Below, one piece after another: positions 1-64,000 of a stretch of 64,000 bases of DNA (position 1 is its first letter; each line of letters opens with the position of its first letter). This DNA comes from Spirochaeta lutea (lineage in GTDB: Bacteria; Spirochaetota; Spirochaetia; DSM-27196; Salinispiraceae). The position numbers were made by a program, and so were the translations under genes. The stretch lies in assembly GCF_000758165.1 (NCBI RefSeq), contig NZ_JNUP01000071.1, forward strand, positions 74,853 through 138,852, given 5' to 3'. Under the pieces are notes generated by a model. That model was not told where the DNA came from. It made no database searches and saw nothing but the letters and a program-made list of their open reading frames with translations.

Positions 1-64
1 CGGCAGCGACCAAGGAACCGGCAGCGACCAAGGAACCGGCAGCGACCAAGGAACCGGCAGCGAC
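1..64. repeat. 18-bp tandem repeat at the window edge
   Basis: The unit CGGCAGCGACCAAGGAAC is repeated exactly three times with a partial fourth copy, and it probably continues upstream. The unit length is a multiple of three, so in the open frame it encodes a repeated AATKEP hexapeptide and copy-number changes would keep the frame. Confidence 0.9.
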
Positions 65-338
65 TCCCCGGGCAACCCGGCCCGAGGTTCAACCCGGCGG
101 TTCATCCCCACCGAAAGCCGGCCTTCATGATGCCGCCACGACTGAACCCGGCAGCGAGCCCGGTTCAAAACCCGGCACCGAGACTTTTTCAGAACCCGGC
201 CACGAACCGGCGGGACCTACCGGACCCCGAACCCGGCCGCAATCCCAGACGATCATGAAAGACGGAACACGAACCCGGCCGCAATCCCAGGCGATCATGA
301 AGGACGGAACAAAAGACAATAAAGGAGGCACCCCATGA
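1..338 (+). CDS. C-terminal tail of an upstream gene, probably the ABC ATPase partner of the following permease (partial)
   Basis: One frame stays open from the window edge to a TGA whose last bases overlap the next gene's start (ATGA), the usual spacing of an ABC exporter ATPase and its permease. The visible 110 residues are low complexity: three copies of Ala-Ala-Thr-Lys-Glu-Pro, then Pro/Gly/Glu-rich sequence, then two 14-residue repeats containing QSQ-I-MKDGT. No ATPase motif lies inside the window, so its identity rests only on position. The tail may be disordered. If the upstream gene is really an ATPase, this tail extends well beyond the catalytic domain. Confidence 0.5.
   Translation, partial: AATKEPAATKEPAATKEPAATPRATRPEVQPGGSSPPKAGLHDAATTEPGSEPGSKPGTETFSEPGHEPAGPTGPRTRPQSQTIMKDGTRTRPQSQAIMKDGTKDNKGGTP
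228..311. repeat. 42-bp direct repeat, two adjacent copies
   Basis: Two adjacent 42-bp copies (228-269 and 270-311) differ at two positions. They lie in the 3' end of the first reading frame and duplicate a 14-residue peptide just before the stop codon. Confidence 0.85.
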
Positions 339-1156
339 GCCGAGAACCCCATGCCCTGGATGCCCTGCTGACCCTCCAGGAACGCCCCCCGGCTCCGAAC
401 TGGTTTGCCGCCTGTCTCGCCCTGGGATGGAGGGCCTTGCTGAAGATCAAACATGTTCCCGAACAACTCTTCGATGTAACCGCCTTCCCGATTATGATGA
501 CCCTGCTGTTCAGCCTGCTCTTCGGCGGCGCCCTGGCAGGATCGGTGGAATCGTATGTGCAGTTTTTAATCCCGGGAATCCTGGTAATGACGGTGGTCAT
601 GATCACCATGTACACCGCCCTGACGATAAATAAGGACATCGCCAAGGGGCTCTTCGACCGGCTGCAGACCCTGCCGATCTGGCAGCCCTCCGCCCTGGTG
701 GGGGCCCTCCTGGGCGATCTGGTACGCTACACCATTGCTTCCGTCGTGGTACTTGTACTGGGTCTCATCCTGGGATTCCGACCCGAGGGCGGCCTGCTTG
801 GCCTGGCCGGGGGCGTGGGTGTAGTATTGGTCTTCGCCTTTAGCCTGTCCTGGATCTGGACCATGATGGGCCTGCTCCTCAAAACACCCGAGGCCGTCAT
901 GAGCATCAGCTCCATCGTCAGCTTTCCCCTGACCTTCGGAAGCAACATCTTTGTCGATCCCGGTACCATGCCCGGGTGGCTTCAGGTGTTTGTACGGGTT
1001 AATCCGGTAACCCACGCAACAACGGCGGCCCGATCGGTCATCCAAGGCAGCCCGGATCTTCCCGCCCTGGGAATCACCCTCATCTGGTCGGTGGTATTGG
1101 TCCTGGTCTTCGGCGCCATTACCATGTATCTCTACCGCACCCGGAACAACCGCTGA
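335..1156 (+). CDS. ABC-2 type transporter permease (DrrB-like)
   Basis: A 273-residue inner-membrane protein of the ABC-2 exporter family. It has six likely membrane segments (about residues 50-70, 75-100, 125-150, 160-180, 190-210 and 245-265). The first follows an amphipathic N-terminus, and a loop near residues 205-235 reads FVDPGTMPGWLQVFVRVNPVTH, as in daunorubicin-exporter DrrB relatives. It probably forms a dimer with an ATPase encoded upstream and exports a lipid or small hydrophobic compound; the substrate cannot be told. AAAGGAGG stands just before the ATG, and the start overlaps the previous stop (ATGA), indicating coupled translation. Length is normal for the family. Confidence 0.85.
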   Translation: MSREPHALDALLTLQERPPAPNWFAACLALGWRALLKIKHVPEQLFDVTAFPIMMTLLFSLLFGGALAGSVESYVQFLIPGILVMTVVMITMYTALTINKDIAKGLFDRLQTLPIWQPSALVGALLGDLVRYTIASVVVLVLGLILGFRPEGGLLGLAGGVGVVLVFAFSLSWIWTMMGLLLKTPEAVMSISSIVSFPLTFGSNIFVDPGTMPGWLQVFVRVNPVTHATTAARSVIQGSPDLPALGITLIWSVVLVLVFGAITMYLYRTRNNR

Positions 1157-1191
1157 GGCATGGTATACTGGTGGCCAAGGAGGACACCAGT

Positions 1192-1605
1192 ATGAGTATA
1201 TCGTGGCTCGGTGTTGTATTAAGCGTCGTATTTTCCATGCTGAACGGCATGATTTGGTACCACCCCAAGGTTTTTTTCGACCGGTGGTGGAAGATAATCG
1301 GTAAAGAGGGCCAGCAACCCGACACCCAGGGCATGGCCCTCATGTGGATTCTGACGGTTCTCAGCGCCGGGGTAAAAGCCCTGGCGGTGGGCGTTTTGGT
1401 CGGAATATCCCCCGCCCTCTTAGGAGATATCACCGGCCTCACGGGCCTGCTGACCGGGGTGCTTGCCTGGGCCGGCTTTGTTGCTCCCACCTTCCTGGTG
1501 AACAAACTCTTTGCCGGGCATGGTGTGGCGGGCTGGGCCATAGAAGCAGGAAACCATCTTCTGGACATGGCGGTGTTCGGATTGTTCTTCGGGCTTCTGG
1601 CGTGA
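1192..1605 (+). CDS. DUF1761-family small membrane protein
   Basis: A 137-residue protein with four hydrophobic segments. The pattern WYHPKVFFDRWWK near residue 20 and the C-terminal N-H-L-x-D-M segment fit the DUF1761 family, whose function is unknown. I chose the ATG at 1192 because AAGGAGG lies eight bases upstream; an in-frame GTG at 1171 would place that ribosome site inside the gene. It lies 35 bases after the ABC permease and may be cotranscribed. A stem-loop with a T-run follows. Confidence 0.7.
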   Translation: MSISWLGVVLSVVFSMLNGMIWYHPKVFFDRWWKIIGKEGQQPDTQGMALMWILTVLSAGVKALAVGVLVGISPALLGDITGLTGLLTGVLAWAGFVAPTFLVNKLFAGHGVAGWAIEAGNHLLDMAVFGLFFGLLA

Positions 1606-1618
1606 GGGTTCGGTATTT

Positions 1619-1674
1619 AGGGTGATTCACATGCCCGGGGTAGATCCCCGGTAGCAAAGGTAGTCACCCTTTTT
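1619..1674 (+). terminator. Probable terminator with nested hairpins
   Basis: AGGGTGA (1619-1625) pairs with TCACCCT (1664-1670). A second hairpin, CCGGGG/CCCCGG, is nested inside, and TTTT follows. The 5' arm is also a copy of the over-represented GGGTGATTC word. Confidence 0.55.
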
Positions 1675-1675
1675 A

Positions 1676-1780
1676 TAGTGCGCAAAAGAATGGAACTTTT
1701 CACCCCGTCGACACCACCCATGAGTGGAAATATTGGTTACTCCGCTATATCTGGTGTCGTTTACAACCTTTTGCGCACTA
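1676..1780. repeat. 105-bp inverted-repeat element, copy A
   Basis: The ends are perfect 13-bp inverted repeats, TAGTGCGCAAAAG and CTTTTGCGCACTA. Total length is exactly 105 bp, the same as copies B (21384-21488) and C (24110-24214). Shared internal blocks are a CGACACCACCC-like stretch about 30-45 bp in and CTATATCTGGTGTCG near the right end. No open frame is conserved. It could be a MITE-like element or the DNA of a structured RNA. Confidence 0.85.
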
Positions 1781-1852
1781 CACACCCTTTTCAGAAATAC
1801 CGGGGTGCGCCTGGCTGGGCGTACACCGGCATTCCGATTTCCGGAGCCGGGT

Positions 1853-2689
1853 TCAGCCGGGTTTACGGAACACACCGCAGAGGATCGGCGTGTCCGGCAG
1901 AAATGGTTGGCCGGCCACATCAGAGTACCATGACACCAGCTCGAAACCCCGGGCGGTAAACTCAGGTTTAAGGGTCTCGGGGGTAAAGGCCTGGTGCCAG
2001 TTGAGTATAACCCGGGGCTCGCCCTGCTCGGGCACCAGAATGTAGCGTTCCAGGTGCAGATTATCGGGGTAGGAAAGCAGCGACTCCAGGCAGACATGGG
2101 GTGAATCCATAAAAAACCCCGAATCCTGGGCGTACCAGGTCTGGGAGTCGGCGCGGCTCCGGAAGAATACCGGAGTCTCCACATCCAGGATGAACAATCC
2201 GCCCGGCCGAAGCGCCTCAAAGGCTCCGGCTATCACCTTCCGCCGATCCTCCGGGGCCAACACCCCGAAGTCGCAGTAAATCAACATAGCCAGGTCAAAG
2301 GGGCCAGGAACCTCCAGGTTAGTGTAGTCCTGGCAGAGAAACCGGCCACCGGGATTCTGGGAAGCCGCGTATCCGATGGAACCCTCGGAAAAATCAACCC
2401 CCGTCACATCGTACCCCAGGGCCAGGAGCCGCTGAGCGTAGAGGCCGGGGCCGCAGCCCAGGTCCAGAAGACGCGGGAACGAATCGGGGGGTGCGATCTC
2501 CTGGATGAACCTGCATGATGCATCCAGAAAGGCCGGCCTCCGGGAGGCAGCATCGGTGTCCGGGTCAAGATGGGCCTGGAGCATCCCCTTGGAAATATGG
2601 GGATCCCGCCACAGCTCCATGGAGCCTTTGGCGAAGGGCGCAGGCCGGTCGGCGAGGCGGTACAGATTTAGATGGTGGTTTCTGGTCAT
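1853..2689 (-). CDS. Class I SAM-dependent methyltransferase
   Basis: A 278-residue cytoplasmic protein with a Rossmann methyltransferase core. Motif I is LLDLGCGPGLYAQRL (about residues 73-87), the acidic post-I residue is in VTGVDFS, motif II is near FDLAMLIYCDFGVL, and motif III is LRPGGLFILDVETP. The C-terminal third (NWHQAFTPETL onward) resembles other small-molecule methyltransferases; the acceptor is unknown. A short gap separates it from the next minus-strand gene. GGGATGATC-type upstream sequence gives no strong ribosome site, so the start is the simple ORF start. Confidence 0.85.
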   Translation of the reverse strand: MTRNHHLNLYRLADRPAPFAKGSMELWRDPHISKGMLQAHLDPDTDAASRRPAFLDASCRFIQEIAPPDSFPRLLDLGCGPGLYAQRLLALGYDVTGVDFSEGSIGYAASQNPGGRFLCQDYTNLEVPGPFDLAMLIYCDFGVLAPEDRRKVIAGAFEALRPGGLFILDVETPVFFRSRADSQTWYAQDSGFFMDSPHVCLESLLSYPDNLHLERYILVPEQGEPRVILNWHQAFTPETLKPEFTARGFELVSWYSDVAGQPFLPDTPILCGVFRKPG

Positions 2690-2737
2690 AGCCCCTGATT
2701 ATACCACATCGGCGGTGTTCTGCTATCGGAGATCCTG

Positions 2738-3466
2738 TTATCGGGCGAGTTGCCGGCGGCGGTCGATGATAATCTGAAAGAAATCAGGATTTAGGAAGCT
2801 TTCAAACCGGATAATCTGCCCCGGTTGGTGATATTCAGTGGTTTGGCTGCGGATTTCTTCGGGAAGTACCGCCCATAGAAGCTCCGTACAGTACAGCTCC
2901 CCGCCCCCCAATTCAAAGGAATAATCGAAGGGCAGGCGCTCCGATTCAAGAGCGAGGGCACGGGCAGCCATGGCGGAACGGATCTCCCCCGGGGCCTTCA
3001 GGCGCACCACCGCCGTAGAGCCGGGGATGCTGGCGGCTAAAAAATCCTCCAGGCTCTGGGCCTGTACCCCGTCCCGGGGCGAGATGCTCTGGGACACGGA
3101 GTGGACAACCTGCCAACCCCCGGTTTCATCGGGCATGAGCATCCCCCCATGGGAAAACCCCTCCCTTCCCCCGAGAACCTCCACAATGAGGCTGCTCATC
3201 AAGCCCCCTCCCCGGCGCAGTACGATGTCCCCGGGCTGGATGGCATCCAGCTCGTAGGCATGAAGCACATCGCCTCGGGTTGCCATGGAGGATTCCGGGG
3301 AGGCGGCGGCCTGCATTTCTGCCTGAGCCGGTGCGCCGCGGAGAGATTTGGTAATCCAGCCCACCCCGGCCACCAGGAGCCGGGGCATCCAGAGATAGGC
3401 CAGGATAAAACCCAGGCCCAGGACCCCGGTAATTATAGCTGGAATACGGGTAAGGGACTTCTTCAC
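2738..3466 (-). CDS. Permuted papain-like (YiiX/NlpC-type) hydrolase, membrane-anchored
   Basis: A 242-residue protein with one N-terminal hydrophobic segment (about residues 8-30) and then a YiiX/YaeF-like permuted papain fold. AIQPGDIVLRRGGG begins the domain, His is in GFSHGGML, and the likely nucleophile Cys is in ELYCTELLW. The permutation places His before Cys. Relatives are lipid or peptide amidases at the cell envelope; the substrate is unknown. It follows the lipoprotein gene by 10 bases on the same strand, so the pair is probably an envelope operon. Confidence 0.7.
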   Translation of the reverse strand: MKKSLTRIPAIITGVLGLGFILAYLWMPRLLVAGVGWITKSLRGAPAQAEMQAAASPESSMATRGDVLHAYELDAIQPGDIVLRRGGGLMSSLIVEVLGGREGFSHGGMLMPDETGGWQVVHSVSQSISPRDGVQAQSLEDFLAASIPGSTAVVRLKAPGEIRSAMAARALALESERLPFDYSFELGGGELYCTELLWAVLPEEIRSQTTEYHQPGQIIRFESFLNPDFFQIIIDRRRQLAR

Positions 3467-3476
3467 CGCCGGACTC

Positions 3477-3863
3477 CTAGAGTTCCTTATCCAGGTCCTC
3501 TTTGTCTAGGGCGACAAGCCATGTGCCGTCTACCTCTTCCAGGGTCAGGGTCTGCTCCTGGCCGTCTGCCGAAAGGGTAACAAAGGCTGTTCCCTCACGC
3601 ATCTCGGTGTTCACGTGGGTAAATTTGGTCCCGGTGACCTCCTGAAGCTCCTCCTCGCTCATTTCGGCGCTCATCATGCCGAGAAAGCCCAGCATTTCCT
3701 GGGTCTCCGGGGTGGCATACTCTGCAGCTTTTTCGAAGTCCATGGACGACACAGCCTCCATGAAGGCGATGGCGGAGGCTTCGGGACCCTTCTCTTGTGC
3801 ACAGGATATAATCACCATTGAGACTAAAACCGTCACAAAGATCAACTGTACTACTCTTTTCAT
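3477..3863 (-). CDS. DUF4878-like lipoprotein
   Basis: A 128-residue protein with a lipoprotein signal (hydrophobic stretch ending VIISC, lipidated Cys about residue 21). A compact NTF2-like domain of the DUF4878 type follows: an early helix with FMEAVSSMDFEKAAEYATPE, then strands ending EVDGTWLVALDKEDL. AAGGAAT precedes the ATG. It is the first gene of a two-gene unit with the papain-like hydrolase. No enzymatic residues are evident; it may be a binding or partner protein. Confidence 0.75.
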   Translation of the reverse strand: MKRVVQLIFVTVLVSMVIISCAQEKGPEASAIAFMEAVSSMDFEKAAEYATPETQEMLGFLGMMSAEMSEEELQEVTGTKFTHVNTEMREGTAFVTLSADGQEQTLTLEEVDGTWLVALDKEDLDKEL

Positions 3864-4091
3864 AGGGATTCCTTTCGCTATTATCGATAATGCAATATAG
3901 AGTCGTGCATTCCCCGAGGGCTGTCAAGCGCTGGAGACATTATAACGGCCCCGTAGCCCTGGGTTGGCGGGGCCGGGGCCTTATACAGGGCAGTCGAATC
4001 ACCCTAAAATTTCCAGAATGCCCCCCGGGGCGTACCCAAAGCTCGGCAGCCATGGCATACTGGGGTGGTGAGCAGGACGACAGACACACCG

Positions 4092-5096
4092 ATGAACAGC
4101 CAGATGGACCCACCCGGGGTGGAGGAAGGCCGGACCAGCCGGGAACGGGAGCACCGGGTGCGGGTCCAGACCCGGGTGAGCCTGGTGGGCATTCTTGGGA
4201 ACGGGATCCTGGCGGCGGGAAAGATAACCGTGGGGTTTTTGACGGGTTCTATGGCGGTGGTGGGGGACGGGATTGATTCCGCCTCGGATATTATAACCAG
4301 TGTCATCGGACTTTTCGCCGCCCGGATCTCCAATAAACCCCCGGATCAGGAGCATCCCTACGGCCATGAACGGGCCGAAACGATCGCCACGAAACTCCTG
4401 TCCTTTATTATTGCCTTCGCGGGGTTTCAGCTGCTGGTATCCACTGTGGGACAGCTGATCTCCGGGGAGGCGGTGCAGGTTCCCGGGATTGCGGCCCTGG
4501 TGGTGACGGCGGTGAGCATTCTCGGCAAGGCCGGGCTGGCGTTGTACAAGGGACGGGCCGGCAGGGCCATTGATTCGCCCATGCTAGTGGCCGACGCAAA
4601 GAATATGCGCAACGATATTCTGCTGAGCGCCGGGGTACTGGCGGGGGTCGGGCTGACCTTGGCTCTTGAGCTGCCGGTTTTGGACAGGATTCTGGCCCTG
4701 ATAATCAGTTTGTTCATTATTAAAACGGGGATTCAAATTTTTCTGGAAACCTCGGTGGAGCTTATGGACGGGATGAATGATCCCGAGCTCTACCGCCGGG
4801 TTTTTGCGGCGGTGCACCGGGTGGACGGCGCCCAACATCCCCATAAGGCCCGGATCCGGCGGATCAATACCCAGCTGATGGTCGAACTGGATGTGGAGGT
4901 CGACTCTGCCATGACGGTGCGCCAGGGACACGGGATCGCCAACCAGGTGGAGAGGCAGATCCGCCAGGCTATTCCCCATGTGTACGATGTGCTGATTCAC
5001 ATCGAGCCCCTGGGAGTACATCATAGCCAGGAGGCCTACGGACTCTGCGAGGCTGATGTAGAGTTGGAATCACCCGAGGGAAAAGCCTCGAGCTGA
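4092..5096 (+). CDS. Cation diffusion facilitator (CDF) family metal exporter
   Basis: About 334 residues, with the CDF transmembrane domain (six segments from about residue 30) and a cytoplasmic C-terminal ferredoxin-like domain ending near VLIHIEPLG. Metal-site residues are visible: D-x-x-x-D in segment 2 (IDSASDIITS) and N-x-x-x-D in segment 5 (DAKNMRNDILLS). The second site has Asn where zinc exporters such as YiiP have His, so Mn, Fe or another metal is possible. EHPYGHERAE matches the loop after segment 2. The start is uncertain: GTG codons at 4065 and 4068 are alternatives, and none has a good ribosome site. Confidence 0.85.
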   Translation: MNSQMDPPGVEEGRTSREREHRVRVQTRVSLVGILGNGILAAGKITVGFLTGSMAVVGDGIDSASDIITSVIGLFAARISNKPPDQEHPYGHERAETIATKLLSFIIAFAGFQLLVSTVGQLISGEAVQVPGIAALVVTAVSILGKAGLALYKGRAGRAIDSPMLVADAKNMRNDILLSAGVLAGVGLTLALELPVLDRILALIISLFIIKTGIQIFLETSVELMDGMNDPELYRRVFAAVHRVDGAQHPHKARIRRINTQLMVELDVEVDSAMTVRQGHGIANQVERQIRQAIPHVYDVLIHIEPLGVHHSQEAYGLCEADVELESPEGKASS

Positions 5097-5243
5097 GCCG
5101 CCGCATCCACCCCACCCTCAGCTTGACCAAACCCGGGTCGGGTATTACCATGGGCAGACCCCTCCCCAATGCATACACATAGCAGCGGAACCTGGTGAAT
5201 CCGGCTGATGGGCAGCCGGAACTGATTAACACAGGAGTTTGCT

Positions 5244-5711
5244 ATGTCTCAGAAGCAACGGACCAGATGTTCCAAAAGAACGCCTATTCTACCCGTCTAC
5301 CCCCGGCATAAGGCAGCGAAGGCCTTTTTGCGACAAAACAGGTTGCAGCCCTACATTCCCCGGGCCAGGCGCCGGTACACTCACGCCATGATTACCTACC
5401 TACACCGCTGCACCCTGCATAACTACCATCAGATCCTCGCCAGCAAGGATTGGACCTGCATGTACTGCGGCGCCCACGGCGGTCCAGGGGACGGCCAGGA
5501 GCCGGGCATCCAGGACACTGAGGATCCCCGGGGAGCCACCGCCACCTGCCCGGTCTGCATGGTTGATGCCCTGGTAGGCAGTGCCACGGGCTTCCAGGTA
5601 CGCAGCCCCTACCTCATTGCCCTCTGCTGCCGGACCTGGTTCAGGACCTACGGGTACATCGAGGATCGCGAGCCGGGCACCCTGACCTTCCGCACCGTTT
5701 ACGTGGATTAG
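5244..5711 (+). CDS. Small Cys-rich protein with two CxxC motifs
   Basis: A 155-residue protein with a basic N-terminus and a likely zinc ribbon made of CMYC (about residue 72) and CPVC (about residue 107). VDALVGSATGFQV follows, a segment that recalls uncharacterised cytoplasmic proteins with a C-P-x-C-G-I-D pattern. A Gly/Pro-rich stretch separates the two knuckles. AGGAG precedes the ATG. Function is unknown; neighbours give no hint because the gene stands alone between two convergent or divergent units. Confidence 0.6.
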   Translation: MSQKQRTRCSKRTPILPVYPRHKAAKAFLRQNRLQPYIPRARRRYTHAMITYLHRCTLHNYHQILASKDWTCMYCGAHGGPGDGQEPGIQDTEDPRGATATCPVCMVDALVGSATGFQVRSPYLIALCCRTWFRTYGYIEDREPGTLTFRTVYVD

Positions 5712-5915
5712 TCCGACACCTGGCAGCCGATTGACCGCCGGGGTTTTAACGGGAGACTCTTTACCGGGAAGGGATCCAGGCCGTGTGGGCAAGTCCCCGG
5801 AGATCTAACCGAGGCCCCAGGTTTTTCTGTCAAACAGCCGGCCGGTCCCGAGCCTAGTCCCAGGGGAAGCCGTTCAGATGTTCAGATCTTCCAGCCAACG
5901 CCCCCCTTAGCGCCA
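5712..5915. other. Intergenic region between convergent genes
   Basis: Two hundred bases between converging genes. I see no convincing gene, RNA or T-run terminator here. Confidence 0.4.
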
Positions 5916-8573
5916 TCAAGACCCGAAGACCGCCCAGCGGTTCTTGCCTGCGGCCTTGGCCTGGTAGAGAGCCTGATCTCCCTGCTGGATAAGGGTCTGC
6001 CAGGGGGTTTGGTGGCGGTACCGGGCGATGCCGATGCTGCAGGAGAGCCCCGGCGCCTCGGGAGGGGTTGCTGGAGGCTTGGCGTGATCCGGGGTGTTGA
6101 GCCGGATTACCTCCATCAGACTTTCTTGGCGGGAAAAGGCGTCAATAATTCGCCGGGCGCTTTGGATTGCGTCTTTCAGGGTGATTTCAATGAGCAGGAT
6201 AACAAATTCATCCCCCCCGAACCGGGCGATCTGATCGCTCTGGCGGCATTGGCTGGTCAGGATGCCTGCAAAATGCTGGAGTACCAGGTCGCCCGCCCAG
6301 TGGCCGTACCGATCGTTGTAGGTTTTAAAGTTATCCAGGTCCAGAAACAGCAGACAGGGCGGCTCATGCTCCTTCTGATACCGGTCAGCTCGCTGGCACT
6401 CCTCCGCCAGGCGCTGCTCCAGGCTACGACGGTTCAAAAGCCCCGTCAGGGCATCGGTCCGGGAGAGGGCCTGAATCTCCTCATTCGCTCTACGAAGGGC
6501 CGATACCAGGGTGGCCCCCTGAAGCCCCGTACTCAGGTGTCGGGCCAACCCGGCGGTTACGGCAGTATCATCCTTCCCGGGTTGAATCACCAGGTACCCG
6601 ATCCTCTTGCCGGCAAACTGTACCAACTCCACATTCAGACTGCAGCCCCGGGGATGGGCATCCGGTCCCTCCGACTGGTCTCCCGGGACGGACTGCCTAG
6701 GCTGCCCCGGATCGACCAGCCCGGATCTGCGAGGCGCTACCCTCTTTCCGGTCTGCCTGGTCTGTTCACCCTCGGCGGTAGAACCGGGCCAGTACCCCCG
6801 GGGAAGAAGGGTCCGGACATCAAAATGTATCCCCTGCTCGGGATCAATGGTTCGCCGCCTGCCGTGCCACATCCAGAAAACCAGCCGAGCGCCGTCCTGG
6901 GGCTTCTCCGAGGATGTAAACAACACCAGGGCCGCGCCCTGTCCACCGAGCATGGGAATCTGCACCTCCAGGCCCTGGAGGATGTAATCCATATCGTACC
7001 GGCTGAAGAGCACCCGGCTGGCTGCGTCGATGCGGTTCTGTCTGGCGTCCTGGTCCAGGGTGCGGGCGCGCATCTGGCGCTGGATAATATCGTTTGCCAG
7101 GGCGGACAGCCGGGTGTCCGCGGCGGTCGTCATGGAGCTGCTCCGGGTAAGCAGTGCCTCGGGAATCTCCCCGGGGTCAATACCGGTCCGGCTCAGGCAG
7201 TCTGCCAGCCGGCGGATGGCCTTGGCCCGGGTAGTCCAGTGCTCCGAGGTTTCGGGGGACGTTGGGGTGGTTTCCCCGGGTGGAGGGCCGGAGATTTCGG
7301 CTTTGGGCATTCCTTTCGGCTGATCCTCAGGCGTCTTGGGGTCGGAGGTTAAGAGTTCATCGAGAATGGCCAGGGCTTCGGCGGGCCATGTTCGGGAGAT
7401 GTCCGGGGCGCTGGGGGACGCCCCGGAGAGCACCTGGATTCGGCGGTTCACACAGCCGCAGGATTCCCGCAGGATCACCCTGCTTTCGGGAAGCAGAGCC
7501 GATGGTGATGCCGGGGGGTTCCCCGAGGTTGAGGCATGAGAATCACCCTGAAGATGCCGGATACAATGGGCCATGAGGTTCCGGCCGTATTGGAAGAAGT
7601 TTTGACTGGCGGTGGTAAGGGAGGGAATACTGCAGCGACCCTGCTCCACATCATCGAAGCCCACCACGGCCACGGTACCCGGGACGCTGATACCCTGGCT
7701 CGTCAGGTACTCCATGGCCCTCAGGGCGGCCCGGTCGTCCCGGGCGGCTAGGGCGGTAAAATCCTTGCCGGGAATCAATCCGCGCCCTTCCACCAGCAAT
7801 CGCATAGCGCTCTCGGCCCAGTTCTCCGTTTCTTCCAGGTTGGCATGCAGCCTATGATAATCCTCTTGAATATCCCGCCCGGTGACGAGCAGCCGGGGGT
7901 CAGGACTGATTCCCGCCTCCTCCAGCGCCTGGTGGTACCCCGACTGACGTTCCCGGACTTCCCAGGGGGTTTCGGGGCTGTCCCCAGCCAAATAGGCGAT
8001 CCGGCTATGGCCGTGCCGGGTAATGAGATGGCTGACCAGTCGGTAGATGGGGGTTCGGTTATCAGGATTGAGGGCGGTTACTCCCGGATGGCCCCAGCCA
8101 AGACTGAAAATCGGCAGGGACGAAAGGTGGGTAACCAGTTCTATCAGATATTCCGGGGGTGCGTCGTGGAGGAACTGCGCCCCCCAAAGCAGCACGGCTT
8201 GAAATGCCTGGGGATCAAAGAGCTGATAGAGCAGACTCGAACGGTTCTCATTGGGTGCTCCCTGGGCGGGTATGGCCTGCAGGTAGTTCTGTTGTAAGCC
8301 GCCGCCCAGGTATACCATCTGGATGCCGTAATCCCGGGAGGCCTGATGGAGCCCTCTCCAGAACTCTATGCTGTAGTACCCATCCAGGGGGGCACCGAGG
8401 ACCAAGACTGGTTTTAAATCGGGTTTTTTACTCACTACTTTAAGAGTCAACCCCCCGGGCCGAATAGTCAAGACTTGGGTGAACTTCTGCAGTTCCATGG
8501 TGATTTCATAGCCTGGCGCACTTGGTACCACACCGCGGACCGGGTCATTCAATCCGGACTTGGACCCGATCAT
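5916..8573 (-). CDS. LacI-type sugar-binding domain fused to a diguanylate cyclase (GGDEF)
   Basis: An 885-residue protein without signal peptide or membrane span, so probably cytosolic. Residues about 48-370 form a LacI/GalR-like periplasmic-binding fold (APLDGYYSIEFWRGL, a DDRAALRAMEYL segment, AVVGFDDVEQGRCSIPSLTT, then ESCGC). There is no DNA-binding head. A helical and GAF-like middle follows. The C-terminal GGDEF domain has an intact active site (FGGDEF near residue 784) and an inhibitory site RQSD placed five residues before it. It probably makes cyclic di-GMP in response to an intracellular sugar. An internal Met about residue 26 is an alternative start. No neighbouring target gene is evident. 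Confidence 0.85.
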   Translation of the reverse strand: MIGSKSGLNDPVRGVVPSAPGYEITMELQKFTQVLTIRPGGLTLKVVSKKPDLKPVLVLGAPLDGYYSIEFWRGLHQASRDYGIQMVYLGGGLQQNYLQAIPAQGAPNENRSSLLYQLFDPQAFQAVLLWGAQFLHDAPPEYLIELVTHLSSLPIFSLGWGHPGVTALNPDNRTPIYRLVSHLITRHGHSRIAYLAGDSPETPWEVRERQSGYHQALEEAGISPDPRLLVTGRDIQEDYHRLHANLEETENWAESAMRLLVEGRGLIPGKDFTALAARDDRAALRAMEYLTSQGISVPGTVAVVGFDDVEQGRCSIPSLTTASQNFFQYGRNLMAHCIRHLQGDSHASTSGNPPASPSALLPESRVILRESCGCVNRRIQVLSGASPSAPDISRTWPAEALAILDELLTSDPKTPEDQPKGMPKAEISGPPPGETTPTSPETSEHWTTRAKAIRRLADCLSRTGIDPGEIPEALLTRSSSMTTAADTRLSALANDIIQRQMRARTLDQDARQNRIDAASRVLFSRYDMDYILQGLEVQIPMLGGQGAALVLFTSSEKPQDGARLVFWMWHGRRRTIDPEQGIHFDVRTLLPRGYWPGSTAEGEQTRQTGKRVAPRRSGLVDPGQPRQSVPGDQSEGPDAHPRGCSLNVELVQFAGKRIGYLVIQPGKDDTAVTAGLARHLSTGLQGATLVSALRRANEEIQALSRTDALTGLLNRRSLEQRLAEECQRADRYQKEHEPPCLLFLDLDNFKTYNDRYGHWAGDLVLQHFAGILTSQCRQSDQIARFGGDEFVILLIEITLKDAIQSARRIIDAFSRQESLMEVIRLNTPDHAKPPATPPEAPGLSCSIGIARYRHQTPWQTLIQQGDQALYQAKAAGKNRWAVFGS

Positions 8574-8698
8574 CGCAGAATCACCCTAACAAATACCCCG
8601 TAGCAACCCCCCGGATGTACCGGAATTCTCCAAGATTTCCCCGGAACTTAAGGTTGAGTTAAGCTCGGTCTGCCATAATGGCATTTTAAGGAGAAGCT

Positions 8699-10108
8699 AT
8701 GAAACGATTATTCATCTTGTTGGTATTGGTACCCTTGGTGCTGGTTACAGCCTGTGGCACCCTCTTTGTTGCCGGCGGGGCGGATTACCGCGCCGGTGAA
8801 CGGGCTTTCAAGGAAGGCAAGTACGATGTGGCCTTGGAGAAGGCCCTGTCTGCCCTGGAAACCAACCCGGAATTCCCAGAAGCCGCAGAACTGCTTCAAC
8901 GAACCGCTGAACAAGGTCCCCGTAACATCCTGGCGGAGATCGATACCCTACAATCCAGCGGCAGGGCCTTTGCATCAGATTCTATCTGGCGGGAGTATGC
9001 CCACCTGGAACGGATTCACCGGATTCTCTCAGGCTCTTCGTATGCGTCCCGGTATCCAACCAAGAGTTATGCCCAGGAACGTGACGAGGCGAAAGAAACC
9101 GCCGCAGAGGAATACTACCAGGCCGGATCCCGTGCCCTGGCTAGAGGTGATTTCCGCTCCGCCCGGGAAGCCTCCCGCTACCTCGCCAGCGCCCAGGCCC
9201 TCATTGCCGATTACAAGGATACCCAGAGCCTGCTCGCCCAGGCCAAGGAAGCCGGGATTGCCCGGGTCATGGTGTACAGCGTTCAGGGTATGGACATTCT
9301 GGAACGCGCAGTCATCAACGCCCTGGGGGGTAATCCTACGGTCCGGGAGTTTACCCAATTCGTATCTCCGGCGGCCCTGGGAATCGGCCAGGGTCGATCC
9401 CTGGCAAACGTAGTACGGGACAGTCAGGAAGCCGATGTGGATCTGCTGCTGTACATTGAGTCGGTCACCGCGGGCCGGGTCACGGATACCCGAAGCCGGC
9501 CGAATATTTCATTGGCTGGGGGATTGTTATCCGGGAATGAATACACCTGGGGCTACAATCAAGAAATCGAGGGAACCTTACAGCTCATTGACGTTGCCGC
9601 CGGGCAGGTACTCTCCCAGCAGAGCTACCGTGACAGTGCCTCGGACAGTATCACCGCCACGATCATCACCGGAACCTCCAGCATGCGCTTAAACCTCCGG
9701 GATTTCGGCGACGGCAGCTTTGCGGTCATGCGGGTTCAGGACGCCACCTCTCTTCTCTACGGGGTTTATGATGATTTCCATGCCAGTGCCAGGGATTTTG
9801 TGAGCCGTCAAAACTACGATGCGGTACGGGCCGCAGATTCCTTCGAGGCCCTGAAGCGGATTGTCCATAACGAGATTTGGTACTACGGTACAGAGATTCT
9901 CACCGACGACGCCACGGAGCTCTACTACCCGCTTTACGACAGAGTACGCACCGAAAATACCCGGCGTTACGAGTATTCCAACAGCCTGTTTAACACAACA
10001 AAAACCAAGGCGCCCCTCCTTGCCCGGGAAGCCTCCCAGGACTTCAGCGCCCTTGAGCAAAGTGCCGGATCGGCCATCGGGGCGGCCATGATCAAGCATA
10101 TTCAGTAA
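8699..10108 (+). CDS. Lipoprotein with TPR-like N-terminal region
   Basis: A 469-residue outer-envelope lipoprotein: signal peptide ending LVTACG (Cys about residue 19), then helical repeats with FKEGKYDVALEKALSALETNPEF typical of a TPR unit. A beta-rich domain from about residue 195 contains VMVYSVQGMDILERAV and a DLLLYIESVTAGRVTD segment resembling secreted stress-response lipoproteins. AAGGAG precedes the ATG. The C-terminal part is of no recognised family. It is monocistronic, with a GC-rich hairpin downstream. Confidence 0.7.
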   Translation: MKRLFILLVLVPLVLVTACGTLFVAGGADYRAGERAFKEGKYDVALEKALSALETNPEFPEAAELLQRTAEQGPRNILAEIDTLQSSGRAFASDSIWREYAHLERIHRILSGSSYASRYPTKSYAQERDEAKETAAEEYYQAGSRALARGDFRSAREASRYLASAQALIADYKDTQSLLAQAKEAGIARVMVYSVQGMDILERAVINALGGNPTVREFTQFVSPAALGIGQGRSLANVVRDSQEADVDLLLYIESVTAGRVTDTRSRPNISLAGGLLSGNEYTWGYNQEIEGTLQLIDVAAGQVLSQQSYRDSASDSITATIITGTSSMRLNLRDFGDGSFAVMRVQDATSLLYGVYDDFHASARDFVSRQNYDAVRAADSFEALKRIVHNEIWYYGTEILTDDATELYYPLYDRVRTENTRRYEYSNSLFNTTKTKAPLLAREASQDFSALEQSAGSAIGAAMIKHIQ

Positions 10109-10127
10109 TCTGCCGGGTGAGAATTCC

Positions 10128-10159
10128 CGGGGCCCCTGCGGCTATCTGCATGGGGCCCC
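10128..10159. terminator. GC-rich hairpin between convergent genes
   Basis: GGGGCCCC, a short inner stem and loop, then GGGGCCCC. It stands between converging genes but lacks a clear T-run, so termination is only likely. Confidence 0.4.
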
Positions 10160-10181
10160 GTTCGGTTCTTACCATCGGGCG

Positions 10182-10268
10182 CCGGCAGCCTGCGGAACCG
10201 GAACCCTGAAAACCGGTCCCCAGACACCCTCGACGCCGGGCCCCGGCAGCCCGCGGAGCCGGAACCCC
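10182..10268. repeat. Two degenerate copies of a 24-bp direct repeat
   Basis: CGGCAGCCTGCGGAACCGG and CGGCAGCCCGCGGAGCCGG begin two copies about 61 bp apart, each continuing AACCC. They lie in the noncoding gap between converging genes. Confidence 0.6.
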
Positions 10269-10285
10269 GGCACCTGTTATCGGCA

Positions 10286-11596
10286 TCACGAGCGGTCTCC
10301 CTTTCCGGCCGCCCAGGGCTCAAAAAGCTCACGGCCCTGAAACACCCCCCGGAGATACTCAAAAAGTCTGGCATTCCCAAGAACCCGCCGTAAACTCCCG
10401 TCCTGAACCGCCCGGTTCACCAGAGCCGTCATGTCATGGTATACCCCGCCCCCCCGGGGGCTGCCCAGAGCCTTCTTTTCGCCGATCAACCAATCCCTGT
10501 ACGCCCCCAGACTGGTCCGCAGCCCTTCCAGCCTCGGCCCGGGCAAACCGCTTTGGCTGTACCACTGCTCCATCTGCATCATCACCATGTACAACTCGTC
10601 GGCGGGATTCAGCATTCGTCGGTAGACCCGGTGGGGAATCATCGGGGCAATCCCCCCTTCCCGGTTCAGCTCGCGGAAAACCTGTCGCATCTCCTGACGG
10701 TAGGAATACAGGGGATTCCCGCTCTGCAAGTCCCGACCGTACAGCTGGGCATAGCGCTGACGAAGCCCATTTTCTCGGGGTTCATGGCTTAGGTGGGTAC
10801 AAGGTGATTCGACTACCTCAGGGTCAAGGGATTCCCAGCAGTTCAACACCGAAAGGAAGTGGTTCCGCTGACGCCCCGGGCGCAGGGTAAGCCAGCCGGG
10901 CATGATGCACGAGACCCCGGCATCCGCCAAGGTTCGGTACAGATTCCGCAGTTCCCGGATACCATCGCTAATCCCCGGCATCAGGGGCATAACCAAGGCT
11001 CCGGTTGCGCAGCCCGCCGCAGCCGCCCCCTCCAATGCCCGGAGCCGGTCCCGGACGGGGCTCGCCCCGGATTCAAAGGTATCCGCCACCCGCTGGTCCA
11101 AGGTCGTGACGGTAACCAGAAGAAGGAACCCCGCTGCCTGATTCACCTCCCGCCAGTAGGGCATATCCTCCAGGACCAGGGCTGATTTTGTCAGCAGCGT
11201 GACCGGCAAACGGTAGTACTGCAGTATCTTCGCGCAGGAGCGGGTAATTCTCAGCTGTGCTTCCAGGGGCTGATAGGCATCGGTAATGCCGCTGCTGATA
11301 GCCACAGGCCCGTATTCCCGCACCCTAGGCAGCTCCCGTTCCAGCAGGTTGGGAAGATTCTCCCGATAAACGATATCCCGCTCAAAATCCCCCTCCACAT
11401 AGTATTTCTCCGCCCGGCCGTCACAGTAGCTGCAGGCATGCCCGCAGCCCATGTAGGGCGAGAGTTTGTACCGACTCATGGTAAACGGGTCGGGCAGCAG
11501 GTTGGCAGATAACGCCTTGGATACCCGGCGCGCTTTGGGTCTAGGGGCTGAGGGGCTCTTCATTTGTTTAGTAGTATAGGCCTGTAGAATCTCCAT
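10286..11596 (-). CDS. SPL-family radical SAM protein
   Basis: A 436-residue cytosolic protein with the radical SAM cluster motif CxxxCxxC in GCGHACSYCDG (about residues 51-61) and further spore-photoproduct-lyase-like motifs: PVAISSGITDAYQPLE, a LLTKSALVLED strand and MPLMPGISDG. Relatives of this SPL/Rv2578c group are widespread and mostly uncharacterised, so DNA repair is possible but not shown. The C-terminal 170 residues are helical, with several Tyr/Trp-rich stretches. The start is the ORF start; no strong ribosome site is visible. Confidence 0.8.
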   Translation of the reverse strand: MEILQAYTTKQMKSPSAPRPKARRVSKALSANLLPDPFTMSRYKLSPYMGCGHACSYCDGRAEKYYVEGDFERDIVYRENLPNLLERELPRVREYGPVAISSGITDAYQPLEAQLRITRSCAKILQYYRLPVTLLTKSALVLEDMPYWREVNQAAGFLLLVTVTTLDQRVADTFESGASPVRDRLRALEGAAAAGCATGALVMPLMPGISDGIRELRNLYRTLADAGVSCIMPGWLTLRPGRQRNHFLSVLNCWESLDPEVVESPCTHLSHEPRENGLRQRYAQLYGRDLQSGNPLYSYRQEMRQVFRELNREGGIAPMIPHRVYRRMLNPADELYMVMMQMEQWYSQSGLPGPRLEGLRTSLGAYRDWLIGEKKALGSPRGGGVYHDMTALVNRAVQDGSLRRVLGNARLFEYLRGVFQGRELFEPWAAGKGDRS

Positions 11597-11622
11597 GGCA
11601 AGCGCCTTTCTCGGGGCATGGT

Positions 11623-11712
11623 TCAGGCGCCGGGGTCCCTTGGCGCCATTGCCCGGATAAGCCGGGTGCGAGAATCGATGCCGATTTTGTTGTAGAGGTT
11701 GTACACAAATAC
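11623..11712 (-). pseudogene. Remnant of a LuxR/NarL-type HTH C-terminus
   Basis: Read on the minus strand, these codons give V-F-V-Y-N-L-Y-N-K-I-G-I-D-S-R-T-R-L-I-R-A-M and a short tail to a TGA. This is the recognition helix and last helix of a LuxR-type DNA-binding domain (compare hVyNiyrKlGv-s-RteLvr). An in-frame stop lies immediately upstream (11713-11715), and no receiver or HTH start is found. It looks like the end of a decayed regulator gene. Confidence 0.5.
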
Positions 11713-11821
11713 CTACACCTGCAACTGTCTACGGAAAGGCCTTCATTACATCGACTATAACTCTAAAAAACCGACAATAGTTGCCGTTAAGTAGCCCCAG
11801 GACAGCGGGAGCGACCGAAAA

Positions 11822-11846
11822 AACCGCCGGATCACCTCCGGCGGTT
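11822..11846 (-). terminator. Rho-independent terminator of the following lipoprotein gene
   Basis: A perfect 10-bp stem, AACCGCCGGA and TCCGGCGGTT, has a 5-base loop. On the minus strand it is followed by TTTTTT. It is placed just after the stop of the minus-strand lipoprotein gene. Confidence 0.85.
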
Positions 11847-11868
11847 ATGCTCTATTTCCTTCCCGGTA

Positions 11869-13236
11869 TTAGTTTCGGGCGTTCATAGCCTCGAGGGTCC
11901 GGTTATGTTCAGCCTCGGCAGCCTCTTGCCTGTCCACCGGCACCGAAGACTCCCGGGCAGTTCGGACTTCCAGCTCCCGACCGCCAAGAGACCGCGGGGC
12001 TATGATGGATGAACCTAAGGGAACGCCCTCCTCATAATCCAGAAGAAATAGCGCTGATGTGGCCGATCCCTGGTCGCTTGAGGGGATGGGGACATAGATC
12101 TTGGTCGTGCCCCCGGGTTCGACGAGCAGACTGTAGCCGCTTACGGGATCGATGTAATAATCATTGGATAGAAGCCGTCCCTGACTATCAAGAATGAAGG
12201 CATCTGAAAAGCTCAAAAGCTGCCACCACTGGGAGGCGGAATGGTTTGTCACCGTTGCCGTGGCATTTCCCCCGATCATGGCGACATTAGTTACTGTCAG
12301 ACCGCCGTTAGCCGCTGTGAGTTTCTCGTAGTTTATATTGGAATAGCCACTTGAGATGAGATCAAAGCTGATTTCTGCTACATCTTCCGGTTCAATACCA
12401 TAGAGCGGATGGGTCGTATCATCAGAATCAAAGTAGGCATACCAACGCAGATATGCCGTATCGCCAGGGAAAATATAGTTATTGTTGTAGTAATACGAGG
12501 AGGTGGAAAAATACCTGGAGGTATACGGGGCTTCAATATACTTGAACCCGTCTCCCCCATCCAGGGTTGTGTTGTAGATACTATTCCCATCTGCATCGTA
12601 GAAGGTTGCCCTGGCTTGTGGAAAGCTCAGGGTATCCAAATCCCCCGCTTCGTAATCGTATTTGAAGGAGGCATGTACAGATACGGTTGTTTTGCCGTAG
12701 GAAGCATCTTCCCTGGTGACGGTTGCCTGCACCGGGTTGAGGTGGGCTGCATTCATAGAGATCAAATTGGTGGCTAGGGCAGCACTCCGAGAGACGGACG
12801 GGAAGCTCCGGCTGAAACTGCCATCTCCGGAGCCGGAGTCTGAATCGGAGGTCAGGGTGAAGGTGCCCTGATCAATAGTGAGAATGTATTTTACATCCGG
12901 TTCGAATTCAAATTCTTTGTGTTCCCCATACTGGTCTGTTAGAATGGTGACAAAATTCTCTGCGGAGTTAAGATGCCAGATATTTACACTCTTCTCGGTG
13001 GTGGGATTGAAGGGGGTCCCAGAGTTGTCGGCGGAGATAGCCACCATCAAATCACCATGGGGCTTCTCTTCAAATTTGCTGTAATCCCCGGCTACCAGCT
13101 TAATAGACTCGCCGGTGTTATTAATTACCGTCACATCCGCCCTGTTCGAATCGGTGATATTACAGCCCGCGGATACCAGAACAAACATTACCAAAATAGA
13201 CATAAAAGCCCTGGTTGATACTCTTCTAAGATTCAT
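11869..13236 (-). CDS. Secreted lipoprotein of unknown function
   Basis: A 455-residue lipoprotein: basic N-terminus, hydrophobic stretch and lipobox ending VSAGC (Cys about residue 25). The mature part is beta-rich, with many Ser, Thr, Tyr and Asp residues, including a short Ser/Asp/Gly linker near residue 135. I recognise no domain. I chose the Met at 13236 because AGGAG lies upstream; the open frame runs further but would bury the signal peptide. AT content is higher than in neighbouring genes, which could mean recent acquisition. It is monocistronic, with a clear terminator. Confidence 0.65.
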   Translation of the reverse strand: MNLRRVSTRAFMSILVMFVLVSAGCNITDSNRADVTVINNTGESIKLVAGDYSKFEEKPHGDLMVAISADNSGTPFNPTTEKSVNIWHLNSAENFVTILTDQYGEHKEFEFEPDVKYILTIDQGTFTLTSDSDSGSGDGSFSRSFPSVSRSAALATNLISMNAAHLNPVQATVTREDASYGKTTVSVHASFKYDYEAGDLDTLSFPQARATFYDADGNSIYNTTLDGGDGFKYIEAPYTSRYFSTSSYYYNNNYIFPGDTAYLRWYAYFDSDDTTHPLYGIEPEDVAEISFDLISSGYSNINYEKLTAANGGLTVTNVAMIGGNATATVTNHSASQWWQLLSFSDAFILDSQGRLLSNDYYIDPVSGYSLLVEPGGTTKIYVPIPSSDQGSATSALFLLDYEEGVPLGSSIIAPRSLGGRELEVRTARESSVPVDRQEAAEAEHNRTLEAMNARN

Positions 13237-13404
13237 ACAATTACTCCTAATAGCAGCGCCTTCTGGCAGAGTACTACGGTTTCCGGCAGAGAACAATTAT
13301 TTTTCCTTGGGAAACGAGACAAATCCATGGTAGGCCGTAATTATGGTGGAGTAGTCTCCCGGGGCGATGTATTATATAGGAAAGAGAGAAATAGGAGCGA
13401 AGAT

Positions 13405-14079
13405 ATGGCCGATACACATAAACCAAGCACAAGCCGAGAGGCAATGCGGATTTTTAAGTCGGATTTTCTGGAGTTTTTCACCCACATCCATCCCGGAATG
13501 GTCCTGGCGATCTGGGTACCGATTATCGGAATATTCCTTTACCTCAGTGGAGTGAATGCCCTGCCCGGCGTATTCCCCTGGTATGCCATTGCAGGCTACG
13601 TCCTGGGAATCGGAATCTGGACCTTGGCGGAGTATGTACTCCACCGCTGGCTCTTCCACTACCACGCAAAAAGTGAGGCGGGCAAGCGAATCACCTTTAT
13701 ATTCCACGGGGTTCACCACATGCAGCCCATGGTCAAAACCCGCCTGGTGATGCCCCCCATGGTCAGCCTGCCCCTGGGGGCTCTTTTCTTCGGACTGTAC
13801 TACCTGGTCTTCGATCTCATTCTGAACGCCCCTCATTGGCTCTATCCGACCTTCGCCGGATTCGCCACCGGCTACCTTGCCTACGATATGATTCACTATT
13901 CGGTGCATCACTTTAATTTGAAGGGCCGATTCTTCAAATGGGTCCGAAAACACCATATGGAACACCACGTACAAACCCCGGACGAACGCTTCGGGGTTAC
14001 CAGCCCAACCTGGGACTACGTCTTCCATACCGAACCGTCCAAGACCCCAAAGAAGGAAAAAGAACAAGCCGACAGCTGA
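13405..14079 (+). CDS. Sterol desaturase/fatty acid hydroxylase family protein
   Basis: A 224-residue integral membrane di-iron enzyme. The His clusters that bind the irons are all present: HRWLFH, HGVHH, HYSVHH and HHMEHH (about residues 85-195), among four hydrophobic segments. Family members hydroxylate or desaturate lipid chains, sterols or carotenoids using oxygen, so this suggests membrane-lipid modification under oxic conditions. AGGAG precedes the ATG at 13405, so the longer upstream frame is not used. The C-terminus is Lys/Glu-rich. A hairpin follows 20 bases after the stop. Confidence 0.85.
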   Translation: MADTHKPSTSREAMRIFKSDFLEFFTHIHPGMVLAIWVPIIGIFLYLSGVNALPGVFPWYAIAGYVLGIGIWTLAEYVLHRWLFHYHAKSEAGKRITFIFHGVHHMQPMVKTRLVMPPMVSLPLGALFFGLYYLVFDLILNAPHWLYPTFAGFATGYLAYDMIHYSVHHFNLKGRFFKWVRKHHMEHHVQTPDERFGVTSPTWDYVFHTEPSKTPKKEKEQADS

Positions 14080-14107
14080 TACCAGCCCTCAGATGCAACA
14101 TCCCCCA

Positions 14108-14146
14108 GTAGCAGCGTGAAATGCGTTTCTGCTGGGGGGATTTTGA
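14108..14146 (+). terminator. Probable terminator after the hydroxylase gene
   Basis: TCCCCCAG...CAG and CTGCTGGGGGGA form an imperfect stem, followed by TTTT. It lies just downstream of the hydroxylase stop codon. Confidence 0.55.
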
Positions 14147-14552
14147 TGTCCGCCCACCCTTTGAGAAATCCAGGTACAACAGGATGACCGGCAGGCTAGG
14201 ATTGCACGCCAATCTATTGAATCAAATGAATCCCATCTCGAAGCGCTCTCTGAACCCAAGTAGGGTTTCATTATTTCCCCAAGGATGATTTCGTAATTAA
14301 GCTACTGCCATCCCTGGGATAACTCCTTGTACTCTCTCAAGAGTAGGCAGCACATATGCTAGATCGGGCAGTTAAAGTAGCAGGTCAAGCTGACAACTGT
14401 GACTCGGTTCCTAATCACCCTTCGAAATAGCACGTGAATATTCCAAAGAAACCTTGGTTCCTGCCTTGATTTCTCTCGTCCTAGGTGTTACATTTTTATT
14501 ATTCCAGAATTTCGGGATGTTAAGATATTGCAATGTATCCAGGAGGGCGGCT
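14147..14552. other. Gene-poor stretch, AT-richer than surroundings
   Basis: About 400 bases with no supported gene on either strand. Short ORFs here have no recognisable product and no ribosome site. The region may carry the promoter of the ArsR-type gene downstream. One GGGTGATTA variant lies near 14412 on the minus strand. Confidence 0.4.
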
Positions 14553-15626
14553 ATGATCGAGGTAATTAAGAATACACAGTCCGAGCACCGGGGGGTTGAT
14601 GAGGTGCGGGCGAACCTGTACAGCCTTATTCTGCTGTCCTATGTAGATACCATGAGCGGACTGGATCCCTGGGTGGAGCGGGTGCACGGGGAGCTGTCTC
14701 CCGAGAGGCGATGGCTCAATACGGTGGTGATGGACGGACTGCATTACACCCTGGTGCCGGTACGGGATGTGGGAAGTTTTCCTGAATATCTGCAGGATAT
14801 GGAGAACACCCCGGCCCTGGAGCTGCGGCAGCGGCTCTTGGGAGAGTATGAGCTGCGTGCCATCCGCAGGGACCCAGCATCGGGCCTGAGTGTGGAGGAG
14901 GCGTTGAAATCACCAGAAAACTACCTGACATACCTGGCAGACCGGTATAGGAGTCTGGATGATGAACCGAATTCCCGGGCACATCAGATCGAGAGGGCGG
15001 CCTACGAGCTGATTGTGAATCCGGACCGGATGAAATCTGTGGTGCTGGAGCACCTCCACTACATGTGGAACGTGTACTTGAAAAAGGAGTGGGAACGCCG
15101 GCGGCCCGCCCTGGAGGAGTTCGCGAAACTCCAGCACGGCCTGAACACCACCTCGTTTATTCCGAACATTATCTCCTGCAACATGGAGACGGCCCAGGAA
15201 CTTCAGACCTGGATCAGCCAGGCCCGGGAGGTACGGTTTTGCCCCTCGCCCCACGTGGGGCCCTACTTCGGGAAGATGCGCCGGGGTTCTTTGGTGGTGA
15301 TTTTTTACGGTGAGGGATCTATCCGCCGGGAAAAGGGCGGAGGATTTGGTCAGTCCCAGATGACCCAAATGTTTCAGGCCCTGGGGGATGAGAGCCGGAT
15401 GGAGATTGTTGGTCTGCTGCTAAGCCGGGGGCGCTTGTCCCAGCCGGAGATCATGGAGGCCTGCGGGTTTAGCGCCTCCGGAGCGAGCCGGCAGCTTAAG
15501 TTACTATCAGCCCTCGATCTCATTGAAGAACAGCGCTGCGAGGGAACAAAAAACATGAAATGCTACCAGGTTAACCGGGAGACATTTACCGCCTTGGCTC
15601 AGTCCATAATCCATTGGGTTGGTTAG
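14553..15626 (+). CDS. ArsR-type HTH transcriptional regulator with large N-terminal domain
   Basis: A 357-residue protein. The C-terminal 90 residues are an ArsR-like winged helix (MFQALGDESRMEIVGLLLS, then LSQPEIMEACGFSASGASRQLKLL, then wing and NRETF). The N-terminal 260 residues are mostly helical and unrecognised; such fusions occur in Firmicutes and spirochaetes. No metal-binding Cys motif typical of ArsR is present. I chose the ATG at 14553 because AGGAGGG precedes it; the upstream TTG extension has no ribosome site. A small basic protein gene follows nine bases later, suggesting cotranscription. Confidence 0.75.
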   Translation: MIEVIKNTQSEHRGVDEVRANLYSLILLSYVDTMSGLDPWVERVHGELSPERRWLNTVVMDGLHYTLVPVRDVGSFPEYLQDMENTPALELRQRLLGEYELRAIRRDPASGLSVEEALKSPENYLTYLADRYRSLDDEPNSRAHQIERAAYELIVNPDRMKSVVLEHLHYMWNVYLKKEWERRRPALEEFAKLQHGLNTTSFIPNIISCNMETAQELQTWISQAREVRFCPSPHVGPYFGKMRRGSLVVIFYGEGSIRREKGGGFGQSQMTQMFQALGDESRMEIVGLLLSRGRLSQPEIMEACGFSASGASRQLKLLSALDLIEEQRCEGTKNMKCYQVNRETFTALAQSIIHWVG

Positions 15627-15635
15627 GAGGACCCC

Positions 15636-15911
15636 ATGAATAATTGGTATTCAGATTACCTGCACGGGAATGAATATAGAAACGACCTGCTTCGGGAGGC
15701 TGAACACCGTCGTCTGGTCAACAAGATACGCGTCCGGGGGATTCGGGCTCGCCGGCGGCGGCAGCGTAGAGGTATGTACGCCCTTCGTAGGCTCCTCGGA
15801 CGCTACCTCATCCGACTGGGATCTCGCATAAAAGAGGCGGGAACCCGGATAGCTACCTTTGAGGATCCCCCGGTGAACGCGAAGCCTCGGCCCCGGCCGG
15901 GTCGAGCCTAG
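15636..15911 (+). CDS. Small strongly basic hypothetical protein
   Basis: A 91-residue protein very rich in Arg (clusters near residues 32-47 with ARRRRQRRG, and 51-65). AGGAGG stands nine bases before the ATG, and the gene follows the ArsR-type gene directly. The N-terminus (MNNWYSDYLHGNEYRND) is polar. The basic core could bind nucleic acid, but no family is recognised. The stop lies inside a tandem repeat. Confidence 0.55.
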   Translation: MNNWYSDYLHGNEYRNDLLREAEHRRLVNKIRVRGIRARRRRQRRGMYALRRLLGRYLIRLGSRIKEAGTRIATFEDPPVNAKPRPRPGRA

Positions 15912-15955
15912 GAAGCGAGCCTAGGAAGCGAGCCTAGGAAGCGAGCCTAGGGAGC
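15904..15955. repeat. 13-bp tandem repeat, four copies
   Basis: The unit GAGCCTAGGAAGC is repeated four times (the last copy has one change). It overlaps the 3' end of the small basic gene. Each unit contains the palindrome CCTAGG. Confidence 0.9.
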
Positions 15956-15999
15956 GGCCCTAGGGTATTCAGAGTCGGGGATCAAGCCGGGTCTATTTT

Positions 16000-16593
16000 C
16001 TACCCGGCTTGCACCTGGATGATGAACTGAATTAGTTCTTCCATGGGGATGTCTGCCTTCTGGGCGGCGTCGGCTATCTCTTCGCGGTTCACCTGGGCCG
16101 CGAAGGATTTTTCTTTGAGCTTCTTTTTGACTGATTTTACGGCCATTCCCTCATAGCCCCCGGGGCGTACCAGGCTTACGGCGTGGACGAAGCCCGAGAG
16201 TTCGTCGAAGGCGTAGATCATCCGTTCCAGTTCGGATTGGGGGTCCACACCGAAGTGGCGGGGGCTGTGGCTGGCGATTCCCCGGAGCAGCCGGGGGTCC
16301 CAGTGCTGGGCCTCGCCGTATTCGATTATTTTCCGGCAATGTTCTTCCGGCCAACGGTCCCAGTCGGCATCGTGCAGCAGGCCGGTAGCCTTCCAGAGCC
16401 AGCATGTCTGCTCATCCAGTCCTTGACGGCGGGCCCAGGCCTCCATCAGATCGCCAAGCTGCTCCATATGCAGGCGCAGGCGGTCGTTGGGAACCCATTC
16501 ATCCAACAGGCTCCGGACCTGCTCCGGGCTGGGCAGGTTTCCCCGGTCCTGGGGGCGTCCGAATTCTGTCCGTCCAAGTTGTAGATCTGCCAT
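16000..16593 (-). CDS. HD-domain hydrolase
   Basis: A 197-residue cytosolic protein with an HD-type metal-dependent phosphohydrolase domain. Early His is in RLHMEQLGDLM, the HD pair is in TGLLHDADWDRWPEEH, a later His pair is in IASHSPRHFG, and the closing Asp is in YAFDELSGFV. Similar small HD proteins are annotated only generally; the substrate is unknown. AAGGAG lies upstream of the chosen ATG at 16593; the frame is open for 26 more codons without a ribosome site. It is monocistronic. Confidence 0.8.
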   Translation of the reverse strand: MADLQLGRTEFGRPQDRGNLPSPEQVRSLLDEWVPNDRLRLHMEQLGDLMEAWARRQGLDEQTCWLWKATGLLHDADWDRWPEEHCRKIIEYGEAQHWDPRLLRGIASHSPRHFGVDPQSELERMIYAFDELSGFVHAVSLVRPGGYEGMAVKSVKKKLKEKSFAAQVNREEIADAAQKADIPMEELIQFIIQVQAG

Positions 16594-16780
16594 TATGTAC
16601 TCCTTGCATAGTGCCGGTTTTCTTGGGGTGATTAGTATGCCATAGCCAGGGAGAATGTTCACCCCCGCCATAGACTTCCAGAGGCATGTGAATCACCCTT
16701 GGCATAGGAAAAACCCCCGCAGCTCTACAAGGCTCCCTTCTATACCCAGGTGCATTGCTCACCTGAACCGGGATTCCAGA

Positions 16781-17713
16781 TTAATTGGCCGCCACGGTGA
16801 TGGTAATAGAATCGCTGTAGCTGCCCTCGGTGGGGAACCCCAACTGGGGAATCTCAACCTCCAGGGGGTAGCGCTGTCCGGTAATCTCCGTTGGCCCCTG
16901 GGAGCTGAGGACTGTAACGGTTCCTCCGGAACTGAGGTCCACCAGGCCGGAGTTCAGGTACAGATCGTAGGGGATGGTGCTGGGATCAGCGGGATCGCTG
17001 TGGATCATCTGCCCGGCGTTTTGGGAGCTCATGGAGATGGAGAACAGACCGTTGGAGCGGACCACCAGGTCTGCATTACCGACGCTGGCCGGAGAAATAA
17101 TACCGAAATCGATGGTGTAGTTCGTCCGGGTTTCGTCAAAGAATCCCCCGGGTTCCACAATAGCCAGCTCCAACACCGGCCGTACCCGGGCAGATATGTC
17201 CAGGGTGGTGGACTCGACAAAGGTGTAATTGCTCAAGGTTCCCTGGTACAGGCTCACCGTAACCCCATCATCGTAGTTGCCCTGGAGGAAGACGCCTCCG
17301 GCGATCTGCACGGTAAAAGATGGTTCCTGGCTCTGCCAACCGCCCTTGTTCTTTTCAGGAAAGGTACCGGTTATAACCTCCTCGGGGTTGGGGGAAACGG
17401 AAAGGTCTTTGAGAACGGTCCCCGAGGCCGGGTTATCCACCAGGTAATAGGAGAGGTCGTTGGTGCCGTCGGTCATGGTCCGCGGTTCGAAGCTGCCGCC
17501 GTTTCCAGGCCCGAAGGTTAGGAAGAAGTCGGTGGCGGCTCCCCGGTGCCGGACGGTGAGGGTTCCCGAGGCGGATGTGCTTCCGTCCAGGGTGATCCGG
17601 GCGTTTCCCTGAAAGCCCAGGGTCTGGGCCCAGATACCGGAGCAGGCTAGGGCCGTCAGCAGGAGCAAAAAGACCGGTCGTTTGGGTAGTCCTCGTGTTT
17701 TGTTTTCGCTCAT
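16781..17713 (-). CDS. SCPU-like two-domain secreted pilus protein, probable tip subunit
   Basis: A 310-residue exported protein (signal peptide to about residue 30, ending GIWAQ). It seems to hold two beta domains, the second ending IPYDLYLNSGLVD...GSYSDSITITVAAN, the pattern of spore-coat-U (SCPU) subunits of archaic chaperone-usher pili. The first domain has a related GNYDDGVTVSLYQG strand. It overlaps the end of the usher gene (ATGA), the place where tip adhesins are often encoded. Two-domain build and gene order suggest a tip role like CsuE; receptor and ligand are unknown. Confidence 0.65.
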   Translation of the reverse strand: MSENKTRGLPKRPVFLLLLTALACSGIWAQTLGFQGNARITLDGSTSASGTLTVRHRGAATDFFLTFGPGNGGSFEPRTMTDGTNDLSYYLVDNPASGTVLKDLSVSPNPEEVITGTFPEKNKGGWQSQEPSFTVQIAGGVFLQGNYDDGVTVSLYQGTLSNYTFVESTTLDISARVRPVLELAIVEPGGFFDETRTNYTIDFGIISPASVGNADLVVRSNGLFSISMSSQNAGQMIHSDPADPSTIPYDLYLNSGLVDLSSGGTVTVLSSQGPTEITGQRYPLEVEIPQLGFPTEGSYSDSITITVAAN

Positions 17714-20406
17714 CTTCCTTCTCCTCCTTGTGGTTCTGATTCTCCATCTGCACCATCTCTTACCGGGGTGTCCCCCTCTTCTGCTTGGCCGCCCAGGGGA
17801 CCGAGATCGTACACTTCCTTGGCATCCTGGGGGATTTCAATGGTCCAGGGGCCAGGTCCTCCAAGGAATAACCCGAGGCGGTACGACCCTCCAGGGACAA
17901 AGGGGATTTCAAAATACCCCTGCTCATCCGTATAAAATAACTCCTCGAGGGAGTCGTCGGCCAGGGACTGCAGGTACCCGCCCTGGAGGGCCAGGGCTTC
18001 GCCCCCGGGACCGAGCAGCCTGCCTCGAAGACGGAGGGTCTCCGAGCCGCCGATATCGATGACCGTTCCGCTCCGGTAGCCCGGCTTCACCACATACTGG
18101 GTTGTGCCCAGGGGCAGATCCGTCGGGGCCTGGGGTAGATCAATAACAATTCGGTTCTGGCGATACCGGGTTACATCCGAGAGTACCGCCCAGCCGAGGA
18201 GGTCCGAGGCAGCCCGGTAGGTTGACTCCCGGGGGTTCACCACCAGCCGGTACCCCGCCAGGCTGCGGGTGTTCCTGATTATAACAAAGCTTTCGCGAAT
18301 GGGCTTACTCACCGTGAGCGCAGACCCGGCAAATGCCAGGGCCGATGCGAACCGGGCGGAGACCCGGCTCCCCGTGTTCTGGAGCTGGTACTGCAGCCCC
18401 GATGCGAACCGCTGGTCGCTGAGGGAGGCGCTGAGGGTAAGGGAATCCGCGCTGTCTCCCAGGGGCAATCCCCCGGCGGAAGTGGACAACCCGTAGGCGG
18501 AATCACCGAACCGTCCGGTATGGCTCCCGCTGAAGCCCACCGACCCGTCAACGGCGTTCCTGGATACTCCCATGGTTATGGGTACATCCAGGCCCGAGGC
18601 AGTTAGGTTGATCAACAACCGGGGATCCACCTGGCCCCCGCTGAAGGTAAGGGAGCCGGTAACCCGGAGGTCAAGGGCCTGGGTGATGGGGGTCGTGAGT
18701 ACCAGGGATGCTCGGGTGCGTTCCAGGGCCCCCCGATTCTCATGGGATACGCTGGCACTGAGCCAGAGAGACCCGAAGAGATTCTGGGCAACCCCGGCGG
18801 ACAGGCTGAGCCCGCCCAGGGGGTTTTGACCGTAGGGGGCGAAACTGGGGGACTGGTACCGGGCATCCAGGGAGATTCTGGGCACCGAAATCCGTCCGGG
18901 AAGGGCGAAGCGGTAGCCCGCCTGAAGGGCGCCCCCGGGGCTGCGTAGTTCCTGTACCAGGTCGGTGGTACCGGCAACCCCTAGGGAGAATATGCCCACC
19001 GGGGTTCCGAACACCCAGGTACTCCCGTACAACTGCCCCAGCTCCCCGGCCTGAAGATACAAATCACCGGTGGTAACAGGCGTGTATCCGTAACGAAACA
19101 TTCCCGTGAATACCGGAGGCCCCAGGTCCTGCCTCGGCAGACCCAGCTGGACCCCGAAGTCCGCATAGTGATGGGGTAAGAGGCGGTTATCGTAGGGGAC
19201 TATAACCGACCTGGGTACGGTCTCTCCGGGGCCGGATTCGGGATCCAGGGTGAGATTGACCTGGTTCAATCCCGGCAGGAGGGGCAGTCCAGTAATCCGG
19301 TAAGAACCGGGGGGGTAACTCAGACGCCGGAGATCCCGGCCGTTTACCTGAATCTCCAAGGAGAAATCCCGGGTCTGGGTGAGCTCCAGGCTGAAATCGG
19401 GGCTCCGGGGAACCAGGCTGGGTATCCTGCCCAGATGCACCCCCCAGAGAGCGGGGCCGCTGCCGAAGGGGGACTCGGCACCCTCCAAGAGGCCCAGGCG
19501 CAGCCGCAGGCCCGGCTCCGGCTGGTCGTGGGTAATCATCAGGGTATGCAACACCGGTTCCTGGCCGGTTATGACCTGAAACCTGCTCTCTGCAACCCAG
19601 TTATAGAGATTGAATACCGGCTCCAGCTCAAGGTCCAGGATCGTTTCCAGATCTTTCTGGTTAAGGGTATCCAGGGTCAGGGCTGCCTCGGCGTTTAGGT
19701 ATCCGGAAACCGGAGCGGGTGCGACCGCCACACCGAATAGGCCCGAGCCTTCACCGGTCAGGGAGACCACCCGGACCTCGGAAGAAACCGGGGGCGTTAG
19801 AATCACCTGCAACAATCCGGAATCGAATTCCGCCTCGATACCTTCTGCCCGAAGCTCCTCAAGGCTGATCATACCCGGGGAACCGGCGAACAGTTCGGGC
19901 AGAAGATCCTGAAGGCCGGCCCGGCTGAGGCGAGGATTGCTGCCGTCCGCCAGAAGATCGCCCTCCACGTACCCTGATGCGCCCCCGGAAACCTCTACCA
20001 AGAGGGGCAGGGTAATCCGTGACTGGGGTTGGTCCTGATCGGAGAGGGGGGGATTGGTCTCTAAAAGCGGCGCCGACTCCTGACCCGGGAACTCCGATGC
20101 CGGAGCCTCGGGAGTCGGGCTTTGGGCTCCGGCAGCCAGGGCCAGACCGAAAAAAACGACCAGGCCTCCGAGGAGCAATCCGCTTCTACCGGGCATCCGG
20201 TGCCTTTTCCTGTTCCGACTTCCCCCCCAGACCCGGTTCCGGGCCGGACGCAGGGTCTCGGTCCAGGCCCAGTACCGGTCTTGGGTCGGGTTCTGAAGTG
20301 GGATCCCGGTCCGGTTTCGGTCTCTATCCCGGCACCAGGCCCAGTGTCGGTCTTGGCGCCGGCCCCGACCGAGGCCGAACAGCATAGAAACGCGGGGCAT
20401 GGTCAC
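17710..20406 (-). CDS. Outer-membrane usher of a chaperone-usher pilus
   Basis: 898 codons. After a signal peptide (MPGRSGLLLGGLVV...AGAQS, Met at codon 71) come a 100-200 residue N-terminal domain, a plug-like segment with SYPPGSYRITGLPLLPG and VPYDNRLLPHHYADFGVQLG, a long beta-barrel region with repeated G-x-S-x-S strands, and a C-terminal beta-sandwich (YTDEQGYFEIPFVPGGSY). These match ushers of the archaic type, which thread pilin subunits through the outer membrane. The start is odd: the coupled GTG or ATG overlapping the chaperone stop would add 70 Arg/Trp-rich residues before the signal peptide; ATG at 20196 is a possible true start. Confidence 0.75.
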   Translation of the reverse strand: MTMPRVSMLFGLGRGRRQDRHWAWCRDRDRNRTGIPLQNPTQDRYWAWTETLRPARNRVWGGSRNRKRHRMPGRSGLLLGGLVVFFGLALAAGAQSPTPEAPASEFPGQESAPLLETNPPLSDQDQPQSRITLPLLVEVSGGASGYVEGDLLADGSNPRLSRAGLQDLLPELFAGSPGMISLEELRAEGIEAEFDSGLLQVILTPPVSSEVRVVSLTGEGSGLFGVAVAPAPVSGYLNAEAALTLDTLNQKDLETILDLELEPVFNLYNWVAESRFQVITGQEPVLHTLMITHDQPEPGLRLRLGLLEGAESPFGSGPALWGVHLGRIPSLVPRSPDFSLELTQTRDFSLEIQVNGRDLRRLSYPPGSYRITGLPLLPGLNQVNLTLDPESGPGETVPRSVIVPYDNRLLPHHYADFGVQLGLPRQDLGPPVFTGMFRYGYTPVTTGDLYLQAGELGQLYGSTWVFGTPVGIFSLGVAGTTDLVQELRSPGGALQAGYRFALPGRISVPRISLDARYQSPSFAPYGQNPLGGLSLSAGVAQNLFGSLWLSASVSHENRGALERTRASLVLTTPITQALDLRVTGSLTFSGGQVDPRLLINLTASGLDVPITMGVSRNAVDGSVGFSGSHTGRFGDSAYGLSTSAGGLPLGDSADSLTLSASLSDQRFASGLQYQLQNTGSRVSARFASALAFAGSALTVSKPIRESFVIIRNTRSLAGYRLVVNPRESTYRAASDLLGWAVLSDVTRYRQNRIVIDLPQAPTDLPLGTTQYVVKPGYRSGTVIDIGGSETLRLRGRLLGPGGEALALQGGYLQSLADDSLEELFYTDEQGYFEIPFVPGGSYRLGLFLGGPGPWTIEIPQDAKEVYDLGPLGGQAEEGDTPVRDGADGESEPQGGEGR

Positions 20407-21182
20407 CTCACCGCGGTGAATGAAAACTCAGCAGAAAGCCCACGGCCTGCCAGATGGTCCGGCAGGGGCAGGACGACCCGGCGCAGGGCTCCGGCCAAGA
20501 GGTTTTCTCCGGCAATTCCCGGTAACTCCTCCGGGGTGAAGCTAATGGTGCTGTCAGGATTATCCTGGGCGGAGATGGTGAGGCTCAGGTCGTTAAGGAT
20601 GGTATGGGCGTTGCCGCTGTTTTCAAAGATCAGCTCCGCGGCCGGTTTGGAGTCCTGGATTATGGGGGTGATACTCCGGATAGCAACCTGATGGCGGGGG
20701 TTTTCCGGAAGGATGTACACTGCCCCCCGGTAGCGGAACATGATATTTATGGCGCCACCCTGGGTCTGCCGGGATTCGAACTCCACAGGTAATTGCTCGG
20801 CAACGATCCGGAAGGCCTGTTCGCGGTCAATCTGTTCCGGACCCCGCCACTGGATGCGTATTGCCTGGACCTGGCCGGGCCTGAGCACCATCTGTTGGGG
20901 AAAAACCACAAACTTATCCGCCGCATCTCGGTTGACCTCCCTGCCGTCCAATCTGGATTCCCGGGTAAACATCCGGACCCGCAGGGCTATGGGATCTGAG
21001 CCGGTGTTCTCCGCTATAAAGGTGTGGACGGCCTCGGGACCCCGGGGCGCGAGGTCGGCGGATATGGGCTGGAACCGAAAGGCCCATAGGGGTACAGCGG
21101 TCAGAATAAGCAATATTCCTATGAGGGTCGTTTTGCCGCTTTTCGGTGGGAATTTCAGACGGTTTTTCCAGGGGTGATTCAC
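20403..21182 (-). CDS. PapD-like periplasmic pilus chaperone
   Basis: A 259-residue exported protein with two Ig-like domains. The N-terminal one starts FRFQPISADLAPRGPEAVHTF after the signal peptide and contains FVVFPQQMVLRPGQVQAIRIQWRG, the strand that carries subunit-binding residues in PapD-family chaperones. EQAFRIVAEQLPVEF follows. The start is GTG at 21182, with AGGAGG five bases upstream. It is the first gene of a three-gene unit with 4-base overlaps (chaperone, usher, tip-like subunit). It should hold subunits in the periplasm until the usher accepts them. Confidence 0.8.
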   Translation of the reverse strand: MNHPWKNRLKFPPKSGKTTLIGILLILTAVPLWAFRFQPISADLAPRGPEAVHTFIAENTGSDPIALRVRMFTRESRLDGREVNRDAADKFVVFPQQMVLRPGQVQAIRIQWRGPEQIDREQAFRIVAEQLPVEFESRQTQGGAINIMFRYRGAVYILPENPRHQVAIRSITPIIQDSKPAAELIFENSGNAHTILNDLSLTISAQDNPDSTISFTPEELPGIAGENLLAGALRRVVLPLPDHLAGRGLSAEFSFTAVR

Positions 21183-21383
21183 AGTAGCCTCCTATAGAAT
21201 GGCCGGTTAGGGGTGCATTTCATGTACAGGGCAGAGTAGTACCCAGCTAATACCCGATGCCCCGCCGTACCGTGCAGGTCATGTACAGGGGCAAGGCGCC
21301 TTCCTTCCCCTTCCTGCTCCGGGCGGCGAGGGAGGAGCCGGTTGTGCATCGGTCTCTACACGCCCGCTACCCCAACGTATTTA

Positions 21384-21488
21384 TAGTGCGCAAAAGGTTG
21401 TAACTTTTTACCCTGGTGACACCATCCCTGGGTTGGTTCCCGAACTGCGCCACTATATATGGCGTAGTTTACAACCTTTTGCGCACTA
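21384..21488. repeat. 105-bp inverted-repeat element, copy B (best preserved)
   Basis: The ends TAGTGCGCAAAAGGTTGTAA and TTACAACCTTTTGCGCACTA are perfect 20-bp inverted repeats. Length is exactly 105 bp. It lies between the pilin terminator and the chaperone gene. Its internal TGACACCATCCC and ACTATATATGGCG match copies A and C. Confidence 0.9.
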
Positions 21489-21609
21489 CAAAAAGTATAG
21501 TGTCCAAACCGATGTTCGTGTCCATCTTAGGGTCGCGGCCCCGTGGGGGACCAGGAATGCAGCCGCCCAATTCGGCCCGCTCACCGGGGTTGTACACTCG
21601 GGAAAAGAA

Positions 21610-21641
21610 AAAGCTCCGGGGTAGGATTCCCCAGGAGCTTT
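21610..21641 (-). terminator. Rho-independent terminator of the pilin gene
   Basis: AAAGCTCC-GGGG-loop-CCCC-(A)-GGAGCTTT, followed on the minus strand by TTTTTCTTTT. It separates the pilin gene from the chaperone-usher genes and would let the subunit be made in excess. Confidence 0.8.
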
Positions 21642-21680
21642 CGGTTTGTATGCTGAAGATTTCAGGCCAAGAGTGCCACG

Positions 21681-22169
21681 CTACTTGGCAGCAATATCCA
21701 GAGTGAGGGTATCCTGGTAGGTGTCCTCTGCCAGGAAAACGCCGGTTCCGTCATAACTGATGGCCAAGGTCTTGGCATCTCCGGAAGCGCTGGTCTTTGT
21801 AGAGATATCGCTGATCAGAGCTGTACCACTGCTCAGGGTTACCGGTTCTCCGCCGTAGCTGATGGTATAATCCAGGGTGTCGGTATTGCCTGCTGATCCG
21901 GCAAAATAGGCCTGGGATCCTGAGGCATTGGCGGAACTGAGGGTCACGGTGTACCCGGCCCGTTTGTTACTGCGTTCCACCACGGTGGCAACAGCAAGAT
22001 TGTCTACTGCGGTTAGTAGGTCAAGGTTGTCCGCCCCGTCTTCGGCGGTTACGGTGATCTCCAGAATTCCCGGAACCGTTCCCTGTAACAGAAGATTCCC
22101 GGTGGTTTGGGCAAATGCTGCTCCGCTAACCAGGAGCATTACTGCTGTCCATACCAATACTTTTTTCAT
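21681..22169 (-). CDS. Secreted pilin-like major subunit
   Basis: A 162-residue exported protein with a clean signal peptide (MKKVLVWTAVMLLVSGAAFAQ). The mature part is Thr/Ser/Gly-rich and beta-stranded, lacks Cys, and has VPGILEITV at the start and EDTYQDTLTLDIAAK at the end; the last strand resembles those of SCPU-type pilins. GGAGGAG precedes the ATG at 22169; the longer frame lacks a signal. It has its own terminator and lies upstream of the chaperone gene on the same strand, consistent with a major pilus subunit. Direct proof of polymerisation is absent. Confidence 0.65.
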   Translation of the reverse strand: MKKVLVWTAVMLLVSGAAFAQTTGNLLLQGTVPGILEITVTAEDGADNLDLLTAVDNLAVATVVERSNKRAGYTVTLSSANASGSQAYFAGSAGNTDTLDYTISYGGEPVTLSSGTALISDISTKTSASGDAKTLAISYDGTGVFLAEDTYQDTLTLDIAAK

Positions 22170-22385
22170 ACTTTTTCTCCTCCGCAGGTCCGGCCTGCGA
22201 TGATTAGATTCCCTCCCGTGTTTCAAACTGGAGCCGATGCAACACTCTGTTTTGCAAAAGCTCACTATATTAATAATATAAACATAAGAAATGTCTTAGT
22301 CAAGGATTGGTGATTTTTGGGGTAGGAAGCCTCGGAATATGCCGGGTTCGAAGGAGGGTAACCCGTATACGGCTATCGTGCTGAT

Positions 22386-22889
22386 CTAGGATGAGGCCTC
22401 CAGGGCCCGGCGGATGTCCTTCCGGATGGCCTGGGGCTTGGTTGTGGGGGCGTAGCGTTTGATCTTATGCGCCCCGGGCCAGATGAGGAACTTGGTGAAG
22501 TTCCATTTTAGATCCCGGGCACCGAGAAACCCCGGAGCGGCTTCCTTCAAGGTAACCAAGAGGGGATGGGTTTGGGGACCGTTGACCAAGACCTTCTTGG
22601 TCAGGGGGAAGGTTACTCCGTGGTTTAGCTTGCAAACCTGGGTGACCGTTTCATCGGTCTCGGGTTCCTGATCCGCAAATTGGTTACTCGGCAAACCGAT
22701 AACCCGCAGCCCCCGGGCGAAAAACTCTTGGTGAAGTTCCTCCAGGCCTTCGAATTGGGGTGCCAAGCCGCAGCGGGTTGCCGTATTCACGATCAGCACG
22801 GGGTTATTCCGAAGATCGGCCAGGTTGATGCTTCCACCCTGGGCGAGATCGAGACTCAATTGGTAAATATCGGTTTTTGTCGTGTTCAT
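22386..22889 (-). CDS. Glutathione peroxidase family thiol peroxidase
   Basis: A 167-residue cytosolic peroxidase. The peroxidatic residue is Cys 40 in NTATRCGLAPQFEGLEELH (Cys, not selenocysteine). Conserved Gln is in LPSNQFADQEP and Trp is in WNFTKFLI. The resolving Cys lies in VCKLNHGV, as in thioredoxin-linked bacterial members. It reduces peroxides, probably with thioredoxin. The Met at 22889 matches family starts, though its ribosome site is poor. It is monocistronic. Confidence 0.9.
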   Translation of the reverse strand: MNTTKTDIYQLSLDLAQGGSINLADLRNNPVLIVNTATRCGLAPQFEGLEELHQEFFARGLRVIGLPSNQFADQEPETDETVTQVCKLNHGVTFPLTKKVLVNGPQTHPLLVTLKEAAPGFLGARDLKWNFTKFLIWPGAHKIKRYAPTTKPQAIRKDIRRALEASS

Positions 22890-23056
22890 GGGTGGAATAT
22901 AGTCATGGGACAGGGCAGAGGGCAAGATGTACCCCGAGGGGAAGGTGAATCAGCCATGACGGGACAACCCGGATCAGAAGGGTTACCGGGGCATTCGAAT
23001 CCCCCTACCCATAAAGCCAATTCTAAAACCCCGCCAAGAAAAAAAGAACCTCCGCT

Positions 23057-23126
23057 GTAAAAAATACTTTACATTCTTCGAATTCGCCGGTATAGTAAAA
23101 TAAACTTTACGTAAAGAATACTTTAC
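23057..23126 (+). promoter_or_regulatory. Promoter with three copies of a GTAAA-N6-TTTAC operator
   Basis: TTTACA (23068-23073), a 17-base spacer and TATAGT (23091-23096) make a near-consensus promoter. Three 16-bp inverted repeats GTAAA-N6-TTTAC lie at 23057-23072, 23095-23110 and 23111-23126. The first overlaps the -35 box and the other two cover the region just after the -10. This layout predicts repression by the regulator encoded next. Confidence 0.85.
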
Positions 23127-23140
23127 CAAAGGAACGCGCC

Positions 23141-23350
23141 ATGGAAAATAGAATTCGGCAGCTGCGGGAGGCCAAGGGACTGACCCAGGAGGGGTTGGCA
23201 GACCTGGTGGATGTGACCAGGCAGACCATAATCTCTCTGGAGAAGGGCAAGTATGAGAGTCCGTCGGTCAAACTGGCCCACCGGATAGCCCGAGCCTTGG
23301 GCGCTGCCATCGAGCAGGTTTTTATTTTTGATGAGGAGGATGAGAGATGA
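23141..23350 (+). CDS. XRE-family HTH regulator (YgzD-like)
   Basis: A 69-residue single-domain helix-turn-helix protein: [39 protein letters not shown], then an aliphatic tail ending DEEDER. It belongs to the small cytosolic Xre subgroup often paired with a membrane protein. GGAACGCGCC stands before the ATG. It overlaps the next gene by four bases (ATGA). Three operator-like inverted repeats in its promoter suggest self-repression as a dimer. Confidence 0.9.
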
Positions 23351-23787
23351 CGGAAACAGCACAACCAACACAGCCCCGGAAAAAGGACTCCTGGGGACCG
23401 GATCTCGTGGTCATTCTACAGCTGGCCCTGGCCGGAGGTGGATTCACCGCCCTGGGTTTCGCCTTAGGGGTGAACAGCGACTTTTTTAGGGGATTTTTAA
23501 CCGGGTTCGGTCCGGCAGCAGGCCTGGTGATCCTGTTGATGATCGGTTTTCACCTTATTAAAGGGCGCAGCTTCATCCGCTACAAGCGGGGTGATGAGCG
23601 CATCCGCCAGCTAGCCACCAAGGCGGCCGCTATGAGCTTCTGGCTGGTGCTCTTCGCTATGGCGGTTCTGAACTTCGTAATTTTCTCGGAGATTTCGATT
23701 TCAATACGGGTGCTGCTGCCCGCAGTCATGGCCGGAGCGGCCTTGCTGAACCTGTTAATCTTTCTGGTTTTACTGCGGAGATTTTAA
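23347..23787 (+). CDS. Four-helix membrane protein paired with the XRE regulator
   Basis: A 146-residue protein with four hydrophobic segments (about residues 20-42, 48-68, 92-115 and 120-143) and a conserved-looking [24 protein letters not shown] linker between the second and third. Such proteins beside YgzD-like regulators resemble DUF2178-type membrane proteins. A role in sensing or immunity to envelope stress is possible but not shown. Its start overlaps the regulator's stop. Confidence 0.65.
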
Positions 23788-23802
23788 CGCCCGAGAGTAC
23801 AG

Positions 23803-23904
23803 CCGGGCCGGGAACCCCGGGGGTGGAATGACGTACCCGGGCCGGGAACCCCAGGGGACGGAATGATGTACCCGGGCCGGGATAACCGGGGGTGAAATGA
23901 CGTC
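23803..23904. repeat. Degenerate 33-35-bp tandem repeat, three copies
   Basis: Copies start CCGGGCCGGGAACCCC, CCGGGCCGGGAACCCC and CCGGGCCGGGATAACC, and end in ATGACGTAC, ATGATGTAC and ATGACGTC. They lie in the noncoding stretch after the XRE operon. Confidence 0.8.
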
Positions 23905-23972
23905 CCGGTTTTCCGGTTGCGCGTTGCCTGTGTTAGGGCCTTGCTGTGCGTGTTTTCCGGTTGCGGCGGGCC

Positions 23973-24087
23973 GTCTGGGTGTGCCCGCTAGTCTGTTATT
24001 CTCCGGCCGTCTGGGTGTGCCCGCTGGTCTGTTATTGTCCGGCCGTCTGGGTATGCTCGCTTGTCTGTTATTGTCCGGCCGTCTGGC
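23973..24087. repeat. 36-bp tandem repeat, three copies and a fragment
   Basis: Units at 23973-24008, 24009-24044 and 24045-24080 begin GTCTGGGTGTGCCCGC or close variants and end TGTTATTGTCCGGCC. A 7-base fragment follows. Several frames stay open through the repeat on both strands because 36 is a multiple of three, but none has a convincing start. There are no spacers, so it is not a CRISPR. Confidence 0.9.
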
Positions 24088-24109
24088 TGCCCGGCCTGTT
24101 TGGGATTCA

Positions 24110-24214
24110 TAGTGCACAAAAGGTTGTAACATTTCCCCCTGGCGACGCTACCCAAGGCTGGGATTTTTGTTTGTACCGCTATATCCGGTGCAATGTACAA
24201 CCTTTTGCACACTA
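24110..24214. repeat. 105-bp inverted-repeat element, copy C
   Basis: The ends TAGTGCACAAAAGGTTGTAA and GTACAACCTTTTGCACACTA pair at 17 of 20 positions. Length is again exactly 105 bp. The internal CGACGCTACCC and CGCTATATCCGGTGC match the other copies. Confidence 0.85.
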
Positions 24215-24347
24215 ATTTTGGTATTGAGAGGTTGTTGTCTGGTCGTGGGCGGTTGTCCGAGTTTGCATGGCTACCCGGTTGCCCTACCCTACCCAGAAAA
24301 GCCGGGAATGAACCATTAGGCTATAAGGTCTGATTTTTTTACGTCTA

Positions 24348-24377
24348 TTGTTGACTATTTTAGTCAGGTATTATACA
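24348..24377 (+). promoter_or_regulatory. Promoter and perfect palindrome before the siderophore operon
   Basis: TGACT-ATTTT-AGTCA (24352-24366) is a perfect inverted repeat overlapping a likely -35 (TTGTTG or TTGACT), with TATACA at 24372-24377 as the -10. A metalloregulator (Fur or DtxR type) is the natural candidate, but the repeat does not match the textbook Fur box. Confidence 0.6.
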
Positions 24378-24419
24378 ACCTATACAAGAAGAATTAATAC
24401 GCATTAACTGGAGGTAAGT

Positions 24420-25364
24420 ATGCAACGTATTGCGCGTTTTTGTCTATATGGTGTATTGGTTGTAGGTGCAGGGGTCAGCGGCCTCTTTGCCGGTCCGGCC
24501 CGGGAAGCGGCCCCAATACAGGGTGAGGAGCATCGCGAGGTTACCCATAAACTCGGAACCGTCGCTATCCCGGAGCAGCCCCAGCGGCCGGTAGTATTCA
24601 GCTACGACATTCTGGATCTGCTCCAAGCCTTGGATATTCAGGCTGCAGCGATTCCCATGCCCACCCTGCCATCCTACCTGGCTCGGGGAGTCGGAGAGGA
24701 CACTGCCGATGCAGGAACCCTCTTTGAACCGGACTATGAGGGATTGTTCCGCCTCAATCCCCAGGTAATCTTCATTTCGGACCGGCAGACCCCGGTGTAC
24801 GATCAATTGAGCGAGATAGCTCCGGTGGTCTACACGGGCATTGCCGCCGAGGATTACCTTGCGTCACTTGAAAAAAACTGGTCTATTGTCGGGAATCTCT
24901 ACGGAAAGCAGGATCAGGTTGAGGGGTATCTGGAAGAAATCACCCTTCGGGCTGATACCCTGGCCGCGGCAGCCCGGGAATCCGGCTTAACAGCCCTGGT
25001 ACTGATGGTTAACGACGGTTCCTTGAGCGTCTACGGTCCGGGATCACGGTTCGGGTATGTGTATGACAGCTTCGGCTACGTACCTGCTGATCCGGCGATT
25101 GAGACCTCAACCCACGGCCAGAGTGTTTCCTTTGAATACCTTGCCAGCCAGAATCCCGACATCCTCTTCGTATTGGACCGGGGACAGGCCTTAACCGGAA
25201 ACCTGACAGCCGATTCGGTTCTGGATAACGAGATTGTAGCCAGGACCGCAGCAGCCCGGGAGGGCAGGATCGTCTATGTAGATCCCCAGGCATGGTACCT
25301 CGCTCCCGGGGGATTGGATTCTACCCGGGCAATTCTCAGGGATCTCGAGTCAGCCCTGGAATAG
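24420..25364 (+). CDS. Ferric-siderophore ABC transporter, periplasmic binding protein
   Basis: A 314-residue class III solute-binding protein with signal peptide (cleavage near residue 24, no lipobox). The two lobes are joined by a long helix about residues 145-185. KLGTVAIPEQPQRPVVFSYDILDLLQAL, FEPDYEGLFRLNPQVIFISDR and LSEIAPVVYTG are typical of the catecholate-type YclQ/CeuE group. GGAGGTAAGT precedes the ATG. It heads a five-gene operon with two permeases, an ATPase and a flavin reductase. An outer-membrane receptor must be encoded elsewhere. Confidence 0.9.
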   Translation: MQRIARFCLYGVLVVGAGVSGLFAGPAREAAPIQGEEHREVTHKLGTVAIPEQPQRPVVFSYDILDLLQALDIQAAAIPMPTLPSYLARGVGEDTADAGTLFEPDYEGLFRLNPQVIFISDRQTPVYDQLSEIAPVVYTGIAAEDYLASLEKNWSIVGNLYGKQDQVEGYLEEITLRADTLAAAARESGLTALVLMVNDGSLSVYGPGSRFGYVYDSFGYVPADPAIETSTHGQSVSFEYLASQNPDILFVLDRGQALTGNLTADSVLDNEIVARTAAAREGRIVYVDPQAWYLAPGGLDSTRAILRDLESALE

Positions 25365-25374
25365 GATCCTGCCC

Positions 25375-26319
25375 ATGACTACCCGCCACGCCCGCCTCCT
25401 GGAGGCGGGTCTCGTTCTCCTGATTATTGCAGCCGGGGGGCTCTCCCTGGCTATGGGCTCATCGGTTACCGACGGGTTTATTCTGGTGTATAGCCGGCTG
25501 CCCCGGCTTCTGGCCCTGGTACTTTCCGGGGCGGGGGTTAGTCTCGCCGGGCTGGTAATGCAGAAGATCAGCCGTAATCCCTTTGCCAGCGGCGAGACCG
25601 CGGGAACCATGGACTTTGCGGCCCTGGGCTATGTCCTGGCTCTGGGGGTCTTTCGAGCCGAGAGTGTGATGGCGCGGCTGTCCCTGGCCTTTATAGGCGC
25701 AATGATCGGTACAAGTATTTTTTTCCTGCTTCTGCGGCGTTTAGGGCGGAACTCTGTGCTCCATGTTCCCCTCTTGGGGATTATGCTGGGCTTCTTGGTG
25801 AACGGCCTAACCCAGATCCTGGCCTACCGTTTTGACCTGCTCCAGGGGCTCTCCAGCTGGATGTTCGCGGATTTCTCCCTGGTTATTGCCGGTCGGTACG
25901 AGTTTCTGTTCCTGGTGGTACCTGTGGTCGCAGGCACCTGGATCATGGGGCATCACCTGACCATCGCCGGTCTAGGAGAGGATATGGCAACGAACCTAGG
26001 GAGCAATTTCCGGCTTACCAGGAATCTGGGACTGGTCGTAGTGTCGATAATGAGTGCCCTGGTGGTGGTTATTGCCGGTCGAATCCCCTTTTTGGGACTC
26101 ATCGTACCGAATCTGATTCTCCGGGGTGTGTCGGATAATGTCCGGGCGGTTCTTCCCTTAACCGCCCTCTCCGGCGCCGTTCTGCTTTTGATTTCGGATA
26201 TCAGCGGAAGACTCATCATCCAGCCCTATGAAATTCCTGTCGGTTTGACCATGGGTGTAGTCGGCGGCGGGGTGTTCCTCGTAATGCTCTCCCGCTGGAG
26301 AGGCAGGCAGTATGGCTGA
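25375..26319 (+). CDS. FecCD-type siderophore permease 1
   Basis: A 314-residue inner-membrane permease of the BtuC/FecCD family with eight to ten helices. RLPRLLALVLSGAGVSLAGLVMQKISRNPFASGETAG near residues 38-75 is the family signature, and VIAGRIPFLGLIVPNLIL is the ATPase-contact region. It starts 10 bases after the binding-protein stop and overlaps the second permease by eight bases. It should form a heterodimer with that protein; YclN is the likely equivalent. Confidence 0.9.
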   Translation: MTTRHARLLEAGLVLLIIAAGGLSLAMGSSVTDGFILVYSRLPRLLALVLSGAGVSLAGLVMQKISRNPFASGETAGTMDFAALGYVLALGVFRAESVMARLSLAFIGAMIGTSIFFLLLRRLGRNSVLHVPLLGIMLGFLVNGLTQILAYRFDLLQGLSSWMFADFSLVIAGRYEFLFLVVPVVAGTWIMGHHLTIAGLGEDMATNLGSNFRLTRNLGLVVVSIMSALVVVIAGRIPFLGLIVPNLILRGVSDNVRAVLPLTALSGAVLLLISDISGRLIIQPYEIPVGLTMGVVGGGVFLVMLSRWRGRQYG

Positions 26320-27319
26320 GATCACCCTTGCCCCCGGAAAAGAGGGGAAGTCCAAGCTGACCAAGGGGCTCAGCCGGCTGGGCTCACCGGCGGTTCTAGC
26401 CGGTTTATTGCTAGTTCTGGTGGGGTGGTTCCTGGTAGACGGTCTGGACGGGTCTACCTGGCGCTACTTTCTCCAGCGAAGGCTTCCGATGGTCGGGGCT
26501 ATCGTATTGGCGTCTTGGTGTTCTGCAGCTGCTACCTTGATGCTTCAAACCGCCGGGGCCAACCCCATCCTATCCCCGGGTATTCTCGGCATCGACGCCT
26601 GGTACATCCTCATCCAGAGTCTGGCTGTGTTCTTCTTTTCCAGCGATGCCTGGATTATTCAGTCCCCCTTGCTTAACCTCGCCGTGACTCTTCCATTAAT
26701 GCTGGTATACAGCACAATCCTGTTCAGCCGGATTCGCAGTACCAGGGGTGGAATGCAGCTACTATTGATCCAAGGGATTATCATGGCAGGATTTCTTTCC
26801 AGTGTAACTAATTACCTGCAAAAGATAATCGATCCCAACGAGTTTTCCCTGATTCAGACCCGGCTCTTTGCCTCGGTGACCAACATCCACGGGCCGACCC
26901 TCTTGGCCGCCCTTCCCATCTTCATCCTCTTACTGGCGGTGACTGCTGCCAAACACCGAACCCTGGATGTGCTGCTACTCGGCCGGGATCAAAGCATCAA
27001 CCTCGGGTTATCCTACGGCAGGGAGCTATTTGTGGTGCTCTCTCTTGTCAGCGGGTTCACCGCCCTTTCAACCGCTGTTATCGGTCCCCTGCCCTTCCTC
27101 GGTCTGGTCGCTGTAACCCTGGCCAGGCGGACATCCCGGGGCTACACCCACCGGGAGCTGCTGATCCGCTCCATGCTCATCTCCGCCCTAGTTATGATGG
27201 CTGGCCATCTCCTGCTTACCAAGGTTATGGGTGGAGTCATCCCCCTACCCCCGATGCTGAACGTCTTTGGCGGCGGGGTATTTCTGCTGCTACTTATCAG
27301 GAGGCCCATGTTTGATTGA
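26312..27319 (+). CDS. FecCD-type siderophore permease 2
   Basis: A 335-residue partner of the previous permease. RRLPMVGAIVLASWCSAAATLMLQTAGANPILSPGILG is the family N-terminal signature, and AVIGPLPFLGLVAVTLARRTS is the cytoplasmic coupling loop. About nine hydrophobic segments. YclO-like. Its last codons overlap the start of the ATPase gene, showing tight coupling within the operon. The N-terminal 25 residues are polar and may be cytoplasmic. Confidence 0.9.
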   Translation: MAEITLAPGKEGKSKLTKGLSRLGSPAVLAGLLLVLVGWFLVDGLDGSTWRYFLQRRLPMVGAIVLASWCSAAATLMLQTAGANPILSPGILGIDAWYILIQSLAVFFFSSDAWIIQSPLLNLAVTLPLMLVYSTILFSRIRSTRGGMQLLLIQGIIMAGFLSSVTNYLQKIIDPNEFSLIQTRLFASVTNIHGPTLLAALPIFILLLAVTAAKHRTLDVLLLGRDQSINLGLSYGRELFVVLSLVSGFTALSTAVIGPLPFLGLVAVTLARRTSRGYTHRELLIRSMLISALVMMAGHLLLTKVMGGVIPLPPMLNVFGGGVFLLLLIRRPMFD

Positions 27320-28067
27320 GGTACAATCCATTTACAAATCCTACGGCGCCCTGCCAGTCCTGGAGGGGATCTCTACCCGATTCTCCCCGGGCACCATCAG
27401 TACGATTTTAGGTTCTAACGGTGCGGGTAAGAGCACCTTATTAAACATCATGGGCCGCCTGCTTTCCCTTGACCGGGGATCTATTCTCTTGAAAGGTCAG
27501 GATATCTCCCAGGTATCTGCCAAGGAGCTGGCCAGAACCATGGCGATTCTGAAACAGAATACCCAGGTCCAAGCCCGGCTCACAGTCCGCGAACTGGTTG
27601 AATTCGGACGCTTTCCCCACAGCCAGGGGCGGATAACCCCGAGAGATAGCCATGCCATTGATCATGCCCTGGAGTTTACAGCCCTGGAGGACATCCAAGG
27701 CCGTCTAATCCAGGAACTCAGCGGCGGCCAACGGCAGCGGGCCTTCATCGCCATGGTCATAGCCCAGGAGAGCCCCCTCATTCTCCTGGACGAACCCCTA
27801 AACAGCCTGGACCTTCGCCACGGGGTCCAGATTCTTGAGCTGCTCCAGCGCCTCCGGGACGAACAGGGTAAGACCATTATCATGGTTCTCCATGATCTGA
27901 ATCTTGCTCTGCATTTTTCCGACCACATCCTCGCACTCAGCCAAGGAACTATTTCCTTCGAAGGCCATCCCGAGGATTTCGCCAGGAACGACCGCTTACA
28001 ACCGGTATTCGGCTTGGAATTCGACTTCCTGCCCTACAAACGGAGAACCCTATGTCTGCATTACTAA
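27312..28067 (+). CDS. Siderophore ABC transporter ATP-binding protein
   Basis: A 251-residue ABC ATPase: Walker A GSNGAGKST (about residues 35-43), Q-loop LKQNTQVQARLTV, signature LSGGQRQR, Walker B ILLDEPL, and switch His in MVLHDLN. YclP-like. TTG at 27312 is the likely start: AGGAGG lies seven bases upstream and the encoded N-terminus (IEVQSIYKSYG) matches the family. The upstream Met at 27267 is unlikely because it lies within the permease membrane segment. It overlaps both neighbouring genes. Confidence 0.9.
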   Translation: MIEVQSIYKSYGALPVLEGISTRFSPGTISTILGSNGAGKSTLLNIMGRLLSLDRGSILLKGQDISQVSAKELARTMAILKQNTQVQARLTVRELVEFGRFPHSQGRITPRDSHAIDHALEFTALEDIQGRLIQELSGGQRQRAFIAMVIAQESPLILLDEPLNSLDLRHGVQILELLQRLRDEQGKTIIMVLHDLNLALHFSDHILALSQGTISFEGHPEDFARNDRLQPVFGLEFDFLPYKRRTLCLHY

Positions 28068-28885
28068 ACACATCCCCGGACCCAACCCCGGATTCGAAAA
28101 AGAGCCATGTTCCCAAGGACGGGGGACACGGCAACGCACATCCGCCTTGGCTTCACACCCTCAAAGTCTCAGCAATCCGCCACGAATTTGACGACACCTG
28201 GTCGTATTTCTTGGAACTGCCCCCGGAAAAGAACCCGGCCCTTACATTTATTCCCGGACAGTTCATCCATCTGGTAGCCCCCGGGGCCCCGGTGAGTAAG
28301 CCCACCGTCCGCCACATGTCCATCGCCAGCATCCCTGAGGACGGCCACCTGCGTATTGCCATGAGTCTGGCATCCGGCAGTCCGTACAAACAGGCATTTC
28401 GGTCCTTAAGGCCCGGACAGTACCTTCAGGTATTCGGCATTACTGGAAGCTTCTCCCTGGCTTCCCTCCCGGAAAAGACCCCTCTGGTCTTCATCGCCGG
28501 GGGAATCGGTATAACCCCCATCATGAGCCTGATGCGCCACATCGCAGATAAACAGCTCAATCATCCCTGGGGCCTCATCCATGTGGCAAATACCCACCTA
28601 TTTAGGTCCGAGATTGATCAGCTCTTCCCGGAAAACCCCAGAATTTACTGTTCCCGGCATGGCATAGACTCTGCCCTGGATAGCCCCGGATTGCCGGCCA
28701 GAGAGGCAGAGGAAAGACCCCAGATCGGAACCCCTCCCCCGGGGCAGGGACACAGAACCTTCGAGGTTCAATCAACCCAGTATTTTCTCTGCGGATCGGG
28801 AGGATTTCTGGCGAGTATAACCCGGAAGCTGCTGGACCGGGGTATTCCCCCGGAATCCATCCGTACAGAAGATTTTGATCACTAG
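28052..28885 (+). CDS. FNR-family flavin reductase, probable siderophore reductase
   Basis: A 277-residue cytosolic oxidoreductase of the ferredoxin-NADP reductase fold. The FAD-binding motif is RHMSIAS (the usual R-x-Y-S with Met for Tyr), the NAD(P) motif is GGIGITPIMSLMRH, and the end is CGSGGF...TEDFDH. No iron-sulfur Cys set is present. A Pro/Gly-rich insert of about 30 residues lies near residue 215. As the last gene of the siderophore operon, overlapping the ATPase by 16 bases, it probably reduces the imported ferric complex to release iron. Confidence 0.8.
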   Translation: MSALLNTSPDPTPDSKKSHVPKDGGHGNAHPPWLHTLKVSAIRHEFDDTWSYFLELPPEKNPALTFIPGQFIHLVAPGAPVSKPTVRHMSIASIPEDGHLRIAMSLASGSPYKQAFRSLRPGQYLQVFGITGSFSLASLPEKTPLVFIAGGIGITPIMSLMRHIADKQLNHPWGLIHVANTHLFRSEIDQLFPENPRIYCSRHGIDSALDSPGLPAREAEERPQIGTPPPGQGHRTFEVQSTQYFLCGSGGFLASITRKLLDRGIPPESIRTEDFDH

Positions 28886-29028
28886 GCCGGGAATAGGGGC
28901 TGGCACGGTGTATAACGGTGGGTTAGAGGCTGTAACCCTTCACCGCGGCGACACTACCAACCGCCACGCCTACACCGGAGGGGAATCCCGGTAAGAACCC
29001 CCTACTTAGCGATATTCCGAGGAGCACC
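28886..29028. repeat. Intergenic region with a partial, diverged copy of the 105-bp element
   Basis: Bases 28928-28960 (GGCTGTAACCCTTCACC, GCGGCGACACTACCA) match the left third of the 105-bp element at roughly three quarters of positions. No right end is seen. A short hairpin GGGTTA/TAACCC overlaps it. No gene is present. Confidence 0.4.
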
Positions 29029-31278
29029 TCAGTTAACATCAAAGAAGGGGATGTACAGCCCCAAGCCCAGGCCGAAATGGTAAAAGGCATTCCCCTGGCC
29101 GTCGGAGATCAACGGGGTGTACTGAACATAGGGTCCTACGGAAATGAGTACACTGGGTCCCCAGGGTGCGATGACCATCCCCAGCTGGCCGCCGATGGTG
29201 AAGGCATTCCGCCAGGTCACCTGATTCAGGGACAGGGCAGTTTCCTCAACAAATATGTATTGCCCCAGGTCGAAGAAATAGAGCATTGAATGGAATCCTA
29301 CCCCGGGGGTAACCTCGGGCATCCATTGCAGGGCTAATCCCACGGGCAGCCATGCCCCGGCGCTCCAGGCTGCGGTTTCAAGGGTTTTTGTTGCAACGTT
29401 TTGCAGTCCCGTAAAAACACCCACATTCCCGCCCAGGGAGAGAATATACTCACCCGTCCTGGCGGTACGGTCGGTTACCGCTTGAATAAGGGTATCCAGA
29501 GAGGCCTGACGGATCTCCGCCAATTCGCCGGAGGCCTTGTCTCGGTATTTTTCATTCTCGGGATCGTAGGTTTCCAGATAAATTGAAATGGTGGAAAGAA
29601 GAGCAGATCCCTTCTTTATGGCGACGGCATTCTCCGGGATGGTAGAAATACCCTCTTCTAGGCTGGTAAAAAGAGCAGTCACACTATCAATATTGTTTAA
29701 GATAAAATCGGTCATGGTATAGACAGCCAGGGAGAAGTTTCCATTTTTTACATAGCTTAGGGTATGCTCGAAGAACCGCAAGAACTGGGGATAATTCGCC
29801 AGATACCGCCGGCTTCGTATGCTTAACCTGGTAATAGAATCCTCCAATGAGACATCCCGTTGTATATCGTGGATCATCGGAATCAACGAGGAGATGTCAA
29901 ACAGCAGTCGGAGAATGTCTTCCTCGGGAATGACCGTTTCGGTTCCGGGAATTATTACCGACCTCAGATCGCTTCTGATCTGATCGAGCTTGGTCTTAAG
30001 TACGGGCCGGACAGCCCCCAGGGTTGTGAGTCCATTCCGAAATCTGGCCATGGCGGCGCGGTAGGTCTGAACAAAAACCGTGGTTTCGCCCCCTTCTCCT
30101 GCGACTTCCTGAACAGCCAGGCCCAGATAATCCTCCTCATTCAAGAGGATGTAGAGCTGATCGACGATCAATGAAAGCATAAAGGTGAATTCATCATCCA
30201 AATCCTCGGACCCCGATCGTAGGATGCTCTGAATCTTTGCAAAACCTGCATACAGTTCTTCCATAAACACCTCGGAATCACTCCGGGAAAACACCTTCTC
30301 TGGTGTTATGTCCGAAAGCAGATACAACTCCAGGTAGCTTGCAATAGCCTGAGAGACATCCTCTACCCCCTGCTTCACTGAAGGAACCTGGAGAAGCGGG
30401 TAGTTAAAAATGCTGTAGGTGATCACGTCTGAGATAAACCGGGATACATCCCGTATGAGCTGGATCTTCAATAGCTGATGGGTATTGAATGCCGCAACCA
30501 GGGTATTCGTCTCTAGGTACTCGATGGTATGAGAAAATACCGGCCCGTTAAAGCGGAACTGGGATAGAAGTGTTATCAGGGTCTGCTTCACCAACATGAA
30601 TCCCTGACGCTCAGCACGCGTTAAGGCAATCTCCCCCAGGCCCTGAAGGAGTTCATCGGCCAGTGAATCCAAACTCCCCACTCCGGCTCTGCCGGGGGAG
30701 GGTTGGGTATAGTACTGGACGAGCCCCGGCATCTCCTGCCTAACCCCGCTAAGCAGGGGAATGAGCTGTTGTTCCGGAATCCCCTCAAAGTACTGCCTGG
30801 TTGTTGAGGGCAGGCTATTCAGAAGGCTTTGAGGATCAAGCCCAGAGGGGTCAGCCTCCCCTAACCTATCAAGTTCTTCCAGGGCGCGTTTCAAGTCTTC
30901 AGGGGGAATGCCCTGCTCTAAAATCAGCGTATCGAAGATGTTCTCTGGCAGATCAAGGTTCCCGGAATCAGGGAGGGGTGTCGGTGTACCCAACTCCGCA
31001 GTCCCGCCATCAACCTTCCAGGGGTACTCTACCGGCAAATTTCCTTGGAATTCGGTATTCCTTGGGAGCCATGGGCTTGCCGCGTCCAAAGCCTCTTGAA
31101 GGGTACGAACCGCTGGGTCATTCCGGAGTACATCATATCTACGGTATAACTCCTCTAGGGATTCATAATCATCCACTTCGATGGTGATGGTATCATTCTG
31201 TGCAGACGCTGGTTGGGAATGTATTGGTAAGCAGACGATTACCGACAGCAACAACATAGTCTTCAGTATCCTTTTCAT
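29029..31278 (-). CDS. Large secreted protein, possible outer-membrane-associated C-terminus
   Basis: A 749-residue exported protein (signal peptide ending QPASAQ). The body is predominantly helical with long amphipathic stretches (about residues 120-600). The last 110 residues are strand-rich with alternating aromatic and small residues (AFTIGGQLGMVIAPWG, YHFGLGLGLYIPFFDVN), and the chain ends in hydrophobic residues like an outer-membrane beta-barrel segment. I recognise no known domain; comparable large helical secreted proteins occur in spirochaetes. It is monocistronic and divergent from the hydrolase gene. Confidence 0.7.
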   Translation of the reverse strand: MKRILKTMLLLSVIVCLPIHSQPASAQNDTITIEVDDYESLEELYRRYDVLRNDPAVRTLQEALDAASPWLPRNTEFQGNLPVEYPWKVDGGTAELGTPTPLPDSGNLDLPENIFDTLILEQGIPPEDLKRALEELDRLGEADPSGLDPQSLLNSLPSTTRQYFEGIPEQQLIPLLSGVRQEMPGLVQYYTQPSPGRAGVGSLDSLADELLQGLGEIALTRAERQGFMLVKQTLITLLSQFRFNGPVFSHTIEYLETNTLVAAFNTHQLLKIQLIRDVSRFISDVITYSIFNYPLLQVPSVKQGVEDVSQAIASYLELYLLSDITPEKVFSRSDSEVFMEELYAGFAKIQSILRSGSEDLDDEFTFMLSLIVDQLYILLNEEDYLGLAVQEVAGEGGETTVFVQTYRAAMARFRNGLTTLGAVRPVLKTKLDQIRSDLRSVIIPGTETVIPEEDILRLLFDISSLIPMIHDIQRDVSLEDSITRLSIRSRRYLANYPQFLRFFEHTLSYVKNGNFSLAVYTMTDFILNNIDSVTALFTSLEEGISTIPENAVAIKKGSALLSTISIYLETYDPENEKYRDKASGELAEIRQASLDTLIQAVTDRTARTGEYILSLGGNVGVFTGLQNVATKTLETAAWSAGAWLPVGLALQWMPEVTPGVGFHSMLYFFDLGQYIFVEETALSLNQVTWRNAFTIGGQLGMVIAPWGPSVLISVGPYVQYTPLISDGQGNAFYHFGLGLGLYIPFFDVN

Positions 31279-31298
31279 AGGTCCTCCTACACCGTTCC

Positions 31299-31407
31299 TC
31301 CTGGGTAAAAGAGTGGAATCGCCTCTGCCGATGACTGAATACTAGGGATGTTGTGTGTATTGATAGATACAAGATATATGGTGCGTTTTGCACTCTTTTA
31401 CGTACTT
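31299..31407. repeat. Diverged copy E of the inverted-repeat element, about 109 bp
   Basis: GTAAAAGAGTG (31305-31315) and CACTCTTTTAC (31391-31401) are perfect 11-bp inverted repeats. AAAAGAGTGGAAT matches copy A, and AGATATATGGTGCGTTTTGCA matches copy B near its right end. It lies between two divergent genes. Confidence 0.7.
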
Positions 31408-31515
31408 AAAACACTGTTCGTAATCCCCGCCAGTGTAACATGGATAATCCCGGGAACTCCTCCATACCGGAATTAAGGAACAAATCTACGACTCCAGGCT
31501 GTTGTACACTATCCT

Positions 31516-32985
31516 ATGAACCGTATCTTTTTATACACAATTCTGGTCCTTCTGGTGGTATCCGGAGCCTCTTTAGGCGCCGAGCCGGTGAAGGCGCTCA
31601 CGGACACCCTTAATCGGGAAGTACCCCTGCTCATGGAGGAGTACCAGGTACCTGGAGTCGCCATTGCGGTAATAAGCCGGGGGGAGATCAAGAGCATCCT
31701 GTACTTTGGCAGCGCTGATCCCCTCTTGAATATGCCCATGAGTGCTGATACTCGGTTTAGAGTGGAGTCTATCTCTAAATCGGTAAGCGCCTGGGGACTC
31801 CTCTCTCTGGTTGAACGAAACAAACTCAGTCTGAACACCCCGGTAGAGGCATATCTCCGGGACTGGTCCATACCCGAGAGCCCCTACGACACCGGCAGCA
31901 TCACTCTCCAGGCCCTCTTATCCAACAGTGCGGGGATGCCCCTGGGCAGCTTTGACAACGAGTACAATCCCCGGATGCCCCGCCCGGATGCGGCCCAGGT
32001 CCTTTCCCAGGAAGCGGTCTTGATGCAGCCCCCGGGCAAAGGCTTTTCCTATTCCAACACCGGTTTTAATATCCTGGAGCTGGTCGTAGAATCCCAGACG
32101 GGCAAGCCGTTTCCGGATGTTATGGCAGAGTCAATTCTGCACCCCCTGGGTATGGAAGGCGCCAGCTACCGATGGACCCAAGAACTGGACAGCACCCTTG
32201 CCCGGGGCCATGATCTGGCGGGCAACCGGGTGGATACCTACGTGTACCCTAACCTCGCCGCAGGCGGACTCTTCGCCGGGGTGGAAGACATCGCCCGGTT
32301 CGTACAGGCAGGTATGGCACCGCCCTTTCATGCCGAATTCAGCCCTCTGTCCCCGGAGATGATGTATACATCCCAAAGCCCCTGGGTCCCCATTACCAAC
32401 CTCTACCGGTTGGTTGCGGATTTCTACGGTTTTGGCGTCTTCGGCGAGATCCTGGCAGATGGCAGCAGGGCAATCTGGCACGGTGGGCAGGGCCACGGGT
32501 GGATGACCCATTTCCACAGTATTCCGGAATCGGGGGACGGAATCGTCATTCTCACCAACAGCCAGCGCAGCTGGCCCACCATCTCCCGCATCCTGAATCT
32601 CTGGACCGAAACCAGCGGCCATCCACCGGTTAAAATGGGCAGAATTATCCACGGGGCTGGACTTCTAGGGGTGCTCACCTGGGTTCTGGCCATCCTGGCC
32701 TGTGTATTGATTGTGGTTGTTTTCCAGGGGATTCTAACGGGCCGGCGCTCCTTCAGACCCTGGACAGGATACAAAGCCGTTTCCCGGAGTCTGGCGGGCT
32801 TGGTGGGAGCCGCGATGCTGACCGGATTGGTCTGGGCGGCAAACCAGCCCTACCTGATGAGCACCAGTCTCTTCCCCGGAAGGGCGGAGCAGGCCGGTCT
32901 GGCCCTGGGGGCCATGGGCATCGGACTAGTGTGCTGGGCTTTGCTGCCTCCGGTTCATCCTTATACCCGAGAGGGATCCCCGTGA
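31516..32985 (+). CDS. Beta-lactamase-fold serine hydrolase with C-terminal membrane segments
   Basis: A 489-residue exported protein of the class C beta-lactamase/penicillin-binding family. After a signal peptide (to about residue 22) comes the catalytic S-x-x-K in VESISKSVSAWGLL (about residue 85), Y-x-N in FSYSNTGFNILE (about residue 180) and the third motif as HGG in AIWHGGQGHGWMTH. The last 130 residues hold three membrane helices. Relatives are mainly esterases or D-amino-acid peptidases; beta-lactam hydrolysis is not implied. Ribosome site is weak (CTATCCTATG). Confidence 0.8.
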   Translation: MNRIFLYTILVLLVVSGASLGAEPVKALTDTLNREVPLLMEEYQVPGVAIAVISRGEIKSILYFGSADPLLNMPMSADTRFRVESISKSVSAWGLLSLVERNKLSLNTPVEAYLRDWSIPESPYDTGSITLQALLSNSAGMPLGSFDNEYNPRMPRPDAAQVLSQEAVLMQPPGKGFSYSNTGFNILELVVESQTGKPFPDVMAESILHPLGMEGASYRWTQELDSTLARGHDLAGNRVDTYVYPNLAAGGLFAGVEDIARFVQAGMAPPFHAEFSPLSPEMMYTSQSPWVPITNLYRLVADFYGFGVFGEILADGSRAIWHGGQGHGWMTHFHSIPESGDGIVILTNSQRSWPTISRILNLWTETSGHPPVKMGRIIHGAGLLGVLTWVLAILACVLIVVVFQGILTGRRSFRPWTGYKAVSRSLAGLVGAAMLTGLVWAANQPYLMSTSLFPGRAEQAGLALGAMGIGLVCWALLPPVHPYTREGSP

Positions 32986-33120
32986 GGCGGGAGAAAAACA
33001 GTCTCGGGTTTTCCGATGCCCGAAACCGGTAATATAGCCAAAATTGGTTAGGGTAAAAGTGCCCTATGTTATGGAAACACCTCCGAAAGTTCGTACAATG
33101 GAATTATTAGGGGGGTGTCC

Positions 33121-34824
33121 ATGGATAAGGCACGTTTTTTCGAATGGATAGAGCGGCACCGCCGGGTTCTCTACGCTGTATCCATTCCATGCATACTCGG
33201 ACTCATGGGGCTAGTGTATCTTTTAGTATACTATACTGGGGGAGTACGCTTTGTGTACTCCCATACCATGTACATCCCCATACTGCTGTCGGGGTTTATT
33301 TTCTTGATTAAGGGCGGCCTGGCTGCAGGCATCCTGGCCGGGGTGCTTTTGGGTCCCATCATGCCCCTGAATACCCTGACCGGGGAGATGCAGGAGACGA
33401 TAAACTGGGTCTACCGCCTGGTATTTTTCACCGGGATAGGGCTGTTCAGCGGGGCGGCGGGGGATTCCGCCCGGGCATTCATTCATCACTTCCGGTGGTT
33501 ATCCCAGCATGATCCGGTTACCTCCCTTCCCAACCGAACCGCCCTCTTTGCCTCCCTAAAACATCGATTGGGTTCCAAACAGTCCTCCGGGGAACCGGGA
33601 TTGAGCTTATTTCTCCTGGAAATCGAGAATGCCCTGGAGCTTTCGTCCTCCTTCGGCTTCGGAATAACCGACTACGCCCTGCCGGTGGTGGCCCGGAGGA
33701 TGAAGTCCGGTAAAATCGCCCTAGAGGTGTACCAAACCGGATCGCGCCAGCTGGGCCTGGTAGTGCCGTGCAATCACTCTAACCATCAGAGCCCCCAGGG
33801 TGCAGCCGCCGCGATTATGGAGGAGTGCCAGGAGGCTATTCAGTACGGTAGAATTCCGGTGCACCTGGATGTGCGGTTGGGCTCGGTACCCCTGCCCCGG
33901 GAAGAAACAGATCCCCGGGTACTTCTCCAGCAGGCTGAAACTGCCCTGGCAGAGGCAGAACAACAAGAAGCAAGCCACCGGGATTATGACGCAGTAATGA
34001 TTCAGGGGATTTCCGAGTCAGTGGAGCTGCTGGGAGAGCTCAAGCGGGCTGTACTGGAGGGGCAGATTGATATGCACTACCAGCCGAAGGTCGACCTTCG
34101 CTCCGGTCGGGTCTACGGGGTTGAGGCCCTCATGCGGTGGAATCACCCTGAAAAGGGAAGCATACCCCCGGGTCGCTTCATTCCCCGGGCTGAACAGAGC
34201 ACCCTCATCCAGCTGATTACCGACTTCGCCCTGGAACGATCCCTGGCACAGCTGGCCGCCTGGCATAAGACCGGTATGGATCTAACCATGGCAGTCAACA
34301 TCTCCACCCGGAACCTGCTACAACCGGGGTTTACCGCCATGGTGTTGTCTACCCTGGAACATCTCGGTATTTCCGGGGAATATTTAGAGCTTGAGGTGAC
34401 CGAGGGTGCCCTGATGATGGATATGGAGCGGACCCTGGAGGAGCTTACCCAGCTTGCCGAGGCCAATTTGGTTATTTCCATTGATGATTTCGGTACCGGA
34501 TATTCGAGCCTCCAGTATCTGCACCAGATGCCGGTGTCCCTGCTCAAGATTGATCAGTCCTTCATCCGACGGCTGCCGAAAGACAGGAGTGCGGGCCATA
34601 TCCTGGATGCAGCGGTGAGCCTGGCGCATAACCTGGGCATTAAAACCATCGCCGAGGGAGTCGAAGACCGGCGGGTATTTGATTACCTTCAGACCACCGG
34701 CTGCGATATGGCTCAGGGGTTTTTAATTGCCCCGGCCATGGATGCCCCTGGTTTTATCCGGTGGTACCAGAGCTGTCAGGGCGTCTGGAAGCCTGGGGAT
34801 CCGGCGAATCAACCCCAGACCTGA
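33121..34824 (+). CDS. Membrane GGDEF-EAL protein, active phosphodiesterase with degenerate GGDEF
   Basis: 567 residues. Three to four N-terminal helices (about residues 15-115, MASE-like), a degenerate GGDEF domain (HDPVTSLPNRTALF start retained, but the active loop reads TGSRQLGLVV), then a complete EAL domain: GVEALMRW (about residue 334), VTEGALM, SIDDFGTGYSSLQYL, KIDQSF and IAEGVED. Metal-binding residues are kept, so it should hydrolyse cyclic di-GMP; the dead GGDEF may bind GTP. I chose ATG at 33121 with AGGGGGGTG before it. Its 3' end overlaps the convergent MFS gene by 71 bases. Confidence 0.85.
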   Translation: MDKARFFEWIERHRRVLYAVSIPCILGLMGLVYLLVYYTGGVRFVYSHTMYIPILLSGFIFLIKGGLAAGILAGVLLGPIMPLNTLTGEMQETINWVYRLVFFTGIGLFSGAAGDSARAFIHHFRWLSQHDPVTSLPNRTALFASLKHRLGSKQSSGEPGLSLFLLEIENALELSSSFGFGITDYALPVVARRMKSGKIALEVYQTGSRQLGLVVPCNHSNHQSPQGAAAAIMEECQEAIQYGRIPVHLDVRLGSVPLPREETDPRVLLQQAETALAEAEQQEASHRDYDAVMIQGISESVELLGELKRAVLEGQIDMHYQPKVDLRSGRVYGVEALMRWNHPEKGSIPPGRFIPRAEQSTLIQLITDFALERSLAQLAAWHKTGMDLTMAVNISTRNLLQPGFTAMVLSTLEHLGISGEYLELEVTEGALMMDMERTLEELTQLAEANLVISIDDFGTGYSSLQYLHQMPVSLLKIDQSFIRRLPKDRSAGHILDAAVSLAHNLGIKTIAEGVEDRRVFDYLQTTGCDMAQGFLIAPAMDAPGFIRWYQSCQGVWKPGDPANQPQT

Positions 34825-36058
34825 AATACACCCAGGGATAGACAGCCAAGGGAATGGCCGCCAGGGAGAGCATGGCCCACCCCAAACCCAGGCGGTCCGC
34901 AGCTAATCCGAAGAGAGGCGAGATTACCGCCACCAGAAGGGTTTTAAGCTGGCTTTCCCCCGAAAGCCCCGAGGCCATCACCGAGCCTTTGATCTGCTCA
35001 CTGAGTACCCCGAGGGTTCCTGGGCGGCGCAAATTCTCCACTACGTAGAAGGCTATGAAGAGCACTACCGCCCCGATTTGAACCGAACCCAGCAAAAACA
35101 GGCCTATTCCGATTATGGCGAAGACACCGAACAGATAGGTGCCGTTCAGAGCGCGGTGTTTGGCATTAACGGCGGAATGAAACCGTCCCGAACGGGAACT
35201 GGCCGCACTGGAAAGCAGGTACAACAGGGAGTACATGATTCCGGTCACAACGGCCACCCTTTCGGTTTCCTGGAAACTCGCTACCAGGGGAAGCGAAAGG
35301 GCCAGGGTCTTCAAGATGGGTTGAATATAATCCTTCACAGCCTTGAAGCTGGCGTCGAACACACTGGAATTTATCAGCGTGCGCCGGATGGTACTGCTGG
35401 TAAACAGACCCAGAAAGCTGCCCAGGGTACGGGTGACCGCCCGCCACCCCCGGAGCGACTCCCGGTTTTCGCAGTCCTGGTCCTCATCACAGGAGAAGTC
35501 CAGGCTCCGCGGATAGGTCAAGATCAAGAGACCTCCCAGGATGTAGGGAATGATCGACCAGAGAAAGACTGAGCGAAAACTACCGGAAAAGAACACCAAG
35601 AAGGCGGCGATGAGGCTGGAAAGGGCGGATCCCTTTTGCGACCAGCCCCGGGTATGACCGTAGTATTCCACCCGCTGATCAGCCATACCCTGCTGTTTCA
35701 GGTACTCCATGATCATGGCCTTGTGGGTGCCCGAGCGGAAGCTTTCCCCAAGGGCAAAGAGTACCATGGCCCCCAGGTAGAAGCCGAAGCCCGGCAGGAA
35801 GTAGAAAACCAGGAAGCTCAGAATGTAGCTCCCGAAGGCCAGGACCATGGATAACCTGCGGCCCCAGCTATCCGCTAAAATGCCCGTGGGTATTTCGGTG
35901 AGGTTGGTGGCAATCTCCCGGACCGAGTAGAGGATTCCGATCTGGAAAAAGCTGATGCCCATCTCCCGGAAAAAGAGGATCAAAAAGGGATCGAAAAACT
36001 TCAGGTTTTTGAGAAACCCGTAGGCGGAGAATTTTACGTACTGGAGGTCCTTTTTCAT
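34754..36058 (-). CDS. MFS transporter
   Basis: A 434-residue inner-membrane protein with about twelve helices. The loop 2-3 motif is present in ILADSWGRRLSMVLAFGSY, and it resembles spirochaete and Firmicute MFS proteins of unknown substrate. A Cys/Asp/Glu-rich insert CDEDQDCENRES lies in the central loop and might bind a cation. ATG at 36058 overlaps the stop of the epimerase gene (ATGA), so both are probably one unit. The hydrophilic C-terminal tail is encoded opposite the GGDEF-EAL gene end. Confidence 0.8.
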   Translation of the reverse strand: MKKDLQYVKFSAYGFLKNLKFFDPFLILFFREMGISFFQIGILYSVREIATNLTEIPTGILADSWGRRLSMVLAFGSYILSFLVFYFLPGFGFYLGAMVLFALGESFRSGTHKAMIMEYLKQQGMADQRVEYYGHTRGWSQKGSALSSLIAAFLVFFSGSFRSVFLWSIIPYILGGLLILTYPRSLDFSCDEDQDCENRESLRGWRAVTRTLGSFLGLFTSSTIRRTLINSSVFDASFKAVKDYIQPILKTLALSLPLVASFQETERVAVVTGIMYSLLYLLSSAASSRSGRFHSAVNAKHRALNGTYLFGVFAIIGIGLFLLGSVQIGAVVLFIAFYVVENLRRPGTLGVLSEQIKGSVMASGLSGESQLKTLLVAVISPLFGLAADRLGLGWAMLSLAAIPLAVYPWVYFRSGVDSPDPQASRRPDSSGTTG

Positions 36059-37080
36059 GGATTCCGGTGTACCACGGAACCCGCCAGGGAATCCAGCCCC
36101 GGGATGAGGCGGTCGCACCACGCGTCAAATTCCGGATCGGGAACCTGGAGTTCGGGATGGGATAATACGTAGTCCAGGGTCTCTCTGACTCCCTGGTCGA
36201 AGCGGATCGTGGCAGTGAACCCCGGTACCAGACGCTTGAGTTTGGCATTGTCAAATACCACGGAGTTTGCCTTATCGCCGAGCAGACTGCCGTAAAGATC
36301 TCCGGTATCCCAGGCAGCCAGAGAGGAGCTGGCTATGTAATAGGGTTTCAACTCTACTCCCAGAGCCCGGGCGATGGACCGGTAGATCTGATTCCAGGTC
36401 AGGGTCTCATCACTGGTAATCTGCACCGCCTCTCCCAGGGCATGGATATTGCCTAACAGCCCGATAAAGCCGGGGGCGAAGTCCCTGGCGTGGGTCATGG
36501 TCCACAGGGAGCTGCCGTCGCCGTGAATGATTACGGGTTTTCCTTCCCGCATCCGCTGCACCACCTGCCAACTGCCCTGAGCACCGTGGACTCCCAGGGG
36601 CACGGACCGTTGATCGTAGGTGTGGCTGGGGCGCACAATGGTTACCGGAAAGCCTTCCCGGCGGTAGAGCTCCATGAGGTACTCCTCGCAGGCGATTTTG
36701 TTCCGGGAGTACTCCCAGTAGGGGTTGGCCAGGGGGGTGCCTTCGGTAATCCGGTAATCCGATAAGGGCTTTTGGTAGGCCGAGGCGGAACTGATAAAAA
36801 GAAACTGCTTTGTCCGTCGGGCAAACAATCGGTAGTCACGCTCGAGTTGGCTGGGGACGAAGGCAATAAAATCCGCCACCGCATCAAACTCCAGGCCCTC
36901 CAGCTTCCGGGCCATGAGGGCCTCGTCGTTCACATCGCCCTGGATAACGTGAGCCCCTCCGGGCAGTTCGCTGTTCCGGTTTCCCCGGTTTATGAGGTAG
37001 AGTTCGTGGCCCTGGGCCAAAAGCTGGCGGGAGATTTCGGTACTAATGGTTCCGGTTCCGCCGATTAGTAGGATTTTCAT
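36055..37080 (-). CDS. NAD-dependent epimerase/dehydratase (extended SDR)
   Basis: A 341-residue cytosolic SDR enzyme: nucleotide motif LLIGGTGTISTEI (T-G-x-x-G variant GGTGTIS), Asp of VIQGDVNDE, active Ser in LFISSASAYQK, and Y-x-x-x-K as YSRNKIACEEYL. TIVRPSHTYDQRSVP follows. The form resembles the atypical SDR5/CSP41-like group. The substrate is probably a nucleotide sugar or related compound. ATG at 37080 has AAAGGAG upstream. It is translationally coupled to the MFS gene that follows. Confidence 0.85.
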   Translation of the reverse strand: MKILLIGGTGTISTEISRQLLAQGHELYLINRGNRNSELPGGAHVIQGDVNDEALMARKLEGLEFDAVADFIAFVPSQLERDYRLFARRTKQFLFISSASAYQKPLSDYRITEGTPLANPYWEYSRNKIACEEYLMELYRREGFPVTIVRPSHTYDQRSVPLGVHGAQGSWQVVQRMREGKPVIIHGDGSSLWTMTHARDFAPGFIGLLGNIHALGEAVQITSDETLTWNQIYRSIARALGVELKPYYIASSSLAAWDTGDLYGSLLGDKANSVVFDNAKLKRLVPGFTATIRFDQGVRETLDYVLSHPELQVPDPEFDAWCDRLIPGLDSLAGSVVHRNP

Positions 37081-37116
37081 AGTTTCTCTGCTCCTTTCGT
37101 ATGGGTCGCGTGGCAT

Positions 37117-37331
37117 TTCCTGGTGATGCCTACCTGGGATCTCCGGTGGGGGCCTGCCCTTTCGGATGGATCCTGGGCGTGGCGTTCATCCGGACCTCCG
37201 GCACCCCCCCTTGAAGCGCCCCGGGGGATCATCAGTTAGGCAGGCCTCTAAACCCTGGCCAGCCCATGCCCCGGGAGATCCTCTGGGTTTGTCCTACGGC
37301 CGCTTCCGGACCGGGGTTTCCGGGGTTGTGC
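37117..37331. other. Intergenic stretch without recognised features
   Basis: About 215 bases between two minus-strand genes. I see no RNA, repeat or convincing ORF. It must hold the promoter of the epimerase gene. Confidence 0.3.
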
Positions 37332-38504
37332 CTATTCCAAGGCCAGGGTGTAAATCCGATAGATATCCTCGGCGCCCAGTGGTACGTAGTTTCCCAGGGT
37401 TCGGGTACCGCGGTCTGTGGCTTTTTCCGCCATCTTATACAGGGATTCAGCGCCGATGTTCAATTCTTTCAGGGTTACGGGCATTCCGATGGACCGGGAA
37501 AAGGCCTTGTAGGCCTGGATACCCCGGCGGGCGGTGAGTTCCGGATTGAAGTAATCCGGTTCCACCCCCCATACCTCCACTGCCCAGCGGACAAACCGTC
37601 CCAGATTATGGTGGAGAACGTGCTGCATCCATGCGGGGAAGACGACAGCCAGTCCGGCCCCGTGGGTGACATCGTACATTCCCGAGAGCTCATGTTCAAT
37701 ATCGTGGCTGGCCCAGTCTCCGGTTCGGCCCACATCCAGGGCGTTATTATGGGCCATCTGGCCGGTGAGCATCAGTTCAGACCAGGCATCGTAGTTGTGA
37801 GGCTCGGCCAGCACCCGGGGCACCACGGAGATAAGGGTCTTCATGGCCGCTTCCAACAGCCGGTCGGTCAGCTCCACGGGAGCGGCGTTGGTGAAGTAAC
37901 GCTCCATGAGGTGGGCCATGATGTCCGATGCCCCGGCCCCGATCTGGTATGCCGGCAGGGTAAAGCACCACTCGGGGTTTAGGATGGAAAACCGGGGATA
38001 GATCAGCTCATGGCCGAATCCGCGCTTCAGGCCGCCGTCTTCATTAGTAATAACACTGGCGTTGCTGGATTCGCTGCCGGCCGCGGGGATGGTGAGCATG
38101 GTTCCCACAGGCAGAGCCGCTGAGGGTTGGGCGGTTCCCTGGTAAAATTCCCAAACCGTATGCTCCGCCGGAACCCCCAGGGCAATGGCCTTGGCAGAAT
38201 CAATGACGCTGCCGCCCCCCAGGGCGATTATACAGTCGATATTGTTCCGGCGGCAGAGTTCTATGCCCTGTTCCACCAGGGAAAGCCGGGGATTCGGTTT
38301 TACCCCACCGAGCTCAAAGACCTCCAGACCGGCGTTGCGCAGATTTTCTGCGGCCCGGTCAAAGAGCCCGTTTTCTTTTACCCGGTTGCTTCCGAAATGT
38401 ACCAGGACCTTGGTTCCGTACTGGGCGGCCTGGCTCCCCAGGTGTTCTTCCATTCCTCTACCGAAGAGGATTCTGGTTGGATTATAAAAAGAAAATGTAT
38501 TCAT
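37332..38504 (-). CDS. Iron-containing alcohol dehydrogenase (YqhD/butanol dehydrogenase type)
   Basis: A 390-residue cytosolic group III alcohol dehydrogenase. GGGSVIDSAKAIALG binds NAD(P); metal ligands are expected at Asp and His in GASDIMAHLMERYF, His in SHDIEHELSGMYD and His in VTHGAGLAVVFPAW. It reduces aldehydes such as butanal or methylglyoxal, probably with NADPH, as a redox outlet. AGGATGGG precedes the ATG. It is monocistronic; a 320-base gap separates it from the divergent PTS operon. Confidence 0.9.
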   Translation of the reverse strand: MNTFSFYNPTRILFGRGMEEHLGSQAAQYGTKVLVHFGSNRVKENGLFDRAAENLRNAGLEVFELGGVKPNPRLSLVEQGIELCRRNNIDCIIALGGGSVIDSAKAIALGVPAEHTVWEFYQGTAQPSAALPVGTMLTIPAAGSESSNASVITNEDGGLKRGFGHELIYPRFSILNPEWCFTLPAYQIGAGASDIMAHLMERYFTNAAPVELTDRLLEAAMKTLISVVPRVLAEPHNYDAWSELMLTGQMAHNNALDVGRTGDWASHDIEHELSGMYDVTHGAGLAVVFPAWMQHVLHHNLGRFVRWAVEVWGVEPDYFNPELTARRGIQAYKAFSRSIGMPVTLKELNIGAESLYKMAEKATDRGTRTLGNYVPLGAEDIYRIYTLALE

Positions 38505-38828
38505 GATCCCATCCTAAACCCTGAAGTCAACTCTAGGTCAAGAACTAATTAGCCCAGGCAGAGGGCTTCGATTCTAGTGTCCCGGGAACCCGGAGGCCGT
38601 GGTGGCATCTCTGGTCCTTCCGGATTTCGAGCCCGGTAGACTCCGGGGACCACCTCCAGCAGCCCCGGGTCGCTCCATTCGTGCCAATCCCGGGGCGCAG
38701 TCTTCGTGCCAACTAAAAAGTAGTAAACCTTTCGCGATTTTCGAACCGGGCGGATAATGGCCTAGGTCAACATGCAGCGGTTCGGGACCGACGGATTCCC
38801 GGGGCTGCAAAATCTATAGGAGGTTTGT
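38505..38828 (+). promoter_or_regulatory. Divergent promoter region of the PTS operon with TTCGTGCCAA direct repeats
   Basis: TTCGTGCCAA occurs at 38678-38687 and 38703-38712, 25 bases apart, upstream of a possible -10 GATAAT (38753-38758) with a poor -35. The placement suits binding of an activator such as the PRD regulator at the end of the operon. TAGGAGG lies before the mtlA start. Confidence 0.45.
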
Positions 38829-40214
38829 ATGTCAAATACAGCGTCGCAAGCCGGAACGTTCAGGACCAACGTTCAGCGCTTTGGCCGGTTCCTCAGCGGA
38901 ATGATCATGCCCAACATCGGCGCATTCATCGCCTGGGGACTCATCACCGCCCTGTTCATTCCTACAGGATGGCTGCCCAGCGAGAAACTCGCCAGCCTGG
39001 TTGGACCCATGATCACCTATCTGCTGCCACTGCTCATCGGGTACACCGGCGGTAAGATGATCTGGGGTGTCCGAGGCGGTGTGGTAGGTGCTATCGCCAC
39101 CATGGGAGTCGTCGTAGGAACCAGCATTCCGATGTTCATCGGAGCTATGATCATGGGTCCCCTGGGCGGCTGGGTCATCAAGATGTCCGACAAGGCTGTT
39201 GAGGGAAAGGTTCCGGTAGGCTTCGAAATGCTGGTGGACAACTTCTCGGCAGGCATCCTGGGCATGGGTGTGGCCCTCCTGGGATTCTTCGTGATGCAGC
39301 CCATCCTGACGGTAATTATCGCAGTCCTCCAGGGCGGCGTAGACTTCATCATTACCGCGGGAATCCTGCCCTTCGTCTCCATCTTCATTGAGCCGGGGAA
39401 GGTGCTCTTCCTGAATAACGCCATCAACCATGGAATTCTTTCGCCCATGGGGATTCAACAGGTTCAGGAAACAGGAAAATCCATTCTCTTCCTCCTGGAA
39501 ACCAACCCTGGACCGGGATTGGGAATCCTTCTGGCGTACTGGGCATTCTCCAGGGGCAACGTAAAGGCTTCTGCCCCCGGCGCCATCATCATCCACTTCT
39601 TCGGCGGTATCCACGAGATCTATTTCCCCTACATCCTCATGCGGCCCATCCTGATTCTGGCTGCCATTGCCGGGGGTGCATCGGGCGTTCTGACCTTTAT
39701 GATTACCGGAGCCGGCGAAGTAGCCACCCCCTCACCGGGAAGTATCTTCGCTCTGTTAGCCGTTGCGCCTAAGGGCGGCATGATCCCCGTACTCCTGGGA
39801 ATCCTGGTATCAGCAGCCGTTTCCTTCGTGGTTGCCATGCCCTTCGTGAAGAGATACGCAGCTCAGGATGCCGAGGCCGGAAAATTGGATGATGCCAAGG
39901 CTGCTGTTAAGTCTATGAAGCATAGCGGAACGATCACCAACATCGTATTCGCCTGCGATGCCGGTATGGGTTCCAGTGCCATGGGAGCCAACAAGCTCGG
40001 TAAACTACTGAAGGCCGAAGGGCTGGACATCAAGGTAGAACACTGCTCGGTGGACGAAATTCCAGGCTCAGCCCAGGTAGTTATCTGCCACCGGGATCTT
40101 GCCGACCGGGTCAAGCGAGCCGGAACCAAGGCCCAGGTGGTGAGTGTTACCAACCTGGTCAATGCACCTGAGTATGCCGATGTGGTTACACTGGTAAAGG
40201 AAAGCCACGCCTAG
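38829..40214 (+). CDS. mtlA: PTS mannitol-type transporter subunit IICB
   Basis: 461 residues. The IIC domain (about 1-345) has eight to ten hydrophobic segments and the EIIC-Mtl signatures GMIMPNIGAFIAWGL, LFLNNAINHGILSPMG and HFFGGIHEIYFPY. The IIB domain (about 367-461) has its phospho-acceptor Cys 376 in VFACDAGMGSSAMG. It imports a hexitol, most likely mannitol, and phosphorylates it on entry. A separate IIA is encoded next, as in many Gram-positive mtl operons. TAGGAGG precedes the ATG. A hairpin between mtlA and the IIA gene may lower downstream expression. Confidence 0.9.
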   Translation: MSNTASQAGTFRTNVQRFGRFLSGMIMPNIGAFIAWGLITALFIPTGWLPSEKLASLVGPMITYLLPLLIGYTGGKMIWGVRGGVVGAIATMGVVVGTSIPMFIGAMIMGPLGGWVIKMSDKAVEGKVPVGFEMLVDNFSAGILGMGVALLGFFVMQPILTVIIAVLQGGVDFIITAGILPFVSIFIEPGKVLFLNNAINHGILSPMGIQQVQETGKSILFLLETNPGPGLGILLAYWAFSRGNVKASAPGAIIIHFFGGIHEIYFPYILMRPILILAAIAGGASGVLTFMITGAGEVATPSPGSIFALLAVAPKGGMIPVLLGILVSAAVSFVVAMPFVKRYAAQDAEAGKLDDAKAAVKSMKHSGTITNIVFACDAGMGSSAMGANKLGKLLKAEGLDIKVEHCSVDEIPGSAQVVICHRDLADRVKRAGTKAQVVSVTNLVNAPEYADVVTLVKESHA

Positions 40215-40265
40215 AACTCCCTATACCTCAGGGCTGGAAGCCCTAGGTCGCGGCAAAGAACAAGC

Positions 40266-40307
40266 CGAAAGGGCCTTCGCTGCCCCAACAGTTTGAGGGC
40301 CCTTTCG
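40266..40307 (+). terminator. Stem-loop between mtlA and the IIA gene
   Basis: CGAAAGGGCC (40266-40275) pairs with GGCCCTTTCG (40298-40307) across a 22-base loop. Only a short T-stretch follows, so it may attenuate or stabilise the mtlA message rather than end it. Confidence 0.55.
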
Positions 40308-40337
40308 TTATCACTAGTATAGTACATGGGGACAAAA

Positions 40338-40802
40338 ATGAGTTTTATTCAATACATAACAAGAAACAAGGCGGTCATCTGCGGGCTCAAAGCCACGGAC
40401 TGGCAGGATGCCATTCTCTCCGGCGGCAAGGTGCTTCTGGATCAACAGGGGGTTACCCCCGGCTACCTCAAGACCATCGTGGACAAGTGCAAGGCTAACG
40501 GCCCCTACATTGTTATAGCCCCGGGAATCGCCATGCCCCATGCCCGCCCCGAAGAAGGGGCACGCTCCCTCTGTTACGGCATTGTAACCCTGGCTGAACC
40601 GGTGGTCTTCGGAGATCCGGATAACGATCCCATCTCCCTGCTCATATTTATGGCTGCAGCCAGCGTGCGGGAACACAACGAACAGGCGGTCAGCCAGATT
40701 GCCGACATCTGCGATGATGAGGACCTGGTGGCATCCATTATGAATGCCAAATCTGATAAGGAAATACTCGCCCTGCTGAAAGGGGCTCAGGAGAAGATAT
40801 GA
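40338..40802 (+). CDS. PTS IIA component, mannitol/fructose/Ntr type
   Basis: A 154-residue cytosolic phosphocarrier. The phospho-His is His 68 in APGIAMPHARPEEGA, and the fold matches EIIA of the mannitol-fructose-nitrogen group, closest in pattern to UlaC-like proteins. It passes phosphate from HPr to the IIB domain of MtlA. The start may be ATG at 40338 (GGGGA upstream) or 40326, which adds four residues. It overlaps the dehydrogenase gene by four bases (ATGA). Confidence 0.85.
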   Translation: MSFIQYITRNKAVICGLKATDWQDAILSGGKVLLDQQGVTPGYLKTIVDKCKANGPYIVIAPGIAMPHARPEEGARSLCYGIVTLAEPVVFGDPDNDPISLLIFMAAASVREHNEQAVSQIADICDDEDLVASIMNAKSDKEILALLKGAQEKI

Positions 40803-42058
40803 AAACCAAGGCAGTACGATTATACGGAAAAATGGACCTCCGTCTGGAGGAGTTTGAGCTCCCCCAGATCGCAGAGGATGAAATATTGGTACGGGTTGTC
40901 TCAGACAGTATCTGCATGAGCAGCTACAAAGCGGCCCTCCTGGGTGCGGAACACAAGCGGGTACCCGACGATGTGGCAAACAATCCCATAATCATCGGCC
41001 ATGAACTCGCCGGGGAGGTTGTGGAAGTGGGATCCCAGTGGAAGGACCGATACCAGGAGGGTATGCGGTTCAGTCTGCAGCCCGCCCTGAACTACCAGGG
41101 CTCCATGAAGAGCCCCGGATACTCCTACCCCTACTGCGGGGGAGACGCAACCTACATGATCCTGCCCCGGGAGGTGATGATCATGGACTGCCTGCTGCCC
41201 TACCGGGGAGAAGGATTCTTCAAGGCCGCCCTCTCGGAACCCTACTCCTGCGTTATCGGCGCCTGCCGGTCTCTCTTCAGGACCGACCGCCACAATCACA
41301 ACCATTACATGGGCATTCGGGAAGGCGGGAAGATGGCCATCATCGGCGGCTGCGGTCCCATGGGATTGGCAGCCATCGATTACGCCCTGTCCGGTGAGTT
41401 CCGGCCAAATCTGCTGGTGGTTACCGATCTGGACGATCGGCGGATTCAGCGGGCCCGGGAGCTCTTTGAGCCCAAGGCGGCTAAACAGGGAATCAGCCTG
41501 CTCTTCGTGAATACCGGGACCCTGGACACCCCCAAACAGGACCTGATGAAACTGACCGGGGGGGATGGATTCGATGATATACTGGTCATGGTTCCCTCGG
41601 CGGGGGTTCTGGAGCTCTCCGAATCCCTCCTGGGTTTTAACGGCTGTCTAAATTTCTTTGCCGGGCCCACGGATACCAGCTTCTCTGCCAGGGTAAACTA
41701 CTATGACATCCATTATTTAGAGAAACACATCATCGGAACCACCGGAGGAACCGTGGACGATATGCGGGAGGCGTTAAAACTCATGGAAGAGGACAAGACC
41801 AATGTGGAGGTTCTGGTAACCCATGTGGGGGGATTGGATGCCGCCGCCCAAGCGACCCTCCACCTTCCTGAGATTCCCGGGGGTAAAAAATTAATCTATA
41901 CGGGGATTCAAATGCCCCTGATCGCCCTGGAGGACCTGCCCGACCTTTCAAGCCAGTCCGACCTTTACAAGGGCTTGGCGGAAATTGTAGGAGCAAACCG
42001 GGGCCTTTGGAGTGTGGAAGCGGAAAATTACCTGCTGAAAAACGCCCCGGCCATCTAG
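40799..42058 (+). CDS. Zinc-type dehydrogenase of the SorE (L-sorbose-1-phosphate reductase) group
   Basis: A 419-residue medium-chain dehydrogenase. N-terminal LRLEEFELPQIAEDEILVRVVSDSICMSSYK, VPDDVANNPIIIGHELAGEV, the nucleotide site IIGGCGPMGLAAIDYAL, and GCLNFFAGPTDTSFSARVNYYDIHY strongly recall SorE of Klebsiella. SorE interconverts L-sorbose-1-P and D-glucitol-6-P, acting on the carbon next to the phosphate-bearing end. In this operon no mtlD is found, so this protein probably oxidises the imported hexitol phosphate. Acting on mannitol-1-P in the SorE way it would give fructose-1-P. A GatD-like role is less likely because the permease is mannitol type. Confidence 0.8.
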   Translation: MKTKAVRLYGKMDLRLEEFELPQIAEDEILVRVVSDSICMSSYKAALLGAEHKRVPDDVANNPIIIGHELAGEVVEVGSQWKDRYQEGMRFSLQPALNYQGSMKSPGYSYPYCGGDATYMILPREVMIMDCLLPYRGEGFFKAALSEPYSCVIGACRSLFRTDRHNHNHYMGIREGGKMAIIGGCGPMGLAAIDYALSGEFRPNLLVVTDLDDRRIQRARELFEPKAAKQGISLLFVNTGTLDTPKQDLMKLTGGDGFDDILVMVPSAGVLELSESLLGFNGCLNFFAGPTDTSFSARVNYYDIHYLEKHIIGTTGGTVDDMREALKLMEEDKTNVEVLVTHVGGLDAAAQATLHLPEIPGGKKLIYTGIQMPLIALEDLPDLSSQSDLYKGLAEIVGANRGLWSVEAENYLLKNAPAI

Positions 42059-42095
42059 CCGGCACCGGCATCGGAACCGAGAAGGAGTTCACACC

Positions 42096-43031
42096 GTGAG
42101 TCTAACCATACTTACCCTGGGCCTGAGCCCAGCCATACAAAAGACCATCGTTTTTCCAGATTTTGAGTACGGCGAGGTAAACAGGGCCCAAAGCTACATC
42201 ATTGATGCTGCGGGAAAAAGCGTGAATGTGGCACGGGTCCTGCATCAGGCCGGATGTCGGGTCCAGGCCATGTTCCCCGCCGGCTCGGAGAACGCCGGGT
42301 ACTTCGCCCAGCTCTGCCGCCGAGACGGACTGGAGCCCGCCATGGTGGAGTACCCCGGGCGTATCCGGACCTGCATTACCCTGGTAAACCGTAGGGACGG
42401 GGAAGGTACCGAGTTGGTGGTTAACGAGCCCGAAGGGTTTCCCGCCGAGGGGGAACAAGAATTCTTCCAGGCTGTCCTCGGGCGGCTGGACCAGGGTTTC
42501 GATGCCCTTATTGTATCCGGCAGCCGGCCGAAGGGGTTCTCCGAAACCCTGCTGCCCGAGATCATCCACCAGGCTCGAAAGCGGAATATCTTCGTCGCCG
42601 CCGATATCACCGGTACGGACCTTTCCGCCTCATGCCTGGATACCGATCTACGTCCGGACCTGATAAAGATCAATGACCGCGAACTGGCTGCCACCTTCCC
42701 GGACCGGGGCAGTCTGGAGCAAACCATCGCCGACCTGTCGGTCCAGTATAATACCCTGGTAGTTATCTCCCGGGGATCCCGGTCCACCCTGGCTGCCCAG
42801 GAGGGATCGGTGCTGGAGGTACCCAGCCGGGTGGTTCCCGCAGTGAACCCCATCGGCTGCGGAGATTCCATGACCGCCGGCATTACCCAGGGGCTCTTGG
42901 AACGGCAGGGACTGTATCCCAGCATCGAATTGGGGATCCGGTACGCCGCCGCCAACGCGGTAAGCCTGCACCCCGGATGGATCCTGGAAACAGTCGAATC
43001 ACCCCAAAACAACACCACCAGTACCAAATAA
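42096..43031 (+). CDS. PfkB-family sugar-phosphate kinase, 1-phosphofructokinase-like
   Basis: A 311-residue kinase of the ribokinase family. Substrate-side motif is DAAGKSVNVARVLHQAG, the sugar loop carries VSGSRPKG, and the catalytic base is Asp in NPIGCGDSMTAGI. The TLGLSPAIQKTIVF opening and GEVNRAQ are typical of FruK and tagatose-6-P kinase. Start is GTG with AAGGAG eight bases upstream. Following the SorE-like gene, it probably converts fructose-1-P to fructose-1,6-bisphosphate; 6-phosphofructokinase or tagatose-6-P kinase activity cannot be ruled out by sequence alone. Confidence 0.8.
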   Translation: MSLTILTLGLSPAIQKTIVFPDFEYGEVNRAQSYIIDAAGKSVNVARVLHQAGCRVQAMFPAGSENAGYFAQLCRRDGLEPAMVEYPGRIRTCITLVNRRDGEGTELVVNEPEGFPAEGEQEFFQAVLGRLDQGFDALIVSGSRPKGFSETLLPEIIHQARKRNIFVAADITGTDLSASCLDTDLRPDLIKINDRELAATFPDRGSLEQTIADLSVQYNTLVVISRGSRSTLAAQEGSVLEVPSRVVPAVNPIGCGDSMTAGITQGLLERQGLYPSIELGIRYAAANAVSLHPGWILETVESPQNNTTSTK

Positions 43032-43044
43032 AGCGAGGTAACCC

Positions 43045-43305
43045 ATGGTACAAAACACCATAACCATAGCAAACGCCACAGGACTGCACACCCGACCCGC
43101 AAAACGGATCGTCGCCAAGGCGAAGGAATACGAATCGACCCTGACCCTGACCTTCGGAGAAAAACAGGCGGATCTTAAAAGCCTTTTAAAGGTCATGAAG
43201 CTGGGGATAACCGGCCGCAAGGAAGTAACCCTGAGCTGCCAGGGCCCGGATGAAGAAACGGCTCTGGCGGAACTAACCCACGCCCTGGAGCACCTGGAGG
43301 ACTAG
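43045..43305 (+). CDS. ptsH: PTS phosphocarrier HPr (operon-borne)
   Basis: An 86-residue HPr. Phospho-His 15 is in [14 protein letters not shown]. The regulatory Ser is in place in DLKSLLKVMKLGI, where HPr kinase acts in Gram-positives and some others. It hands phosphate from Enzyme I, encoded two bases downstream, to the IIA. A second HPr copy (51240-51500) shares its DLKSL-K-MKLGI pattern. AGCGAGG lies before the ATG. Confidence 0.9.
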   Translation: MVQNTITIANATGLHTRPAKRIVAKAKEYESTLTLTFGEKQADLKSLLKVMKLGITGRKEVTLSCQGPDEETALAELTHALEHLED

Positions 43306-43307
43306 GC

Positions 43308-45065
43308 ATGAGCATCGAAATACTCTCCCCGGGCATCGCCAAGGGGCATATAAAACGCCTGGCCCAGGTGGCCATGGATTTTCCCCGGACCGTTTCCAAG
43401 GACCGGGTCCAGGACGAACTGGAGCGCTTCCGCGTCGGGAGAAGCCGGGCCATGGATACCCTCCGAGGGATTATCGAGAAAACCGCCCGGGAGATTGGTC
43501 CCGAAGAGGCGGAAATTTTCGAGGGCCACCTGGAACTCATGGAGTCCGACGACCTGTCCCAGGAGGTGGAGCAGTACATCCAGGGTCAGCTCATGTCCAG
43601 CGAGGCTGCGGTGGACCGATTCGCCCAGGAAAACGCCGCGGACATGGAGGCCCTGGAGGATGAATACTTCCGCCAGCGCGGCCAGGATCTGCGGGATATC
43701 GGGGTGCAGCTGATCCGGGCCATCCAAGATTCCGATGCCGCCGGTTCTCAGGACCCGGAAACCGGCACCGCACCGAGGGAAAACGACGGCTGCTCAGGGA
43801 GCACCGAGGAGTCCCCAGGGTGCATCCTGGTGGCCGAAGAGCTTTCCCCCTCCCAGACCGCATCCTTGGATTTCTCCGCCGTCCGAGGGCTGATTTTGGC
43901 CCGGGGGGGTAAAAATTCCCACGCGGCCATCATTGCCCGGGCCCAGGAACTGCCCGCCCTGGTCGTCACCGATGTAGGGACATTCGAATCCCTCCAGGAA
44001 GGAACCCTCATATATGTAGATGCAAACCAGGGTGCCCTACTGACCCACCCGGACAAGAACCAGCAAGCCCGGTTGGACGCCCTGATTTCCCAGGAGCAGG
44101 AGCTGCGCGCCAAGGCGGCCCAGGCGGTGGAGCTTCCGAGCCGGACCGCCGACGGCCAGCACCTGGGCATATTCGCCAACGTTGGGGTGCCCGGGGACAT
44201 CCGGACGGCAGGAGAGAACCGAGCCGACGGCATCGGGCTGTTCCGCACCGAGTTTCTGTTCATGCAGTCCGGCGCCGCTCCCACCCAGGCCGACCAGGCC
44301 CGGGTTTACCGCCAGGCCGTACAGACCCTGGATGGGAAGCCGGTCATCATACGCCTCCTGGATACCGGGGCCGACAAACCCCTTCCCTATTTGGAACTGC
44401 CTACCGAGGAAAATCCCTTCTTGGGAATTAGGGGGATTCGGCTGCTTCTGGATCATGAAGACTACCTGCGGACCCAGCTGCGGGCCCTCATCGAAGCCAG
44501 CGTCTCCGGCACGGTGCACGTCATGATTCCCATGGTAGCCGGATTGGAATCCATACGCCGGGTCAAGGCGCTGCTCTTCCAGGAGAAACAGGATTGGGCC
44601 GAGGACATCCGCCTGGGGGTGATGGTCGAAACGCCGGCCTCGGTGATCCTCATCGAGGATATCCTCCGGGAGGTAGATTTCATCAGCATCGGCACCAACG
44701 ATCTGACCCAGTACACCCTGGCGGCCGACCGGGGAAACCCCGCCTTAGCCCGGTACTACGACGAGCTGCATCCCGCGGTGCTGCGGAGTATTGCCAAGGT
44801 TGTAACCGCCGCCCGGGCCCAGGGCAAGCTCAACGGGATCTGCGGTGAACTGGCCGGAAACCTGCTCGCCCTGCCCTTTTTTGTGGGAATCAGCGTGGGC
44901 GAACTCAGCTGTGCTCCGAAACACATCGGCGCCATGAGGCTGCTGTTGTCGGCCATTGATTCAACCCAAGCCGCCCAACTGAGCCGGCGGATCCTCGCCC
45001 TCTCCAGCCCCCAGGAGGTCCGCCAGGAACTCGAGGCCTTCAGGGAAACCGTAAGGGTACCATGA
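43308..45065 (+). CDS. ptsI: PTS Enzyme I (phosphoenolpyruvate-protein phosphotransferase)
   Basis: 585 residues. The N-terminal HPr-binding helical domain is followed by phospho-His 205 in ARGGKNSHAAIIARAQELPA. The C-terminal PEP-binding barrel has GIGLFRTEFLFM, PVIIRLLDTGADKP, SIGTNDLTQYTLAADR and the active Cys region NGICGELAGN. A 25-residue Gly/Glu/Ser-rich insert before the His shifts it from its usual place near residue 190. It starts the phosphate relay using PEP. It overlaps the regulator gene by four bases. Confidence 0.93.
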   Translation: MSIEILSPGIAKGHIKRLAQVAMDFPRTVSKDRVQDELERFRVGRSRAMDTLRGIIEKTAREIGPEEAEIFEGHLELMESDDLSQEVEQYIQGQLMSSEAAVDRFAQENAADMEALEDEYFRQRGQDLRDIGVQLIRAIQDSDAAGSQDPETGTAPRENDGCSGSTEESPGCILVAEELSPSQTASLDFSAVRGLILARGGKNSHAAIIARAQELPALVVTDVGTFESLQEGTLIYVDANQGALLTHPDKNQQARLDALISQEQELRAKAAQAVELPSRTADGQHLGIFANVGVPGDIRTAGENRADGIGLFRTEFLFMQSGAAPTQADQARVYRQAVQTLDGKPVIIRLLDTGADKPLPYLELPTEENPFLGIRGIRLLLDHEDYLRTQLRALIEASVSGTVHVMIPMVAGLESIRRVKALLFQEKQDWAEDIRLGVMVETPASVILIEDILREVDFISIGTNDLTQYTLAADRGNPALARYYDELHPAVLRSIAKVVTAARAQGKLNGICGELAGNLLALPFFVGISVGELSCAPKHIGAMRLLLSAIDSTQAAQLSRRILALSSPQEVRQELEAFRETVRVP

Positions 45066-47434
45066 AAGACCGTCAGAAGCAGATTCTTCAGCTGCTGGTA
45101 ACCAGTGAGAGCCTCCTAAAAATTGAGGACATCGCCCGGACCTTTTCCATCGGACGAAGGACGGTAAGCCGGGACCTGGATACCCTGGAACGCTGGCTGT
45201 CCCTCAGGGGAGTGGTGCTGGAGCGCAAACCCAGCCAGGGTGTCCGGATTAACAGTCTCGGAAAGGACATGCAGTCGCTTTTAAGCGATCTGCATTCCCG
45301 GGATCAGTTTATCGAGACCCTGGCAGCGCCGGTCCGCCAGAATCTGATTCTGCTCTACCTGCTCTTTGCGAACCGGGAGGTGAAGATTTCCGAGATCGCC
45401 AATACCTTCTTCGTCAGCGATACCTCGGTCTGGAAGGACCTGCACCAGATTGACCAGGATATACTCCCCCTGGACCTTCAACTGGACCGGATGAAGGGGG
45501 TGGGTATTCGCCTTTCGGGCCCCGAGCAGACCCAACGCCTGCACTTCATCCGGGTTCTAACCCGGTTGTTCTCCTCCCGGACCATCATCCCCTTCCTCTA
45601 CGGACGGCCCACCGATCCCGATGCTGCCCCGGGGACCCCCGGGAGGGCTCCCGGGGGGTCTCCCGGAGGAAGCCAACCCGGGCGGACAAACCGGAACGAT
45701 CCGGCAACCTCCTTTGCCGGGACTCCGGCCTCCCCCGAAGCAGGCCGGCCTGGCGGTACGGGCAAGAAGGATCCGCGGGCCTCGGTTTCCGGGGCGCAGG
45801 CCGCCTCGGATTCCGCCCCACATCCGGGGCAGGCTGGCTGGGACGCCGCCTCGGTTTCTCAGAATCCGGGAAAACCCCGCACCCTGGAGGAGGAGCGCCT
45901 AACCATGATCCTTCGGCGGATGCAGTTTCCCGAGCACCGGGATGCGGTAATGTCGCTCATTCACCGGCTGTCCGAGGCGGTGGGGTACCAGTTCACCATG
46001 TCCGGGGAGGTACTGCTCTTCTTCTATCTCCAACTGAGTTACCACCGCATCAAATCCGGCGCCCTGGTAAACCGGCTAACCCGCCGGGGACTGGTGTACC
46101 TGCATACCCCCGACCACCCCGCGGGGCACCCGGGGCTGCACCTCCTCGATCAAACCAGCCGTACCCTCCAGGAGCTCTGCACCCGGTTCTTTAACGGCCG
46201 GCTGCCCGAAGAAGAGGCTCAGCTCTTGGCCGTGATTCTGACCGTCCAGGAGGTGGGTGATTCCATCAGCGATCCGGACTTCGAAACCCTGAAACGCCAG
46301 GGAAGCCCCTGGGAAAACGCCTACGCCCTCACCCCCCCGGAGGTTCTGGCCCAGGGCCGGCGTATCGCCGAGGAATTCGGTCAGCTCGACCGCCGGCTCT
46401 ACTACCTCAACGAAGAACTCATCCAGCGCTTCAGCCACAGCATGGCAGCCCTCTGCACCCGGATTACCTACGGAATCCCCTACTGGCACGGCGATTGGGG
46501 ACGCCCCGGGGGAGAGCATTGGCACCGCCGGGAAAAAACCGCCGTTCTCACCCGGACCCTGCGCAGCCTCGGCATTACAGACCCCGATCCCCGGGATGTG
46601 GAGTATCTGCTCCTGCACTTCCAAGCCCTGGCAAACATGGGGCTGGAGGGCTCCAGCCTGCGTCCCCGGTGCCTGGTCTGCTGCTTCGAAGGCATCGGCC
46701 TAGCCGCCTACCTGCAGACCATCCTCTCCCAGGAGTTTCCCGAGCTGGATCTGGTTGAGTCCACGGCGGTGTATAAAATCCGCCAAAGCTATCTGGAGGA
46801 CCATCACATCGACCTGGTCCTCTCCACCTTCCCCATTGAGGACATAAAAACCCCGGTCATCCCCATCGAACTGCCCCTAAACCGCCAAACCATCCAGAAC
46901 CAGGTGAGCCGGGCCATCCAGGGCATGCAGACATCCCTGGGCTCCTCACCCCCACCCTCCCCGGATCAGGCCCTTCCGGCGGCCGTCCAGCACCAACCCG
47001 ACTTCCAAACCATTTGGGGGTTCATCAACGGCTTCCGGGTCCTGGTTCACAGCGGCGAGACCGGAGAAGAATCCCTCCTCCACCACATCGCCAGGTCCTG
47101 TACCAGGACCCTCGGGGATTGTCTGATTCTTGAGGGTGATTTGAATGCCCGGGAGCTGCTCGGCCCCCTGCATATACCGGAACTGGATCTGAGGATATTT
47201 CACTGTAAGTCCCGGGCCGTTACCGAGCCCCAAGCCGGTATAATCACCCAGGCTCCCCAGAACCCCTGCCTCTATCTGCTCGCCCCCAATCCCTGTCCGG
47301 AGTCCCAGCGCCGCCTGCTCTCCCGGGTTACCGTATCCCTCATCGAGTCCCCGGCCTTCGCGAAAGCCATTCTCTCCGGGGAGATTCACACCATCCGCCG
47401 GGAACTATTGACCATTTACCGGGATCTTTTGTAG
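45062..47434 (+). CDS. PRD-containing PTS-controlled activator (MtlR-like)
   Basis: 790 residues. An N-terminal HTH (RTFSIGRRTVSRDLDTLERWL), a second HTH, two PRD domains (about residues 285-520), an EIIB-like domain with CCFEGIG (about residue 540), and an EIIA-like domain with His in LRIFHCKSRAV. PTS components phosphorylate such proteins on PRD and IIA/IIB residues to set activity by sugar supply. A low-complexity Gly/Pro/Ala/Arg insert of about 95 residues (near 180-275) lies between HTH and PRD1. Last gene of the PTS operon; ATGA overlap with ptsI. Probably activates the operon. Confidence 0.85.
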   Translation: MKDRQKQILQLLVTSESLLKIEDIARTFSIGRRTVSRDLDTLERWLSLRGVVLERKPSQGVRINSLGKDMQSLLSDLHSRDQFIETLAAPVRQNLILLYLLFANREVKISEIANTFFVSDTSVWKDLHQIDQDILPLDLQLDRMKGVGIRLSGPEQTQRLHFIRVLTRLFSSRTIIPFLYGRPTDPDAAPGTPGRAPGGSPGGSQPGRTNRNDPATSFAGTPASPEAGRPGGTGKKDPRASVSGAQAASDSAPHPGQAGWDAASVSQNPGKPRTLEEERLTMILRRMQFPEHRDAVMSLIHRLSEAVGYQFTMSGEVLLFFYLQLSYHRIKSGALVNRLTRRGLVYLHTPDHPAGHPGLHLLDQTSRTLQELCTRFFNGRLPEEEAQLLAVILTVQEVGDSISDPDFETLKRQGSPWENAYALTPPEVLAQGRRIAEEFGQLDRRLYYLNEELIQRFSHSMAALCTRITYGIPYWHGDWGRPGGEHWHRREKTAVLTRTLRSLGITDPDPRDVEYLLLHFQALANMGLEGSSLRPRCLVCCFEGIGLAAYLQTILSQEFPELDLVESTAVYKIRQSYLEDHHIDLVLSTFPIEDIKTPVIPIELPLNRQTIQNQVSRAIQGMQTSLGSSPPPSPDQALPAAVQHQPDFQTIWGFINGFRVLVHSGETGEESLLHHIARSCTRTLGDCLILEGDLNARELLGPLHIPELDLRIFHCKSRAVTEPQAGIITQAPQNPCLYLLAPNPCPESQRRLLSRVTVSLIESPAFAKAILSGEIHTIRRELLTIYRDLL

Positions 47435-47473
47435 TTCCAGTACACGAAAAACCCCGCTGATACGTCACACTAT

Positions 47474-48034
47474 ATGATGACGATGAACCAGGAAGAACAC
47501 CCACACCCTAGCGAACGCCATAAACTCGAGGCCGCCTACCGCCAGGAACATCCCCGGCTCCTGGCCCGGCTGCGGGCTACGGGGCGGAGCCTGGAAGAAG
47601 CCGAGGACCTGATTCACGATGTGTATGCCGAAACCATGGCCCGGGTGTCCCTCATCTCGAGAATTCGCAACCTCCCGGCCTGGATAAACGCCCTGCTCAA
47701 ACGCCGAACCATTGATGCATGGCGGCATGACCAGGTCCGGCAACGGGCCGGACACATCGACCTGGGGGAGGAAACCATCCAAGAGATTATCGCCGGCGCC
47801 GGCCTTGATCCCATGGAGCAGTTCATCCGGGAAAACCTGGTGGATGCCCTGAACGACAGCATCGCCGCCCTACCCCCTGCCCAGCGCTGGGTCATCGAAA
47901 TGCAGATGTTCCAGGGACTAACCTTCCGGGAACTCGCCGAGATGAGCGGAGAATCCATGGACACCCTCTCCGCCCGGAAGCGCTACGCCCTGGCGAACCT
48001 GTCCCGGGCGCTGCGCCACTGGATCGAGGACTGA
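47474..48034 (+). CDS. ECF-type RNA polymerase sigma factor
   Basis: 186 residues with sigma region 2 (EAEDLIHDVYAETMARV, LPAWINALLKRRTIDAWRHDQ) and region 4 (LPPAQRWVIEMQMFQGLTFRELAEMSG...LSARKRYALANLSRAL). No region 1 or 3. It directs RNA polymerase to a small regulon, probably including its own four-gene unit. Three Met codons lie at the N-terminus, none with a strong ribosome site. A membrane protein gene follows within 85 bases and could encode its anti-sigma partner, although no anti-sigma domain is recognised. Confidence 0.85.
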   Translation: MMTMNQEEHPHPSERHKLEAAYRQEHPRLLARLRATGRSLEEAEDLIHDVYAETMARVSLISRIRNLPAWINALLKRRTIDAWRHDQVRQRAGHIDLGEETIQEIIAGAGLDPMEQFIRENLVDALNDSIAALPPAQRWVIEMQMFQGLTFRELAEMSGESMDTLSARKRYALANLSRALRHWIED

Positions 48035-48118
48035 GGGCATCGCGGAACCGGGAAGCCCCAGGGCTGACCGGGCCATTACATGAAAAACAGGCCGGATCCC
48101 CCGGCCAGGAGGAAGACT

Positions 48119-48538
48119 ATGTCGGATTATGATACGAATAATGCACAGAACACCGGGGCGGGAGACCAGCCCTCGGATTACCAAGGCTCCACCGGGTCGG
48201 GTAAGCGGCCCTACCTGGATTTCCGCGACTGGTGGGATGACCGCCGGGTGTACCAGAAGGTTCTGGTCGTCCTGGGTTTTGTCATCCTCGGAGCCGGGGC
48301 CATCGCCCTGTTTGGCTGGATCATTATGGCCCTGTGGAACTGGCTGATGCCGGACATCTTCGGCCTGAAAGAAATAAGCTACTGGCAGGCCTGGGGGCTG
48401 TTCCTGCTCAGCTCCCTGCTGTTCAAGGGAATGGGTTCGGAGGAATCCTCTAAACCCAGCGACCGTCGGCGAAAACGCCGGATAAAGCGCTATATTCGCC
48501 AAACCGGCGAGGATGTTGCCCGGGAGGATCGGGAATGA
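48119..48538 (+). CDS. Membrane protein with polar N-terminus, possible sigma partner
   Basis: A 139-residue protein. The first 45 residues are polar (Asp, Asn, Gln, Gly), then two helices (about 60-85 and 98-112), then a Lys/Arg-rich cytoplasmic tail ending EDVAREDRE. GGAGGA precedes ATG at 48119. It follows the ECF sigma gene and overlaps the next gene by four bases. No known anti-sigma domain is recognised. Confidence 0.6.
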   Translation: MSDYDTNNAQNTGAGDQPSDYQGSTGSGKRPYLDFRDWWDDRRVYQKVLVVLGFVILGAGAIALFGWIIMALWNWLMPDIFGLKEISYWQAWGLFLLSSLLFKGMGSEESSKPSDRRRKRRIKRYIRQTGEDVAREDRE

Positions 48539-49248
48539 GCCACCAGGTAACCATCGAACGGCCCCGATCCGTCGCCTTCGGGATACTGCTCCTCGCCGGA
48601 ATCGTAACAGGAATCTTCACGTCCCTTCCTGCCCTGGAATCCCCGGACTACCTGCAGAACCTGGTACACATGAAATCAGATATTCATCTGGCAGCGGTGT
48701 TCCAGGCATTGATGGCAGGGGTATATGGCGCCATTGCGGTAATTTTGTACCCCCTCATTGCCATGGAGGATCCCGGGAAGGCCAGGGGATACCTGGTATT
48801 CCGGGGTATAGGGACGGCCTTTTTATTCGTAGGTATTGTAACCCTGCTTCTCTTTGAACCCCTGGGGGCCTACGCCGCCCAGAGCACAGGTTCGGGGATG
48901 GCGCAGTCCGAAGATCCGGCGCTGCTGGGTTCCCTGCTGCGCCAGGGCAGAGACTGGCTAAACCATATCGGGATGGTACTGCCCTGGAGCATCGGGGGCG
49001 GTATTCTGTATCTGTCCTTCTTGCGAAGCAGAATCATTCCCCCTTGGATGGCCTGGGCGGGGCTGGTAAGTTCAGCGGCCTCCATTGTTGCCACTGGGCT
49101 CTACATGGTTGGGCTGATAAAAATTGTGACCCCAGCGTATTTTGCCCTAACCCTGCCCACCGCTGTCTTGGAGATTTGTCTGGCCTTCTACGTATTAATC
49201 CGTGGCTTCAGGGTACCGGACAGCCAGATGAAAGGAGAATTGGTATGA
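48535..49248 (+). CDS. DUF4386-family membrane protein
   Basis: A 237-residue protein with six hydrophobic segments. Order and motifs (N-terminal SVAFGILLLAGIVTGIF, central GKARGYLVFRGIGTAFLFVG, LPWSIGGGILYLSFLRSRIIPPWMAWAGL) match DUF4386, of unknown function. The ATG overlaps the upstream stop, and the stop overlaps the downstream ATG. The family often accompanies ECF sigma or stress genes. Confidence 0.75.
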   Translation: MSHQVTIERPRSVAFGILLLAGIVTGIFTSLPALESPDYLQNLVHMKSDIHLAAVFQALMAGVYGAIAVILYPLIAMEDPGKARGYLVFRGIGTAFLFVGIVTLLLFEPLGAYAAQSTGSGMAQSEDPALLGSLLRQGRDWLNHIGMVLPWSIGGGILYLSFLRSRIIPPWMAWAGLVSSAASIVATGLYMVGLIKIVTPAYFALTLPTAVLEICLAFYVLIRGFRVPDSQMKGELV

Positions 49249-49973
49249 CTGTACTTATAGCCGGTCCCACCGGGGCCACCGGACAATTATTAGTTGAGCA
49301 GCTTTTAGATCGGGGTGTGGGGGTCCGGGCCGTGGTCCGGCCCGGCAGCCGCCTGCCGGAGCGGGTAACTACCCATAAAAACCGTGAGCTTCTGGAGGTC
49401 ATTCAGGGAACGGTTTTGGATATGGATGACGAGGAACTCCAAACCCATGTGCAGGGCTGTGGAGGTGTGGCTTCCTGTTTGGGACATAACCTGACTATGA
49501 AGGGGCTGTACGGGAAGCCCCGGCGGCTGGTCCGTGACTCGGTGAGGAAACTGTATCGGGCGTTGGAATCCCCTAGGACCCAAGAGCCGGTCAAACTGGT
49601 TCTCATGAATACCGCGGGAAACCGCCACCGGGAGGCCGGCGAGACGGTTTCACCCCCCGAATACCTGGTAACCGGGCTCATCCGGATGCTCCTGCCGCCC
49701 CACGCAGATAACGAGCAGGCGGCGGATGTGCTGGCTCGGGAGGTCGGGACGGAACACCCCAGCCTGGAGTGGGTGGTGGTCCGGCCGGATAACCTGACCG
49801 ACCAGGGGGATGTTCAGCCCTACACGGTTCACCCCTCCCCTATCCGGAGTGCTATTTTTAATCCCGGCCAGACCAGCCGCATTACCGTAGCTCACTTCAT
49901 GGCTGAGCTGTTTACCGATGGGGAGCTGTGGTCCGCCTGGAAGGGGCGGATGCCCGTGGTGTACAACACCTAG
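49245..49973 (+). CDS. NAD(P)-binding SDR-like protein
   Basis: A 242-residue atypical SDR (NmrA/YwnB-like): MTVLIAGPTGATGQLLVEQLLDRGVGVRAVVR is the nucleotide-binding start; the Tyr-Lys pair is not obvious, so it could be a redox sensor or quinone reductase rather than a typical dehydrogenase. EWVVVRPDNLTDQGD is typical of the group. The ATG at 49245 overlaps the DUF4386 stop. A longer upstream frame is only a readthrough of the other gene's sequence. Confidence 0.75.
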   Translation: MTVLIAGPTGATGQLLVEQLLDRGVGVRAVVRPGSRLPERVTTHKNRELLEVIQGTVLDMDDEELQTHVQGCGGVASCLGHNLTMKGLYGKPRRLVRDSVRKLYRALESPRTQEPVKLVLMNTAGNRHREAGETVSPPEYLVTGLIRMLLPPHADNEQAADVLAREVGTEHPSLEWVVVRPDNLTDQGDVQPYTVHPSPIRSAIFNPGQTSRITVAHFMAELFTDGELWSAWKGRMPVVYNT

Positions 49974-49992
49974 GATGCCACCCCGAGAGGTC

Positions 49993-51240
49993 CTAGGATT
50001 CCAGGAGTTCAGCGAGGAGTGCCATAGCCTGGTCGTTGAGCTCGTTGGTCTGCTCGCTGCGCTCATCCACGGCAGCCATGGCCTCCTGGGCCTGGGTATT
50101 CCGGTGGATCATGCCCTGGGCGTTGCTCCGGGCTCGGTGGGAGTGGGCCGTAAGGGTCTCGAGGTCGGCCATCATCTGGTCGGCCTGGGCGCTGACCTGG
50201 CTGGCCAATTCATCAATCTGCCGGGTAAGGGACAGGGTTTCATCCAGGGATGATAGAATGCCCTGGTTGGCCTCGTGGTAGTCATGGAGCTGGTTCATCA
50301 TCGTGCTGGAGGATTGTTTGCTCTCCTCCAGGTGGCTTCGGACCAGGGTGAAGGATTGTTCCGTGTCCTGGGCCAGGGCGGTGCTGCGGCTGATCTCCTG
50401 GGAGATGGCTTTTAGGGTATCCTGACTGGTTTTTACGTGGCCTGCGGTGTGTTCGGCCAGTTTACGGATCTCATCGGCCACCACCGAAAACCCCCGGCCC
50501 TGATCGCCCGCATGGGCCGCTTCTATGGCAGCGTTCATGGCCAGGAGATTCGTCTGGCTGGCGATGCCCGAGATGATCCCGTTAATCTCCAGAATGCTCT
50601 GGGAAAGATCGGAAACCCGCTGGATGGACAGTACTGTGGCCCCGAGATTCTCCTCCCCCTGGGCAAAAACACCCGCCAGCTGTTCCACCGATGCATGATC
50701 CTGCTGTTTCTGCACCCGTAATTCTTCGATTGCCCGAATCATTTCTTCCACCCGGGCCACGGAGCGGCTCACCGCCTCGGTCTGGCGACCCAACCCCTGG
50801 GCGACTCGCTGTACATTCTCCACCAGCTCGCTGCCACGCCCCCGGGACTGATCCACCGTCGAATCCACCTGCTCCACCAGCGCGATGGTCTGCCTGAGAT
50901 GCTCAGCAATGTCATCGATGGAATTGGACGTAAGGGCTATGCTCTCAAAGAGCTCCACCTGGATCTCACTCATCCGGATAAAGGTGGCCTGGGTCCTTCC
51001 CAGATCCTCCTGCAGCCGGTTTTGATTCTTTGCCAGGTTCTGTTCAGCCGCCGCTCTCCTTCTGCGCTCCCCCAGGCCCCACACAACCAGCACCCCCGGG
51101 CCCAGGGGCAGAAGAAATCCTAAGAAAATAAAAAGTCCTGGCGCTACCTGGTGAGCCAGTAGTTGGGGGGCAAGGAACACCAGGTAGACCAGGAAACCGT
51201 ATAGAAAGGGAAGCCCCCGGAATGATCGCGGGGTAGCCAT
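49993..51240 (-). CDS. Methyl-accepting chemotaxis-type signalling protein without sensor domain
   Basis: 415 residues. Two N-terminal helices (about 10-30 and 35-58) with almost no periplasmic loop, then a long coiled coil and the MCP signalling tip ([46 protein letters not shown]). There is no HAMP and no ligand-binding domain. Its ATG overlaps the HPr stop by one base (TGATG). Without its own sensor it may take input from another protein; the linked HPr suggests PTS flux. Convergent with the SDR gene 20 bases away. Confidence 0.85.
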
Positions 51241-51500
51241 CAGTCCTCGAGCCCCTCTATGAAGGCCGTCAAGGCGGCCATGGCCTGGGACTCGTCGGGA
51301 CCATCACAACAGAGGGTAATCCGGTGATTCTGGGAGATTCCCAGCTTCATGAGCTTAATCAGGCTCTTCAGATCTGCATCCTTTCCGTCCCGGGAAACGG
51401 TGACGGAACATTCGAACTGTTTCGCCTGGGCAACCACAAGCTTGGCAGGCCGGGTGTGTAATCCCGTGGGGTTCGTTATGGTAATTTCTTGGCAGATCAT
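51240..51500 (-). CDS. ptsH: Second HPr, encoded immediately before an MCP gene
   Basis: 86 residues with phospho-His 15 in [18 protein letters not shown] and Ser in [14 protein letters not shown]. Closely related to the operon HPr at 43045. GGAGG lies seven bases before ATG 51500; the longer frame has no ribosome site. Its TGA overlaps the MCP ATG by one base. Cytosolic; probably phosphorylated by the Enzyme I encoded 6 kb away. A role in linking sugar uptake to taxis is inferred from the pairing. Confidence 0.85.
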
Positions 51501-51625
51501 CCAGGCACCTCCCTTATCTGCCTGCATTATCCCCCCGCCCCGGATATTCCGGCAAGGCAAAGCACATTTTACTTGGCATCAATAGCGCCCCCGGGGCGTG
51601 GCAACAACGCCGACGGCTTCCCTCC

Positions 51626-51704
51626 ACCCGTGGCCCCCGGGGCGGTTCGGGAACCGACTGCCCGTCCCCGGAAACGCTGAACCTACCCGTGGCCCCCGGG
51701 GCGG
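51626..51704. repeat. Direct repeat in the gap between HPr and oxyR
   Basis: ACCCGTGGCCCCCGGGGCGG occurs at 51626-51645 and 51685-51704, each continuing with TCGGG after one or two bases. The spacing is 59 bp. It is noncoding. Confidence 0.75.
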
Positions 51705-51719
51705 ATCGGGTATAGATGC

Positions 51720-52694
51720 TCACCGAGGCTGCCAGGGGATGGGACGGAGGACAGCCGGGGGAAGCTGGGTTGGGTTTCGGTCACCCCAGCAATTGACCAG
51801 CTCCTGGGGGAATACCCGGCCAAGGTGCTCCACCAGACAGCTCAAAAGCCTTGTCCGGGGATACCCTCTCCGGCTTACCAAACAGAGCTCCCGGGCGGGC
51901 CGGGGAGAACGGAAGGCTACCACCCGGCGGCGCTGCTGCTCCGACAGCTGCCCCAGGGCCAACTGGGGCAACAGGGTATACCCTATCCCTGCGTCCACCA
52001 GCTGCTTCAAGGTTTCCAGGCTGCCGCTTTGAAAATGGTGTCCAGGGTGATTCGAACGCCCCTGGGCCGAGCAGATTGTTAGAATCTGACTACGCAGGCA
52101 ATGCCCCTCATCCAAGAGCAGCAGCCCCCGGGTCTCAAGATCCTGGGCCGCCAGGGCGCCCCTGCCCAGCAGCTCGTGTCCCGGGGGAAGGTAGGCCACG
52201 AAGGGCTCAATAAACAGGTGATGCTCCTCCAAACCGGGCCCCTGACCAGGAGAGGCCATAATGCCGAAATCCAGGCTATGGTCCCCCACCCCGGTGAGGA
52301 TATCCCGGGAGATAAGCTCCCGGATGTGGAAGCGGATTCCGGGATACTCCCGGGTAAATCCGGGCAAAAACTCAGGCAGCAGATAGGGTGCCAAGGTGGG
52401 AATAATCCCCAGATTGACCTGTCCTTCAAGGGTGGTCTGTTCATTCTGGATGCTCTGGCGCAGGCCTTCCAGGCCCTTCATAATCTCCCGGGCCTGGGCT
52501 GCCACCGCCTTGCCAGCCTGGGTCGGTTGGACGGGCTGGCTGGTGCGATCAAAAAGCATCACCCCCAACTCGTCCTCCAGTTTTTTTATCCCGGAACTCA
52601 GGGTCGGCTGGGTGACAAAACAATCTTCCGCCGCCCCGGAAAAGCTGCCCCGGTGAATCAGGGCCGTTACAAAATGCAGCTGCTGGATGGTCAT
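51720..52694 (-). CDS. oxyR: Peroxide-sensing LysR-family regulator OxyR
   Basis: 324 residues. N-terminal LysR HTH (QLHFVTALIHRGSFSGAAEDCFVTQPTLSSGIKKLEDELG) and a C-terminal regulatory domain with the redox pair Cys 199 and Cys 208 in DEGHCLRSQILTICSAQG, the same numbering and spacing as in E. coli OxyR. Oxidation forms a disulphide and switches on target promoters. It is divergent from katA. ATG at 52694 is chosen because upstream codons would run through the shared promoter. Some variable residues remain, but the redox motif makes the call firm. Confidence 0.93.
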   Translation of the reverse strand: MTIQQLHFVTALIHRGSFSGAAEDCFVTQPTLSSGIKKLEDELGVMLFDRTSQPVQPTQAGKAVAAQAREIMKGLEGLRQSIQNEQTTLEGQVNLGIIPTLAPYLLPEFLPGFTREYPGIRFHIRELISRDILTGVGDHSLDFGIMASPGQGPGLEEHHLFIEPFVAYLPPGHELLGRGALAAQDLETRGLLLLDEGHCLRSQILTICSAQGRSNHPGHHFQSGSLETLKQLVDAGIGYTLLPQLALGQLSEQQRRRVVAFRSPRPARELCLVSRRGYPRTRLLSCLVEHLGRVFPQELVNCWGDRNPTQLPPAVLRPIPWQPR

Positions 52695-52784
52695 ATAGAT
52701 ATTATAAATATCATTATCGAAAGTATCAATTTGATTTATACCAGTGGCTCGGGTATACCTATAAACAACTGAGAAGGAGTTACT
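52695..52784. promoter_or_regulatory. oxyR-katA intergenic promoter with OxyR-like half-sites
   Basis: The katA promoter is TTGATT (52731-52736), a 17-base spacer and TATACC (52754-52759). Directly upstream, ATAG (52695), AAAT, ATCG and CAAT occur at 7-, 6- and 7-base spacings, a degenerate form of the ATAG-N7-CTAT OxyR pattern. The position next to -35 suits activation of katA and self-control of oxyR. Confidence 0.65.
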
Positions 52785-54287
52785 ATGGAAAAACCGAAAA
52801 CCCTGACCACCGCCGCGGGTCAGCCCGTGGCCGACAATCAAAACAGCCTGACCGCCGGTCCCCGGGGACCGGTGCTGCTCCAGGACCACCATCTCCTGGA
52901 GAAAATGGCCACCTTTAACCGTGAACGGGTTCCTGAGCGGGTAGTTCATGCCAAGGGTTCCGGGGCCTTCGGCACCTTCCGGGTGACCGGGGATATTTCC
53001 TCCTACACCCGGGCGGCGGTCTTCAGCCGAGTGGGCAAGGAGACCCCGGTGCTCCTGCGGTTCTCCACCGTAGCGGGAGAGCATGGAGCCGCTGACGCAG
53101 AACGGGATGTCCGGGGCTTTGCCCTAAAATTCTGCACAGAGGAGGGCAACTGGGATCTGGTAGGTAATAACACCCCGGTATTTTTTATCCGCGATCCCCT
53201 GAAGTTCAGCGACTTCATCCATACCCAGAAGCGCGATCCCCGGACTAATCTGCGAAATCCGGCCGCCATGTGGGATTTCTGGTCCTTGAGCCCCGAGAGC
53301 CTGCACCAGGTTACCATTCTCTTCAGCGACCGGGGTCTTCCCTTGGGGTACCGCCACATCAACGGATACGGCAGCCATACCTACAGCCTCATAAACGCCC
53401 AGAATGAGCGGTTCTGGGTAAAGTTTCACTTCAAAACCAGACAGGGCATTAAAAATATGACAAACCAGGAGGCAGCAAAGGTCGTCGGCCAGGACAGGGA
53501 AAGCAGCCAGCGTGATCTCTACGAGGCCATTGAGCGGGGTGATTTTCCGGCATGGGATGTGAAGGTCCAGGTGATGCCCGAGAGGGAGGCCGAGTCCTAC
53601 CGTTGGAATCCCTTTGATCTGACCAAGGTCTGGCCCCATTCGGATTACCCCTTGATGGATGTGGGGGTACTAGAATTGAACCGGAACCCGGATAACTATT
53701 TCGCCCAGATTGAACAGGCTAGCTTTGAACCCTCCAACATCGTGCCGGGTATCGGGTTCAGCCCGGACAAGATGCTCCAAGCCCGGATTATGTCCTATGC
53801 CGACGCCCACCGGTACCGGATCGGGGTAAACTACGCCTCCCTGCCGGTAAATAAACCCCATTCGCCGGTTCATACCTACCATCGGGACGGGGCCATGCGC
53901 CTGGATGAAAACGGCGGAGGTGCTCCCAACTATGAGCCCAACAGCTTCGGCGGGCCGGTGGAAGATCCCGGATACCGGGAGCCGCCCCTGGCAATTTCCG
54001 GAGATGCGGATCATTATGATCATAGAGAGGGTAACGATGATTACCAGCAGCCCGGAGACCTGTACCGCCTCATGAGTCCGGAGCAGCGTTCCCTCTTGGC
54101 TGAGAATATCTGCCAGGCCATGGCGGGCGTTCCCCAGCGGATTCAGCTGCGCCAGATCGCCCACTTCTACCGGGCGGATCCGGAATACGGCCGGGCGGTA
54201 GAAGCGGGACTGGGGTTACCCCCGGGTAGTGCAGAAAAGATGGCCGAACTAACGAGGGAGGAGCTCATTGAAGCAACAAAAGCCTAA
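52785..54287 (+). CDS. katA: Monofunctional haem catalase (clade 3 type)
   Basis: 500 residues. Active His in [14 protein letters not shown] (about residue 55), Asn in [14 protein letters not shown] (about 128) and the haem-ligand Tyr in [16 protein letters not shown] (about 340). It breaks down hydrogen peroxide in the cytosol. GAAGGAG precedes the ATG. It is controlled by OxyR from the shared intergenic region. Length is normal for small-subunit catalases. Presence with glutathione peroxidase and OxyR shows exposure to oxygen. Confidence 0.95.
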
Positions 54288-54735
54288 CGCAGTAAAACAG
54301 TGGCTGTACCGCATCCTCGGGGTGGTGTTCACTGCCCTGGGGGTGGTGGGGATTGTGGTTCCCGTATGGCCCACCACTATTTTCCTCATTCTGGCCAGTG
54401 CCGTTTTTCTGAAGAGCAGCCCGGGCATGTACCGCTGGCTCCATGATAATCCGGTACTGGGCCCCTATCTGCGGGCATACCGGGACAAAACCGGGATCAC
54501 CATCGGATACAAGGTGTGGACCATTTCGGTGCTCTGGGTGGGAATCGTGATTTCAGCGGTTTTCGCGGTGGAGAGTCTGGCGGTACGCATCATGCTCTTC
54601 ACTATCGCCCTGGCCGTAACCATCCACGTGGCCACCATTAAAACCGCCGCTTCCCCTCAAACCAAAGCCATACCCCGAGAAGCCGGACCGGTGTCATCCT
54701 CCGAGGCGGCCAGCCCGGCCCCTAGGGAGCCCTGA
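54268..54735 (+). CDS. DUF454 (YbaN-like) membrane protein
   Basis: 155 residues. [39 protein letters not shown] is the DUF454 signature, followed by [17 protein letters not shown] and two more helices. The start is TTG with GGGAGGAG upstream, and the gene overlaps the catalase end by 20 bases, so it is translated with it. Function of the family is unknown; the linkage here suggests an oxidative-stress context. The polar tail is low complexity. Confidence 0.8.
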
Positions 54736-54809
54736 ACCCTAGGCCCTTCGGAGGCCGATTCATCCGGGGAGGAAATGACTTTTGCCGGTGTCTCGGGTAT
54801 AATGGGACC

Positions 54810-57539
54810 ATGATCAGCGCCGGCACCCCGGAAGAACAATCCAACAAATCCCTGGGCAGCCATCCGGGGCGGGCCCGGGGCCGGATCGCCGTGCTTACTG
54901 CCGAGGTCAATGAGGCCTACCAGGCCGAGCTCTGGCGGGGCATCACCGCCGAGGCCAGGCGGCACTCGAAACAGCTGGTTTGTTTTGTCGGTTCCCGGGT
55001 GGATTCCCCCATCCAACAGGAAGCCGCATCCAATGCCATCTACCGCCAGGCCCACTCGGGCAATTTCGACGGCATCATCATCATTTCATCGGCGGTTTCT
55101 ACCTATTTGGACCCCCAGCAGGTACAGTTCCTCTTTGACGCCCACCCCCGGCTTCCCCGGGTATCGGTAGGCATACCCGTGGAAGGGGTCTCGAGTGTCT
55201 GTGTGGACGGCCGTAGCGCCATGGCTGAGGTTACCCGTCACCTGATCTACGATCACCACCGCCGGAATTTCGCGGTCATCGCCGGCCCCCAGTGGCACCC
55301 CGAATCGGAGGAGCGGCGGCACACCATCCAGGACACCCTGGGCCGGGCGGGGCTGAACCTGAAAGACGATTTAGTGATCCACGGAAATTTCCAGCACAAG
55401 TCCGGCAGGGACGCCATGGCTGCCCTCCTGGATCAGGGCCACCCCATAGATGCCCTGCTCTGCCTCAACGACCGGATGGCCATGGGAGCCGTGGAGGAGC
55501 TGACCCGCCGAGGAATTACCGTGCCCCAGGACATATCGGTGTGCGGTTTCGACGGCATCGAAGAATCGGAATTCTGCTCCCCGCCCCTGACAACCGTCAT
55601 CCAACCCCTCTACGATCTGGGGGTTCAGGCCGTGCAGGAGCTCTACCTGCTCATGGAGGGAGGTACGGCCAGGCACACCACCCTGGACTGCCGCCCCCTG
55701 ATCCGCCAAAGCTGCTCCTGCTCCGCCCTGTCCCAGCTCCGGCTGCGCACGGCGAACCCAAGGACCGTACCGGAACCCGAGAAATCGCCCGGGGATTCCC
55801 CGACCGCCGAGCCGCCCGACTCGTCCGATCCGTCTGATCCACCCGATCCACCAGACTCGCCCGATCTGTCCAATCCGTCCGATCCACACGATCCGTCCGA
55901 GCCACACGATCCAGCCGACCCGGCACCCGGAAAAAGTCAGCCGGCGCCTGCCCCCATCCGGGACAACGTCCCCTCCGGGCTGGCTGGAACAGGCGAATCA
56001 CCCCTGGACCAAGAGCCCCAGGCCTTTATCGATACCCTGGACGAACTGGTAACCCGGGCCAGCTTTGAGAGCACGGATATCCGGCGGTGGAACGCCGTCC
56101 TGGACCGGATCGAGGCCGGCCTTACCGGCACGGACCATGCCGAACCCTGGCTCCGGGTCATTCTCCGGGGCAGGGAGATTCTCGCCGAAAGCCGGACCAG
56201 GCGCCTGGTAGAGACCAGGATTCAGAAACGCAACCGCCTGGATGTACTGCGCAGCGTGGGCACCAGCCTTTCCGAGGCCTTTGAAATGCCAGAAATTTTC
56301 CGGCGGCTCACCGAGGGGCTGGTGCGGTTGGGGTTCCAAGACGCCTTTTTGGTGCTCTACCGCCCGGGAACCAGGACCGGAGACCTCATTTTCCATATGG
56401 AATCGGGCATCCAAAAGCCCGTCAGCCCCCGGCGGGTTGAGCCCCTGGAAATTCTGCCGGCCTCCATGGCCGATCTTCAGCGGCGGAATATGCCTATCTG
56501 GATTCTGACTCCCCTGGTCTTCCAAGACCGGGCCATCGGCCACCTTCTGCTGCCCGGAGACCACCCGGACACCGAGGTATACGACACCCTGACTAAGCAG
56601 ATCGCCAGCTCCATTCAAGGCGCTACCCTCCTGGAACGCATCAAATCCCACGAACAGAGCCTCGAACAGGAGGTTCAGCACCGCACCCGGGAACTGACCC
56701 AGGTGAACGCCGACCTGCGCCAGGAAATCGCTACCCGGGTCCGGCTCGAACAGGAGGTTATCGACATCTCCAAGCACACCATGGAGCGGATTGGACAAGA
56801 CCTCCACGACGACCTCTGCCAGCATCTGGCGGGAATAACCATGCACGTCAGCGCCCTGGGACGCCGTATCGGGCCGGTTTCCCCGGAGTCCCTTGTGGTG
56901 TTGGAGCAGATCAACTCCCTCCTGGGCGATTCCATCCAGCGCGCCAAATCCCTGGTCCGGGGACTTCTGCCCCCGGGGCTCCGGGAGGAAGGATTATCCC
57001 GGGCGGTGGAGCATCTCTGCCGGGAGATCAGCCGGGCTTCGGGGGTCCAGGTGGATTTCCATGCCCCGTCCTCCCTCACCGAGCTGGATGTGGACCGGGG
57101 CATTGAATTGTACCGGATCATCCAAGAGGCCCTGAACAACGCGGTGAAGCACTCCGGTTCCCCCCGGATCCTGGTCAGCCTCTCGCCCCCCGACCCGGAG
57201 ACCGGAAACGGAGACAGAGACGGCGTCAAAGCCGGAGACGGAGAATCCCAGAAAATTCTCCTAACCGTGGATATCCGGGACTGGGGCCGGGGATTCCCCG
57301 ACCAGAACCACGATCAGGGTATGGGGCTAAAAATCATGCGGTACCGGGGCGAGAAGGCCGATATTCAAGTGGATCTGGAGCACCCCGGACAGGGCAGCCT
57401 GGTACGCTGCCGGGTGCTGGACCGCCGGGCAGGAGGCCCGGCATCCGGAACCGGGAATGCCCGGACCGGGTCGCGCAGATCCCCGGACCGTGTCCCCGGC
57501 CAGGGGAATCACCAAAACACCCATCCACCCCAGGAGTAG
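54810..57539 (+). CDS. LacI-type sensor histidine kinase (NarL/HisKA_3 class)
   Basis: 909 residues with no signal or membrane helix, so cytosolic. Residues about 24-310 are a LacI-like sugar-binding fold (AELWRGITAEARRH, CLNDRMAMGAVEEL, ISVCGFDGIEES) without DNA-binding head. A Pro/Asp/Ser linker (about 330-395) follows, then a GAF-like domain (about 475-600), a coiled coil, and the HisKA_3 site with His 666 in RIGQDLHDDLCQHL. ATP motifs are EALNNAVKHSG and DWGRGFP, GMGLK. It probably senses an intracellular sugar and phosphorylates the regulator encoded two bases later. The low-complexity C-terminal tail is unusual. Confidence 0.85.
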   Translation: MISAGTPEEQSNKSLGSHPGRARGRIAVLTAEVNEAYQAELWRGITAEARRHSKQLVCFVGSRVDSPIQQEAASNAIYRQAHSGNFDGIIIISSAVSTYLDPQQVQFLFDAHPRLPRVSVGIPVEGVSSVCVDGRSAMAEVTRHLIYDHHRRNFAVIAGPQWHPESEERRHTIQDTLGRAGLNLKDDLVIHGNFQHKSGRDAMAALLDQGHPIDALLCLNDRMAMGAVEELTRRGITVPQDISVCGFDGIEESEFCSPPLTTVIQPLYDLGVQAVQELYLLMEGGTARHTTLDCRPLIRQSCSCSALSQLRLRTANPRTVPEPEKSPGDSPTAEPPDSSDPSDPPDPPDSPDLSNPSDPHDPSEPHDPADPAPGKSQPAPAPIRDNVPSGLAGTGESPLDQEPQAFIDTLDELVTRASFESTDIRRWNAVLDRIEAGLTGTDHAEPWLRVILRGREILAESRTRRLVETRIQKRNRLDVLRSVGTSLSEAFEMPEIFRRLTEGLVRLGFQDAFLVLYRPGTRTGDLIFHMESGIQKPVSPRRVEPLEILPASMADLQRRNMPIWILTPLVFQDRAIGHLLLPGDHPDTEVYDTLTKQIASSIQGATLLERIKSHEQSLEQEVQHRTRELTQVNADLRQEIATRVRLEQEVIDISKHTMERIGQDLHDDLCQHLAGITMHVSALGRRIGPVSPESLVVLEQINSLLGDSIQRAKSLVRGLLPPGLREEGLSRAVEHLCREISRASGVQVDFHAPSSLTELDVDRGIELYRIIQEALNNAVKHSGSPRILVSLSPPDPETGNGDRDGVKAGDGESQKILLTVDIRDWGRGFPDQNHDQGMGLKIMRYRGEKADIQVDLEHPGQGSLVRCRVLDRRAGGPASGTGNARTGSRRSPDRVPGQGNHQNTHPPQE

Positions 57540-57541
57540 CC

Positions 57542-58216
57542 ATGAAGCGCTTTATTCTCGTTGATGATCATCCGGTATTCCGCCAGGGACTGGCGGCCCT
57601 CATTCAGAGCGAGCCCAGCTACAAGGTTGTGGCTGAAACCAGCAGTATCGAGGAGGTCCTGGAGGTTCTGCCCCGGGTCCGAGCCGATATCATCCTGGTG
57701 GATATTACCCTGCACAACCAAAACGGCCTGGATCTGGCCAGGACCCTGCGCAGCCAGGAGCCGGATCTGCCGATTCTCATGGTTTCCATGCACGACGAGG
57801 GGGTGTACGCCCAACGTGCCCTGCAAACCGGTGCCCGGGGATATGTCATGAAACATGCCTCCCCTGATGTCCTCATGGAGGCCATCCGCACCGTATTAGC
57901 GGGAAAAATCTACCTCTCTCCGGCCATCCAGGGGCGAATTCTGGAGTCTATGTACGGTCAAAACCAGCAGGGCTCCTCGGGGACCGCAGCCCTCATCGAC
58001 CGGCTTAGCCAGCGTGAACTGGAAATTTTCCAGTACATCGGCCAGGGCTTCGGGGCAAGCGAGATAGCAGATATCCTTAACCTATCGGTCAAAACCGTCC
58101 ACACCTACCGCGACCATCTAAAAGAGAAGCTCCAGATCGACAACGCCCAAGAACTCCGCCGCTTCGCCATCAAATGGCACCAGTCCCTCCACGGCGCCCC
58201 GGGTACCGCCCCCTAA
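57542..58216 (+). CDS. NarL/FixJ-type response regulator
   Basis: 224 residues. Receiver domain with Asp 54 in ILVDITLHNQNG, acidic pair VDDHP and Lys in YVMKHAS, then a LuxR-type HTH (LSQRELEIFQYIGQGFGASEIADILNLSVKTVHTYRDHLKEKL). Phosphorylated by the adjacent kinase, it should control the sugar ABC/GH3 operon downstream. Its ATG follows the kinase stop by two bases; AGGAG lies within the kinase end. Confidence 0.9.
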   Translation: MKRFILVDDHPVFRQGLAALIQSEPSYKVVAETSSIEEVLEVLPRVRADIILVDITLHNQNGLDLARTLRSQEPDLPILMVSMHDEGVYAQRALQTGARGYVMKHASPDVLMEAIRTVLAGKIYLSPAIQGRILESMYGQNQQGSSGTAALIDRLSQRELEIFQYIGQGFGASEIADILNLSVKTVHTYRDHLKEKLQIDNAQELRRFAIKWHQSLHGAPGTAP

Positions 58217-58330
58217 TCCACCAGCTGGGGACCATCCTAATTCCGTGGTCCATATGCGCCGATACCGGGCCGGAATGCCCCCCGGCCTGGGGCCGCCCCA
58301 GATACCGGCCTGCTCCCGCCACCCTCTATC

Positions 58331-58386
58331 CATAGGCAGAACTACCTATGCCAAGTTCAGCCCTTCTGCCCCTATGGGGATTGAAA
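58331..58386 (+). promoter_or_regulatory. Candidate operator before the sugar ABC operon
   Basis: CATAGG-N8-CCTATG (58331-58350) is a perfect inverted repeat; its TACCTAT half matches the NarL-type heptamer TACYYMT. A second near-palindrome CCCCTATGGGG follows at 58369. TTGAAA (58381) could be a -35 but no good -10 stands at the right distance. Confidence 0.45.
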
Positions 58387-58432
58387 AACCGGACCTACAC
58401 TGATCCTTAGAAAACCTTAAAGGGAGGTTCGG

Positions 58433-59734
58433 ATGAACACACGTAACCGAATTATTGGTATGTTCGTACTGCTCTTGTTCGCCAGCGCGATGCTTTTTGC
58501 AGGCGGACAGGGCGAACAACAGGCCGCTTCAGGCGGTAAAGAAGTCATAACCTGGTGGGCACTGTCCAGCGGCGGCGGTGCGGAGGACCCCAGGCAGATT
58601 CTGCGGGAACAGATCATCGCAGACTACGAGGCTCAGAATCCCGATGTAACCATTGACCTGGTTATGCTGGATAACGAGGCCTTCAAACAGAAAATTCAGG
58701 TCGCCATTCAGGCAGGAACCCCTCCTGACATCTTCCACTCCTGGGGCGGCGGGGTAATGATCGAATATGCCGAAGCCGGCATGCTCCGGGACATTACCGA
58801 TGAAGTTAAAAACAACCTATCCAACCGGATCGGTCTCGGACCCCTGGGTGTATACGGATACGACGGTAGATACTTCGGTTCCCCCTACGATATGGGCGCC
58901 GTAGGATTCTGGTATAACAAGGACATCTTCGCTGAGGTAGGCGTATCGGTTCCCGAAACCTGGGCAGACCTACTGCGGATCGTTCCCCAGATCCGGCAAG
59001 CAGGGTACGTCCCCATCGCCTTGGGTGCAGGAGACAAGTGGCCGGCTCACTTCTGGTGGGTATACCTCGCCATGCGCATGGGCGGTCAGGAAGCCTTTAA
59101 CCGGGCATACGACGGCCGAGGATCCTTTGCAGATCAACCCTTCGTCCGCGCAGGTGAACTGCTTCTACAACTCAATGCCCTGAATCCCTTCCAAACCGGA
59201 TTCTTGGGTGCAACCTACGACGATCAGGGTGCCCTCATGGGTAACGGTGAAGCGGCCATGGAACTCATGGGCCAGTGGGCTCCGGGGGTTCAGGCTGCAA
59301 ACTCTGTTAGCGGCGAGGGAATCGGCGATGCCCTGGGATGGTTCTCCTTCCCCGCAGTTGCCGGCGGTCAAGGCAAGCTCACCGATGTAATGGGCGGAGG
59401 AAACGGCTACGTTCTCGGTAAGGACGCTTCGGATGCCGCTCTTGACTTCCTGGACTTCTTCCTTCAGGAGAAATACAACGTGGAATTGGTTGATGTCGAG
59501 GGAATCGTTCCGGTGGTTGCCGGTGCAGAATCGGCCCTGGAAGGCAATGCAAACCTCATTCAGATTGCTGATGCCGTTGCCAATGCCGGGTACTACCAGC
59601 TCTACTACGATCAGTTCCTTCCCCCCGCCGTGGGTGAAGCTGTGAAAGACGCGGTAGCGAAACTTCTGGCGGGCGTTAGCACCCCTGCCCAGACTGCTCA
59701 AGAAATCCAAGCCTCATGGCAGGCGAATAAGTAA
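58433..59734 (+). CDS. Sugar ABC transporter, family 1 solute-binding protein
   Basis: 433 residues. Signal peptide ends near SAMLFAGGQGEQ, the loose pattern common in spirochaete binding proteins. ITWWALSSGGGAEDPRQILREQIIADYEAQNPDVTIDLVML is the family start, and PFQTGFLGATYDDQGALMGNGEAAMELMGQWAPG is typical of oligosaccharide binders. AAGGGAGG precedes the ATG. Its separate strong hairpin before the permease genes fits excess production of the binding protein. The ligand is probably a beta-linked oligosaccharide given the GH3 gene. Confidence 0.9.
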   Translation: MNTRNRIIGMFVLLLFASAMLFAGGQGEQQAASGGKEVITWWALSSGGGAEDPRQILREQIIADYEAQNPDVTIDLVMLDNEAFKQKIQVAIQAGTPPDIFHSWGGGVMIEYAEAGMLRDITDEVKNNLSNRIGLGPLGVYGYDGRYFGSPYDMGAVGFWYNKDIFAEVGVSVPETWADLLRIVPQIRQAGYVPIALGAGDKWPAHFWWVYLAMRMGGQEAFNRAYDGRGSFADQPFVRAGELLLQLNALNPFQTGFLGATYDDQGALMGNGEAAMELMGQWAPGVQAANSVSGEGIGDALGWFSFPAVAGGQGKLTDVMGGGNGYVLGKDASDAALDFLDFFLQEKYNVELVDVEGIVPVVAGAESALEGNANLIQIADAVANAGYYQLYYDQFLPPAVGEAVKDAVAKLLAGVSTPAQTAQEIQASWQANK

Positions 59735-59755
59735 GGTCCTCCTTACATACCCCCC

Positions 59756-59782
59756 GGAGACGGGCCGGAACGGCCCGTCTCC
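59756..59782 (+). terminator. Strong hairpin between binding-protein and permease genes
   Basis: GGAGACGGGCCG-GAA-CGGCCCGTCTCC is a perfect 12-bp stem, followed by ATTTTAAAA. It would lower readthrough into the permease genes or protect the upstream message. Confidence 0.8.
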
Positions 59783-59804
59783 ATTTTAAAATCTGGAAGG
59801 AACC

Positions 59805-60719
59805 ATGAAAACGAACACTCTAACCAAACCCGGTACCTACAAGACCCTCGCCCTGCTCCTACTGCTCATCGGACCGGCATTCCTGCTGTTCCTGCTCTTT
59901 GTGGTGATGCCCGTGGTTCAGGCAGGATACTACTCCCTCTTTAACTGGAACGGTATTGGACCCCTTACGAAGTTCCGGGGTTTACAGAACTTCGGCCTTA
60001 TTTTTCAGGATCAGGTGTTTCATACAGCCCTGATCAACAACCTTAAAATTGTTGCTATCTCCTTATTCATTCAGCTGCCCATGGCCTTCGGGCTGGCACT
60101 GCTCTTGGGCCGGAATAAATTCCGCGGGGAGGCTTTTTTACGCAGTATTTTCTTCTTCCCCTACATACTGGCAGAAATTGTTACCGGTATAATCTGGCGA
60201 TTCATCTACCATCCCCAATTCGGGGTACCAACCATACTATCAAAACTTTTTACAGAGAACGGCGGCGAAATCGGGCTTCTGGGAGATCCCTCCCTGGCCT
60301 TCGGGGCTATTCTGGTGGTCATCGTCTGGAAGTATCTGGGATTCCACATGATCATCTACATCGCGGGGCTCCAGTCGGTTCCCAAGGAACTGGAGGACGC
60401 AGCGGTGGTGGACGGCGCAAACAAGATCCAGGTTATCCGCCATGTAATCATACCCAGCATGAAAAGCAGTTTTATTATCTCCATCTTCCTGTCCATCATC
60501 GGGTCCTTCAACATCTTCGACGTGGTGTGGGCTCTGGGTCAGGGTGGACCGGTGCATAGCACCGAAACCCTGGTAACCTACCTGTATAATTTCGGATTCC
60601 GTCGGTTCTCCTTCGGATACGGCAGTGCGGTGGCGGTTACCCTGTTCGGCATCTGCTTTGTATTCAACCTCTTCTACCAACGATTCATTGTAAGCGAGGG
60701 ACGCCATGGAAAAAACTAG
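59805..60719 (+). CDS. Sugar ABC permease, MalF type
   Basis: 304 residues with six helices. The EAA coupling motif is EDAAVVDGANKIQVIRHVIIPSM (about residues 198-220). ALLLLLIGPAFLLFLLFVVMPVVQAGYYSLFNW is the N-terminal pattern of this class. AAGGAACC precedes the ATG. It overlaps the second permease by 14 bases. No ATPase is encoded nearby, so the complex must use a shared one from elsewhere. Confidence 0.9.
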   Translation: MKTNTLTKPGTYKTLALLLLLIGPAFLLFLLFVVMPVVQAGYYSLFNWNGIGPLTKFRGLQNFGLIFQDQVFHTALINNLKIVAISLFIQLPMAFGLALLLGRNKFRGEAFLRSIFFFPYILAEIVTGIIWRFIYHPQFGVPTILSKLFTENGGEIGLLGDPSLAFGAILVVIVWKYLGFHMIIYIAGLQSVPKELEDAAVVDGANKIQVIRHVIIPSMKSSFIISIFLSIIGSFNIFDVVWALGQGGPVHSTETLVTYLYNFGFRRFSFGYGSAVAVTLFGICFVFNLFYQRFIVSEGRHGKN

Positions 60720-61533
60720 AAACAACATACTCCGCATAACCTTGAGCATCCTGGGTGCCCTGGTTTTCTTCTTCCCCATCTACACCGTTGCCATCGGGGG
60801 ATTCAAAACCAACGGTCAGCTCTTAGCCGACCCCTTCGGCCTGCCCAACCCCTTTACCAGCGAGGCCTATCGGGTGGTATTGCTCAGCGGCAGCCAGTTC
60901 TGGGGGTTCCTCTTCAACTCCGTGGTTATCAGCGGATTCACCATCCTACTGACCCTGGCCGCATCCATGCTGGCCGCTACGGGGCTTTCCCGGATCGAGT
61001 TCAAGGGAAGGGGCTTTTTGTTCAACTTTTTCATTATGGGCATGCTCTTTCCCATTACTGTGGCGGTTCTGCCCCTCTACCTGCAGCTTCGGGGGTTCGG
61101 CCTCATCGGAACCCGGCTGGGGGTCATCCTATCCCAGGCGGCCTTCAGCCTTCCCCTGGCGATCTTCATCTTTACCGGATTCTTCCGGGAGGTTCCTAAG
61201 GATCTTCAGGACGCGGTTTCCATCGACGGCGGCGGGCTTCTGACCTTTGCGTGGCGGGTGCTGCTGCCCCTGTCGACCCCGGTTATCTCCACCGTGACCA
61301 TTATTACCCTGATCCAGAGCTGGAATCAGTTCCTGCTTCCCCTGTTGGTATTGGATGATGCATCCACCTTTACCATTCCCCTGGGGGTCATGCAGTTCCA
61401 GGGCCAGTACACCACTGGCTGGAACCGGATTATGGCCTTCATCAGCATTGCTCTGCTTCCCATGGCCATGCTGTATATCTTTCTTCAGAAATACGTGGTT
61501 GCCGGTCTGACCGCCGGAGCTGTAAAGGGGTAA
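60706..61533 (+). CDS. Sugar ABC permease, MalG type
   Basis: 275 residues with six helices. EAA motif is LQDAVSIDGGGLLTFAWRVLLPLSTPV. FFFPIYTVAIGGFKTNGQLLADPFGLP near the start and QFQGQYTTGWNRIMAFISIALLPMAMLYIFLQKYVVAGLTAGAVKG at the end are typical. It pairs with the preceding MalF-type permease. Three bases separate its stop from the GH3 gene. Confidence 0.9.
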   Translation: MEKTRNNILRITLSILGALVFFFPIYTVAIGGFKTNGQLLADPFGLPNPFTSEAYRVVLLSGSQFWGFLFNSVVISGFTILLTLAASMLAATGLSRIEFKGRGFLFNFFIMGMLFPITVAVLPLYLQLRGFGLIGTRLGVILSQAAFSLPLAIFIFTGFFREVPKDLQDAVSIDGGGLLTFAWRVLLPLSTPVISTVTIITLIQSWNQFLLPLLVLDDASTFTIPLGVMQFQGQYTTGWNRIMAFISIALLPMAMLYIFLQKYVVAGLTAGAVKG

Positions 61534-61536
61534 CTC

Positions 61537-63930
61537 ATGCAAATTCGACAGCAAGCTAAGGATATTGTGGCCAAGATGACCCTCCAGGAAAAGGTGGCTC
61601 AGCTGCACGCCCTGTGGTTCACCATGGGGCCCGACGGAAGCCTGGGATTGAAATCCCTCAAAGGCTACGAGCAGACCACAGGAGAACAGGATCCCTACCA
61701 GGCCCTGCGCCACGGAATCGGCCAGATTACCCGCCCCCTGGGCAGCCAGCAGATCGAAGCACGCCGGGGGGTACGAGTACTCAATGAAATCCAACACTAC
61801 CTCACCACGAAAACCCGGTTAGGAATTCCCGCCCTGCCCCACGAAGAGTGCCTATCCGGCCTCATGGCCCAGGGTGCGACGATTTTTCCCTCGGGAATCA
61901 ACAACGGCGCCACCTGGGACCCTGAGCTGGTAACCCGGATCGGCAGGGCCATCGGCGCCGAGGTCTACTCCGTAGGCAGCCGCCAGGGTTTGGCGCCGGT
62001 TCTGGATGTGTGCCGGGATGCCCGGTGGGGCCGCACCGAGGAGACCTTCGGAGAGGATCCCTACCTGACGGCCATGCTGGCCTGCGGCTACGTCACCGGG
62101 CTCCAGGATGAACGCCACCCCGTACTGGCCACCCTGAAGCACTACGTGGGTCACTCCTTCAGCGAGGGCGGGCGGAACCATGCTCCGGTGCGCATCGGAA
62201 TGAGGGAGCTGAACGACCTGTTTCTCTTTCCCTTCGAGGCGGCTATTAAACTGGCGAAGGCCGGGGCGGTCATGCCCGCCTACCACGATATAGACGGCGA
62301 GCCCCTGCACCAGTCCAGGGAGCTGATCCATGAGTTATTGCGGGAGCGCTGGGGATTTGAGGGCATTGTGGTTTCGGACTACGAGGGTCTGGACCAGCTG
62401 GTGAACGACCACCGCACCCAGCCCGACCAGGCCCACGGGGCCGCCGCAGGTCTGTTAGCCGGGGTTGATGTTGAACTACCCAGCGATACCCTCTACGGCC
62501 CGGGCATTCCCCAGGCCATAGAGCGCGGCCTTCTTGCCATGGAGGATGTCAATGAGGCGGTGACCCGTCACATCATGCAGAAAATCCGTCTCGGACTGTT
62601 TACGAATCCCTTCGTGGATGAGGGCGGCGTACTGACAAACCTCCAGGACCACCACCAGATCGCCCGGGAAGCAGCGGAAAAGTCCCTGGTACTGTTGAAA
62701 AACCAGGGGATTCTTCCCCTCTCCCCCGCCGCCAGCCAGGAGTCCCTCGCCCTGATCGGCCCCCTGGCCGACGATCCCATGGGCATGATGGGCGGGTACG
62801 CCTTTCCGGTTCATTTAATTACCGCAGAGCGCAAGGACGGCACATCCGTCATCCCCACCCTCCGAAGCGTCCTGGAGCAGGCCTTTCCCGGCACCCTGAA
62901 CTACGCCAAGGGCTGTTCGATCCTGACCGGACGCCCGGATAAACCTGCTGTCTTCCCCGGGGACATCACCGCAGACGGCCGGAGCCAGGAGGATTACCTG
63001 AGCTACGATACCGGGGGATTCGAAGAGGCACTGGAAGCCGCCCGGAACAGCGACCGGGTCGTAATCGCCCTGGGCGACCTGGCGGGACTCTTTCTCAGCG
63101 GCACCGTGGGGGAGGGCTCGGATGCCAGCACCCTGACCCTACCGGGGGTTCAGCAGGAACTTTTGGAGCAGGTTCTGGCCCTGGGCAAACCCACCATCGT
63201 CGTAGTGTTCAGCGGACGTCCCTACCACCTGGGAAGCGCCTTCCAGAACGCCGGTGCGATTCTCCAGGCCTGGCTTCCCGGTCAGACCGGCGCCCAGGCG
63301 GTTACCGACGCCCTCCTGGGCCGGATAAACCCCGGAGGGAAACTCCCCGTTTCCATTCCCCGGGACGCCGGGGCCATGCCCTACTACTACAACCATAAAC
63401 TCAAGAGCGCAGGCACCCCCATCCAGCGGGACTTCGGCGCCGAATTCCCCTTTGGCTACGGCCAGAGCTACACCAGCTTCAGCATCGAAGCCTGCACCTT
63501 CGAGCGGACCAGCTATCCCCTGGACGGAGAGATACGCCTTTCGGTTACCCTGAAAAACACCGGCAGTCTGCCCGGAGACGAGGTCGTCCAGGTATATGTC
63601 CGGGACCTGGTGGCCAAGCTCGTACGCCCGGCCCAGGAGCTGAAGGCCTTCCATCGGGTATCTCTGAACCCCGGGGAATGGGGCACCCTCGAAATAACCA
63701 TTCCCACCGACCTCCTGAGCTACACCATCCGGGACCACCAACGTCTCTTGGAACCCGGCGACTTCGAGCTTATGGTAGGTACCAGCTCCCGGGATATCCA
63801 CAGCCGGACGGTCATCACCCTGACCGGCCAACAGCGCCTTCTGCCCCCGGACTGGCGGATGACCAGCACCTGCCTCTGGCGGCCCGGCCCCGACTCGGGT
63901 CTCCGGGATGGATCGACAAAACGATACTAA
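61537..63930 (+). CDS. Glycoside hydrolase family 3 beta-glycosidase
   Basis: 797 residues, no signal peptide, so cytosolic. GH3 barrel: LDVCRDARWGRTEETFGEDPYL (about 165-190), TLKHYVGHS, nucleophile Asp in GIVVSDYEGL (about 285). The second domain has likely acid/base Glu in TVGEGSDASTLTLPGVQ, and EFPFGYGQSYTSF leads to a C-terminal fibronectin-type domain ending RTVITL. It probably splits beta-glucosides or beta-xylosides brought in by the adjacent transporter. The chain carries an extra 30-residue tail rich in Arg, Pro and Trp. A T-run terminator follows. Confidence 0.9.
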   Translation: MQIRQQAKDIVAKMTLQEKVAQLHALWFTMGPDGSLGLKSLKGYEQTTGEQDPYQALRHGIGQITRPLGSQQIEARRGVRVLNEIQHYLTTKTRLGIPALPHEECLSGLMAQGATIFPSGINNGATWDPELVTRIGRAIGAEVYSVGSRQGLAPVLDVCRDARWGRTEETFGEDPYLTAMLACGYVTGLQDERHPVLATLKHYVGHSFSEGGRNHAPVRIGMRELNDLFLFPFEAAIKLAKAGAVMPAYHDIDGEPLHQSRELIHELLRERWGFEGIVVSDYEGLDQLVNDHRTQPDQAHGAAAGLLAGVDVELPSDTLYGPGIPQAIERGLLAMEDVNEAVTRHIMQKIRLGLFTNPFVDEGGVLTNLQDHHQIAREAAEKSLVLLKNQGILPLSPAASQESLALIGPLADDPMGMMGGYAFPVHLITAERKDGTSVIPTLRSVLEQAFPGTLNYAKGCSILTGRPDKPAVFPGDITADGRSQEDYLSYDTGGFEEALEAARNSDRVVIALGDLAGLFLSGTVGEGSDASTLTLPGVQQELLEQVLALGKPTIVVVFSGRPYHLGSAFQNAGAILQAWLPGQTGAQAVTDALLGRINPGGKLPVSIPRDAGAMPYYYNHKLKSAGTPIQRDFGAEFPFGYGQSYTSFSIEACTFERTSYPLDGEIRLSVTLKNTGSLPGDEVVQVYVRDLVAKLVRPAQELKAFHRVSLNPGEWGTLEITIPTDLLSYTIRDHQRLLEPGDFELMVGTSSRDIHSRTVITLTGQQRLLPPDWRMTSTCLWRPGPDSGLRDGSTKRY

Positions 63931-63961
63931 CGGGTACTTCTTGTATCATACCTCCTCTCGG

Positions 63962-63997
63962 GGCTGCCTGGATGGTTCATTCGGGCAGCCTTTTTTT
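63962..63997 (+). terminator. Rho-independent terminator of the sugar ABC/GH3 operon
   Basis: GGCTGCC (63962-63968) pairs with GGCAGCC (63984-63990), followed by seven T. It ends the operon. Confidence 0.9.
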
Positions 63998-64000
63998 AGG

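Follow-up and report, generated by a model that had tools for sequence, protein, structure and literature searches.

Type II MITEs of prokaryotes, with the Correia, ERIC, Chunjie and QMITE families as examples, have been reviewed (PMC10969869). The repeats analyzed here resemble these elements in being short, non-coding and intergenic, in having inverted ends, target duplications and a high copy number, and in sharing similarity with the helper insertion sequence (IS) only at the ends. They differ in being unrelated in sequence to Correia, ERIC, Chunjie and QMITE and in residing in a spirochaete, and whereas sizes within the Chunjie and QMITE families span a wide range, this family is nearly fixed at 105 or 106 bp between the ends as first described. 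A described MITE of this type was not found in the literature searched. The repeats are MITEs, a genuine and ordinary kind of element but a new family, and it is very probable that the copies in the window (the whole stretch of 64,000 nucleotides analyzed) moved with the help of a larger IS bearing near-identical ends. The spirochaetes thereby gain a MITE family of high copy number together with an IS that is its likely helper.

The original prediction placed three 105-bp inverted-repeat copies at 1676-1780, 21384-21488 and 24110-24214, and both inspection of the ends and a family profile confirmed this; run on the window, the profile matched exactly these three copies, with no match at E <= 10 against the reversed window. 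The inverted ends comprise 13 uninterrupted bases in the first copy, 20 uninterrupted bases in the second and 5 + 12 bases around a two-base mismatch in the third. The first copy is 88.6% identical to the family consensus, and the closest copies to the second elsewhere in the genome are up to 97% identical to it. The inverted ends are thus as claimed, but the mobile unit is 109 bp rather than 105 bp, reaching 2 bp beyond the original boundary at either end (Table 1).

Table 1. Window coordinates of the three MITE copies and of the duplicated target sites that flank them
Feature	Position	Strand	Remarks
Left target-site duplication, copy 1, CACCCTTTT	1665..1673		9/9 identical to 1783-1791
MITE copy 1, 109 bp (105 bp + 2 bp per side)	1674..1782	+	Profile E 2.9e-28
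Right target-site duplication, copy 1	1783..1791		9/9 identical to 1665..1673
Left target-site duplication, copy 2, CAACGTATT, eroded	21373..21381		6/9 identical to 21491-21499
MITE copy 2, 109 bp, perfect 20-bp inverted ends	21382..21490	+	Profile E 1.1e-28
Right target-site duplication, copy 2, AAAAGTATA	21491..21499		6/9 vs left side
Left target-site duplication, copy 3, TTTGGGATT	24099..24107		8/9 identical to 24217-24225
MITE copy 3, 109 bp	24108..24216	+	Profile E 7.9e-26
Right target-site duplication, copy 3, TTTGGTATT	24217..24225		8/9 vs left side

These boundaries follow from the flanks. Comparison of the left flank from -11 to -3 with the right flank from +3 to +11 yielded 762 matches against 499 expected, with a far weaker excess at the adjoining offsets. 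Agreement at 7 or more of the 9 duplication positions was seen in 52 of 121 copies, and the same threshold applied to shuffled flanks gave a mean of 2.0 and a maximum of 7 over 1000 trials. Because the flanks match at a 2-bp offset, the mobile unit is 109 bp with a 9-bp duplication, and duplications of this length are present around the window copies to the extents given in Table 1. The target consensus in the flanks of family copies is the palindrome WAANNNTTW. A nested case at C28:2305-2492, in which one copy sits inside an older copy with an 8/9 duplication, is consistent with the 109-bp unit and its 9-bp duplication. A TA-type duplication (IS630/Tc1-mariner) at the TA ends was rejected, since the duplication spans 9 bp and is located 2 bp outside those ends. 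A search for empty sites within the genome showed none, the sole spanning match proving to be the query locus with another copy next to it.

The further genomic copies expected of a mobile element are present in large numbers. With up to 3 mismatches allowed, the 3.53-Mb genome holds 354 instances of the 20-bp end TAGTGCGCAAAAGGTTGTAA (171 forward, 183 reverse), and a reversed control pattern gave 0 occurrences genome-wide under the same limit. Within the 1.24 Mb read we found 158 distinct copies, of which 127 are full and 31 are partial; this part of the genome is enriched in copies because it was picked mainly around exact ends. Scaling on the ends, 237 of 354 of which fall inside the part read, puts the family at very roughly 200 copies in the whole genome. 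The 20-bp ends are conserved at about 94% per column, and the spacing among 109 paired ends is 105 bp in 78 and 106 bp in 20. With genes called by a simple ORF heuristic, 103 of the 127 full copies have most of their length outside ORFs, compared with 10% for randomly chosen positions, and sites between convergent genes are mildly over-represented. Outside this genome, the exact 20-bp end had no match in collections of genome contigs and viral contigs, and blastn with the window MITE across 60 relatives returned none.

The non-autonomous transposable element that had been offered as one reading of the repeats is therefore upheld by copy number, 9-bp duplications, intergenic placement and the presence of a longer IS with the same ends in the genome. 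The unit of 109 bp falls inside the 50-500 bp range of MITEs and has no transposase gene, and terminal inverted repeats, a duplication of fixed length and many dispersed copies are all found. A related autonomous element that shares these ends is represented by the IS ends at contig breaks and by complete relatives in G002, a closed genome from the family to which the window genome belongs. The other reading originally offered, a conserved folded RNA or protein-binding site, fared poorly. The family consensus does fold into a long hairpin (-51.6 kcal/mol) and contains an inner inverted repeat, and the constant length, the intergenic location and the mild excess between convergent genes would also suit a hairpin of RNA or DNA that is conserved for its structure, serving as a regulator, terminator or recombination site, and whose inverted ends are kept for folding. 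Covariation was assessed by direct pair counts, with one side shuffled among copies as the control. The arms pair at 92.3% against 92.3% when shuffled, the inner GACACCA/TGGTGT stem at 85.0% against 85.1% and the predicted interior fold at 72.6% against 72.3%, and therefore mutations in the arms and interior are not compensated; peaks of mutual information do not coincide with base pairs of the fold. Rfam gave 0 matches in the window above the gathering score. Given also the 9-bp target duplications around the copies, we consider folding as the reason for the conserved ends very improbable, and because compensatory pairing is absent from both ends and interior we assign the repeats to MITEs rather than to folded RNA.

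A candidate helper is present in the same genome. Longer sequences with MITE-like ends lie at 22 contig ends, split evenly between a left type TAGTGCGCAAAACCCTGTAACTTTTTACAAACC (11) and a right type TAGTGCGCAAAAGCCTGTAACTTTTTTGTGCC (11); their ends match the MITE end at 18/20 positions, the longest piece runs 325 bp into contig C68, and the right type includes the final 86 codons of a transposase gene. The 22 pieces look like a multi-copy insertion sequence that breaks the assembly, which is of practical note in that at least 22 contig ends fall at the partner IS. Matching left and right flanks across contigs gave one 9/9 pair (TAACGATTT, the end of C68 with the end of C46) and one 8/9 pair, the probability of any 9/9 pair arising by column permutation being 0.012. 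Judging from these pairs, the IS appears to duplicate 9 bp at the same 2-bp offset, as the MITE does. An intact partner transposase in this genome is putative and is deduced from relatives because the IS interior is missing from the assembly. At C63:209304-209454 of G000 (L110) a 151-bp hybrid consists of the MITE's left half followed by the right end of the IS, with both ends intact, and could be a birth intermediate of the MITE or a recombinant.

Mobilization of the MITE in trans by this partner is the most likely course of events. The IS transposase would bind the ends of the MITE, pair them and insert the element at cuts staggered by 9 bp, and the MITE would for this reason multiply by parasitizing the insertion sequence; its interior would be free to change, and its ends, perhaps also their distance, would not. 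The two positions within 20 bp at which the IS ends depart from the MITE consensus, together with an IS interior that is unreadable in the assembly, leave some room for a transposase other than that of the contig-break IS. We nevertheless think this improbable, as IS and MITE agree in their ends, in the 9-bp duplication and in the 2-bp offset, other genomes of the host family show the same partnership between an IS and a MITE with altered ends, and the MITE/IS hybrid exists. One other transposase family was sought, DDE_Tnp_1 (PF01609), and was rejected as the partner, giving one fragment only.

The C-terminus of the partner transposase is 47% identical to complete proteins of G002. No Pfam family covers the protein, weak HTH matches alone being obtained, so that the helper IS brings with it a transposase family lacking a Pfam model, and it scores 20.3 and 26.6 bits with the NCBIfam IS1 models, for which the cut-off is 100. 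A structure predicted with a pLDDT of 84.6 had retroviral integrases as its best PDB matches in Foldseek (E 2e-4, low TM-scores) and a mariner-type transposase domain as a weaker match, again with a low TM-score. The predicted fold appears RNase H-like, and D126, D216 and E277, invariant across 12 relatives and with the third residue in a poorly modelled stretch, make up a candidate DDE triad. Members of the IS1 family duplicate 8-9 bp of target, usually 9 bp. The partner resembles them in an N-terminal cysteine-rich region with HTH-like matches followed by a putative DDE-type domain, in the sub-threshold NCBIfam matches and apparently in the 9-bp duplication, which for the partner IS is drawn from the single 9/9 and single 8/9 cross-contig flank pairs. 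It differs from them in scoring 20-27 bits against the cut-off of 100, in belonging to no Pfam family and in having a transposase that is a single reading frame of 376-398 aa in relatives. Named genomes carrying the transposase are mostly Spirochaetes, and the protein of a Spirochaetaceae MAG (L323) starts and ends exactly as in L167, a same-order relative of the window, which places the window in a spirochaete; the plasmid records searched for the transposase contained none.

Pairs of IS and MITE with matching ends recur in three relatives of the host family. G002 has two kinds of IS of about 1338 and 1398 bp, with transposases of 376 and 398 aa, and the second kind starts with AGTGCACCAAAGCTTGTAA, which is 4/19 bases off the MITE end. 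G001, G002 and G003 have their own MITEs with ends matching those IS end types. Measured from AGTG to CACT, on which count the window family is 103 bp, the MITEs are 131 and 141/142 bp in G002, mostly 144/145 bp in G001, and mostly 102/103 bp with some of 113 bp in G003, the main length in G003 being that of the window family. Across the loci L359-L398 of these three genomes, families of ~93, 103, 113, 131, 142 and 145 bp were noted on the same measure, several of the steps being near one helical turn, with 131 outside any single series. The target duplications of the G002 MITEs have the same geometry but are weak (66 matches vs 54 expected, p about 0.02), which counts against the reading of the window family as a MITE with its helper. 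Interior homology between genera is limited to weak hints of 8-9 bits in two G003 copies and one G002 copy, with none in three shuffles.

The constant length can be explained in two ways. Recent insertions, taken as copies with a duplication of at least 8/9, are 21-23% off consensus in the interior and 31% from each other, with arms at about 4%, and thus the interiors diverged before insertion. The length may simply reflect shared descent and a low indel rate with no spacing requirement of the transposase, and we put the chances of this slightly above even: all copies are of common origin, the end-to-end copies compared for length were chosen by profile, and the difference in copies with private indels between recent (1/29) and old (5/26) insertions is suggestive at most (p = 0.09). 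Against it, recent insertions some 31% apart inside are yet 105 or 106 bp in 28 of 29 end-to-end copies, with one private indel to about 450 substitutions, whereas old copies show an excess of about 1 indel per 23 substitutions, and the G003 family, whose interior is different, is equally long. These data hint at selection on the distance between the ends, or at a role for that distance in transposition. We tentatively entertain, at less than an even chance, a partner from an unnamed, spirochaete-centred IS family that needs a set end distance, so that its MITEs would be selected for length (about ten helical turns) as their interior drifts. A fixed length with a drifting interior offers a natural test of the need for end spacing in very short transposons.

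The window has other features. Tandem arrays at 23803-23908 (34-bp unit, 3.1 copies) and 23969-24086 (36-bp unit, 3.3 copies) adjoin MITE copy 3, and downstream of both lies a putative operon for an iron-siderophore ABC transporter (24420-28885). On the minus strand at 17710-21182, a gene for a PapD-like chaperone (E 1.9e-9) adjoins that of an 898-aa protein with a weak, below-cut-off match to outer-membrane ushers (E 2e-4), and these matches suggest that this spirochaete has a divergent chaperone-usher locus here. Further short tandem repeats occur at 1-64, 221-311, 15903-15964 and 55799-55918, and at the window start an 18-bp unit is repeated 3.6 times with no mismatch.
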